A stretch of DNA of 35,221 nucleotides, from positions 1 through 35,221 of IMG/VR virus record IMGVR_UViG_3300048589_000236; one strand, written 5' to 3'. The notes beneath the pieces are model-generated. The model did no database searches, was not told where the DNA came from, and saw nothing but the letters and a program-made list of their open reading frames with translations. The position numbers were made by a program, and so were the translations under genes. This stretch comes from a virus. Below are positions 1 through 35,221 of this stretch, in pieces (position 1 is the stretch's first letter; the number at the start of each line of letters is the position of its first letter).

Positions 1-231
1 AGCATTCGCCTTCGCAACCGGTGTTACCCGGCTACGTTGGACGTATGTAAATACAACGAGCAAGCTGTTAAACCATGCCGCAATATAGACAAGTTCTTCC
101 CATGTCAGCGGAATCCAGTCCAACATCTTTGCCGTTGTGAGTGTGCTGTTAAACAGCACACTCATTAGACCGGCTAATGAAGCGACGGGTTCTGTCTCTA
201 CAAACTGTGGGAGTTGTTTTGGTACATTCAT
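1..231 (-). CDS. Partial small protein downstream of endolysin
   Basis: The reading frame starts at an ATG whose last bases overlap the endolysin stop (ATGA, 228-231) and runs open for 77 codons off the left edge, so the C-terminus is missing. The visible part has a polar N-terminus and one hydrophobic stretch at about residues 46-64 (AAWFNSLLVVFTYVQ), followed by basic residues, as in a single-pass membrane protein. Position after the lysin suggests a lysis accessory or small membrane protein, but I do not recognise a family. The tight stop/start overlap and clean open frame support a real gene. Confidence 0.6.
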   Translation of the reverse strand, partial: MNVPKQLPQFVETEPVASLAGLMSVLFNSTLTTAKMLDWIPLTWEELVYIAAWFNSLLVVFTYVQRSRVTPVAKANA

Positions 232-1757
232 TCGGTATCCTCCGTCTTGTGCGCGTGATCGGCAAGGACACCTTTAGCGTCAGCCGTACGTCGAATAGAG
301 ATGTTCTGGTTGGAGCTAATCTGCACTTTCGGTAGAAGGTGAGCCGCCTTTACCCGCGTACCGTGTGGTGTCAACACAAATGTCTCACGACCGCTTCTAT
401 AGACATAATCGGCACGGAACGTTTCTCCTACCTTGATCGGAGGGCCGATAATCTTTCGATTTGTTCCGGTTGCCTGTCGTCGCGGTGTTTCCTGAACGGC
501 TGTGTAAACGAGTGGCAGGTAGTGAACCGGTACGTCGTTGATTTCCCGGTCCAAGCCCTTTGCCGCTTCGTCCTTTTCCAGCCAGAAGTATTTCACAGGG
601 CGTGCGTATTGTGGTGCCACCGGAGCCGTTACTTGGGCTTCCCAAATATCAACTCGCTGCATCAGTGTCGGCCACAATCCACGGTCACGGATGAACTGAG
701 GGCAGTTCTTCTTATCCGGTGCCCATGTGTTGTGCTGCACAATCCGGTCGTTGGACATATCCCATGACCGGCGATGGTTCGAAGCGAATCGGTTCGGGTT
801 CGTATTGATTTCGTTAATAAGCCATGCAAGGTTCCAGAGCGTCTTGTTGAAGTCGCCAATCTGGATCGTCTCAATAGCAATCGAGTCTCGGTTGCCCGTC
901 CCGTAATACCCGTCAGAGGCGTGCCACGCCGCTTCATCGAGCGGGAGCAACTGGATTACTTGTGTCGGTCCGACAACAAAGTGGAACGATACCTGCGACG
1001 GTCCGCCACCGTTATGCGTAAAGCGTCGGTGCATTTCTTCGTCGGCACCGGGTGACATGTTCCCCACTTCGTGTACGGTAACGTACGAGGGAGACGGCAT
1101 TTCAAGTTTTGGCCGGTTGGCATTCGCGTACGGAATCAACGAGATTTGCACAGGTGGTGCCGGGTACGGAGACTTCGGCACATCCGGAGACGGAGCCGGT
1201 GTCGTTGGTGGCGTTACCCGGTCGGCAACATCCGCGCCGGTCGGGAATGCAAGATTGAGATGGTCAACAATTTGTGCCGCGTACTTCGGGTTAGTTGCCC
1301 AACGCCCGGATAGATCGGACAGTTTCTTTGCTACGCCAAGATAACCAGCTTCCGCAACCTTCTCAGGCATTGGATCGTACTGTTCTGCGTAGTTAAACCA
1401 TTCTGGAACCGAGCCATGAATGTAGAGACACAGGCGGTGAAGCATGCCAAGAGCGGCCTGTGTGCCGTTCTGCCATGTTCGGCTCTGTTCTCCGGCGTAG
1501 GTGATACGTAGCCCACCGGGGTTGAGATGGTTAATCCAGTACCACGACGTTCCGGTTGCGGTTTCATCACACCACTGACCATAAGGCACTTCGGGACGAA
1601 TGTTGAGTTTTGGTCCGAGTAGCCAGAATGTATCAAACAGTTCAACGACGTCAGACCACTTCTGTGCGCCACGCGAACGTGCGTGAGCGAGAGCAGCTTC
1701 TTTTGTTGCCTTGCTGTGATTGATTCCGGTTGTCGGCATGTTTACAGTATATGCCAT
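228..1757 (-). CDS. Two-domain endolysin (glucosaminidase-like plus N-acetylmuramoyl-L-alanine amidase)
   Basis: This 509-residue protein degrades host peptidoglycan at lysis. Residues about 35-170 resemble the glucosaminidase/lysozyme-like fold: an acidic CDETATGTSW segment (E65 is a candidate catalytic residue), an NPGGLRIT loop and a later WQNGTQAAL segment. A proline-rich linker covers about 180-205. Residues 222-370 match Amidase_2: candidate zinc ligands are H229 in VTVHEVGN and H342 with C352 in HNTWAPDKKNCP, and E296 lies in SIAIETI. About 425-475 looks like an SH3-type wall-binding region (VGETFRADYVYRSGRE). The start has an AAGGA-type ribosome site. It follows a membrane protein gene by 10 bases, the usual holin-lysin order. 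No signal peptide is seen, so release should depend on a holin. Confidence 0.88.
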   Translation of the reverse strand: MAYTVNMPTTGINHSKATKEAALAHARSRGAQKWSDVVELFDTFWLLGPKLNIRPEVPYGQWCDETATGTSWYWINHLNPGGLRITYAGEQSRTWQNGTQAALGMLHRLCLYIHGSVPEWFNYAEQYDPMPEKVAEAGYLGVAKKLSDLSGRWATNPKYAAQIVDHLNLAFPTGADVADRVTPPTTPAPSPDVPKSPYPAPPVQISLIPYANANRPKLEMPSPSYVTVHEVGNMSPGADEEMHRRFTHNGGGPSQVSFHFVVGPTQVIQLLPLDEAAWHASDGYYGTGNRDSIAIETIQIGDFNKTLWNLAWLINEINTNPNRFASNHRRSWDMSNDRIVQHNTWAPDKKNCPQFIRDRGLWPTLMQRVDIWEAQVTAPVAPQYARPVKYFWLEKDEAAKGLDREINDVPVHYLPLVYTAVQETPRRQATGTNRKIIGPPIKVGETFRADYVYRSGRETFVLTPHGTRVKAAHLLPKVQISSNQNISIRRTADAKGVLADHAHKTEDTE

Positions 1758-1767
1758 AGGAGTATCC

Positions 1768-2271
1768 TTAGATTAATGCAAGAGAAAGGACAGAGAGAAG
1801 AAGGAGAAGCATAATCGTTGACCAAATAATATGGTGTGTTGTCCACTCCCAATTTTTGATAACGTTGGCGGCACTATACACGAATGCAAATCCGCCAACA
1901 ATGAACAACGTACGTGTGACGTCAAGCTGACGTTCTTCCGCTACAGGTACGTATCCGAGTCGGGAGAGTCCAGCATGACCAAAGAGAACGGAGCCGCCAA
2001 GGAAAATAGTCATCAGGGAAAGATTACGAAGGGTTCGAACGGCTGTACCAATAACCATAATAAGAAACGCAAGAAAGAACGCCGTTGCGATAATGAGCAG
2101 AATGTAGGTATCTTCCGTGTAGGTTGCTGTGTGAAAGTGTTTTACTACCCATGCAATACTAATGAGAGCCGTCCAGAATAGGAGTCGCCCCCATTGAAGC
2201 ATCCACGGATTTTGACTCTGCACAACAGAGTTAATTCGTTGTTTAACTTTAGTGAAGGGCGTCCATGTCAT
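1768..2271 (-). CDS. Multi-pass membrane protein, holin candidate
   Basis: The 167-residue protein has about five hydrophobic segments, near residues 31-47, 56-78, 84-102, 121-138 and 148-167, joined by short charged loops. Its ATG overlaps the stop of the upstream frame (ATGA at 2268-2271) and it lies just before the endolysin gene. Position and membrane character make it a holin or holin-associated candidate, although five segments is more than most holins carry. No family motif is recognised, so the role rests on context. Confidence 0.65.
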   Translation of the reverse strand: MTWTPFTKVKQRINSVVQSQNPWMLQWGRLLFWTALISIAWVVKHFHTATYTEDTYILLIIATAFFLAFLIMVIGTAVRTLRNLSLMTIFLGGSVLFGHAGLSRLGYVPVAEERQLDVTRTLFIVGGFAFVYSAANVIKNWEWTTHHIIWSTIMLLLLLSVLSLALI

Positions 2272-2455
2272 CTCCGCTCTCCTACAAATGTGCGGCCCCC
2301 ATGACCAAACACATCATATTCAAGCGGATTCCCGTCGCCGCTTGCCAACCGTCGAATATTGCTGTCGAGCTTCTTTGCTTTCTCTACGGTATGGTAAGCA
2401 TACTGCACTTCGGGATCATTTTCAATGTCACCCGTTACCGAGCGTAGAAATAAAA
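2268..2455 (-). CDS. C-terminal coding segment without an obvious start (frameshift product or unusual start)
   Basis: This frame ends in TGA overlapping the next gene's ATG (ATGA), and its last 60 or so residues look protein-like (DPEVQYAYHTVEKAKKLDSN, then a glycine-rich end). It overlaps the whole 68-residue membrane gene upstream in the -1 frame. Within 2268-2455 the only usual start is a GTG at about 2408, which would give 46 residues and has a poor ribosome site; farther upstream only TTG and ATG starts that overrun the membrane gene exist. A -1 slip on the G run in the upstream gene (about residue 48) would join both parts. Either explanation is unproven. Confidence 0.4.
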
Positions 2456-2662
2456 TTAATCTCTCGGCTCTACTAGGCGGTTGTTCCTGTCCACGATTTC
2501 TTCCAGTTGAGTAATTGCCCCCACCAGAGCCTTGTTCTTCCGGCGTTCGATAACTAAAAGAGGGTAGGCCGTAACCCAAAGGAAGATCAAGCGTAGGAAA
2601 CCAGCGACGGACGCCAGCTTTACGGTAGTCCACGGGATGTTGTCGGTTAGTTGGTCCAACAT
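2456..2662 (-). CDS. Small single-pass membrane protein, possible holin
   Basis: A 68-residue protein with a short polar N-terminus, one hydrophobic segment at about residues 17-38 (FLRLIFLWVTAYPLLVI) and a charged C-terminal helix (ITQLEEIVDRNNRLVEPRD). This layout is common in small phage holin or holin-like proteins next to lysins. The ATG at 2662 is preceded by a weak GAG-type site. It lies in the lysis region, two genes upstream of the endolysin. A second frame overlaps it completely and continues past its stop. Confidence 0.6.
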   Translation of the reverse strand: MLDQLTDNIPWTTVKLASVAGFLRLIFLWVTAYPLLVIERRKNKALVGAITQLEEIVDRNNRLVEPRD

Positions 2663-2693
2663 AATTTCGCATCTCTATTACCTTAGTTCTCAC

Positions 2694-2721
2694 GGGGAGC
2701 GGGTACAATTATGTGCTCCCC
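2694..2721 (-). terminator. Stem-loop between tail and lysis genes
   Basis: GGGGAGC (2694-2700) and GCTCCCC (2715-2721) form a perfect 7-bp stem with a 14-base loop, just after the stop of the upstream gene at 2728. On the minus strand no U tract follows, so it may be an attenuator or processing site rather than a complete intrinsic terminator. Confidence 0.45.
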
Positions 2722-2727
2722 AATGAG

Positions 2728-3387
2728 CTAATATTGCACATCCCCAACCACGTACGCAGCGTCCCCACTATCGTAAATGCGGAGTCCATTGGAGAACGTA
2801 AACTCCACAGTACCGTTACCAAGGCTATAGGTATCGGTAAGGGGCGGATAGACACCCCGGCTTTCGCACCACTCTCGCCAAACGCGATACGTCATCGGAT
2901 AGCGTGTTGGATCAATTGCACCGAACCAGCGAAAGAACGTTGTTTCTAGCGGCTGTCCATCCTCATTGAGATAGTCTGGAACTGAAACCGCATACACACG
3001 CTCTTGATCGGCGGTTGTATAGAGGTCTGCAATGCGTACAATTTCCCACAGGGTTTCAACCTGATGTGTTTCTGTGGATGGGAACGCGTGCCGTTTCCAA
3101 TACTCAATTGCTTCTTCCCATGTAGCAAACTCCATAAGACCGGAGAAGCTACCTTCGTTTCGAAGCATGAAAGGGTTCTTGGTTCGGGTAATTTCTGAAG
3201 CAAGCGTTCCAAAGTGAGTCGCAAGTTTCATGCAAGCAAGGCAGAGCGCCGTGTAGGGTTGTGCCGCATTATACGGTAGTGTGCCCTCTTGAAGCAAAGG
3301 GCTGTTCGCTTCTTGGAGAACCCCGCGCCATGTCTGCCATGACACATTTCCAAGTCGCTGAAGGGCGGATGTATGAGGTACGCGCAT
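2728..3387 (-). CDS. Lysozyme/glucosaminidase-fold-like tail-region protein
   Basis: The start is placed at the internal ATG at 3387, which has a strong AGGAAGGAAAT ribosome site; the product is 219 residues. The N-terminal half (about 30-115) has the outline of the glucosaminidase/lysozyme-like fold: a helical YTALCLACMKLATHFG segment, ASEI, an NPFMLRN loop and FATWEEAIEYWKRH, which parallels the NPGGLRIT and WQNGTQAAL segments of the endolysin here. A clear catalytic glutamate in the usual helix is not evident. The C-terminal part (VEFTFSNGLRIYDSGDAAYV) is beta-rich and may bind a target. Position between tail-tip and lysis genes fits a virion-associated wall-degrading or wall-binding protein. 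The assignment is distant. Confidence 0.5.
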   Translation of the reverse strand: MRVPHTSALQRLGNVSWQTWRGVLQEANSPLLQEGTLPYNAAQPYTALCLACMKLATHFGTLASEITRTKNPFMLRNEGSFSGLMEFATWEEAIEYWKRHAFPSTETHQVETLWEIVRIADLYTTADQERVYAVSVPDYLNEDGQPLETTFFRWFGAIDPTRYPMTYRVWREWCESRGVYPPLTDTYSLGNGTVEFTFSNGLRIYDSGDAAYVVGDVQY

Positions 3388-3450
3388 GATTTCCTTCCTA
3401 AACAAAAACACTACGCTAACTCTAACACACCTTGCCATATTTTACAATAT

Positions 3451-4047
3451 TTACGGTTCATATGGCCTGATTTGATAATGCCAAATATATGTTGAACTCG
3501 CAGTTAATGCGGTTCTTAAGTTAAGTGTCCATTTAGTTGTCGTGCGGGATGTAATGTTGAACCGGGCTTGTAAATCCCCGGCTGCATTACTAGCCGGTTG
3601 AAGGACCACGGTGTACTCGGTACTTGCCCATGCATTTACGAAGGTAAAATCGAAAAGCTGTCCTGCCGAAAGACTCGCAGAGCCGGAGTTAACAGTAATC
3701 ACACCGGAATAGTCAGAACCGGCAATGGACATGGTAGCTCCGGTCCCCGCAATAGAATTGAGCGTATACGTTGGGGTTCCGTATGCAGCACGCTGCACAA
3801 CACCGACGACGAACGGATGCTTCCCCACCTGAATAACGGCAACCTGATCGCCTACTCGGATGTGCTGGAATCGTAGTCGAGCATAGACTTCTGTGCTGCC
3901 TGTAGTTTCTCCGGCACGCTTAAATTGCACCCCGGACGCGGACACAGCGGTAACTTCCGCTGTGTATGTGTCCACGTACGGGAGCATTTCAATGGCGATT
4001 GCACTACGGATCGCACTCGCTAGACGTCGAGCAGTTGTTGAACTCAT
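3451..4047 (-). CDS. Tail tip protein with N-terminal OB-fold and C-terminal fiber-like domain
   Basis: The 198-residue protein begins with a short helix, then a beta-rich region at about residues 28-85 (TAEVTAVSASGVQFKR, HIRVGDQVAVIQVG, PFVVGVVQ) typical of the OB-fold in phage tail-spike/puncturing hub proteins. Residues about 95-198 are a glycine, serine and threonine-rich beta domain (ATMSIAGSDYSGVITVNSG, FTFVNAWASTEYTVVLQP) resembling C-terminal knob domains of tail fibers. It overlaps the upstream hub gene by ATGA, which suggests translational coupling. It probably forms a trimeric tip or short fiber at the tail end. Confidence 0.7.
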   Translation of the reverse strand: MSSTTARRLASAIRSAIAIEMLPYVDTYTAEVTAVSASGVQFKRAGETTGSTEVYARLRFQHIRVGDQVAVIQVGKHPFVVGVVQRAAYGTPTYTLNSIAGTGATMSIAGSDYSGVITVNSGSASLSAGQLFDFTFVNAWASTEYTVVLQPASNAAGDLQARFNITSRTTTKWTLNLRTALTASSTYIWHYQIRPYEP

Positions 4048-5171
4048 ACAGGTAGCAATCCTTGTCCGGGTTCAAGAATACCGGAAATAAATCGCGCAAC
4101 GCGGGTAACTTCAATATCGACAAGGGCTACTTCCGGCGTAAAGCCGACTTTCCACCCACGCAAACGGTAGCGACCGTTGAGATGTGACTTATCTCCTTGC
4201 AAGTAAATATCTACTGTTCGGTTAATTTCTTGGTAGGGATCAGGCATGGTTCGGAATGTAATGATCTTCTCATAGGCTCCGGCGTTATCCAGTCGCTCCT
4301 GTGCCAGTGCATCAAGCGCCTCTTGATCTTCGGCGTCATCGACCGTTTCCGGACCAATGACAATCTCTCGTTCGAGAGCCGCTGTAGACCACGGCACAGC
4401 CGGATTATCTTCACGGGCAATCGCTGTGAGTGTAGATTCGTCGGTTCGTTCTCGTTGCAAAATAACGACATTCCCAAACTTGTCAGCCGGTGGCGTCTCT
4501 ACGCTCAGTACATCAACAAGGTTTTCTTCGGTGTAGAGCTTTGCAGGCTGTGTTTTAGACAGGCTTCGGAACGGGAGTGATCGCAAACGACCGTCGCGTT
4601 CCATGAATAGTTTATACCATCCGTGCCGTTGAAGAAAACTATTTGCCGCTTCAAGGCGGCTTGTGCCTACTTTAAAGCTACGTGCCTTGCCAAGTGTCTT
4701 TGTTGTTGTCGGGAAACTCACCCGAGAAAGGCCAACGTCTGTCACCAGTGAGGTTACATTTGTTACGAGGTTTGTTCCGGCTGCAAAGTTTTCTCGGTCA
4801 GTAAACTTCGATACGGAAAGCAAGAATGTTAGGTCACGTCCCTCAATCGTTGTCTCCCCCGTGACCGGAGTGTGTTCTTCCCCGAACGGCATGACCACAA
4901 AAATCCCCATTGGCTCACGGATGGTGTCTGATCCATCTTCGTATTCCAAAATAAGATATGGCATGATGAAGTCTGCATATGGACGTACAACATCGGTTGC
5001 GGAAAGGCGGAAGGAACACCCCATTGGTGTTCCCCCGCTTCGATCCCCGTGCCAGTCTACTGATCCGGAGAGAACGTAATCAGACAAATCTTCAAGGGGG
5101 AATCCGTCAATATCTGTGCGCCATAGTTCAGATGAAATTGTAACTCGCCCACCAATAGGAACAGTCGCCAT
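4044..5171 (-). CDS. Tail hub / baseplate-like minor tail protein
   Basis: The 375-residue protein has the features of siphophage tail hub proteins (gp27-like fold, Siphovirus ReqiPepy6 Gp37-like): an N-terminal beta domain with SDYVLSGSVDWHGDRS, a central GIFVV and TTIEGRDLTFLL region, and LYTEENLVDVLSVETPPADK followed by GNVVILQRER. A C-terminal region with DKSHLNGRYRLRGWKVGF and a final ILEPGQGLLPV completes it. Its ATG overlaps the previous stop (TAATG). Order after tape measure and the large tail protein, and before the OB-fold tip protein, matches a hub at the tail end. Confidence 0.75.
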   Translation of the reverse strand: MATVPIGGRVTISSELWRTDIDGFPLEDLSDYVLSGSVDWHGDRSGGTPMGCSFRLSATDVVRPYADFIMPYLILEYEDGSDTIREPMGIFVVMPFGEEHTPVTGETTIEGRDLTFLLSVSKFTDRENFAAGTNLVTNVTSLVTDVGLSRVSFPTTTKTLGKARSFKVGTSRLEAANSFLQRHGWYKLFMERDGRLRSLPFRSLSKTQPAKLYTEENLVDVLSVETPPADKFGNVVILQRERTDESTLTAIAREDNPAVPWSTAALEREIVIGPETVDDAEDQEALDALAQERLDNAGAYEKIITFRTMPDPYQEINRTVDIYLQGDKSHLNGRYRLRGWKVGFTPEVALVDIEVTRVARFISGILEPGQGLLPV

Positions 5172-7783
5172 TAGAGTCTTTCCGTCACAACGCCTTCGTC
5201 ATAGGCTTCTTCACGAACGGTTAGCGACACATCAGATCGTTCAGGGAACAAATCTTCAACGCCCAACCCATTCGCCTCAATAGTTACAAATCGCTTGCGA
5301 CCACGCTCATCGCGGTAGCACAGGGTTCCACCGTTTTCGATCAAATCTTCAATCTCGGCCAATCGCACAAGCGCCGTCACTCCGATGCGTGGGTCTGTAA
5401 CGAGATTGTATTTCGCCGTTGTTGTCCAGTAGTTCACCTTTCCACGTACCGTCGTCGGCTTGGTTGCCGACCACGGAAGATAGAAGGTGTCATTATTTGT
5501 ACGCTTATGATTGCGCCCTTCACCGAACGACAGTGTTGTTCGGTACGTTGACGGATTCTCTACGCTACACAGGTGTACGCCGTCGAGATTCACCGATGCT
5601 TCAGCCGCAACGGTTGGGCTGGCAACGTTGATCCCTTCCAGAACGTTTACCTGACGAATCGTATACTCATATTCGACTCCGGACACAGGGAGATAATCAG
5701 TGTACGCCGTTGTTGATTGGCTATCAATGTACGCCAATGGGCGTTCCAAGTCGCTGCGTCGGAGAATGTATCGAACAAACCACGGAGCAGGCTCTACGGA
5801 TGCATCCCATGTCAGGCGAATGGCCGACTCTACGGTATCGGTACCGATCTTCACAGGGGTTGCCTGAAAGTTTGTAATCTCCGGAATAGGATCAAACTCA
5901 ACTCGGAACGACCGGACTTCAGAGGTTCCGATAACCGCAAGGCTATCTTCAATCTCTACCGTCATGGTGTAGTCGGTTTCGTTCTCCAACTCGGCAGGAG
6001 GAATCTCTTGACTTGTTGCGGTACTCACTTGGAACAGTGAGTTATAGACAATAAGCCCATTTGAAACTTTATAAATCTTAATTCGGTACTTCGCCTGTGT
6101 ACCACCAGACACCGACCACGACACCGTAGGAGTAATCGTTGTGAGAACTTCGGCTTCTGTTGGCGATGTAATCGTAACGTCCGGACCATTGGTGTAGACG
6201 AATGTTGACGAAACCGATGTTGTTGCCCCACCAGAAGTTGTCGAGTCCCCAGAGTACAGCGTTCCGTCGTACGCATAGGCAACCCATGAGTACGTTCCTT
6301 CAGCACTGATTTCCGTTGCGGTAGTTTGGTATTCAAACTTTCCAGTTGTCGAATTATACGCTAACGTTACATCAACCGTCGTTAGGTTCGGTCGTGTAAT
6401 CGTCCCTGTGACCACCAATGTTGACGCAATATCGTCACTGTCCGGATCAGACGTATTCGCCGTCAAAAGCGGGTAGCTTGATACGGTGGCACTTCCGGTT
6501 GGAGACAGGTTTGTTGGCACAGCCGGTGCCGCGTTCGTGTTAAACGCACGTCCGTCTGACCAATCCGACCACGCGCTTGCGGTATCCCGCGCTCGGATTT
6601 CATAGGTATACGAGTGGCCCCAATCCAGATCAGCGAAGGTTGTATCCGCCCACGAAACCGTGAATGCAGTCCCCGGAGAGGCCGATGATGCAACGGTTTT
6701 TGTGATGGTTGGACTCGTTTGCACAACAAGCCCGTTTTCCTTGATACGTACTTGTACCGCATTTGTGGACAAGCTGCTCTGGTGAGTCCATGACCCGCCA
6801 AAGGTAATGCCTGTGTTAACTTCCTGCTTCCCACTTGGAGAACTTGCATTCGTAAATACGTAGCCACTGTTTGCCGGTGTGAAAGTTAGCCAATCTGAGT
6901 AACTACCCCACTCATCAAACATGTCCTGATGCTGGATACGCCATTCGTAGGCAACTCCACGGGAAAGGGTAGACCCGGCGTAGAGTTTCGTTGTGCTATC
7001 CCCGCTTTTCTCCGTTGTCGAAGCAGAGAACGCGGCGGGTGCCCACATGATGACTCCATCGGACACACGGCGTACCTGAATACGGTACCGCTTGATTTCA
7101 TCCCCATCGTCGTAACCGTCATTACCCGGACCCCATGTGCCGTTTCGATCACGGAACGTAGACGTAAAGGTTGGCGTTGTTGTATTAATCGTTCCGCTTG
7201 GAGAGCGGTCAACCGGTACGCGAGGGGCTTCATTGGTGTGGGCTTCCACCCACATCGTCAAATGACCGGCTGTTACGGAACTCGCACTTCCGAACGGATC
7301 GGGAGGGGTTGTCCCTGACGTGGCAGCGATTTTCTGGTACAGCAATTCAGAGTCTTTGGAAATAGACCCCGCAAAAATCATCCCCACATTCGCATTGGCC
7401 CCATCAACCAGCGCACCTATAGAGTATCGGTTCCCTGACCACATCTGAATTGCGGTGTCCGAAGGAGACTCATCGGCTTCCACAACGTTCGCGTCAATGA
7501 TCGCTCCGGTAGAGCCGGAGTCCATTGGCGTTGACGCGGTTTTCTGTTCGGAGTACCCAACACGGGTGTCAGGTTCCTTGCTAGCATTTGCCAGCCACAG
7601 TCCGTAGCGCATTGTCGGGGACGTTCCAGAGACACGTCCAAGACGTCCACGGAAACGGAACCCCCACATGTGAGATGTAACAGCGTTTTCCGTATAGGCA
7701 CGTACATACCCATCAGAAAGAACAGCATACCCCTCACTTGATCCTGTATTTTCGTATCCGTATGTTACCGTTGAAACTGCCAT
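5171..7783 (-). CDS. Large tail protein with fibronectin type III-like repeats
   Basis: The 870-residue protein starts with a beta-sandwich domain (about 1-190) and continues with about four or five Ig/FnIII-like modules: NTTTPTFTSTFRDRNG to WRIQHQD, GITFGGSWTHQS to YEIRARDTASAWSDWSDG, PAVPTNLSPTGSATVSSY, TITPTVSWSVSGG to EIEDSLAV, and RLTWDASVEPAPWFVRY to YEYTIRQVN. The last 130 residues form a separate domain shared with tail proteins of other siphophages. Both ends overlap neighbours by TAATG. Surface-exposed repeats next to the hub suggest receptor or glycan binding at the tail tip. There is no catalytic motif. Confidence 0.78.
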   Translation of the reverse strand: MAVSTVTYGYENTGSSEGYAVLSDGYVRAYTENAVTSHMWGFRFRGRLGRVSGTSPTMRYGLWLANASKEPDTRVGYSEQKTASTPMDSGSTGAIIDANVVEADESPSDTAIQMWSGNRYSIGALVDGANANVGMIFAGSISKDSELLYQKIAATSGTTPPDPFGSASSVTAGHLTMWVEAHTNEAPRVPVDRSPSGTINTTTPTFTSTFRDRNGTWGPGNDGYDDGDEIKRYRIQVRRVSDGVIMWAPAAFSASTTEKSGDSTTKLYAGSTLSRGVAYEWRIQHQDMFDEWGSYSDWLTFTPANSGYVFTNASSPSGKQEVNTGITFGGSWTHQSSLSTNAVQVRIKENGLVVQTSPTITKTVASSASPGTAFTVSWADTTFADLDWGHSYTYEIRARDTASAWSDWSDGRAFNTNAAPAVPTNLSPTGSATVSSYPLLTANTSDPDSDDIASTLVVTGTITRPNLTTVDVTLAYNSTTGKFEYQTTATEISAEGTYSWVAYAYDGTLYSGDSTTSGGATTSVSSTFVYTNGPDVTITSPTEAEVLTTITPTVSWSVSGGTQAKYRIKIYKVSNGLIVYNSLFQVSTATSQEIPPAELENETDYTMTVEIEDSLAVIGTSEVRSFRVEFDPIPEITNFQATPVKIGTDTVESAIRLTWDASVEPAPWFVRYILRRSDLERPLAYIDSQSTTAYTDYLPVSGVEYEYTIRQVNVLEGINVASPTVAAEASVNLDGVHLCSVENPSTYRTTLSFGEGRNHKRTNNDTFYLPWSATKPTTVRGKVNYWTTTAKYNLVTDPRIGVTALVRLAEIEDLIENGGTLCYRDERGRKRFVTIEANGLGVEDLFPERSDVSLTVREEAYDEGVVTERL

Positions 7784-10700
7784 TAATTCATCCCCAACGC
7801 CATTTCAAGTTCACGGGCTGTTGTTTCCACGTCGAGTGATCCTTCTCGGGACTGACGTTCCAGACGTGCAAGGTCATCGCCAGTAACCGCGAAGTAGTAA
7901 TTCTTCGTTACCATTCCGCCTGTGCGAGATGGAGCAACATCGACCGGTGCCATATTTCTATTTCGAAGTCCTGCAACATCGGATGTTAGGCGATCAGCAC
8001 TGTATCGAATATCATCCGCAACCGAACCGAAGTTTTCACCAATATAATCGAAGGTAATTGGCTCCTTCAGCGGACCTTCCTTCGCCGGTGAGTGCGGCAT
8101 CACAGCGGCAATATCCGCTGCTGCTTGTCGAGCAACTTCAACCGCAGCCGTAATTCCACTGGTATCTACAGAAAACGATGCAGTAAAGACCTTACCGTCC
8201 CACGCACGGCCAATATCAAATGCAGCACCAGCGGCAATCATTACAGCATCAACGTTTAGGCTAAAATCACCCCAATAGTTTTGCTGATCCCATGCACGCC
8301 CAATATCAAATGCCGCTGCTGCTGAAATCATTACAGCATCAACATTAAGTTGTGCATCCGCTTCAAACTGTTTTGAATCCCATGCACGTCCCATGTCAAA
8401 AGCCGCCGCAAAATCAGTCATCACGGTATCAATACCGTCGAGTTTTAGCTCCGCATTAAACTCCTTCGACTCTATTTCACGGGTAAGCGCCGACATGGAC
8501 GTTTCATCCACAGTCAGCGTGACACTGACTTCTGGTTTTAGGCTGCCTTGGAATGGGGCACCCTGCGGAATCGCATACCCTTCACCGGGAGAGTGCGTAA
8601 CCGTGTTTGTGTCGTTGGTATGGTTATTCGGGTTGAGCGGATCGTAGTTTTGGATATTGAAGAAGTTTCCAGCAGCGCCTTGCCGTCCAACCTCATCCTG
8701 CAATCCGAACAATTCTTTAAGTTTGTTTCGAAGCCGAGTAATTTGTTCCTCAACAAACGCAACAGCGGTATCAACCCCTGTGACAAGCCCATTCCACGTA
8801 AACGGAATCATCGGAATAGCAAACTCTAAACCATCCCAAATCTTCGGAATAAGTTCACCCGTTTTTTCAACAATTCGCGTGATTGCATTGCCAATTTCTT
8901 CCATAACAATGTCGGCAATAGAGCCGGATAGCGTATCCGGTGCGACAATTTGGTTGCCCATATCGTCAAACAGCCCGGTAAAGCCCCCCTTGCCGCCACT
9001 TCCATCACCAAATCGGATTGCCCGACCGATAGCACCGTAGATTTTTTCTCCGAGCTTGGCTTGGAACTCCCCGAAACTCCATTCGGACGAGTCTTTACCA
9101 GTAAGCAACCCGGCAAGGAACCCACCAATAGCAGCAATGATACCGCCACCAATATCCCCAATACCTTTCAAGTCTTCAACGGTGATTTCGGAGATTGCGG
9201 ACCAGATAAACTCGCTAAGTCCAAATACCAACGCGGTTGGAGCTTTTGCAATCAACGACATACCATCGCGGATAAAGGCACCGATGTTTTGACCGAAGTT
9301 CTGCCAATCCACGCGATCAGACATATCGTCTGGGCTAATAGCCGCAATCGCCTTTCCAATCGCCTTCCCGAAGCCAGTACCAATTTCTCGAATAAAGTTA
9401 AGGTCGTCAGGAATAGCCTCTGCAATAGTACGACCAATACTTCCGAACAGCCCACCGCCGTCTTCGCCATTTTGCGCGTTGTCAAGCTCCAACACAGCGT
9501 TAACAAGTGAGATTTTTGCACCCTCAACCGGAATGAAAATGTCGCCTACTTCGGAGATTTTTGACACAACCCACCCGGCGAAGTTACCAGCTTCCCCCCA
9601 CACATTTTCGGCTAGTTCAAAGGCAGCTTCGAGGATAACTGTTCCGAGCGGAATTGGCTCGCTCAATACGGTGTTAAAGGAACCCGTTCCGTTTCGGGTT
9701 CCTGTCGGCGGCCCATAGGTTGGTCCACCCATCAATTGTTCTTGCAGCCACTCCCAAAGGCGACCGGCAATGTGCGTAAAACCGGTTCCGAGAGCAACGG
9801 CACCTTCTACAAGGATCGTACCGAACGGAATATTTCGTTCTTCGTTCGGCAGGTAGTTGACTGTTTTCGACCCGTCGGCGTTGACGGTTGCCGCAGGACC
9901 GCCGAAGATTTGTCCCTTAATCCAACTCCACAGGTCACCAACCCACCCAACTGTCTTGTTTACCAGCGATAGTCCAAACTCAACTACCGCCGTGAGCATC
10001 GGTAGCACAATTTCTTCGCCAGTCCACGCCAACGCGCCCATAAGAAGATCAGACCAGCTTGTGAATCCAAGTATTTCCGGGACTACGCTGAACGCCAGCT
10101 TGACGCCGTTCCACATTTGTTCTAGTTCGCCCGGTAGTCGGCGCATGAAACGGTCCCAATCACCACGACTGATGAAGTACCATAGGTCGGCCAGCCCTTC
10201 GACCACATCACCAAGCCCCTCCGCAAAGGTAAGCAACGGACCGTCCCACCCCTGTGCAATTAGGAAGTCAAGGGGATTGTCCGCTTGATTGATTCGACTA
10301 AGGTAGTCGATAAGTTCAGACACAGGCTCAAAGAAGTCGGCTACCGCGTCTTTTGCGGCTCCCAACTCATCACTGAAGAACGCGAACGCTGCAATGACTC
10401 CGGCAATAACGGCAACAAATCCAAGGAAGGTTGCGGACATAATACCGATACCGCTAAAGAGCAGACCAAACCCTCCGAGTCCTCGGAATACCATGATTGC
10501 TCCGGCAAGCCCCATCAACGCACCCGTAAGTACAACGAATGCCGCCGCTGCGATATGAACGATTCGTGGAGCATTTGCAAAGGCACCAAGTAGCTCGGTC
10601 AACAAGTCGATGAATGGGCGAATCATGTTACCACCGATAACACCGATCTGTCGCATGGCGTTCGATGCCGCAGCTTCGAAGCGGTCAAGCGAACCACCAA

Positions 10701-11664
10701 TCGTATCCATCAATGTACGCATGAATGCCGCAGCCGTCCCCAAGTCCTCCATCTTTCGAAGGTGCTCATCGTAGGCTTCGGTTCCACCGGTAAAGAGGGC
10801 GTACAACGGAGACGACGCAGGCTTTCCGAAAATATCTTCTAGGAATGACAAACCTTCCGCTTTCGACATAGTTGAAAGCAGTTCATTGAATTGGTCAATG
10901 ATCTTCGGCATACCGACGAAGTTCCCGGTTACGGGATCGAACGCTTGCACACCATGACTCATACCGAACTCATCGGCTCCCGCCGCAAGTTCCGTAAACA
11001 TGCTTCGCAAACCGGTACCAGCGGAACGACCCTTGATACCAAGTGACTGCAAGTAGGAAAGTGATGTAGCAGTTTCTTCTAGCGGTACGCCCAACTGAGC
11101 CGCGATGGAACCGATATACTGCATACCAGTTGCGAACTCAGCCGCAGGACGTCCGGAACGGAGGATCGCCTGTGAGAGAATGTCGGCAGTTCTTGCCGCG
11201 CTTAGTCCCTCATCTTTAAACACACGGGCGACTTGCCCGAAGATGTTCGTGGCAAGTGTCAAATCTTCATCAATAACCGCTGCGAAGTTAACCGCAGCGT
11301 CCGTCCAACCGCCAAGGATTTGCTCTCCGGTAAATCCTTCACGACCAAGTTGCTCCATCGCTTCAGCAATTTGCTGTGCTGAGTAAATGGTTGTTTGGTC
11401 AACGGCGAACGCTTTCTTCGTAAGTGCGTCTACACTTACTTCCGCACCCGTGGCAAGCTGCTGCACACGGATCATGGTTTGCTCAAATTGGGCACCGGAT
11501 GTTACGGCATCCTTGAACCATCCAACGAGTCCGCCACCGGCACCCAAGAGCGCACCACCAGCAATAATGTTGTGGAAGGTACGGTTTAGATTATTAAGCT
11601 CTCGTTGCGCTTGACCAACGTTGGCATTAACAACGACTTCAAGCTCTGCTACTCTGTGACCCAT
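7783..11664 (-). CDS. Tail tape measure protein
   Basis: At 1293 residues it is the longest gene and sits after the frameshifted chaperone, the classic tape measure position. The N-terminus matches the TP901-type family: a coiled start (QAQRELNNLNRTFHNI), then FEQTMIRVQQLATGA and IFGQVARVFKDEGLSAARTA. Hydrophobic segments at about 355-435 (IVHIAAAAFVVLTGALMGLA and FGLLFSGIGIMSATFLG) are typical. Three 30-residue repeats lie at about 1076-1165. At the usual rough rule of 0.15 nm per residue the tail would be near 190 nm long. The ATG at 11664 has an AAGGAA site 20 bases after the GT stop. Confidence 0.93.
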   Translation of the reverse strand: MGHRVAELEVVVNANVGQAQRELNNLNRTFHNIIAGGALLGAGGGLVGWFKDAVTSGAQFEQTMIRVQQLATGAEVSVDALTKKAFAVDQTTIYSAQQIAEAMEQLGREGFTGEQILGGWTDAAVNFAAVIDEDLTLATNIFGQVARVFKDEGLSAARTADILSQAILRSGRPAAEFATGMQYIGSIAAQLGVPLEETATSLSYLQSLGIKGRSAGTGLRSMFTELAAGADEFGMSHGVQAFDPVTGNFVGMPKIIDQFNELLSTMSKAEGLSFLEDIFGKPASSPLYALFTGGTEAYDEHLRKMEDLGTAAAFMRTLMDTIGGSLDRFEAAASNAMRQIGVIGGNMIRPFIDLLTELLGAFANAPRIVHIAAAAFVVLTGALMGLAGAIMVFRGLGGFGLLFSGIGIMSATFLGFVAVIAGVIAAFAFFSDELGAAKDAVADFFEPVSELIDYLSRINQADNPLDFLIAQGWDGPLLTFAEGLGDVVEGLADLWYFISRGDWDRFMRRLPGELEQMWNGVKLAFSVVPEILGFTSWSDLLMGALAWTGEEIVLPMLTAVVEFGLSLVNKTVGWVGDLWSWIKGQIFGGPAATVNADGSKTVNYLPNEERNIPFGTILVEGAVALGTGFTHIAGRLWEWLQEQLMGGPTYGPPTGTRNGTGSFNTVLSEPIPLGTVILEAAFELAENVWGEAGNFAGWVVSKISEVGDIFIPVEGAKISLVNAVLELDNAQNGEDGGGLFGSIGRTIAEAIPDDLNFIREIGTGFGKAIGKAIAAISPDDMSDRVDWQNFGQNIGAFIRDGMSLIAKAPTALVFGLSEFIWSAISEITVEDLKGIGDIGGGIIAAIGGFLAGLLTGKDSSEWSFGEFQAKLGEKIYGAIGRAIRFGDGSGGKGGFTGLFDDMGNQIVAPDTLSGSIADIVMEEIGNAITRIVEKTGELIPKIWDGLEFAIPMIPFTWNGLVTGVDTAVAFVEEQITRLRNKLKELFGLQDEVGRQGAAGNFFNIQNYDPLNPNNHTNDTNTVTHSPGEGYAIPQGAPFQGSLKPEVSVTLTVDETSMSALTREIESKEFNAELKLDGIDTVMTDFAAAFDMGRAWDSKQFEADAQLNVDAVMISAAAAFDIGRAWDQQNYWGDFSLNVDAVMIAAGAAFDIGRAWDGKVFTASFSVDTSGITAAVEVARQAAADIAAVMPHSPAKEGPLKEPITFDYIGENFGSVADDIRYSADRLTSDVAGLRNRNMAPVDVAPSRTGGMVTKNYYFAVTGDDLARLERQSREGSLDVETTARELEMALGMN
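8170..8439 (-). repeat. Three tandem 90-bp repeats inside the tape measure gene
   Basis: Three in-frame 30-residue units, each centred on AAAFDIGRAWD or close variants (DMGRAWDSKQ, DIGRAWDQQN, DIGRAWDGKV), follow each other with exact 90-base spacing. Copies two and three are nearly identical in the first 21 residues and differ in the last nine. The match at DNA level (catgcacg-cc-atatcaaa type blocks every 90 bases) indicates recent duplication. Confidence 0.85.
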
Positions 11665-11683
11665 ACCAATTCCTTACATTACA

Positions 11684-12288
11684 TTATTGCTGTTTTTTTA
11701 TTGAATCATATTGTCTATCCGACTGTGCCTTATTCTGGTTTTCGCGGTCAGCGGCATTGTCCGCTGCTTCGGCTAATGCCGCCCACTCGTACCAGAACAC
11801 AGGGAGTTCTAGGACTTCCGTGGGCGACATGCCAAGATACTTCGCTCGTCTAATAACAAAGTAAGGTTCGTATTTTATGCGAGACTCCCCCGTGAATCCG
11901 TAGCATAGAGCTTCTGCGAGTTCTTGGACGGATTCTTCGGTGAGTTTGGGCGCATATCTTCCAGCATCGCGGTAAAGATCATTCCGAGCAGGGTTGACGA
12001 AATGTGCTGTGTGATCTGTGGCTTTGTGGGAACTTCAGCATCTTCTTCGATGACAAGGCTTCCATCTTCGGCATCATACACAGGGCCAACCAAATCCCAC
12101 TCTACGATGAGTTTGTGCAGGGATTCAAGCATTTCCCGGTAGGCATCTTCGCCTGTCGCATTTGCCATACGCGCTTCGTCGGCAGGGGTTCGAACGTTTG
12201 GACGATAGGTAACACGTACCTGACCAAGCGGCGTGTTGACAACAACTTCGCTCCGTTCTTTCGCAAGATCGGCAACTCGGATTGGCAT
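11684..12288 (-). CDS. Tail assembly chaperone, -1 frameshifted long form (GT-like)
   Basis: The 137-residue short form and this longer product share a start at 12288. Near the short form's end there is a run of five G on the coding strand (plus 11887-11891; codons CGG GGG AGT). A -1 slip there leads into an open frame encoding about 68 more residues, including YFVIRRAKYLGMSPTEVLEL and PVFWYEWAALAEAADNAA, ending at TAA 11684-11686, just before the tape measure. Such programmed -1 shifts between chaperone genes upstream of the tape measure are a conserved feature of long-tailed phages (lambda G/GT). No usual start exists near the beginning of the second frame. Confidence 0.8.
11875..12288 (-). 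CDS. Tail assembly chaperone, short form (G-like)
   Basis: The 137-residue protein ends at TAA 11875-11877 when no frameshift occurs. It begins with MPIRVADLAKERSEVVVNTP and a beta segment (VRVTYRPNVRTP), followed by helices around MANATGEDAYREMLESLHKL, and ends in a lysine/serine-rich tail. It lies directly between the major tail protein and tape measure genes and has a strong AAGGAG ribosome site. It should coat or chaperone the tape measure during tail assembly and be absent from the virion. Confidence 0.8.
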   Translation of the reverse strand: MPIRVADLAKERSEVVVNTPLGQVRVTYRPNVRTPADEARMANATGEDAYREMLESLHKLIVEWDLVGPVYDAEDGSLVIEEDAEVPTKPQITQHISSTLLGMIFTAMLEDMRPNSPKNPSKNSQKLYATDSRGSLA

Positions 12289-12320
12289 AGAGACGATAAC
12301 TCCTTAATTACACTAAAAAA

Positions 12321-12354
12321 CGGTATAATGCATACCTTTGGTAGCATTATACCG
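12321..12354 (-). terminator. AT-rich hairpin with T run, upstream of the chaperone gene
   Basis: CGGTATAATGC (12321-12331) and GCATTATACCG (12344-12354) pair perfectly over 11 bp with a 12-base loop. On the minus strand the stem is followed by six T (plus 12315-12320), so it has the form of an intrinsic terminator placed between the tail-tube gene and the chaperone. The downstream arm also holds TATAAT on both strands. Confidence 0.6.
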
Positions 12355-12379
12355 CAAAATGCCCAAAGGGGCAACTTTT
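12347..12379 (-). promoter_or_regulatory. Candidate sigma70-type promoter for tail genes
   Basis: On the minus strand TTGCCC is followed by a 17-base spacer and a perfect TATAAT (plus 12347-12352). The -35 hexamer lies in the second arm of the tail-tube terminator hairpin and the -10 in an arm of the next hairpin. It would drive the chaperone, tape measure and downstream genes. The -35 matches only four of six consensus bases. Confidence 0.45.
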
Positions 12380-12393
12380 GTAAGTTGCCCCTT
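12366..12393 (-). terminator. Strong hairpin after the major tail protein gene
   Basis: AAGGGGCAACTT (12366-12377) and AAGTTGCCCCTT (12382-12393) form a perfect 12-bp stem with a 4-base loop, 12 bases after the tail-tube stop at 12406. The minus-strand trailing sequence is moderately T-rich. It probably reduces read-through from the highly expressed tail-tube gene or protects its mRNA 3' end. Confidence 0.7.
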
Positions 12394-12405
12394 CAGTTTA
12401 CTGTA

Positions 12406-13719
12406 TTAGAGTGCTGTTCGCAAGTTCTGAACTTGGAATCGGGCAGCGCCACCGAAGTCGCTGTCGTCAACCGCTCGGAACATCCAGTCAACCGACATGG
12501 CTCCGTCTGTTTCACCGAAGTCATTGAGGGATTCGATCTTCGCCGCCATATCCGCACGGAACAGGTAGTTCAGTGAGGCATCAGGAGCGGCAAAGGCATC
12601 GCCTTCAGACTCAATACGGATGTAGACTGTGCTTCCGTCTCGGATGGTGTTCAGGTATTCCATACCAGCACCGTTCGCCGCCATTTTCAGACGTGACGTC
12701 ACATCAGGTGGGGCTTCGACTGTTGCCGCAAACGATGTTTGGTCAGAGTCGAGTACCCACATTGGATTAAATCGGCTGGCAATGTTGACGTCGGCCTCAA
12801 AGAGACGTGTCAGCTTTGTTGTCCCGATGTTCGCAAAGTCGGTATCCACATAGACGTTAACATTCCCCGGAATAGCAGGAAGGGCTGTCACGGTTGTGAT
12901 TGCTGTCCCTGTCTTGACTGAGGCAACCGCGCTTGTCCCCGGAGCGGCTGTGAGCGATGTAAACGTTCCTGTCATTGTAATGGCTTGGTTGCCAAGATCA
13001 CCAGTAAACGTTACATAGAATGGGGCTTCATCGCCGGGACCGCCAGACACCTGAACATCACCGTAATTAATGTTGTTCAATGCCACAAGTGCAGCTTCCA
13101 CCTGTGCGGCGGTTGCATCATAGGCAATAGCCGATGTTGTTTGTGCAGAGTAGGTCAGGGTGAATGTACCACCAGTAACCGTACCGTCAATCGTTACGCT
13201 GTAGACCGCGTTACCAGTCTGGTAGATGTTATCCTCAAACCGCTTTCCGATACCAGTTGCGGTAATTTCGATAGACCCTCGGGTAAAGGCGAACCCAAGA
13301 TCACTGAGGATAACATTTGTTGCTCGTTGTGCTCGGACAGGTGATCCCGTTTCAACGGTATACGTCTGTACCGTATCAGGAACCGTGGCCCGTGACTCAA
13401 ACTCCCACAGTCGGGCGTTGGTTCCACCACCCGGTGTAGTGATCGTTGGGTAGCTCACCGCAGAGGCAAGTGGGTAGATGATGTTGTTGTAGTCGAGTCG
13501 CCCCGTTACGTCAACAGTCGTCCAGTCTTTCCCCGGAATCATTAGGGTATCAAACTTATTACCGAACGGTCGGTAGCGTTCAACTTCGATATTTGGCTTT
13601 AGCGCAGCACTGATTGCCTCTAGGCGCTTGTCCGCAGCCACTGCAACGCCCGGTGCTACAATAGACTCTGCTCCCCATTGAGACGCTTCAAATACTTGTG
13701 CTCGTTCTCGTAGTGCCAT
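12406..13719 (-). CDS. Major tail (tube) protein with inserted beta domain
   Basis: The 437-residue protein lies between the tail terminator and chaperone genes, where the tail-tube subunit is expected, and is followed by a strong hairpin. The core (about 40-165 and 285-437) carries FDTLMIPGKDWTTVDVTGR, SRLKMAANGAGMEYLN and a C-terminal FRAVDDSDFGGAARFQ. Residues about 171-270 form an extra module with GTVTGGTFTLTYSAQTTSAI, AYDATAAQVEAALVAL and SGGPGDEAPFYVTFTG, a beta domain seen in many phage and bacterial surface proteins. This insert probably decorates the outside of the tail. AAGGAG precedes the ATG. Confidence 0.8.
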   Translation of the reverse strand: MALRERAQVFEASQWGAESIVAPGVAVAADKRLEAISAALKPNIEVERYRPFGNKFDTLMIPGKDWTTVDVTGRLDYNNIIYPLASAVSYPTITTPGGGTNARLWEFESRATVPDTVQTYTVETGSPVRAQRATNVILSDLGFAFTRGSIEITATGIGKRFEDNIYQTGNAVYSVTIDGTVTGGTFTLTYSAQTTSAIAYDATAAQVEAALVALNNINYGDVQVSGGPGDEAPFYVTFTGDLGNQAITMTGTFTSLTAAPGTSAVASVKTGTAITTVTALPAIPGNVNVYVDTDFANIGTTKLTRLFEADVNIASRFNPMWVLDSDQTSFAATVEAPPDVTSRLKMAANGAGMEYLNTIRDGSTVYIRIESEGDAFAAPDASLNYLFRADMAAKIESLNDFGETDGAMSVDWMFRAVDDSDFGGAARFQVQNLRTAL

Positions 13720-13730
13720 AAGTAAGCTCC

Positions 13731-14180
13731 TTAACTTGTTGGAGTATTAATATTAATCAAATACTCGCCACCAAGGTGAATGTATTGTGTCGAACTCATT
13801 ACTTCGGTTTCTTTATATGGTTGGATTTGAATACAGGAGGTAATCACAGCGCCGTTCGGTGTGTACCCGCTTGTACCATGTAGGGCTTCGTAGATCGCCG
13901 CCGCTCCTTCTGCTCCGTTTCGTGAGCTATTGCCCTTATCAATGGTCCGAACAAGAAACCGGAGTGTTGACCAAAACCGATCAGAACCGACAAGGAGAGT
14001 GTCATTAGACGGGTAGAGAAAATCGTAGGTGATAATCGGGTAGGTGATACGATCAGCGTTTTCGCTGTAGCGGGGGCCGGGGTGCGTGAATACTCGTTCA
14101 CCGACAACCGCTACCACACTGGCTTTCGCAAGGAGGCGACTCTTGATAAAGATTTCGGCTTCCGAAATTACATCGTACAC
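13731..14180 (-). CDS. Tail terminator / tail completion protein
   Basis: I place the start at GTG 14180, which has AAGGAA seven bases upstream and lies just after the previous gene's stop at 14191; this gives 149 residues. A longer frame would overlap the neighbour. The sequence (SEAEIFIKSRLLAKASVVAV, VGERVFTHPGP, YPIITYDFLYPS and RFLVRTIDKGNS, HGTSGYTP, IHLGGEYLIN) fits the DUF3168-like tail terminator family that caps the tube and joins it to the head. Gene order between the HK97 gp10-like protein and the tube protein agrees. Confidence 0.7.
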   Translation of the reverse strand: MYDVISEAEIFIKSRLLAKASVVAVVGERVFTHPGPRYSENADRITYPIITYDFLYPSNDTLLVGSDRFWSTLRFLVRTIDKGNSSRNGAEGAAAIYEALHGTSGYTPNGAVITSCIQIQPYKETEVMSSTQYIHLGGEYLININTPTS

Positions 14181-14190
14181 AGGCGTTTCC

Positions 14191-14565
14191 TTAGAGGAAG
14201 ATAGCGATAATCTGATCCATAATGTCACCGGGGAAGGTTGTGTCTACCGCAGGACCAAGGAACGGGTAGGCTCCTGTGAATCGAGTTCCGTATTCGTGGT
14301 ACATCGCGTACACACGCGGCTCTCCGGTCCATCCGGTTGCGGCTCCACCGGTAAAGCGAACGAGGTAATTCATTAATCCTTGTCGGAATACTTCACCAGA
14401 GGCGTTCAGCATTCCCGTATCAATGTGAGGGGCTTGGTTTCTCTGTGCTTGGGGGATAAGATCGTCTGTTACATAACCCCGAATTGCGTTATCAACCCGT
14501 TCATCCAACGTTGCGAGAATCTGTGGGATTCGGTTGTTTCTGATAACTATTCGGTATTGTAGCAT
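14191..14565 (-). CDS. HK97 gp10-like head-tail/tail component
   Basis: The 124-residue protein has the HK97 gp10 family pattern: an N-terminal helix, a central HIDTGMLNASGEVF segment, VYAMYHEYGTRFTGAYPFLGP (the HEYGT motif and the PFLGPA turn are characteristic), and a C-terminal helix. Proteins of this family act in neck or tail completion. It lies between head closure and tail terminator genes, in the canonical order, with one to two bases between genes. Confidence 0.8.
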   Translation of the reverse strand: MLQYRIVIRNNRIPQILATLDERVDNAIRGYVTDDLIPQAQRNQAPHIDTGMLNASGEVFRQGLMNYLVRFTGGAATGWTGEPRVYAMYHEYGTRFTGAYPFLGPAVDTTFPGDIMDQIIAIFL

Positions 14566-14566
14566 A

Positions 14567-14965
14567 TTAGTCTACCAAAATGCACTGAAATCCGTAGGAT
14601 GTGCCATATGACTGAGGCGAAAGGAGACTTGTGACTTGCAAAACATATTGTTGCAATGAGCGAGACTCAGTAATAATCACAATGTCGTCAAGCCGAATGT
14701 CGTTATTCTTCCACTCTACGCGGCAAATCCAACGAACACCAGATTGAATCACACCACCAGCAATATCTTCCTTGATTTCACGAAGAATACGCGGTTCTGA
14801 ATAAATCGGAATCTGCTCATACACAGGGGTGTAATCGGGTTCCGTCCCACCCATCTCATCAACGACATAGGTAGGACGGTGAATATCCGCCCGATCAGGA
14901 AGATTCGTGTCCTGTGTTCTCTGCATCCGTTGGAGTTGATACGGACTCAGACGTGTGTGAACCAT
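14567..14965 (-). CDS. Head closure / head-tail joining protein
   Basis: The start is set at ATG 14965, which has AAGGAAG upstream; a longer in-frame start at 14992 lacks a good site. The 132-residue product carries RPTYVVDEMGGTEPDYTPVY, a beta-rich VRWICRVEWKNNDIRLDDIV and ITESRSLQQYVLQVTSL, like SPP1 gp16-type head closure proteins. It overlaps the preceding small gene by about 70 bases. Placement directly before the gp10-like gene supports a neck role. Confidence 0.65.
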   Translation of the reverse strand: MVHTRLSPYQLQRMQRTQDTNLPDRADIHRPTYVVDEMGGTEPDYTPVYEQIPIYSEPRILREIKEDIAGGVIQSGVRWICRVEWKNNDIRLDDIVIITESRSLQQYVLQVTSLLSPQSYGTSYGFQCILVD

Positions 14966-15152
14966 GAGGCTTCCTTGAAATACGTGGCACACGGGGTGCT
15001 ACTTGCTTAATACGCTGACCGTCAGGGGTATGAGTCGCGTGAGGGCCGAAGGGGATGTAGTATCCCTTCCCTTTATAGAGCCGGTTGTAGGCGTCAATAT
15101 CCGGTACACGGTACTCGGCATTATCGGACCACCGACGAATGAGAATTGTCAT
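14895..15152 (-). CDS. Small neck-region protein of unknown function
   Basis: The ATG at 15152 follows the connector stop after one base (TAA C ATG) with GGGA upstream, giving 85 residues. It is basic and rich in proline, serine and threonine at its C-terminus; the start MTILIRRWSDNAEYRVPDID and KGKGYYIPFGPHATHTPDG are the ordered part. Its 3' end overlaps the head closure gene by 71 bases, a long overlap for this genome. No family is recognised. Confidence 0.55.
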   Translation of the reverse strand: MTILIRRWSDNAEYRVPDIDAYNRLYKGKGYYIPFGPHATHTPDGQRIKQVAPRVPRISRKPHGSHTSESVSTPTDAENTGHESS

Positions 15153-15153
15153 G

Positions 15154-15702
15154 TTAGTACCATCCCGCAAGGTCATCCGTTCGGCGTACATTTGCCGTCG
15201 TGATCCACTGTCGAGCGCGAAACCGTTTGGCCGCTTGCTCAACCATAACAGCCTGCTGTGACGCTTTGAAGGTACTTCCCAATTCTAGGAAGTCGAACTC
15301 CAATTTAATCTTTCCCAACCACGCATCAAGCAAATCGGCGCTTGCTGCATTAACGTCGTATTGTCTCCCCGAGAGACGTACTGATGTGCTTGGGGCTTGG
15401 TTGAACGTCCAGACGCCAACAACGGGGTTTTCTGACGCAATGTAGAGGGGAGTGCTTACGGCTGTTACAACGGTATCATCAGTGAGGGTGATGGTCGGTT
15501 CATCCTCCCACCACCCTCCGTCAGCATAGTAGTCAAGATCGTTCGGTGCAGCGGTAAGTGCATATTCGTAGACGTCTCTCCGGCGAGAATCCAGCGCATC
15601 CTGAATCTCTTGGTCCGAAAAAACCTGTAGAGGACCGGCTGTATCCCCAATGTTCGACCGGACTTTTCGGATCAGCCGCGCCATTGAAGAACGAACAGCC
15701 AT
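15154..15702 (-). CDS. Head-tail connector (adaptor) protein
   Basis: The 182-residue protein has an N-terminal helical bundle (MARLIRKVRSNIGD, FSDQEIQDALDSRRRDVYEY) as in SPP1 gp15/HK97 gp6-type adaptors, a central beta hairpin (EPTITLTDDTVVTAV) and a C-terminal helix that includes FKASQQAVMVEQAAKRFRAR. It lies between the capsid decoration gene and the head closure gene. It should form the ring under the portal that accepts the neck proteins. Confidence 0.72.
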   Translation of the reverse strand: MAVRSSMARLIRKVRSNIGDTAGPLQVFSDQEIQDALDSRRRDVYEYALTAAPNDLDYYADGGWWEDEPTITLTDDTVVTAVSTPLYIASENPVVGVWTFNQAPSTSVRLSGRQYDVNAASADLLDAWLGKIKLEFDFLELGSTFKASQQAVMVEQAAKRFRARQWITTANVRRTDDLAGWY

Positions 15703-15714
15703 AGGTTACTCCCT

Positions 15715-16089
15715 TTAGTCTACGTTAAGAACGGCAATCGTCACACCGGCACCAGAAATGTCGATGTGAATGTTTCCGTCTGATTGCATGAATCGCGCTG
15801 TGTCCGCAATGCGGATAAATCGCTCACCTGATGTTGCAGGGATTGCTACCGCAAGGTCGCCCATGCTGGCACGCCATGCGCTACCGAGATGCCCACCGGT
15901 TCCGGCCTTCACCGTTACCGTTCGCTCGGCACCGTTTGTGTTCTTGGCGTGGAGGATGATTTCACCCTTTCCACCAGCATCAAGGACCATGTTATTTGTG
16001 TTGTCACCAGTCTGGTAGAACCCCGCAGCCGCAGAGTTTACTCCTGCATCTGCTGTAATACTAGACTTCGTTAGGGCTGTTCGGGCCAT
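15715..16089 (-). CDS. Capsid decoration-like protein
   Basis: A 124-residue beta-rich protein directly downstream of the major capsid gene. Segments ADAGVNSAAAGFYQTGDNTN, GEIILHAKNTNGAERTVTVK and FIRIADTARFMQSDGNIHID followed by a short C-terminal strand follow the pattern of small head decoration or cement proteins in other siphophages. AGGAG lies upstream of the ATG. Lack of enzyme motifs and strict position next to the capsid gene support a structural role. Confidence 0.65.
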   Translation of the reverse strand: MARTALTKSSITADAGVNSAAAGFYQTGDNTNNMVLDAGGKGEIILHAKNTNGAERTVTVKAGTGGHLGSAWRASMGDLAVAIPATSGERFIRIADTARFMQSDGNIHIDISGAGVTIAVLNVD

Positions 16090-16122
16090 AGTTCTTTACT
16101 CCTAGTGTACTAAAAGAAGGTC

Positions 16123-16161
16123 CGTAGACCGCTATCGGATTATACCGATGGGCGGTCTACG
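16123..16161 (-). terminator. Large nested hairpin spanning the major capsid stop codon
   Basis: CGTAGACCGC (16123-16132) pairs with GCGGTCTACG (16152-16161), and inside it ATCGG (16134-16138) pairs with CCGAT (16145-16149), leaving a six-base loop that reads TATAAT on the minus strand. The capsid TAA stop (16140-16142) lies in the loop. Downstream on the minus strand is GACCTTCTTTTAG, a partial T tract. It probably attenuates or processes the transcript after the capsid gene. Confidence 0.65.
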
Positions 16162-17015
16162 ATCAGTCCAACGAGGGCTTCAGGTCGGATAACCTTACCA
16201 CCGTAAACGTGAAGTCCCTTCACCGCGTCAGCGAATCGCTTCTCTGGTCGGTAGGCTTCAACCTGTACGATCTGTTCAGCGAATGACAACGCCATGCTTG
16301 TTCCAGCAAACGCGTAGTAGTAGTCGCCAACGGCCCCGGTGTTTTCGTACACCGTGTTATTTGTCGTTAGAATATCGAACCCTGCGGCTCGTCCAACGCT
16401 ACCGTTCAACAGACCTTCTCGGGATACTGATTCAATGTTAGACACGAATCGGTTGTCCTTCAACATCTGACCGATGAAGAACGGAGGAACAATCGCCCAA
16501 CGCCCGGAGTCCGGTACGTTGTTCATGTCGAGTCGAACCTTCATCTCAACCAAAAGTTCGTAGGCATCTGTAGCAGTTGAAACTGCTTCAGGAGCGCCTG
16601 TCGTACCGATTGTGTTACCAGTTGAAAGCCCCGCCACCAATGCCGCAGCAAGAAAGCTGTCGGCAGTATTTCGCAGCCCGTAAGCTGCTTCCTGCATTGC
16701 CTGACCCATGACCTTCGGCTTCTGCTGCACTTGGTCAATGTCATCAACTTGGAAGTTGAAATACTTCTGCTCGGTGATTTCAAGTGTCGTCTGAGCGTCG
16801 TTCAGTTCTTCAGGATCGGAGATGTTCGTGTTCTTCACGTAGTTTCCGATAGATACAGGGCCGATTGCATTAATCTTTACTGTGTCTCCGGCTTGTCGAA
16901 GTTCACCTTCGTAGTCTCGGTTTGCAACACCGGGCTGTCCGAAAATGTGGGCCTTCTTAAGAGAAACAAGTAGTTCGTTACTCCACAGTGTAGGGATAAA
17001 ACGATCAAGAGCCAT
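16140..17015 (-). CDS. Major capsid protein (HK97-like fold)
   Basis: The start is set at ATG 17015, preceded by ACTAGGAGTT, giving 291 residues; upstream residues in the longer frame lack a ribosome site. The sequence begins MALDRFIPTLWSNELLVSL and continues with a capsid-type pattern: GDTVKINAIGPVSIGNYVKN, FNFQVDDIDQVQQKP, AYGLRNTADSFLAAALVAGL, VPPFFIGQMLKDNRFV and SVGRAAGFDILTTNNTVYEN, as in P22-type coat or N4-gp56-like families. It follows the scaffold gene. No N-terminal cleaved delta domain is present, in agreement with a separate scaffold. Confidence 0.88.
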   Translation of the reverse strand: MALDRFIPTLWSNELLVSLKKAHIFGQPGVANRDYEGELRQAGDTVKINAIGPVSIGNYVKNTNISDPEELNDAQTTLEITEQKYFNFQVDDIDQVQQKPKVMGQAMQEAAYGLRNTADSFLAAALVAGLSTGNTIGTTGAPEAVSTATDAYELLVEMKVRLDMNNVPDSGRWAIVPPFFIGQMLKDNRFVSNIESVSREGLLNGSVGRAAGFDILTTNNTVYENTGAVGDYYYAFAGTSMALSFAEQIVQVEAYRPEKRFADAVKGLHVYGGKVIRPEALVGLIVDRPSV

Positions 17016-17073
17016 AGGGAAACTCCTAGTATGGAAACGATTTGCCAATTACGCACAAGAGAGGGAGGGTGGA

Positions 17074-17100
17074 TGCCGGATCGCATCTTATCATCCGGCA
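17074..17100 (-). other. Stem-loop between scaffold and capsid genes
   Basis: TGCCGGAT (17074-17081) and ATCCGGCA (17093-17100) form a perfect 8-bp stem with an 11-base loop about 60 bases upstream of the capsid ATG. No T tract follows on the minus strand. It may cap the 5' end of a processed capsid mRNA or act as an attenuator. Confidence 0.5.
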
Positions 17101-17117
17101 CCCGATTATGAGATTAT

Positions 17118-17834
17118 TTATTTGTCATAGTCAACACGTCCGTCTGCCATTGCTTCGAAGATCGCGCTACGATTCTTTTCAAACTCGGCCTGACTCATTG
17201 AGTTAAGCTGAGACTGTGTGTATCGAGCGGCGGTCCCCCCTCCACCAGCCGGAGCCGCAGGAGACGATGACGACGGGGGAGCGGTTGGAGCCGGGGGTGT
17301 CGCAGCCGGTTGACTTGCTTTCAGATACGGCTTGGCCGCAAGAAGATCATCAATGGCCTGATTAACGGACGTACCCGAATCAACCTTTGACCAATCGAGA
17401 AACTTCACGACCGCTTCCGGATCAACAACACCCTTTGCGGATGCCGCAATCTGCACTTGCAGTTCACGGATTTGTTGGTCCTTCGTCGGCAGTACATTCG
17501 TCTGCAAGTTCTCTAGGTCGGCCTTGACACGTTCGGCTTCCGTCATGTTCGCACGTTCAATCTCAGTCAGCTTTGTAGTTGCATCCTGATACTTTGTGCG
17601 ATAGTCGCCGTTTTCGCGTCGAAGGTCACGAATGTACTTCTGCACATTCTCTGGCTGTGTGGCAAGCCACGAATCATCAGCAGGATTTGCCGGAGGATCA
17701 GCCGGGGGAGAAGGTGGCGTTTGCGGCGTCTGTGGTGCCGCAGGGGGAGTGGTTGGTGCCTCTGAACCACCGGGGTTCGCTGGCGGGTTCGACACGGGTA
17801 CCTGACTCGCATCGGGAGGGATTGGTACAGACAT
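17118..17834 (-). CDS. Scaffolding protein
   Basis: The 238-residue protein has a proline-rich N-terminus (about 1-55), then a long coiled coil (VQKYIRDLRRENGDYRTKYQ, DATTKLTEIERANMTEAERV, KDQQIRELQVQIAA), VDPEAVVKFLDWSKVDSGTS, a second proline/alanine/glycine-rich spacer and a basic C-terminus (RYTQSQLNSMSQAEFEKNRS) that would contact the capsid. This is the DUF4355-like scaffold layout. It precedes the capsid gene and has a consensus promoter upstream. Confidence 0.82.
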   Translation of the reverse strand: MSVPIPPDASQVPVSNPPANPGGSEAPTTPPAAPQTPQTPPSPPADPPANPADDSWLATQPENVQKYIRDLRRENGDYRTKYQDATTKLTEIERANMTEAERVKADLENLQTNVLPTKDQQIRELQVQIAASAKGVVDPEAVVKFLDWSKVDSGTSVNQAIDDLLAAKPYLKASQPAATPPAPTAPPSSSSPAAPAGGGGTAARYTQSQLNSMSQAEFEKNRSAIFEAMADGRVDYDK

Positions 17835-17872
17835 TGGTACTCCTTGTGGCGTATCAAGTTCTGGATACGGCC

Positions 17873-17901
17873 ATTATACTAAACAAAAGAAAGCGTGTCA
17901 A
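17873..17901 (-). promoter_or_regulatory. Consensus sigma70-type promoter upstream of scaffold-capsid
   Basis: On the minus strand TTGACA (plus 17896-17901), a 17-base spacer and TATAAT (plus 17873-17878) match the bacterial housekeeping consensus at every position. The scaffold ATG lies about 39 bases downstream of the -10. It would give extra transcription of scaffold and major capsid genes independent of the terminase promoter. Confidence 0.8.
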
Positions 17902-17910
17902 GGGACTTCC

Positions 17911-18192
17911 CTAACTTTCTTGTTGTTCCACAGGATTTAAACGCGTAATATGCTGCATGGATACGTAGTCCATATGGTTTTTGAACTTACGTACCTCCGC
18001 AGCACGTACGGCTGGCATGTTTTGATTGAGTAATTCAGGGAGAATCTGAAAGAGTCCGAACATCGTCCGCAAGGTTTCCGTCAACTCCTGAATCGTTTCC
18101 AACTGTTGACGTGTCTGCTTGGTAAGTGTCTGCACAGTCGTCTCCAACTGTTGCAGTCGCTCACCGGGGGTTAGATGAGTTTGTTTATCCAT
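17911..18192 (-). CDS. Small coiled-coil protein between portal and scaffold
   Basis: The 93-residue protein overlaps the portal stop (TAATG at 18192). Residues about 9-45 form a coiled coil rich in leucine, glutamine and threonine (GERLQQLETTVQTLTKQTRQ). The second half (ILPELLNQNMPAVRAAEVRK) is helical. No family is recognised. Position suggests a head assembly role. Confidence 0.65.
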   Translation of the reverse strand: MDKQTHLTPGERLQQLETTVQTLTKQTRQQLETIQELTETLRTMFGLFQILPELLNQNMPAVRAAEVRKFKNHMDYVSMQHITRLNPVEQQES

Positions 18193-19673
18193 TATCGCTC
18201 CGGTCCACCATTAGCCGCCGCACGTTGCGTGGTATTGGCAGAACTACCTGCTTGTGGCTCAGGAGCCGAAGCCGGTACCAACGGTACCGAACCCGGATCA
18301 TCCTTACGTCGTTCTCGTTCGTACTCAGGGTTTCCACCGAGTTCAGAGATAATTGTATCAGATGAAAAGCCAACTTGCAGCTTATTAATCGCCGTCAATG
18401 TCTCAATTTGAGCATCGCGTGGGAAGGTTTCAGGCCAAATGACAATAACATCATCGGTAATCGGTCGTCCCATGATGAACATGACACGCTTGCAGACTTC
18501 TCCAAGGAATGCCCCGTAGAGCATGCGCTTGGTGTTGGTCTTTTCCAGCATTGGGCCATACAAAATCTGCATCGCCATAGCGGACAGATAGGCCAAATCC
18601 TGTACCTTACCCGCAGCGACTTCCGGTGTTCGTGACACTTCATAGAGGGCTTCTCGGAGCCGATCATAGAAGCTCAATGAACTCGCAAGGTCGGACTGCA
18701 TTTCAAGGTTAGCGAACTTGACCTGTGTTGGATCGCCCGGAATGTTAATAATTCCGTCCGGATTAATAACAACCTGTTCCGCTTGCTTGCCGTCCAGCCC
18801 AATCGTATACGTGCGAGGGAACGCATGGTTACGAATGATACGGTTAATATTTGACACGGATCGGTGAATAGATTCAACGAGTCGAATAATATCCGGCTCA
18901 ATGTCAGACAATCCCCAATATTCATTTGCAGACGGAAGATTCTGGCAGTCTACAATCGGAGAGAACTCATAGGGCCAGTCCTCATATCCGATTCGAACCC
19001 AATCTCCATCAGTCGGTTCCTGATCCCATTGCACATCGGCGTAGTCATCTTCAATCGTCCACGACTGCGGAGCGTTCTGCAAGTCGCCATTTGGATCGAA
19101 GTACAACCGGGCTGGCACACGGGCAATACGCTGACGGTAGATGCGCTGCTTTTTTATTGCTTCGTCAAGCGTAATTTTCCACTTAATGACGTAGCGGTTT
19201 ACCTGCGTGTAATCATCGTGAGCGGTTTCTACCGTGACACAGGTAGGATCGAGCACCAGCAATCGCGGTAAGGTTTCTTCAATACGAATCTTCAGGAACA
19301 CCTGTCCAAAGACTGCTCCGTTGGTTGCCAGTCGTTGCAGCAAGGCGTCCTTGTTACTGAACTTCCAGATTTGATCGAGAAGGATTTCATCAGGCGATTT
19401 TGTAACGTCTTGATCGAGTGCAAAACTTACCGGTCGTCCAAACAGGAAACTCACCGACTTATCGACAATCGAACGACACAGGTTCATGGTGATGTTGTCG
19501 TTTGGGGCACCGGCTTTCGTCCGGAGTGGAGCGGCATAGTCACCGTGATACGCCCGTTTCGCAAGGTTCATTTTATTCGCCGCTGCTCCTGAAGCCCCAT
19601 GAGGAACAGACACCACTTGTGGCGTAAAGGTGAACGACGGATATTGCTGTGGGGCGGAAGGTGGGTAGCTCAT
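18192..19673 (-). CDS. Portal protein (SPP1 gp6-like)
   Basis: The 493-residue protein has portal family landmarks: an early DNITMNLCRSIVDKSVSFLF segment followed by GRPVSF, a central domain with YVIKWKITLDEAIKKQRIYR, WGLSDIEPDIIRLVESIHRS, YEVSRTPEVAAGKVQDLAYL (clip/stem region), and NPEYERERRKDDPG near the end. It follows the large terminase by three bases and has GGAG upstream. It forms the twelve-subunit ring through which DNA is packaged and ejected. Confidence 0.9.
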   Translation of the reverse strand: MSYPPSAPQQYPSFTFTPQVVSVPHGASGAAANKMNLAKRAYHGDYAAPLRTKAGAPNDNITMNLCRSIVDKSVSFLFGRPVSFALDQDVTKSPDEILLDQIWKFSNKDALLQRLATNGAVFGQVFLKIRIEETLPRLLVLDPTCVTVETAHDDYTQVNRYVIKWKITLDEAIKKQRIYRQRIARVPARLYFDPNGDLQNAPQSWTIEDDYADVQWDQEPTDGDWVRIGYEDWPYEFSPIVDCQNLPSANEYWGLSDIEPDIIRLVESIHRSVSNINRIIRNHAFPRTYTIGLDGKQAEQVVINPDGIINIPGDPTQVKFANLEMQSDLASSLSFYDRLREALYEVSRTPEVAAGKVQDLAYLSAMAMQILYGPMLEKTNTKRMLYGAFLGEVCKRVMFIMGRPITDDVIVIWPETFPRDAQIETLTAINKLQVGFSSDTIISELGGNPEYERERRKDDPGSVPLVPASAPEPQAGSSANTTQRAAANGGPER

Positions 19674-19676
19674 GTA

Positions 19677-21095
19677 TTAACTCCAAATGTCCGGGCCGAC
19701 GCTTACATCAGCGCCAAATCGAGCAAGATAATTAAAGGCACCAGAGGCGCTATCTACACAGTCGTCGTGGGTTGCGTCAGGAAAGTGGTGGAGTTCTGTT
19801 AGCCATTGCTCATTCCATTCAGCCTGTACCAGCTTCACGTTCTGAACTTCAGCTTGTGCGGAAAAGGGGAGCGCCCGTGTCAGTTTATCACCAGTTGGAC
19901 GCATACCACGGGCATCGTATCCGGCCAGTTTTTCAACAAAGTGATTCGTCGCAATCTTACCCGAGGATGCCCCTTCCTGCTCCCATCGCACAGGCACATC
20001 CGGCTCTTGTGATGCGGTGTTCACCACCACCCGTTCAAGCTCTCCGGGGTTTGCCCGTACGCGAATAACATCGACAACGTAATACTTTCCATTAACTTTA
20101 CGCATTTTTGTACCTACTGTCCAGTCGGGATCGTCACCTTTCACCTTCTTTTCAGTGGCAGCAAAGTCCCAAAACCGAACTTCCCACGCTTTATCTTTAC
20201 CGGAGCCGCCGACCGGAGCCGACTTCACCCCTTCAAACCACGTCCGGTCAAAGACCTTTCCGGCTTCCGGAAGAACATCCCAATCGCCTTCAAGCAGACG
20301 CATACGCTCCACGTATGGGAGGGCAAGGAGACTTCCGAGGTATTCAGGCTGTTGCTTAATAAGAATCTGGTTGTCATAAATCGTAGATTTAATGAAGGTA
20401 ACGGATTTAATAAGAGATTCTGGATCGACATGTGGGTTATTCAGCAAGTGGGCATTTTCCGGATCATCAATGGCTTCCTGCTTACTTCGGTACCATTTGA
20501 TATGTCCCCCATCTCGCATCATGTAGAGGATTTCGCCGCTCTCGGCTTTCACCGGAGAGAAGCGATCAACCCACGGGGCAAGAAACCGCTTCACCCACGA
20601 AAGCGCATCCGGGTTACATGTCGCTCGGATATACCCCTTGATTCCCGCCGACACCGAACGGTTACGAGAGAGCATGTAGAAGAACTGCGATTCTGTGAAG
20701 TGCGTTAACTCATCGAATCCGATGAAGGGGATTTGCGCTCCCTGCCAGTTCAGCTTGTCATCTTCGTGTTGCATGTGTGCAAAACGAACGGACATGCCTG
20801 TAGGGAAAATCCACTTTAGGTCACGCTGTCTCGGCTTTCCGCCGACGAGCGGGTAGACGTTGCCGGATTCCTCCCAAAGACCGCCTTCGCTTTCGATCAT
20901 AGGATACGTTCGGCGGAAGATAACAGCGGAGAACTTCGGGTTGCCGTAGTGTCTGAGCGGTTCTGCGAGAATAGCCCATGTTTTTCCTCCACCCGCCGCA
21001 CCACCGTAGACAGCAATATCAGCCGGAGTTGATAGAAACTCCGTCTGTGGTCCTTCTTGTGGTTTGACTTCAACGACGTCTTGTTGTTTAGCCAT
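19677..21095 (-). CDS. terL: Terminase large subunit
   Basis: The 472-residue protein is the packaging ATPase/nuclease. Walker A is GGAAGGGKT at residues 31-39, Walker B is FIGFDE at 124-129, and a coupling motif lies near ATCNP (158-162). The C-terminal RNase H-like nuclease has WDFAATEKK (first acidic residue), GDDPDWTVGTKM, and HDDCVDSASGAFNYL with late acidic residues. Length is normal. The ribosome site is a weak GAAG. Confidence 0.95.
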   Translation of the reverse strand: MAKQQDVVEVKPQEGPQTEFLSTPADIAVYGGAAGGGKTWAILAEPLRHYGNPKFSAVIFRRTYPMIESEGGLWEESGNVYPLVGGKPRQRDLKWIFPTGMSVRFAHMQHEDDKLNWQGAQIPFIGFDELTHFTESQFFYMLSRNRSVSAGIKGYIRATCNPDALSWVKRFLAPWVDRFSPVKAESGEILYMMRDGGHIKWYRSKQEAIDDPENAHLLNNPHVDPESLIKSVTFIKSTIYDNQILIKQQPEYLGSLLALPYVERMRLLEGDWDVLPEAGKVFDRTWFEGVKSAPVGGSGKDKAWEVRFWDFAATEKKVKGDDPDWTVGTKMRKVNGKYYVVDVIRVRANPGELERVVVNTASQEPDVPVRWEQEGASSGKIATNHFVEKLAGYDARGMRPTGDKLTRALPFSAQAEVQNVKLVQAEWNEQWLTELHHFPDATHDDCVDSASGAFNYLARFGADVSVGPDIWS

Positions 21096-21104
21096 ACATT
21101 CTTC

Positions 21105-21410
21105 TTACGGGTAGATATAAAACGGTTCTTTACTAATCCGCACCGTATCACCAACGGTGACGGTGATCTTCACATCGTGCATACCGGATTGCGGCAGGTT
21201 TACGTCCGCGTACCAATCGTTCGTGTCAACGGTGTCCGGTTGCCCGGACTCCGATGCCACCGCTTCATCGTTATAGTCAATAAGTTGAACCAGCATCGTA
21301 CCGTCTCCGGCTTCGACTGGATCACCCGCCGCGTCGAGAATATCCCGTGCCCAAAACCGCACAGTCTCCCCAACAAAATACTGAGGCGGATCAACATTTA
21401 GATTAGGCAT
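21105..21410 (-). CDS. Small Ig-like beta protein
   Basis: The 101-residue protein begins MPNLNVDPPQYFVGETVRFW and has alternating beta segments (TMLVQLIDYNDEAVASES, MHDVKITVTVGDTVRISKEP) typical of an Ig-like sandwich. It ends ten bases before the terminase ATG. It may be a virion surface or fiber-associated domain. No specific family is recognised. Confidence 0.65.
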   Translation of the reverse strand: MPNLNVDPPQYFVGETVRFWARDILDAAGDPVEAGDGTMLVQLIDYNDEAVASESGQPDTVDTNDWYADVNLPQSGMHDVKITVTVGDTVRISKEPFYIYP

Positions 21411-21421
21411 TATCTTGTCTC

Positions 21422-21928
21422 CTAGGCGGGTTCAATAACGAGCACGACCAAACACCGGGGGGTGCCTTCCGAGTTGACTCCGACCCGGTTCCATACGTAC
21501 ACGTACTGCCCTTCCGTCACGGCCAGACTTCCCGCAGATGCCAGCACCATCGGGAACTCAACCTGCGCCTCTATGTCCACTCCGGTTACGAAATCAACAT
21601 CGGCCATAGTCGTGAACTCGCCGCCAGTTGACGCTGCTCGTTGAATGTCGAGCCGCCAAGCGGTCGCGGTAGTTCCAAAATGGGGTGCATCTACCATCAG
21701 GTATGCCGCCGTCACGGTTCCAGTAACCGGAATCCGCTCGATGACGTAGGTGAGATTCGTGCTCTGGGCCTGCGCGTCCACGGTGTAGAACACGCGGTTC
21801 GTCAGGCCGTCGATCTCCCGGCTGGCCGCCTCGATGATCTGCTCCAGCTTGGCGTCGTCCCGGTCATCGGCGATGTTGCCGAGCCGGGTCTTGAGCGCCG
21901 CGACGGTGGTGTAGCCGTTGGTGAGCAT
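21422..21928 (-). CDS. Chimeric connector-like protein with C-terminal beta domain
   Basis: The start is ATG 21928 with AGGAG upstream, giving 168 residues; a longer in-frame start lies inside the neighbour's high-GC sequence and encodes arginine-rich residues. The N-terminal part (NGYTTVAALKTRLGNIADDR, DAKLEQIIEAASREIDGLTN) resembles gp6/gp15-type head-tail connectors. From about residue 60 on it becomes a beta domain (LTYVIERIPVTGTVTAAYLM, ending RCLVVLVIEPA) of the type found in phage fibers. Base composition changes from GC-rich to genome-typical at this boundary, so the two halves have different origins. Confidence 0.65.
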   Translation of the reverse strand: MLTNGYTTVAALKTRLGNIADDRDDAKLEQIIEAASREIDGLTNRVFYTVDAQAQSTNLTYVIERIPVTGTVTAAYLMVDAPHFGTTATAWRLDIQRAASTGGEFTTMADVDFVTGVDIEAQVEFPMVLASAGSLAVTEGQYVYVWNRVGVNSEGTPRCLVVLVIEPA

Positions 21929-22620
21929 CGTGGCTCCTATAACGGGCCGATGCGGAACGCGAGATACGGCGCTTCGGAAACCCGATCGCTGGCCGTGGCG
22001 ACATCGGCCAGCGTGGCCGGCATCGCCGTCTGCGCGCCGGCGGCGGCCAGTTCGACCCCGCCGGCGGCCTGGAAGTTCCCCCCATCTGGGTCGCGCACGC
22101 CGAGCAGCGCGCCGCCGGTGACGGCTGGGGACCACGCCATCAGCTCCAGGCTTTCGGTCGTGGCCACGCCAATCCAGTACCATCCGGGCGCCGCCGCCGC
22201 AAAGGTCTCCAGCGTCAGCCACCCGGTTTCCACGGCATCGACCGCGATCGTTCCCAGCTCCGCGCCGCGTTCGCCGGGCAGCCCCCGGCTCGTTGCCGCG
22301 TCCGATACCGCGTACAGCCCGAAGCGGAGCGTCGCCGGATTGGCCGGACCGGCCATCACCCGCACGCCGATCGCGGCCAGCCCGGCGCTCGGGTCCGTCA
22401 CGCGGATCAGCGCTCCGTAGACCATATCCGGGTCCAACCCCATCCCGCTGCTCGTGTCCGTCCCGGCTATCGCCGTGCTGTTGTCGTACCAGATGGCCTG
22501 ATTCATCGGGTAGGTATCACCACTCCCACCCCCGCCGCCGCTCTCATTGACCGCCGCGATGAGCGCGGCGATTGCCGCCTGCGTATCGCTCCCCGGCGTG
22601 GCGATCAACGAACCCATTGC
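21750..22620. other. GC-rich recombinant block
   Basis: Within this stretch GC reaches about 77% in a 60-base sample (22081-22140), against about 42% in a sample at 20401-20460. It begins inside the adhesin gene and ends inside the connector-like gene, with both frames intact. The edges are approximate (21,740-21,770 and 22,600-22,640). It was probably acquired from a high-GC phage or host. Confidence 0.75.
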
Positions 22621-22740
22621 CGTATCTACCGGAGCACTTCCCGTGCGGTCGTTGGTATTTTGCAGCGCGTTTGCTACGTCTTGTGAAAAATCATCGGGAT
22701 TTACATGTCCTGCGTATTGTGCAATCAATTTGTTTACCAT
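21937..22740 (-). CDS. Virion adhesin-like protein (fiber with jelly-roll domain)
   Basis: The 267-residue protein starts with a helical N-terminus (MVNKLIAQYAGHVNPDDFSQ), a repeat of alanine residues and a glycine linker (about 66-73). The rest is a beta-rich domain with LRFGLYAVSDAATSRGLPGE, TGWLTLETFAAAAPGWYWIG and a final LAFRIGPL, the pattern of carbohydrate-binding jelly-roll modules in fibers. The N-terminal part has genome-like composition and the rest is GC-rich, so the binding module was swapped. It overlaps the 39-codon gene upstream. Confidence 0.65.
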   Translation of the reverse strand: MVNKLIAQYAGHVNPDDFSQDVANALQNTNDRTGSAPVDTAMGSLIATPGSDTQAAIAALIAAVNESGGGGGSGDTYPMNQAIWYDNSTAIAGTDTSSGMGLDPDMVYGALIRVTDPSAGLAAIGVRVMAGPANPATLRFGLYAVSDAATSRGLPGERGAELGTIAVDAVETGWLTLETFAAAAPGWYWIGVATTESLELMAWSPAVTGGALLGVRDPDGGNFQAAGGVELAAAGAQTAMPATLADVATASDRVSEAPYLAFRIGPL

Positions 22741-22853
22741 AGCAAATCCTTAAAAGCTAAATGAACGTGTCTGGCGGTGAACGTGTGGTCCGTCGTAGAA
22801 ATATCCACGATTTCCGCGCCAACCCACGGATCACTAACTGTATTGACTGACAT
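22734..22853 (-). CDS. 39-residue protein, possible decoration-domain remnant
   Basis: ATG 22853 has GAGGAT upstream; the stop TAA lies inside the next gene's start (ATGGTAA). The peptide (SVNTVSDPWVGAEIVDISTT, then DHTFTARHVHLAFKDLLW) recalls the first strands of small phage head decoration proteins but ends early. It may be a truncated remnant or a genuine short peptide. Confidence 0.45.
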   Translation of the reverse strand: MSVNTVSDPWVGAEIVDISTTDHTFTARHVHLAFKDLLW

Positions 22854-22855
22854 AC

Positions 22856-23095
22856 TTATCCTCGCTTATTCAGGCGTTTCGACTTTTGCTGCCGTCGTTC
22901 TTTACGATTCAGCCCCTGATGGGTTTCAATCTCACGGTAGTTATCCGATGGACGCCACTTCTCTCGCTTCGCTTGCTTTCGAAGTGGTGCAAATGCACCG
23001 CATTCCGGGCAGGGTTCCGGCGCTCCCGACCATCGACCCGTGTCAGCGCACACAACACACAGGCTATCAAGTGATTCGGGGATTTCGAGATTCAT
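22856..23095 (-). CDS. Small zinc-motif protein
   Basis: The 79-residue protein has two CxxC pairs (CVVC at residues 13-16 and CPEC at 29-32) separated by 12 residues, a plausible zinc ribbon, and a basic C-terminus (LNRKERRQQKSKRLNKRG). It is followed after two bases by the 39-codon gene. A nucleic-acid-binding role is possible; its function is unknown. Confidence 0.65.
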   Translation of the reverse strand: MNLEIPESLDSLCVVCADTGRWSGAPEPCPECGAFAPLRKQAKREKWRPSDNYREIETHQGLNRKERRQQKSKRLNKRG

Positions 23096-23108
23096 AAACG
23101 ATTAACTC

Positions 23109-23663
23109 CTAGCTCTCATCCGGGGAGCTATCCCGACTATTTGAAGGGAGCATAATCGAAACGTTTCCACTCGTTCCGATTTGGATTGGTCCCTTTTGTT
23201 CCCCCCACGCGTCCTTGTGTCGGCGTGCGAGAATCCAAGCGTTTGCTTTCCAGTCCACTTTACCGGCTGCACGAATATCAGCAAGCAGATTTTGTTCTCC
23301 CTCTGCTTCAGCGAGTCGCACATCCCGTGCAAAGGACTTATATGGTTCTACCGGATCATCTTCGACATATTTACTTTCGCTTGCAGCGTCACCACCGCGT
23401 TGCATCCAGTCGTTAAACGTCGAAGTCGAAACTCCGGCAATTTGGCAGGCAGTTGAAAAGAAGTTCCCGGCACGAATCGCATCTATCAAGAGAATGCGTT
23501 GTTCCGCACTAATTCCGTACGGTCGCTTCGTATCCGGATTCGTTTCCGGATGCACACGGGCCAACTCTCTCGCTCGTTGCGCTAGAGATGACACCACATC
23601 CGGGGAGTCATCAAGGGTATCAAGATCATATCGTCTACGTGGCAAAGTAGTTATCCTCGGCAT
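23109..23663 (-). CDS. terS: Terminase small subunit
   Basis: The 184-residue protein has an N-terminal helix-turn-helix (QRILLIDAIRAGNFFSTACQ, IAGVSTSTFNDWMQRGG, residues about 55-92), then PYKSFARDVRLAEAEGEQNL, and a C-terminal WKANAWILARRHKDAWG, the usual ending of phage small terminases. It should bind the packaging site. The start overlaps the end of the next upstream gene by 29 bases. Confidence 0.75.
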   Translation of the reverse strand: MPRITTLPRRRYDLDTLDDSPDVVSSLAQRARELARVHPETNPDTKRPYGISAEQRILLIDAIRAGNFFSTACQIAGVSTSTFNDWMQRGGDAASESKYVEDDPVEPYKSFARDVRLAEAEGEQNLLADIRAAGKVDWKANAWILARRHKDAWGEQKGPIQIGTSGNVSIMLPSNSRDSSPDES

Positions 23664-24174
23664 CTAGTACATCACGGACAAAGGATTTATATGGTTCCTC
23701 AATATATTCATGGGAAACGTCCCGGTAGGGAGATACCTTCTGTGGGTACCCGCCAAGCCGGAGCCATGAAATAAAGGTGGCATAGGGGAGTTTGGCTTCT
23801 CTGCATGCGGCGGGAAATGACCAACCGAGTGCCAGTGCCCGAAGCACAGCCTCACGCTGTTCTTCGGTTATGTCTTGTGGCCGACGACCACGGGGCGGTC
23901 CCGGTGGCGAGTGGTGCTTTCCCTGAGCCATTGCGGACCTAAGTTCTCGGACGAAGGTGTAGTACGGCTCAACACGCACTGAGGGATGACATACCTTTGG
24001 GGACCGAGATTCTGGATCACCCCCTCTCAGCATCCATGTCCGGATCGTTGACTCACGGTACCCGGCATTTCGGCATGCGTCGGTAAATGAATACCCACGT
24101 CGAATGTCGTCTAGGAGTTGTTGTACCCGTGCTTCGTCGTAGGATGGTACGAGGGCGTTGATTAGCGTAGTCAT
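23635..24174 (-). CDS. Tandem helix-turn-helix protein related to terminase small subunit
   Basis: The 179-residue protein contains two copies of the same module: residues about 15-80 (IRRGYSFTDACRNAGYREST, IRTWMLRGG, EPYYTFVRELRSAMA) and about 98-175 (ALALGWSFPAACREAKLPYA, FISWLRLGG, EPYKSFVRDVLDAED). The neighbour TerS carries a third copy. It lacks the C-terminal small-terminase tail. It may assist DNA recognition for packaging or be a regulator. It is the first gene of the minus-strand operon; the ATG has GAAGG upstream. Confidence 0.65.
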   Translation of the reverse strand: MTTLINALVPSYDEARVQQLLDDIRRGYSFTDACRNAGYRESTIRTWMLRGGDPESRSPKVCHPSVRVEPYYTFVRELRSAMAQGKHHSPPGPPRGRRPQDITEEQREAVLRALALGWSFPAACREAKLPYATFISWLRLGGYPQKVSPYRDVSHEYIEEPYKSFVRDVLDAEDNYFAT

Positions 24175-24280
24175 TGACCTTCTTCGGCTTTTACGGTATC
24201 ATTCCTGTCCACGCACTGACACACAGCGTTGGGTGGAAGGGGTAAAGTTTTCGAAAAAATGCTTTTCTTAAACTTCACCT

Positions 24281-24310
24281 AACATACCATATCTAACTTG
24301 CGAGTGTCAA
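24281..24310 (-). promoter_or_regulatory. Candidate promoter for the structural operon
   Basis: On the minus strand TTGACA (plus 24305-24310), an 18-base spacer and TATGTT (plus 24281-24286) form a plausible sigma70-type promoter in the divergent region 24175-24348. The leader before the first structural gene would be about 100 bases. I saw no comparable promoter on the plus strand for the replication operon, which must nevertheless start in this region. Confidence 0.5.
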
Positions 24311-24348
24311 GAAATAAACCATCGAAATCCCTGAAAGGACCCTCATAT

Positions 24349-26856
24349 ATGCAAACTGCTGAGTTTTTGCGGTTGATCTTTCCGTTGGAGGATGCCAATG
24401 ATCCCCGCAAAGACGACCTGATCCGTTTTGCGGTCATCGACTCGGACCAACGATTTCCGGGTACGATTCACTGGCGAAGTCGGGGAACAATCAATGCGCT
24501 TGACGAAACCGGCATTTCTGGACTTGGTTTCGATAGCGTAGGAAAAGATGTGTACTTTTCTCCCCACGGGTTTACCCGTCGCGGGAAGGATTGCGGCAAA
24601 GATGACGCTGTAGACCTTCTTGATGTGGCGTGGGTAGAACTGGATGATGCGGACATTCCTCCGGGGACGTTCAAACCTGAGCCGTCCATCGTCGTCAGCA
24701 CATCGCCCGGACGTTTTCATCTCTACTGGCTCTTGGCGGAACCGCTCCCGGCACGGGACGTCGAAAAGATCAATTACCGGCTGGCCTACGGACACAAGCT
24801 CCGTGAGGATAAAGGTGGATGGGCACTTGCCAAGTGGCTGCGTCTGCCCGGAAGCACGTCTTTCAAGCGACAGACGCCACATCCCATTGTGGTGCAGTCG
24901 TTTAACGCGGCTAACAAATACACAGCGGCAGATTTTGACGATTTAGAAGCGGCCCCGGAAATCATGCTGGATACCGGCAAGATGCCCGATCCGCCGAATC
25001 TGGAACATCTCTCATCCCGGCTGGAACTGGAAGAACAGTACAGTTTTACCAATGAACTCAAAGACTTGCTTGATCGGCCCCGTGAGGATCGTTCAGCGGC
25101 GTTGTGGCGGATTTACCATATCTGCTACACCCTTGGCATGAGCGAAGAAGATTGCTTCTCGTTGGTCTATAACTCAGCCAACGATAAGTTTCACTCCGAG
25201 TGGCGCTACAACAGCGACGAAGATTTGTGGAAGGATATTTACCGTGGGTATCGTATTGCACATGCCCCGGCAGAGACGCCTGTTCTCACGACACTGAAGA
25301 AACTTCGGGCACAGACCGGCACGCCGGTTACGGAGCGCCGACGTCTCATCAGCGAAGAAGTGATGAAAGACCTGAATACGACCGGTTGTCTCTATTGGGA
25401 CACCGAGCGCCACGAAGCGTTGTACTACGACGGCCAGCATATCATTCCGATGGACCCGACGAACCGCAAGTGGAAAACGTTGCTGAATCTTCGGTACTGG
25501 ATCGTAGACGGAGAGCCGGAGTTCAAGGTAGTCAATGAAACCTTGACGGCATTCGTACAGGATCGCGGGATTCCGGTCGTTCCCAAGACGTCATACTTTT
25601 GGAGCAAGCAACAAGGGCTGCTCTACGTCTACAACGGTGAGGGAATGGTCTATCGTCTGGACGGAAAAACCATTGAAGTTGTCCGAAACGGCACCGATGG
25701 GATTCTGTTCCGCGATACGTTGAACATGGAGCCGTTTACGGCAATGCCCGGAGATGCCAGTACGCCGTCATTGGAGACGGCTATTTTTGGCATTCCGAAC
25801 TACGACGAACAGCTTGCCCGACATACCCGCGAACAGGCAACGGCTTTGTTCCGTCTGTGGACGTACTCGCTGTTCTTTTCGGAGTATATGGATGCCCAAC
25901 CACACCTTATCATCGCGGGACCAACGGATTCTGGAAAATCCTTGGCCCTTCAAGCAGTTGGAGAGTTGCTGCTTGGATCAACGTCTACCGTTTCAGCAAT
26001 CCCTTCCGACCGGGATACGTTTGAAACTGCTGTCTCCAATGCCCACCACGTCTTTCTTGATAACGTCGATACTCCGAACAAGTGGCTTGAAGATGCCCTT
26101 TGCGAAGTTGCCACCGGCATTCAGTTTACGCGCCGGAAGCTCTATACCACGAACGATCACGTCACATTCAAGGTGAAGTGTCACCTTGGGATGACGACAC
26201 GAAATCACTGGTTCACCCGATCCGACGTATCAACACGTCTGGTGGTGCTCTACGTGGATCGTCGCGGCGAGAAGATCAGTCCGACCGTCCTGCTGGATCG
26301 TATTCGTAACAACCGAAACCAACTCTGGTACGAGTTGTTGCAGGACTTGAACAAAATTGTCGGTGTTATTAAAACGTGGGCACCGAAACAACACGATTTG
26401 CGTATGGCCGCATATGCGGACTTCATGCTGGCATCTGCACAGGCGCTTGATCTTCCGGAGATGGGCCTGTTGCGAACGCTGGAAATGAACCAGAAGCAAA
26501 CGGCCCGTGATGCGTCAATCCTGTGGAGCGTACTGGAACAGTGGGTTCGACAGGTATGGAACAACCCGCAGACCAATGAGCCGGGGTTCAAGAATAACGG
26601 TCAGTGGACAACCGCCGCGAAACTCCATGCAGAGCTACGTGGGCTGGCAAACACACTCGGGGTGCTTCGTGAATACGAACGACAAATCCCGAACGCCCGG
26701 TCGCTTGCCCAAAACCTGAAGGAACTGTCGAAAGACATGGCAAGCGTCGTCCAGATGGATACCAAGGTAGGCAATCCGGCAAACCTGTATAAGTTTGTCC
26801 TTGCCGACCACGTTCTTCCACAGAGCGAAATGGTAGAAGGGACATTGATCGCATGA
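24349..26856 (+). CDS. Primase-helicase (archaeo-eukaryotic-type primase plus ring helicase)
   Basis: The start is ATG 24349 with AAAGGACC upstream (835 residues); an earlier in-frame TTG lacks a site. The N-terminal third resembles RepB-type archaeo-eukaryotic primases: FAVIDSDQRFPGTIHW, VAWVELDDADIPPG (acidic pair near 97-100), and STSPGRFHLYWLL followed by WALAKWLRLPGSTSFK. The C-terminal half is a superfamily 3/D5-like ATPase: GPTDSGKS (Walker A near 524-531), VFLDNVDTPNKW (Walker B) and LGMTTRNHWFTRSDVSTRLV. It would prime and unwind the phage DNA. No DNA polymerase gene lies in the window. Confidence 0.8.
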   Translation: MQTAEFLRLIFPLEDANDPRKDDLIRFAVIDSDQRFPGTIHWRSRGTINALDETGISGLGFDSVGKDVYFSPHGFTRRGKDCGKDDAVDLLDVAWVELDDADIPPGTFKPEPSIVVSTSPGRFHLYWLLAEPLPARDVEKINYRLAYGHKLREDKGGWALAKWLRLPGSTSFKRQTPHPIVVQSFNAANKYTAADFDDLEAAPEIMLDTGKMPDPPNLEHLSSRLELEEQYSFTNELKDLLDRPREDRSAALWRIYHICYTLGMSEEDCFSLVYNSANDKFHSEWRYNSDEDLWKDIYRGYRIAHAPAETPVLTTLKKLRAQTGTPVTERRRLISEEVMKDLNTTGCLYWDTERHEALYYDGQHIIPMDPTNRKWKTLLNLRYWIVDGEPEFKVVNETLTAFVQDRGIPVVPKTSYFWSKQQGLLYVYNGEGMVYRLDGKTIEVVRNGTDGILFRDTLNMEPFTAMPGDASTPSLETAIFGIPNYDEQLARHTREQATALFRLWTYSLFFSEYMDAQPHLIIAGPTDSGKSLALQAVGELLLGSTSTVSAIPSDRDTFETAVSNAHHVFLDNVDTPNKWLEDALCEVATGIQFTRRKLYTTNDHVTFKVKCHLGMTTRNHWFTRSDVSTRLVVLYVDRRGEKISPTVLLDRIRNNRNQLWYELLQDLNKIVGVIKTWAPKQHDLRMAAYADFMLASAQALDLPEMGLLRTLEMNQKQTARDASILWSVLEQWVRQVWNNPQTNEPGFKNNGQWTTAAKLHAELRGLANTLGVLREYERQIPNARSLAQNLKELSKDMASVVQMDTKVGNPANLYKFVLADHVLPQSEMVEGTLIA

Positions 26857-27086
26857 CCAACCGATACCGATACAATGAGTGGGTGGCGCTGAAAAAGCGC
26901 CTCCCACTTTCCATTAGAAACGATGTTGGCTATATGCTGGCCCCTCCCGGTTACGTTCTTGTGTCGTTTGCATCCGTCGCGGCGAAAGAGTACATTGAAC
27001 GGGAACTTGGCCCCTCAATTGAGCCAAACAGAACGCTTGATTTGATCCAGTATAAGACGGCCCGACGCTCGGAGGATACGGTATGA
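26853..27086 (+). CDS. Small protein of unknown function
   Basis: The 77-residue protein overlaps the primase stop (ATGA at 26853). It is basic in the N-terminal half (YRYNEWVALKKRLPLSIRND) with a short hydrophobic VLVSFASVAAKEYI segment. No family is recognised. It belongs to a run of ATGA-coupled genes in the replication operon. Confidence 0.7.
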   Translation: MTNRYRYNEWVALKKRLPLSIRNDVGYMLAPPGYVLVSFASVAAKEYIERELGPSIEPNRTLDLIQYKTARRSEDTV

Positions 27087-27262
27087 CCTTCCCGACTCGT
27101 AAAAGTATTGATTGTGATTTCCTTCGCTTCATTCAAGATGTACTTCGCAAAGCAAGTAAAGAGTTCGATGCACAGGGGTGCATCAGCTTGGAGACATTTG
27201 ACAACTTGGAAGAAATCGAAGATACTATCAGTGAGATGTTAGACGAACAGGAGGAAGAATGA
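27083..27262 (+). CDS. Small acidic protein of unknown function
   Basis: A 59-residue product bounded by ATGA overlaps at both ends (27083-27086 and 27259-27262), strong support for coding. It starts MTFPTRKSIDCDFLRF, is helical in prediction by eye, and ends in an acidic ETFDNLEEIEDTISEMLDEQ stretch. No family is recognised. Confidence 0.7.
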   Translation: MTFPTRKSIDCDFLRFIQDVLRKASKEFDAQGCISLETFDNLEEIEDTISEMLDEQEEE

Positions 27263-27747
27263 ACGTCTATCTCGCTGGTTCATGGCTCCGGAAGGACGAA
27301 ATCAAAGCCTACCGGGATATTATTCAGACAGCCGATCATCGTATCCATGTCACAAGCCAGTGGCTTGACGGGACAGACGGACCACACAGCGCCTACGGTG
27401 TGCAGGGACGGGCCTACTTCGAACGAGAGGCAATTCGTGACGCCTGCGATGTAGACCGTTGCGACGTGCTTGTACTCTTTGCGAACGATCCAAAAAATCC
27501 GACCATCGGTGGAGGACGACATTGGGAGTTCGGCTATGCGTACGCGAAGCAAAAGACGTGCATCATCGTGGGGGATCAGGAGCATATTTTCTACTATATG
27601 CCCGGAGTGTTCCACGTTGACGACTTCAGTTCCCTACTCCCTATCCTGAGTAGCTGTGCATCTGCGATGGACTTGAACGAGTCTCCGCAAATGCTCTACA
27701 CGTATCACAGGGTAACTACCGGAGAGAGTGTGTCATGCTCAGGCTAA
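27259..27747 (+). CDS. Nucleoside 2-deoxyribosyltransferase-like protein
   Basis: The 162-residue protein starts MNVYLAGSWLRKDEIKAY and contains EREAIRDACDVDRCDVLVLF and GGGRHWEFGYAYAKQKTCII, the pattern of the deoxyribosyltransferase/DUF4406 group: a glycine-rich start, an acidic residue after the hydrophobic strand, and HWEFG with a candidate nucleophile glutamate. Such proteins act on nucleotides or sugars; the substrate cannot be told here. It overlaps the upstream gene by ATGA, and position near dNMP kinase and ThyX suggests nucleotide metabolism. Confidence 0.7.
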   Translation: MNVYLAGSWLRKDEIKAYRDIIQTADHRIHVTSQWLDGTDGPHSAYGVQGRAYFEREAIRDACDVDRCDVLVLFANDPKNPTIGGGRHWEFGYAYAKQKTCIIVGDQEHIFYYMPGVFHVDDFSSLLPILSSCASAMDLNESPQMLYTYHRVTTGESVSCSG

Positions 27748-27947
27748 TTGTCTGGTTGCGCTTTATGAAGTATAAGGCGCTGCGAAACCTGCACAAATGG
27801 CTTCAGCGCCGTTCAGACGATGAGGGGTACACATCACTCGATGCGTACCTATTCCAAGTCTGGTCAAAGTTTATTCTCATGTTCCTTCTTCTCCTTGTTG
27901 CAGCCGCCTGTATGGTTGCAATAAGTCTTATCAGCCGCATCACATAG
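27735..27947 (+). CDS. Small single-pass membrane protein
   Basis: The 70-residue protein has a basic N-terminal half (FMKYKALRNLHKWLQRRSDD) and a long hydrophobic segment at about residues 47-66 (FILMFLLLLVAAACMVAISL). The ATG overlaps the end of the previous gene by 13 bases. No family is recognised. Confidence 0.7.
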   Translation: MLRLIVWLRFMKYKALRNLHKWLQRRSDDEGYTSLDAYLFQVWSKFILMFLLLLVAAACMVAISLISRIT

Positions 27948-27956
27948 GAGGGTTAT

Positions 27957-28592
27957 GTGCGTCACTTCGCTTTTATCGGGCCGTATGGCGTTGGAAAGAC
28001 AACGATTGCCAACGCCCTTGTTCAGCATCGCGGGCATCAGCGACTTGCCTTTGCCGATGCGGTCAAACAGGACTGTGCTGACATGCTTGATTATGTGGTC
28101 AAGCAACACACGCTTCGGGGACACAGCCCGAATCCGTCCTCTCTGAACAAGGCTACCATCGAACAGTTCAAAAAGACGACGTTTGGACCGCTCTTGCAAT
28201 GGTACGGAACAGATTTTTGGCGAGAGTTTATGGGGGAACCCGACCACTGGATTAACCGCTGGAAACAAACGTTTTCCATGACAAGCGGTCCTGTGGTTGT
28301 GGATGACTGTCGCTTCGTGAATGAAGCAGACGCCCTCCGTGAGCAAGGCTTCTGGATCGTTCGACTGATTCGGAATATTGAGGATGCGAGTGGGAATGCG
28401 GATAAGCGATCCACAACACACGCATCGGAAACCGAACAGTTCAACATCACCGCTCACTTCGTCATTGATCTTACCGGACAGTCCGAGAACGACGCGGTAG
28501 ACGGCATACTCCGTCTATGTGATGCCCTTTCAGGTGGGTACACATATGACGCTACCACTCAAACACAAACGTTCGAACTCGTACGACCGTAA
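27957..28592 (+). CDS. Deoxynucleoside monophosphate kinase-like protein
   Basis: The start is GTG 27957 with AGGAGGG seven bases upstream; 211 residues. Walker A is GPYGVGKTT at residues 8-16. LAFADAVKQDCADML, FGPLLQWYGTDFWR and VVVDDCRFVNEADALREQGF match the T4 gp1-like dNMP kinase layout: P-loop, acceptor site, and a VDD..F.NE strand. SGNADKRSTTHASETEQF resembles the lid region. It would phosphorylate dNMPs for phage DNA synthesis. Confidence 0.75.
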   Translation: MRHFAFIGPYGVGKTTIANALVQHRGHQRLAFADAVKQDCADMLDYVVKQHTLRGHSPNPSSLNKATIEQFKKTTFGPLLQWYGTDFWREFMGEPDHWINRWKQTFSMTSGPVVVDDCRFVNEADALREQGFWIVRLIRNIEDASGNADKRSTTHASETEQFNITAHFVIDLTGQSENDAVDGILRLCDALSGGYTYDATTQTQTFELVRP

Positions 28593-28983
28593 CTGGATCA
28601 GTGTCGAACAGCGCCGGAGCATCTATAAACGCGACAATAACAAGTGCGTGTATTGTGACTCTCGGTACATGCTGCAACTGGACCACGTTAAGCCACGGGC
28701 GAAAGGAGGAACCGATGACCCACGTAACCTTGTCACGTCGTGCCGAACGTGCAACCTTGCCAAAGGTGCCCGGACCATTCCGGGCCGAACCGTTCAGGCG
28801 AAAGTCTCCTACTACCGGAAGGAACGACTTCGCGTTTTGGGAAAGACAAAACGAGGAAGCAAGCGACGAAACCGAGCATCTTCAGTATCAATGTCGCGCC
28901 GGGAGGTTGTCCGGTGGGATCAACCGTGGATGCTCTACGGAGCGTTCCTCTTTTTAATTTACTTCAGCATTTTCCAGACATGA
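28546..28983 (+). CDS. HNH endonuclease with hydrophobic C-terminal tail
   Basis: The start is ATG 28546 with AGGTGGG upstream (145 residues), overlapping the kinase gene. The HNH core is CVYC, LQLDHVKPRAKGGTDDPRNL and CRTCNLAKG: two CxxC zinc knuckles and an LDH start. The last 19 residues (PWMLYGAFLFLIYFSIFQT) are strongly hydrophobic, an unusual membrane-like tail for this family. It ends the early operon directly before the terminator. Confidence 0.8.
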   Translation: MTLPLKHKRSNSYDRNWISVEQRRSIYKRDNNKCVYCDSRYMLQLDHVKPRAKGGTDDPRNLVTSCRTCNLAKGARTIPGRTVQAKVSYYRKERLRVLGKTKRGSKRRNRASSVSMSRREVVRWDQPWMLYGAFLFLIYFSIFQT

Positions 28984-28986
28984 AAA

Positions 28987-29006
28987 AGCGGCCCCGAAGG
29001 GCCGCT
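28987..29006. terminator. Bidirectional intrinsic terminator
   Basis: AGCGGCCC and GGGCCGCT form an 8-bp stem around CGAA (TTCG on the minus strand, the very stable C-UUCG-G loop). On the plus strand CTTTTCTTT follows and on the minus strand TTTTTC follows, so it ends both the early operon and the opposing tRNA operon. The stretch 29007-29111 holds nothing else that I recognise. Confidence 0.9.
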
Positions 29007-29111
29007 CTTTTCTTTATCCGTTCGCCGCCAATTGATGCGCTACTTGAAACGACTGAAGTTTCCCACACCCACGGATAACGGGTAGGGCACTAGCGTGTGC
29101 AGTCCTTTCCT

Positions 29112-29146
29112 TGGAGCTACGAACAGGAGTCGAACCCGCAACCTAG
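29112..29146 (-). pseudogene. tRNA 3'-half fragment
   Basis: The variable region AGGTT, a T arm (GCGGG TTCGACT CCTGT), an acceptor strand (TCGTAGC), discriminator T and CCA are present in order, directly after the CCA end of tRNA-Thr. No 5' half (GCTACGA) is found upstream. It looks like the remnant of a second tRNA fused to its neighbour by deletion. Confidence 0.8.
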
Positions 29147-29225
29147 TGGAGCATCTGACAGGAATCGAACCTGCGTCCTGCGATTTACAAGATCGCTGCT
29201 CGGGACCAACGTGAGCTACAGATGC
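29147..29225 (-). tRNA. tRNA-Thr(UGU)
   Basis: The acceptor GCATCTG/CAGATGC, D stem GCTC/GAGC, anticodon loop CTTGTAA in a five-bp GCGAT/ATCGC stem, and T arm CAGG-TTCGATT-CCTG all form. Discriminator T and an encoded CCA follow. Confidence 0.93.
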
Positions 29226-29226
29226 A

Positions 29227-29535
29227 TTATTTTCGGGTTGTCCTTCCGTGTCCCTTATTTCTACCTCTATAGGTACCCGTAAGACTGTGACAATTGGGAC
29301 ACAGCAAAATAAGATTGCTCTCCGTATTCGCGTGTCCGCTTATGTGATGTACTTCCAGTGGAACTTCACCAGTTATCGGATGTGTTTCACACCAGCCGCA
29401 AACAGCACACTTATTATCGTATTTCTCAAACAAATAACGGCGAACGTGTTTAGACACTCCTACTTTACCACGGCTACCATCTACATGTCCAGCTTTCCAT
29501 AGTGTAATGTATTTTGTGTAGTCTAAACCGTTCAT
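29227..29535 (-). CDS. HNH homing-type endonuclease
   Basis: The start is ATG 29535 with GGAGA upstream, 102 residues. It has a YITLWKAGHVDGSRGKVGVS N-terminal DNA-contact region, then CAVCGW, VPLEVHHISGHANTESNLIL and CPNCHSLTGTYRGRNKG: an HNH fold with two zinc CxxC pairs. It is a paralog of the gene at 33175. It sits between tRNA-Gly and tRNA-Thr, as free-standing homing endonucleases often do. Confidence 0.85.
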   Translation of the reverse strand: MNGLDYTKYITLWKAGHVDGSRGKVGVSKHVRRYLFEKYDNKCAVCGWCETHPITGEVPLEVHHISGHANTESNLILLCPNCHSLTGTYRGRNKGHGRTTRK

Positions 29536-29552
29536 TGGTTCTCCGTAGCACA

Positions 29553-29626
29553 TGGAGTCAGTGACAGGAATCGAACCCGCGTTCATTGCTTGGAAGGCAA
29601 GCACCTAACCACTCGGTCACACTGAC
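29553..29626 (-). tRNA. tRNA-Gly(UCC)
   Basis: Acceptor GTCAGTG/CACTGAC pairs fully; anticodon loop CTTCCAA reads UCC; T arm GCGGG-TTCGATT-CCTGT. One mismatch at 27-43. CCA is encoded. Confidence 0.85.
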
Positions 29627-29746
29627 AGGGTTCCGGTGTTTTCCCACACGCGCCGGTACGTGCCGCAAACTATTGTCCCCGTGGCCTTTGGGGGTGGAAG
29701 TCGGGACAACCACACGGAAGCTTTACCTGTTCACCGCATTGAGCCG

Positions 29747-29818
29747 TGCTCCTGAGTGGATTCGAACCACCAACCCCGGCTTTAAGAGAGCCTTGCTCTA
29801 CCATTGAGCTACAAAAGC
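29747..29818 (-). tRNA. tRNA-Lys(CUU)
   Basis: Acceptor GCTTTTG/CAGGAGC (two GU pairs), D stem GCTC/GAGC, anticodon loop CTCTTAA, T arm GGTGG-TTCGAAT-CCACT, discriminator A. No CCA encoded. The interval 29627-29746 to its left holds no clear gene. Confidence 0.88.
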
Positions 29819-29974
29819 GAGTTTCACACCATACAGTCGAAGTACACAGTACACCATCAGGACAAAAATGGCAATACCCTCCAAGTCCATCAGGAGTTGT
29901 GTGTCATGCAGGCTGTGCCGACAGAGAACAATCATCCCGACAAGCAACGCCAATACACCGACAACGTGTACCAT
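29798..29974 (-). CDS. Small membrane protein sandwiched between two tRNA-Lys genes
   Basis: ATG 29974 lies just after the 3' end of tRNA-Lys(UUU) (discriminator at 29977); its acceptor-stem G run is the only purine-rich site upstream. The 58-residue product has two hydrophobic segments (VGVLALLVGMIVLCRH and IAIFVLMVYCVLRLYGV). The TAG stop lies within tRNA-Lys(CUU). No family is recognised. Confidence 0.5.
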   Translation of the reverse strand: MVHVVGVLALLVGMIVLCRHSLHDTQLLMDLEGIAIFVLMVYCVLRLYGVKLAFVAQW

Positions 29975-29976
29975 AG

Positions 29977-30048
29977 TGCCCCCGGTGGGATTCGAACCCA
30001 CAACTTCGCGTTTAAAAGACGCTTACTCTACCATTGAGTTACAAAGGC
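29977..30048 (-). tRNA. tRNA-Lys(UUU)
   Basis: Acceptor GCCTTTG/CGGGGGC, D stem ACTC/GAGT, anticodon loop CTTTTAA, T arm GTGGG-TTCGAAT-CCCAC, discriminator A, no encoded CCA (CTA follows). Confidence 0.9.
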
Positions 30049-30049
30049 G

Positions 30050-30123
30050 TGGAGAGCGGTAGCGGATTCGAACCGCTGTCCTGTCTGTTGCAGAGACGCG
30101 CCTAACCACTCGGCCAACCGCTC
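30050..30123 (-). tRNA. tRNA-Cys(GCA)
   Basis: Acceptor GAGCGGT/ACCGCTC, D stem GCC/GGC, anticodon loop CTGCAAC, T arm ending GCGG-TTCGAAT-CCGC; discriminator T and encoded CCA. One mismatch at 27-43. It starts one base from tRNA-Lys(UUU). Confidence 0.88.
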
Positions 30124-30129
30124 ACTCAG

Positions 30130-30202
30130 GGTGCCTAACGGGGTTCGAACCCGTGTAACATGCTCCACAGGCATGCGCCTAGACCGCTCGGCCATAAACA
30201 CC
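30130..30202 (-). tRNA. tRNA-His(GUG)
   Basis: Acceptor GTGTTTA/TAGGCAC plus an extra G at -1 opposite C73, the histidine identity feature. Anticodon loop CTGTGGA; T arm CGGG-TTCGAAC-CCCG. No CCA encoded. Confidence 0.93.
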
Positions 30203-30209
30203 ATAGAAC

Positions 30210-30470
30210 TTAGGAAACGACAAGAAATATACTTGCAAATTCCCTTTCGGTAAAGTCCTGCACGCTCCCGTCAGCCACCAACCACGTATTCACCGGAAGG
30301 GTATACATTCCAAGATAGAGAACATTATTCCGCACACAATATTGATTATCGTAGTCCCCCGACAAACGAAGATTCCGATCCAGCCACGCTTGCACATCAG
30401 CACTGTTATGGCCGTTCCAGTGAATTGCCGGGTACGTATCAGGCTCCCGGTACATGACTTCGACTTGCAT
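30210..30470 (-). CDS. Small phage protein of a common tRNA-cluster family
   Basis: Start ATG 30470, with GGAAAGGG upstream; 86 residues. The C-terminal half (VLYLGMYTLPVNTWLVADGS, VQDFTEREFASIFLVV) follows the pattern of small phage proteins ending in a PGDW(L/I)V..G....F....F...Y motif. Their function is unknown. It lies between tRNA-Arg(UCG) and tRNA-His with almost no spacer. Confidence 0.65.
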   Translation of the reverse strand: MQVEVMYREPDTYPAIHWNGHNSADVQAWLDRNLRLSGDYDNQYCVRNNVLYLGMYTLPVNTWLVADGSVQDFTEREFASIFLVVS

Positions 30471-30485
30471 ACCGTACCCTTTCCG

Positions 30486-30560
30486 TGGTGCCGCTGGCAG
30501 GACTCGAACCCGCACTACAACGTTCGAAGCGTTGCGTGTTTTCCTTTACACTACACCGGC
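30486..30560 (-). tRNA. tRNA-Arg(UCG)
   Basis: Acceptor GCCGGTG/CAGCGGC with one G-G mismatch, D stem GTGT/ACAC, anticodon stem CAACG/CGTTG with loop CTTCGAA, T arm GCGGG-TTCGAGT-CCTGC, A73 and encoded CCA. Confidence 0.9.
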
Positions 30561-30579
30561 AAAAACGAGCTACTGGCGA

Positions 30580-31008
30580 TCACGACGACTGACGCACTCT
30601 CGGGCGTTTATTACGACAATCTTTACATTCTGACTGCACATTATTCCATCGACTACTGCTTATACCAAAATTCGACCGTTCTTTCGTCTGTTTACATGAA
30701 CAACAACGAAAAACATCACCATCTAAACTTATCCGGCGTCTTACCGCTCCGTTAACGTGCGGTCTATTACAAGAGATATGACTAAACGCTATATTACTCA
30801 AATCCCAAAATAGTTCTGCGGACCTACCCTCCCACGGTTTAATGTGTTCAATAGATAAATCGTCAATCAGTTCTATTATATTCTTACACTTATAACATAT
30901 ATTGTCTCCTGCAAGACAGACATACTTAAATAACAACTGTTTACGTAAGCGATTTGTAGCCGTGCCATGCGGCATACCGAGTGTTTCCGCCTTTTTCACA
31001 TTACCCAT
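30580..31008 (-). CDS. HNH endonuclease with extra C-terminal zinc knuckles
   Basis: ATG 31008 has GGAGG upstream; 142 residues. An N-terminal helix (TATNRLRKQLLFKYVCLAGD), CYKCKN, LSIEHIKPWEGRSAELFWDL and NIAFSHISCN make the HNH domain; a second region FRCCSCKQTKERSNFGISSS and ECKDCRN adds a four-cysteine zinc site. It resembles small phage HNH proteins that pair a nuclease with a zinc ribbon. The gene is more AT-rich than its neighbours, which suggests recent arrival. Confidence 0.78.
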   Translation of the reverse strand: MGNVKKAETLGMPHGTATNRLRKQLLFKYVCLAGDNICYKCKNIIELIDDLSIEHIKPWEGRSAELFWDLSNIAFSHISCNRPHVNGAVRRRISLDGDVFRCCSCKQTKERSNFGISSSRWNNVQSECKDCRNKRPRVRQSS

Positions 31009-31041
31009 GCTTAACCTCCGTTTTGATAGGTTAGTTGTTAG

Positions 31042-31115
31042 CAGTCACGACGTGGATCGAACCCGCAACCTCCGGCGTGACAAGCCGGTGCTCTCCCAAA
31101 TTGAGCTATGCGACC
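31042..31115 (-). tRNA. tRNA-Asp(GUC)
   Basis: Acceptor GGTCGCA/CGTGACT (two GU, one mismatch), D stem GCTC/GAGC, anticodon stem CCGGC/GCCGG with loop TTGTCAC, T arm with one mismatch, discriminator G as expected for Asp. CCA not encoded. Confidence 0.82.
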
Positions 31116-31116
31116 G

Positions 31117-31192
31117 TGGTATCCCCGGCAGGATTCGAACCCGCACCTTGCACGGTAGAAACGTGCTGCACTGTCCATTATACCACAGGGAT
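31117..31192 (-). tRNA. tRNA-Arg(UCU)
   Basis: Acceptor ATCCCTG/CGGGGAT, anticodon stem GCACG/CGTGC with loop TTTCTAC, T arm GCGGG-TTCGAAT-CCTGC, A73 and encoded CCA. One base separates it from tRNA-Asp. The next stretch (31193-31317) holds no confident gene. Confidence 0.9.
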
Positions 31193-31317
31193 GTTGCCAA
31201 ATGCGTACGTCATTTGGCCGAAATCAGAAATCTCAACCCGTACCGTCGCACCATATCTGGCTTGCAAGCGTGTGAGTAACGCTCCGGTTCTTTTGGTCTA
31301 TCGGATTATTCGACCGG

Positions 31318-31389
31318 TGCTGACAGGCGGATTCGAACCGCCGACCATCTGGACTTCAATCAGACGCTCTACCACTGAGCTACATCAGC
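31318..31389 (-). tRNA. tRNA-Phe(GAA)
   Basis: Acceptor GCTGATG/TGTCAGC, D stem GCTC/GAGC, anticodon loop TTGAAGT, T arm GGCGG-TTCGAAT-CCGCC, A73 followed by CCG, not CCA. Confidence 0.9.
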
Positions 31390-31394
31390 ATGAG

Positions 31395-31462
31395 GGAAGT
31401 GTCGGACTTAAACCGAATCTCCGGTTTTAGACGGTGCTCTGCCAATTGAGCTACACATATCC
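31395..31462 (-). pseudogene. Decayed tRNA, Trp-like
   Basis: The D arm GCTC..GAGC and a T arm remnant (TCGG-TTTAAGT-CCGA, with T where the loop's conserved C should be) are visible. The anticodon arm CACCGTCTAAAACCGG has lost about three bases compared with a Trp-type arm, so only three base pairs form. The acceptor GGA..GTG/CACTTCC has extra bases on the 5' side. It cannot fold as a working tRNA. Confidence 0.7.
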
Positions 31463-31588
31463 TATGTGCCCGATTGAGTCCGGACATAACTGCTGGCTCA
31501 CCGTATGCATCCGTCTTTCCAGCCCGAATTGCTTCACCGAGACTAACGATTCATGGTCGGCTCTCTCGGGAGAGGCGCTTGGCTACGG

Positions 31589-31673
31589 TACGCAGGGAGG
31601 GATTCGAACCCATCACGCCCTCTCGGGCACTAGTTTCTAAGACTAGCGTGTATACCAGTTCCACCACCCACGC
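31589..31673 (-). tRNA. tRNA-Leu(UAG)
   Basis: Long variable arm (TGCCCGAGAGGGCGTG), anticodon stem CTAGT/ACTAG with loop CTTAGAA, T arm ATGGG-TTCGAAT-CCCTC, acceptor GCGTGGG/CCTGCGT. A73 is followed by CCG. Confidence 0.9.
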
Positions 31674-31680
31674 ATGTGTA

Positions 31681-31920
31681 CTAGTAACACACTAGTACGT
31701 CGTTCACAATGACAAGTGCTTCGTCAAGGGACTTTCCCGACCAACCGATCATTTCCGCTTCATCGCTCTCTCCGAGGATTTCGTAGGAGTCGAACTCTAC
31801 TCCGGCCAGTCTCAGAAGTTCGTCTCTTGGGATCGAATGTCCTTCATAGACTTTCTCCCCGTTGACGTACATCTGAATCCAGTCGCCTGTGTCCCATTTG
31901 ATAAATGCGATCTTCGGCAT
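31681..31920 (-). CDS. Small acidic protein of unknown function
   Basis: ATG 31920 has GGAG upstream; 79 residues. It begins MPKIAFIKWDTGDWIQMYVN and continues with an acidic region (LLRLAGVEFDSYEILGESDE). No motif is recognised. It lies between tRNA-Leu(CAA) and tRNA-Leu(UAG). Confidence 0.7.
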   Translation of the reverse strand: MPKIAFIKWDTGDWIQMYVNGEKVYEGHSIPRDELLRLAGVEFDSYEILGESDEAEMIGWSGKSLDEALVIVNDVLVCY

Positions 31921-31971
31921 CTCGTCTCCTTCACTGAAATCAGTATACCCGATTTCCGACTACTTGTCAAG

Positions 31972-32060
31972 TGGTACCCCTCACAGGACTTGAACCTGTA
32001 CGCCGATCCCTCGGCTCCGGCGTTTGAGGCCGTCGTGTCTGCCAGTTCCACCAGAAGGGC
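31972..32060 (-). tRNA. tRNA-Leu(CAA)
   Basis: Class II tRNA: acceptor GCCCTTC/GAGGGGT, anticodon stem with loop CTCAAAC, long variable arm, T arm ACAGG-TTCAAGT-CCTGT, encoded CCA. Confidence 0.9.
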
Positions 32061-32061
32061 A

Positions 32062-32135
32062 TGGATCAGGGAATAGGATTCGAACCTATACAGATGGTTC
32101 CAAAGACCATCGGCCTACCGTTAACCGATCCCTGA
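32062..32135 (-). tRNA. tRNA-Gln(UUG)
   Basis: Acceptor TCAGGGA/TCCCTGA, D stem GGTT/GGCC with GU pairs, anticodon stem ATGGT/ACCAT with loop CTTTGGA, T arm ATAGG-TTCGAAT-CCTAT, T73 and encoded CCA. Confidence 0.9.
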
Positions 32136-32139
32136 ATGT

Positions 32140-32159
32140 GCCCGGACGCGTCTCCGGGC
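32140..32159 (-). other. Stem-loop between thyX and tRNA-Gln
   Basis: GCCCGGA and TCCGGGC form a 7-bp stem with a 6-base loop. There is no T tract on either side on the minus strand, so it may be a processing or attenuation hairpin downstream of thyX. Confidence 0.4.
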
Positions 32160-32202
32160 CTGTTCTTACGATGTGCAGTAGTCTGACGGCCCGTGCATTC
32201 TC

Positions 32203-32979
32203 CTAGACCTTCGGATGTTCGAACGAGACAGACGGAATCCCGTCACTCGCTCCATAGTTCACGGTTGCGTCGGCAAAGAGTGCCGGAGCAACATCTGAAA
32301 TCGCCTGATACACTTCCCATGCAAACTCTCTGATTGAGAGGTCCGCATGTTCGTTGGATCGCAGATTAATGATGTGCCGTGCGGCACGGCCATTCATGCT
32401 TACCATACCGTCGCTTCCAGCGGCATTCGGGAGCACAGCCCGTGCTGCTTCCTTGATGCGTTTCCGTGCAAGCGTTCCTTCATCGGAGTCGGACCCCGAC
32501 AGTGCCTGCAACGCTGTGTAGTAGTCTTGTGCGAGATTCGCCGCGCTTGTAAAGAGTGCAATGGCATCGTCGTCCTCCCGTAGCCGTGGTGGAACCACGA
32601 ATCGTAGATGAGCGTCCGTAAACCGTTGACTTTCGAAACTAAATCCCGTTCCTTCCCCATGTCGCACCAATTCAAGCTGCGAACTTCGGGGAAGGTCTGC
32701 CACCAGCATATTGAACCAGACGTGTTCGAGCACGCTTCCATGCTCATGCCCGATAATTTGCTCGGCAATATATTCCTGACGTGTCCGCCCTTGCGGATTC
32801 CGCCAACTGTGGTAGCACACACGGCCTGCCATTTCAACAATCGCCAGTGGATCATCCTTCGGATTCTCCGTAATCCATTTCACACCGCGATGATCTAGAT
32901 AGCGGCGGATTTCTGGCATGACCGGCTGTGTATACCCGACCAAAAAGACTTTTGGCCCCTCACGGTTAATCTGAACCAC
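32203..32979 (-). CDS. thyX: Flavin-dependent thymidylate synthase
   Basis: The start is GTG 32979 with AAGGAGG upstream; 258 residues. ThyX makes dTMP from dUMP with FAD and folate. HEHGSVLEHVWFNMLVADLP and the stretch beginning RHGEGTG and ending FSFESQRF (106-120) replace the usual RHR-x7-S signature with RHG plus a short insert. GMVSMNGRAARHIINLRSNE and ADLSIREFAWEVYQAI form the C-terminal region. Length is normal. It provides thymidine for phage DNA. Confidence 0.85.
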   Translation of the reverse strand: MVQINREGPKVFLVGYTQPVMPEIRRYLDHRGVKWITENPKDDPLAIVEMAGRVCYHSWRNPQGRTRQEYIAEQIIGHEHGSVLEHVWFNMLVADLPRSSQLELVRHGEGTGFSFESQRFTDAHLRFVVPPRLREDDDAIALFTSAANLAQDYYTALQALSGSDSDEGTLARKRIKEAARAVLPNAAGSDGMVSMNGRAARHIINLRSNEHADLSIREFAWEVYQAISDVAPALFADATVNYGASDGIPSVSFEHPKV

Positions 32980-32988
32980 ATTCCCTCC

Positions 32989-33078
32989 TTAGAGAACGAT
33001 TTGATCGGTCAATAGTGCCCATGCAAGGAGCGCAAAGAATACGCCCAAGAAAATCGCTGCAATCAGGTTCCAGTTCAT
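32989..33078 (-). CDS. 29-residue membrane peptide upstream of thyX
   Basis: ATG 33078 has GGAGAAA upstream (GGAAGGAGA). The peptide, starting MNWNLIAAIFLGVFFALLAW, is a single hydrophobic helix with a short polar end. It stops ten bases before the thyX start. A strong ribosome site and clean composition support expression; its function is unknown. Confidence 0.65.
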   Translation of the reverse strand: MNWNLIAAIFLGVFFALLAWALLTDQIVL

Positions 33079-33095
33079 ACGGTTTCTCCTTCCCG

Positions 33096-33170
33096 TGGTC
33101 GGGGATCAGGTACTCGAAACCTGTCCACATCGTCCCAAACGACGTGCGCTAACCCTTACGCTAAACCCCG
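33096..33170 (-). tRNA. tRNA-Pro(UGG)
   Basis: Acceptor CGGGGTT/ATCCCCG (one mismatch), anticodon stem CGTCG/CGATG with loop TTTGGGA, T arm CAGGT-TTCGAGT-ACCTG, A73 and encoded CCA. C1 agrees with a bacterial proline tRNA. Confidence 0.88.
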
Positions 33171-33174
33171 ATGA

Positions 33175-33507
33175 TTACCTTTTCTTGGGTAGGCTTTGTG
33201 CCAACCCGGACTTATTTCTTGCTCTATAGTTATAGGTTAAAGAGTGACAGTTTGGGCAGAGCACTTTTAAGTTTTCTTCTCTGCTGTTCTGATAGTCTCC
33301 ATCAATGTGATGAACTTCAAGTGTTACTTTTCCGGTAAACGGATTTATCGCGCCCCAACCGCATTCTTCACACGTATTTCCGCACCTTTCAAGCAAGTAA
33401 CGGCGCACATTCGCAGAGACGTCTATATGTATTATACCGCGATTTCCGCTTACAAGTCCCGCCTTCCACAAAGGAATGTAGTCGGCATACTTTATAACTT
33501 TTGGCAT
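33175..33507 (-). CDS. HNH homing-type endonuclease, paralog of the gene at 29227
   Basis: 110 residues. ADYIPLWKAGLVSGNRG, ANVRRYLLERCGNTCEECGW, VTLEVHHIDGDYQNSREENL and LCPNCHSLTYNYRARNKSG align over the length with the 29227 protein (LWKAG, RRYL, CGW, EVHHI.G, CPNCHSLT, RNK). Start ATG 33507 with a weak AAAAGG site. It lies next to tRNA-Pro. Confidence 0.85.
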   Translation of the reverse strand: MPKVIKYADYIPLWKAGLVSGNRGIIHIDVSANVRRYLLERCGNTCEECGWGAINPFTGKVTLEVHHIDGDYQNSREENLKVLCPNCHSLTYNYRARNKSGLAQSLPKKR

Positions 33508-33530
33508 GCGTATATAAACCTTTTCTCAGA

Positions 33531-33616
33531 TGGAGGACGATGTGCGATTCGAACGCACACAACCTTGCGGTTGGGAGGGATAGCAACCCTCTGGAATACC
33601 CTTATCCCAATCGTCC
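33531..33616 (-). tRNA. tRNA-Ser(GCU)
   Basis: Class II: acceptor GGACGAT/ATCGTCC, anticodon stem GAGGG/CCCTC with loop TTGCTAT, variable arm CCAACCGCAAGGTTG, T arm GTGCG-TTCGAAT-CGCAC, encoded CCA. Confidence 0.92.
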
Positions 33617-33620
33617 ACGG

Positions 33621-33703
33621 AGGATCAGGTGAGATTTGAACTCACATAACCTTTCGGTTAGATAGTTTTCAAGACTATTGGGCTACCGTTACCCCACTGA
33701 TCC
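33621..33703 (-). tRNA. tRNA-Ser(UGA)
   Basis: Class II: acceptor GGATCAG/CTGATCC, anticodon stem ATAGT/ACTAT with loop CTTGAAA, variable arm CTAACCGAAAGGTTA, T arm GTGAG-TTCAAAT-CTCAC. T73 is followed by CCG. Confidence 0.92.
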
Positions 33704-34079
33704 GAAGTGTTTTATCGTCTACTTTTTCAAACGTTACAATTCCCCGAGATACTTCTGCATGGCAGTTTGGGCAAATAGCATACATATTGCCGATGACATA
33801 TTCTCCACCCAATTTACCGGGTATATATCGGTGAATGTCAAACGTTTTTGTATAGCCACAACCCTCTACCATACACTCGGTAAAGTTGAACGTGTTTTTC
33901 AGCAAATTAAGGCGTTGTCTGGAACTGTTACCGTGAGAGTCTTTCGAATACGTCATCCCTCGGCGTGCCGTGTTGCTGCAAGCTCGGGAACAGTATTTCG
34001 ACGTTCTCTTTTCTGCTTTGTATGATTTCTCACACTGGTTGCATACTAGCTGCACGGTATCACTTCCTTGCATCACCAT
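33675..34079 (-). CDS. HNH endonuclease with N-terminal zinc finger
   Basis: The start is at one of two nearby ATGs (34079 or 34073), neither with a strong ribosome site. VCNQCEKSYKAEKRTSKYCS and RACSNTARRG form an N-terminal four-cysteine finger; CMVEGCGYTKTFDIHRYIPG, GNMYAICPNCHAEVSRG is the HNH core. The stop TAG lies inside the tRNA-Ser(UGA) gene, so the last eight or so codons overlap the tRNA. Confidence 0.72.
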   Translation of the reverse strand: MVMQGSDTVQLVCNQCEKSYKAEKRTSKYCSRACSNTARRGMTYSKDSHGNSSRQRLNLLKNTFNFTECMVEGCGYTKTFDIHRYIPGKLGGEYVIGNMYAICPNCHAEVSRGIVTFEKVDDKTLRISGVTVAQ

Positions 34080-34089
34080 CAAAAGATCA

Positions 34090-34368
34090 TTACTTGGTTT
34101 GTACCGGAGGAACGGGTTGGAACAACGCTCTGGTTTGTGCCGCTCGTTCGATACGTCCCTTGGCAATCATCTTCCGTTGTTGAATTGCTGCAATCCGCGA
34201 TTCAAGATCAGCAATCGACTGATTCGATGCGTCAATCTCTTGCACAGCGGTTGCTTCAAGTTGCTCTGTCAGTTCCGCGACTTCTGCGAGTTTCGCTTCC
34301 AGTGTCGTTTCAATCGTTGAACTGGTCGAAACCTTGGTCTTTTGTTTCACTGACGAAAGAATAGGCAA
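34090..34368 (-). CDS. Small coiled-coil protein
   Basis: The start is TTG 34368 with AAGGAGA upstream; 92 residues. Residues about 20-70 are a long coiled coil (TTLEAKLAEVAELTEQLEAT, SIADLESRIAAIQQRKMI). No family is recognised. The composition agrees with neighbours. Confidence 0.65.
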   Translation of the reverse strand: MPILSSVKQKTKVSTSSTIETTLEAKLAEVAELTEQLEATAVQEIDASNQSIADLESRIAAIQQRKMIAKGRIERAAQTRALFQPVPPVQTK

Positions 34369-34392
34369 CGTGTTCTCCTTTCACCTACTCGG

Positions 34393-34464
34393 TGGACCAA
34401 TGGGGATTCGAACCCCAATCTGACTACGTGCAAGGTAGTAGCTTTCCCGTTAAGCTATCGGCCC
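34393..34464 (-). tRNA. tRNA-Ala(UGC)
   Basis: Acceptor GGGCCGA/TTGGTCC includes the G3-U70 pair, the alanine identity element. Anticodon stem ACTAC/GTAGT with loop CTTGCAC; T arm TGGGG-TTCGAAT-CCCCA; A73 followed by CCG. Confidence 0.93.
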
Positions 34465-34709
34465 TCAGTGTGATATTGCGGACGCGTCTGCTCGACGTCA
34501 TCCCGAAACGCATGCTCTCCGATCTTCTCCATGAGTACCGTGTGGTACGGCTCAGGGAAGGCCGCTTGTGCATGCACGGCGGCATTCTTCAGTTGTTGCT
34601 TCATTTCCTCTGGATCGTCTGATGACACGGCTGCATAGATGCCGATAGTCAGAATTGCCAGCGAAATGTAGAGCGATTCGATTTCTACGTTCTGTTCAGC
34701 AAATCGCAT
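34455..34709 (-). CDS. Small protein between tRNA-Tyr and tRNA-Ala
   Basis: The start is ATG 34709 with GGAGG upstream, 84 residues (a second ATG three bases earlier is possible). It begins with MRFAEQNVEIESLYISLAIL and continues LTIGIYAAVSS, a hydrophobic helix, then an amphipathic DDPEEMKQQLKNAAVHAQAA region. TAG at 34455-34457 lies at tRNA-Ala positions 8-10, so the gene cannot end without the tRNA sequence. No family is recognised. Confidence 0.62.
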   Translation of the reverse strand: MRFAEQNVEIESLYISLAILTIGIYAAVSSDDPEEMKQQLKNAAVHAQAAFPEPYHTVLMEKIGEHAFRDDVEQTRPQYHTEGR

Positions 34710-34721
34710 CATTGCCTCCGG

Positions 34722-34803
34722 TGGGCTGGACAGGATTCGAACCTGTGAACCAGTAGGACGTGTTTTACAGACACGCTGCTTTGAGCCGCTTGCATACCAA
34801 CCC
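34722..34803 (-). tRNA. tRNA-Tyr(GUA)
   Basis: Acceptor GGGTTGG/CCAGCCC, anticodon stem CGTGT/ACACG with loop CTGTAAA, variable arm TCCTACTGGTT, T arm ACAGG-TTCGAAT-CCTGT; A73 followed by CCG, which overlaps the next gene's ribosome site. Confidence 0.92.
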
Positions 34804-34808
34804 AAGTG

Positions 34809-34959
34809 AACGCTTCGGTGAGGGATTTCTACCGTCTCTCTGCACAGCCGCCCGTCCAGCGGACCCGAAGCGTTAGGATTGCTTGCCGTCTCCGTGCAGG
34901 AGAACAGCCCGGTGCAATCAACCGTGAGCCTGTTTTTTGAGACGACTGCTCAACGTCTC
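34809..34959 (-). other. Gene-free interval with inverted repeats
   Basis: Between tRNA-Tyr and the tRNA-like element, 34804-34961 has no convincing gene. AACGCTTCGG (34809-34818) is repeated inverted at 34865-34874, a 10-bp stem with a 46-base loop. GAGACG (34939-34944) pairs with CGTCTC (34954-34959) beside six T on the plus strand. It could be a regulatory leader or a processing region. Confidence 0.4.
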
Positions 34960-34961
34960 GG

Positions 34962-35047
34962 TGGAGATGGTGGGAGTCGAACCCACGTTTCCGGCGATCA
35001 TCAAGGTTGTACCCTCGCATCTACCGGGCGAACACCAAAACATCCCC
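34962..35047 (-). ncRNA. tRNA-like element with tmRNA-like acceptor/T arm and no canonical anticodon arm
   Basis: Acceptor GGGGATG/CATCTCC pairs fully with a G3-U70 pair; T arm is GTGGG-TTCGACT-CCCAC; A73 is followed by CCG. The middle 54 bases form no D stem at the usual place. The only candidate anticodon hairpin is CGAGG-GTACAA-CCTTG with a six-base loop, so no anticodon can be read reliably. The 3' end matches the B. subtilis tmRNA 3' end as I remember it (ACGTGGGTTCGACTCCCACC), and the 5' GGGG.TG....GG..TTCG resembles its 5' end. It may be a reduced tmRNA-like RNA, a nonstandard tRNA or a pseudogene. Confidence 0.55.
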
Positions 35048-35103
35048 ATGCAGTCTCCGCAGGATTATTAAGACGGGTACCCTATGTCCCCTGCTTCTTC
35101 GAC

Positions 35104-35136
35104 TGGTGGACCTACTAGGACTCGAACCTAGAACCT
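35104..35136 (-). pseudogene. tRNA 3'-half fragment with CCA near the window edge
   Basis: A T arm CTAGG-TTCGAGT-CCTAG (35115-35131), acceptor strand TAGGTCC, A73 and CCA are clear. No matching 5' strand (GGACCTA) or canonical anticodon arm occurs in the 85 bases upstream. It could be a truncated tRNA or the 3' half of an interrupted tRNA continuing past the window. Confidence 0.65.
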
Positions 35137-35182
35137 ACGGTACTGCTTTTGCAAGGCGAATATACGGTTTTCCCTTCCCTTT

Positions 35183-35188
35183 ATTATA
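35183..35188 (-). promoter_or_regulatory. Possible -10 element upstream of the tRNA operon
   Basis: TATAAT on the minus strand, followed by AAAGGG, lies between the window edge and the tRNA fragment. No convincing -35 is seen at 16-18 bases. It may start the tRNA operon or be part of a longer AT-rich leader. Confidence 0.3.
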
Positions 35189-35221
35189 AACTCCGTGGTT
35201 AGGAGTAAGTGAATGGCAGTT

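Follow-up and report, generated by a model that had tools for sequence, protein, structure and literature searches.

We analyzed the whole of IMG/VR virus record IMGVR_UViG_3300048589_000236, a stretch of 35,221 nucleotides referred to below as the window. Its minus strand carries an array of tRNA genes and an 86-nucleotide RNA that we call a mini-tmRNA. The initial annotation had proposed a tRNA-like RNA here without giving a strand; our analysis confirmed such an RNA and placed it on the minus strand. The features are listed with the basis for each, where R1 is a covariance model built from 38 other sequences without the window sequence, and G037 and Franklin22 hold the two closest RNAs.

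29147-34803, minus strand: tRNA array of 18 tRNA genes, on the same strand as the element and outside the RNA itself (ARAGORN)
34962-35047, minus strand: mini-tmRNA, a tRNA-like domain with a P2-like stem-loop, 86 nt (RF00023 model 1-374, 46.4 bits; R1, 47.6 bits)
35041-35047, minus strand: 5' strand of P1 (acceptor), GGGGAUG, with G3 at base 35045 (sequence, 7/7 pairs, RF00023 alignment)
35029-35040, minus strand: D-loop-like segment UUUUGGUGUUCG, aligning with the RF00023 segment after P1 (RF00023 and R1 alignments)
35023-35027, minus strand: 5' strand of P2, CCGGU (fold, family P2 covariation, 5/5 pairs)
35002-35017, minus strand: apical hairpin CGAGG-GUACAA-CCUUG, which caps P2 (fold; G037 and Franklin22 have a hairpin here too, each with a 6-nt loop)
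34991-34995, minus strand: 3' strand of P2, GCCGG (fold, pairing)
34970-34986, minus strand: T arm GUGGG-UUCGACU-CCCAC (RF00023 alignment, 5/5 pairs)
34963-34969, minus strand: 3' strand of P1 (acceptor), CAUCUCC, with U70 at base 34965 (RF00023 alignment, pairing)
34962, minus strand: discriminator A73 (sequence; the genome continues CCG)

An exact 19-base search of viral contigs returned one further copy, in a 67,645-base contig (L009). This contig is identical to the window across the 2,228 bases compared, and we take it to be the same phage. ARAGORN called 18 tRNA genes in the window and 8 further ones in L009, so that the overlapping contigs together (29147-34803 of the window and 10808-14854 of L009) hold 26 called tRNA genes covering all 20 amino acids. 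The array also encloses a thymidylate synthase-like gene (32203-32979) and an HNH gene (33175-33507). Next to tRNA-Phe, a degenerate tRNA-like sequence (31399-31456, minus strand) scored 27.0 bits, the cutoff being 29. At 34808-34920, in the interval that separates tRNA-Tyr from the mini-tmRNA, two inverted repeats were noticed by eye, AACGCTTCGG..CCGAAGCGTT and GGATTGC..GCAATC. At 35107-35174 (minus strand; L009 12393-12843) we found the 3' part of a tRNA, with T arm, acceptor strand and CCA, for which no fitting 5' half was seen. It lies directly downstream of a frame that matches HNH weakly (PF01844, 19.9 bits against a cutoff of 21.4), RF00005 gave 18.5 bits over a longer stretch, and it looks like a tRNA invaded or truncated by an HNH gene.

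The acceptor and T arms of the element are perfectly paired and carry G3-U70 and a discriminator A, as the initial annotation had stated. The tmRNA-like 3' end that it had noted also matches RF00023, whereas it had overlooked that the 5' end, GGGGAUGUUUUGGUGUUCG, is tmRNA-like too and that the middle contains a P2-like stem-loop. CCA is not encoded after A73, and the same CCG letters follow the neighboring tRNA-Ala and tRNA-Tyr. We considered a normal or degenerate tRNA and rejected it: ARAGORN made no call at the element, none of the 17 RF00005 matches in the window (E ≤ 0.001) fell there, and the middle contains no stem of 5 bp, even counting those with only 4 pairs, that closes a 7-nt loop carrying U33. 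The absence of a normal anticodon arm was thus borne out, none of the models used assigning a normal anticodon. The element is real and not a damaged tRNA.

Covariance searches with the tmRNA model recovered both ends of the element at a score just below the gathering cutoff of 47 bits. RF00023 gave 37.9 bits when 111 bases were searched and 46.4 bits both for 322 bases and for the whole 35-kb record (E = 4.0e-19 for the latter); the element was absent from a whole-window Rfam search at gathering cutoffs. In the narrow searches the match spans model positions 1-374 in standard order, with 326 central positions replaced by 40 nt, indicating that the 5' and 3' ends of a tmRNA are joined in the usual order and that the tag and pseudoknot region is gone. 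The apical hairpin occupies the position of the tag domain and pseudoknots of the usual tmRNA. The mRNA-like domain of a canonical RF00023 tmRNA, with resume codon, ordinary tag, stop and pseudoknots, is lacking, and no tag frame of ordinary length (about 10 residues) is present, the only alanine-codon-to-stop frames being GCC CGG UAG and GCG AGG GUA CAA CCU UGA (2 and 5 codons). What the element does have is what characterizes a CDS-less tmRNA of standard order, namely joined ends together with G3-U70 and A73 and no ordinary-length tag frame. The predicted anatomy is that of a tmRNA reduced to an alanine-type tRNA-like domain and a capped P2-like stem, the usual tag domain being absent.

With R1 the element scored 47.6 bits (E = 9.9e-8 over 0.9 Mb searched), against 25.5 bits for the best tRNA in the window. 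At 98 other loci (L010-L107) the same model gave 49.1-89.6 bits at the expected place, a result that holds partly by construction, as some of these loci built the model. The folding energy of the element is unremarkable (z = -1.42; 11/200 shuffles fold at least as well) and by itself would not have revealed it. An RNA read from the plus strand was rejected, as its fold was no better than that of shuffles (104/200 at least as good). We also rejected the 3' part of a longer tmRNA running across the window end, which a permissive wide search had suggested with an 18.5-bit match extending to that end: the narrow searches put both ends inside 34959-35047, and the overlapping contig carries upstream a reading frame with the weak HNH match (19.9 bits). 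The permuted tmRNA model RF04321 matched part of the 3' end (21.5 bits), and the order of the element is standard. RF02544 did not appear in the family listing, in which lower-scoring matches of the same clan were suppressed.

To find relatives, we scanned viral contigs and metagenome-assembled genomes (MAGs). A degenerate pattern with the tmRNA ends 25-55 nt apart matched 109 viral contigs (the L009 copy included) and 9 contigs among 84,980 bacterial and archaeal species. A second pattern that left the acceptor free gave at least 120 rows, so that counts over the two scans are lower bounds: at least 217 loci (209 viral, 8 on MAG contigs) with at least 156 distinct sequences, leaving out the window phage's own copy and L118. 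The latter, one of the 9 contigs and from Actinoplanes, was called by ARAGORN as tRNA-Ser, which we take to be a real tRNA-Ser; it was dropped from the representatives and pair counts and is still within the 118 first-scan loci. Among the matches listed, an acceptor with at least 6/7 pairs forms in 152 of the 156 distinct sequences, and these 152 are 66-95 nt long, 50 of them being 79 nt. The remaining four (L146, L193, L221 and L230) were omitted from the pair counts, although L146, judged by eye, is a true member whose spacer is longer. Across the 118 first-scan loci, ARAGORN called a tmRNA over the element in one and a tRNA in three, including L118. RF00023 matched at E ≤ 1e-6 in 36 of 37 records (35 viral contigs and the phages Shaeky and Yaboi), above the cutoff in 35; the one exception, G020, contains L047, with an R1 score of 76.4 bits.

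Membership in a tRNA array, as seen for the window element, is not the rule for these RNAs. In the first scan (118 loci, L009 and L118 included), ARAGORN found another tRNA in the stretch examined in 29, within 500 bases in 22, and none in 89. At some other place, six of the eight MAG genomes also have an RF00023 match that is longer (349-471 nt, 69.9-173.3 bits). Phage structural genes adjoin the element on MAG contigs L120 and L126; at L119, L121, L123 and L124 few neighboring proteins were examined, and they gave no clear signal of origin.

We analyzed the conservation of the RNA in 38 representatives, again without the window sequence. In P1, P2 and the T arm, 97.9% of cells were paired. 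The covariation score was 0.674, compared with 0.131 ± 0.015 in shuffles, none of 500 being as high, and pairing with slid partners reached at most 0.121. P2 covaries, all 7 of its pairs being altered on both sides in some of the representatives. Two cruder measures were less clear-cut: pairs changed on both sides numbered 11 versus 10.0 in shuffles (24/500 as high), and further pair types numbered 46 versus 41.0 (9/500 as high).

Some acceptor and T-stem bases were fixed by the scan patterns and carry no weight, whereas bases 70 and 73 were free in both scans. Among the matches listed, pair 3-70 was G-U in 151 of the 152 distinct sequences and A73 was present in all 152. The sole G-C at 3-70 among these matches belongs to L159, which has a misaligned, probably damaged acceptor end. 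The adjoining pair 4-69 varied (GC 125, CG 15, UA 5, AU 4 and GU 3 across the 152 sequences, among the matches listed), pairs 5-68 and 6-67 varied more, and changes at all three were compensated. The acceptor-free scan taken alone, in which G3 was also unfixed, gave G-U in 69/70, A73 in 70/70, and at 4-69 GC 43, CG 15, UA 5, AU 4 and GU 3 among the matches listed, with 4 of 74 distinct sequences omitted for having fewer than 6 acceptor pairs. G3-U70 is the determinant recognized by alanyl-tRNA synthetase (AlaRS). Since this determinant is fixed while the neighboring pair drifts, we infer that the RNAs of the family are charged with alanine. An AAARCC..GG apical loop is common and not defining (75/152 by a strict expression, among the matches listed), and GGAC precedes the T arm in 34 of 83 listed matches in which the pattern did not force it. 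The window member is divergent: it lacks the AAARCC..GG loop, has the GUACAA hairpin, and carries AAAC in place of GGAC before the T arm.

The two closest RNAs share the AAAC. A search with the terminase of the window phage returned 7 loci in viral contigs, one of them on the contig of L009. Among the six other terminase-linked records, R1 matched only in G037 (34.3 bits), whose terminase is 75% identical and whose RNA lies downstream of tRNA-Val(tac). Microbacterium phage Franklin22 carries its RNA between tRNA-Asn and tRNA-Gln (R1, 32.1 bits), where ARAGORN called no tRNA. RF00023 gave 37.7 bits for G037 and 41.1 bits for Franklin22, and the scores of both RNAs lie within the range of other things, such as a tRNA-like RNA at L048 (35.4 bits with R1) and short RF00023 matches reaching 38.9 bits (G045). 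As the scores are weak, kinship is drawn from shared anatomy: the window element, G037 and Franklin22 have in common G3-U70, 7/7 acceptor pairs, AAAC ahead of the T stem, and a P2 along with a hairpin whose loop is 6 nt long. Their acceptors differ in sequence, being GGGGAUG/CAUCUCC in the window, GGGGGUG/CACUUCC in G037 and GGGCCUG/CAGGUCC in Franklin22, and the compensatory change in the acceptor stem that had been suggested as a check is therefore present in the two closest RNAs. G036, whose terminase is identical to that of the window phage, gave no R1 match and no match to window positions 34300-35221; it may not cover the array and weighs neither for nor against the element.

Mini-tmRNAs were also found in ten cultured phages: the Streptomyces phages Shaeky, Yaboi, LuckySocke, GiJojo, pSt2308, BRock, Alone3 and Riptide, Stenotrophomonas virus Jojan60, and Franklin22. 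R1 scores ranged from 32.1 to 75.5 bits, and none is annotated as an RNA; in GiJojo and Jojan60 a hypothetical protein is annotated across the site or part of it. Streptomyces lividans is the host of LuckySocke, Alone3 and Yaboi. Camille (L137, R1 23.4 bits), RpAliso (L140, 27.4 bits) and S-CRM01 (L258, 23.9 bits) showed no clear mini form and were not counted. Yaboi and Riptide hold a long RF00023 match alongside the mini-tmRNA (281 nt, 92.7 bits and 269 nt, 92.9 bits, respectively), which we take to be full-length tmRNAs on the strength of these matches; among the 37 records mentioned above, Yaboi alone has one. In these two phages, the mini-tmRNA is thus not a mere worn-down copy of a sole tmRNA. 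We searched for SmpB (PF01668) and found it in 0/35 and 0/13 records, which share one record and so make 47 including the window; many are fragments, and the gene may lie elsewhere. The same search was positive in the 10 bacterial control genomes. These comparisons show that selection has maintained a tRNA-like domain with alanine determinants and without an ordinary message in phages for which the SmpB search was negative.

The initial annotation knew of no named family of this length. That statement was not supported, as tmRNAs reduced to the tRNA-like domain are described from some organelles and from mycobacteriophage DS6A, the latter by Mao et al. 2009 (PMC11915505, PMC4131195). The DS6A RNA is likewise phage-encoded, its sequence comprises little beyond the tRNA-like domain (PMC4131195), and it has no tag CDS; the DS6A form has been functionally tested, whereas our element is known from sequence, and we compared the two by description only. 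The CDS-less tmRNA of DS6A is described as inhibiting endogenous tmRNA in E. coli (PMC11915505), and a DS6A-like RNA as doing so whether charged or unchargeable, perhaps by titrating SmpB (PMC4131195). CDS-less organellar tmRNAs, mitochondrial (RF02544) or from Mallomonadaceae plastids (about 65 bp), also lack a tag frame (PMC11915505); the mitochondrial ones are usually permuted and accompanied by a mitochondrion-targeted SmpB, whereas the element is a phage gene of standard order. With canonical one-piece tmRNA (RF00023) the element shares the 5' and 3' ends, P1, the D-loop-like segment, the T arm, G3-U70, A73 and the P2-like stem, and differs in having neither tag domain nor pseudoknots and in its length, 86 nt against a 374-position model. 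Full-length phage tmRNAs such as that of Kumao (annotated 53105-53511) are phage genes as well, and at about 400 nt they have room for a tag domain, unlike the element. The element is best classed with a known, thinly documented kind, the tmRNA consisting of the tRNA-like domain only.

The tmRNA database of 2025 counts 97,179 tmRNAs, of which 79 are from phages and 9 are classed as 'Standard, no CDS', and its description discusses one phage example of a CDS-less tmRNA (PMC11915505). In the open-access literature searched, we found no paper on a phage family of mini-tmRNAs, which is not proof of absence. Judging from the at least 152 distinct sequences with an intact acceptor found here, against those 9 entries, mini-tmRNAs look far more widespread in phages than reported. 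The result also exposes an annotation gap, the mini-tmRNAs being unannotated in the ten named phages and ARAGORN making a tmRNA call at 1 of 118 loci.

What might such an RNA do? The idea that a phage-encoded alanine-type tRNA-like RNA with a tmRNA end plausibly acts on ribosome rescue gained support from the comparisons above. We consider the best explanation of the element, with a probability of about 60%, to be that it acts, once charged, as a dead-end RNA through which host trans-translation is blocked or diverted. The mini-tmRNA would be trimmed from the transcript of the tRNA array as its neighbors are, and host AlaRS would charge it with alanine through the strictly conserved G3-U70. 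Host SmpB and EF-Tu would then bind the charged RNA; delivery of the tRNA-like domain with SmpB by EF-Tu to non-stop complexes is described (PMC8012679). Where ribosomes have stalled on broken mRNA, the mini-tmRNA would enter their vacant A site and accept the nascent chain, offering no ordinary resume codon, tag or stop. In Helicobacter pylori the resume codon is reported as essential for rescue (PMC2584231), which argues that an RNA without one could not complete it. By competing with host tmRNA for SmpB and stalled ribosomes, the mini-tmRNA may block or divert host trans-translation during infection. In phage Wildcat the tmRNA is reported as the most highly expressed lytic gene (PMC7474061), suggesting that a phage tmRNA can reach high levels.

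A somewhat unlikely alternative is tag-less rescue, in which the charged mini-tmRNA with SmpB would free stalled ribosomes with no degradation tag being added, through drop-off or hand-over to another release pathway, and so spare ribosomes and nascent phage proteins. The alanine determinants kept in the family are consistent with this, as are the tRNA genes of the window phage, which cover all 20 amino acids when L009 is counted, and the CDS-less mitochondrial tmRNAs, described as conserved together with SmpB and thought to be helpful (PMC11915505). The strict conservation of G3-U70 possibly speaks for productive rescue too, and in that respect counts against the dead-end model. Against tag-less rescue stand the inhibition of tmRNA in E. 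coli by the DS6A analogue (PMC11915505, PMC4131195) and the need for a resume codon in H. pylori rescue (PMC2584231).

It is unlikely that the RNA is purely a sponge for SmpB (or EF-Tu or AlaRS), working by binding alone with no action on the ribosome. Such a sponge would be in keeping with the inhibition by DS6A-like RNA, charged or not, perhaps through SmpB titration (PMC4131195), and with the fact that SmpB was not found in the 47 records searched. However, binding alone should not fix G3-U70 while the adjoining pair 4-69 drifts; a sponge would not need this determinant, and its strict conservation points beyond titration, possibly to productive rescue. The dead-end, tag-less rescue and sponge readings share their first steps and overlap, and their probabilities are not additive.

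Decay of a tmRNA or tRNA gene, retained merely through its position in the tRNA array, seems improbable. The missing tag domain, the score slightly below the Rfam cutoff, and the other degenerate tRNA-like pieces in the same array (31399-31456 and 35107-35174) would fit decay. Yet P1 and the T arm are intact and preserved by compensatory change in the two closest RNAs, the family covaries, 89 of the 118 first-scan loci have no other tRNA in the stretch examined, and two phages hold a mini-tmRNA beside a long tmRNA match.

Very improbable, in our estimate, is that the element works as a tmRNA whose micro-tag, 1-5 residues long, is read from P2 or the apical loop. The element does hold the two short alanine-to-stop frames given above, and tags of 2 residues are reported for some bacteria (PMC11915505). 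However, both frames lie in helices and neither is shared by G037 or Franklin22, and the middles of the family show no enrichment of such frames (45/152, against a mean of 62 and a range of 43-77 in 200 shuffles, among the matches listed), giving no sign of a conserved micro-tag. It is hardly credible that the element is a piece of host ssrA serving as an attachment site for the phage. In favor, ssrA is described as an integration site with fragments occurring in prophages (PMC9004378, PMC11915505); against it, the element has its 5' end, and this end covaries with the 3' end.

Extending the dead-end reading from the element to its relatives, we tentatively propose, at slightly less than even odds, that they form a widespread, almost unannotated phage family of about 66-95 nt, alanine-charged dead-end acceptors that host SmpB would deliver, shutting off or diverting host trans-translation, sometimes beside the phage's own full-length tmRNA. 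If these RNAs act as expected, phage targeting of trans-translation would be common, no longer an oddity known from a single mycobacteriophage, and would become testable. Phages may commonly interfere with, or shortcut, host ribosome rescue.

Several observations concern other RNAs and the surroundings of the mini-tmRNAs. In a Peregrinibacteria MAG, a 68-nt mini-tmRNA-like RNA (L122, 6477-6544; R1, 48.5 bits) has cell-division and cell-wall genes as neighbors and appears chromosomal; this genome also has a longer RF00023 match (104.6 bits). At L048, 514 bases from a mini-tmRNA, positions 4049-4116 encode a 68-nt tRNA-like RNA that ARAGORN did not call. It lacks a D arm, its acceptor is GGGGAAU/AUUCUCC (G3-U70), and in its CUUGCAA loop the anticodon UGC (alanine) is read by eye. 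The array of G037 includes a tRNA to which ARAGORN assigned the anticodon tta (L250, 2651-2722), making it a suppressor of UAA stops. Going upstream from the mini-tmRNA, the first tRNA called is tRNA-Val in 7 of the 8 Streptomyces phages (Shaeky being the exception), in G037 and in the window phage as seen in L009 (loci L138, L251, L253-L256, L259, L250 and L009; anticodon tac where stated), and this common neighbor hints at a shared ancestral array.
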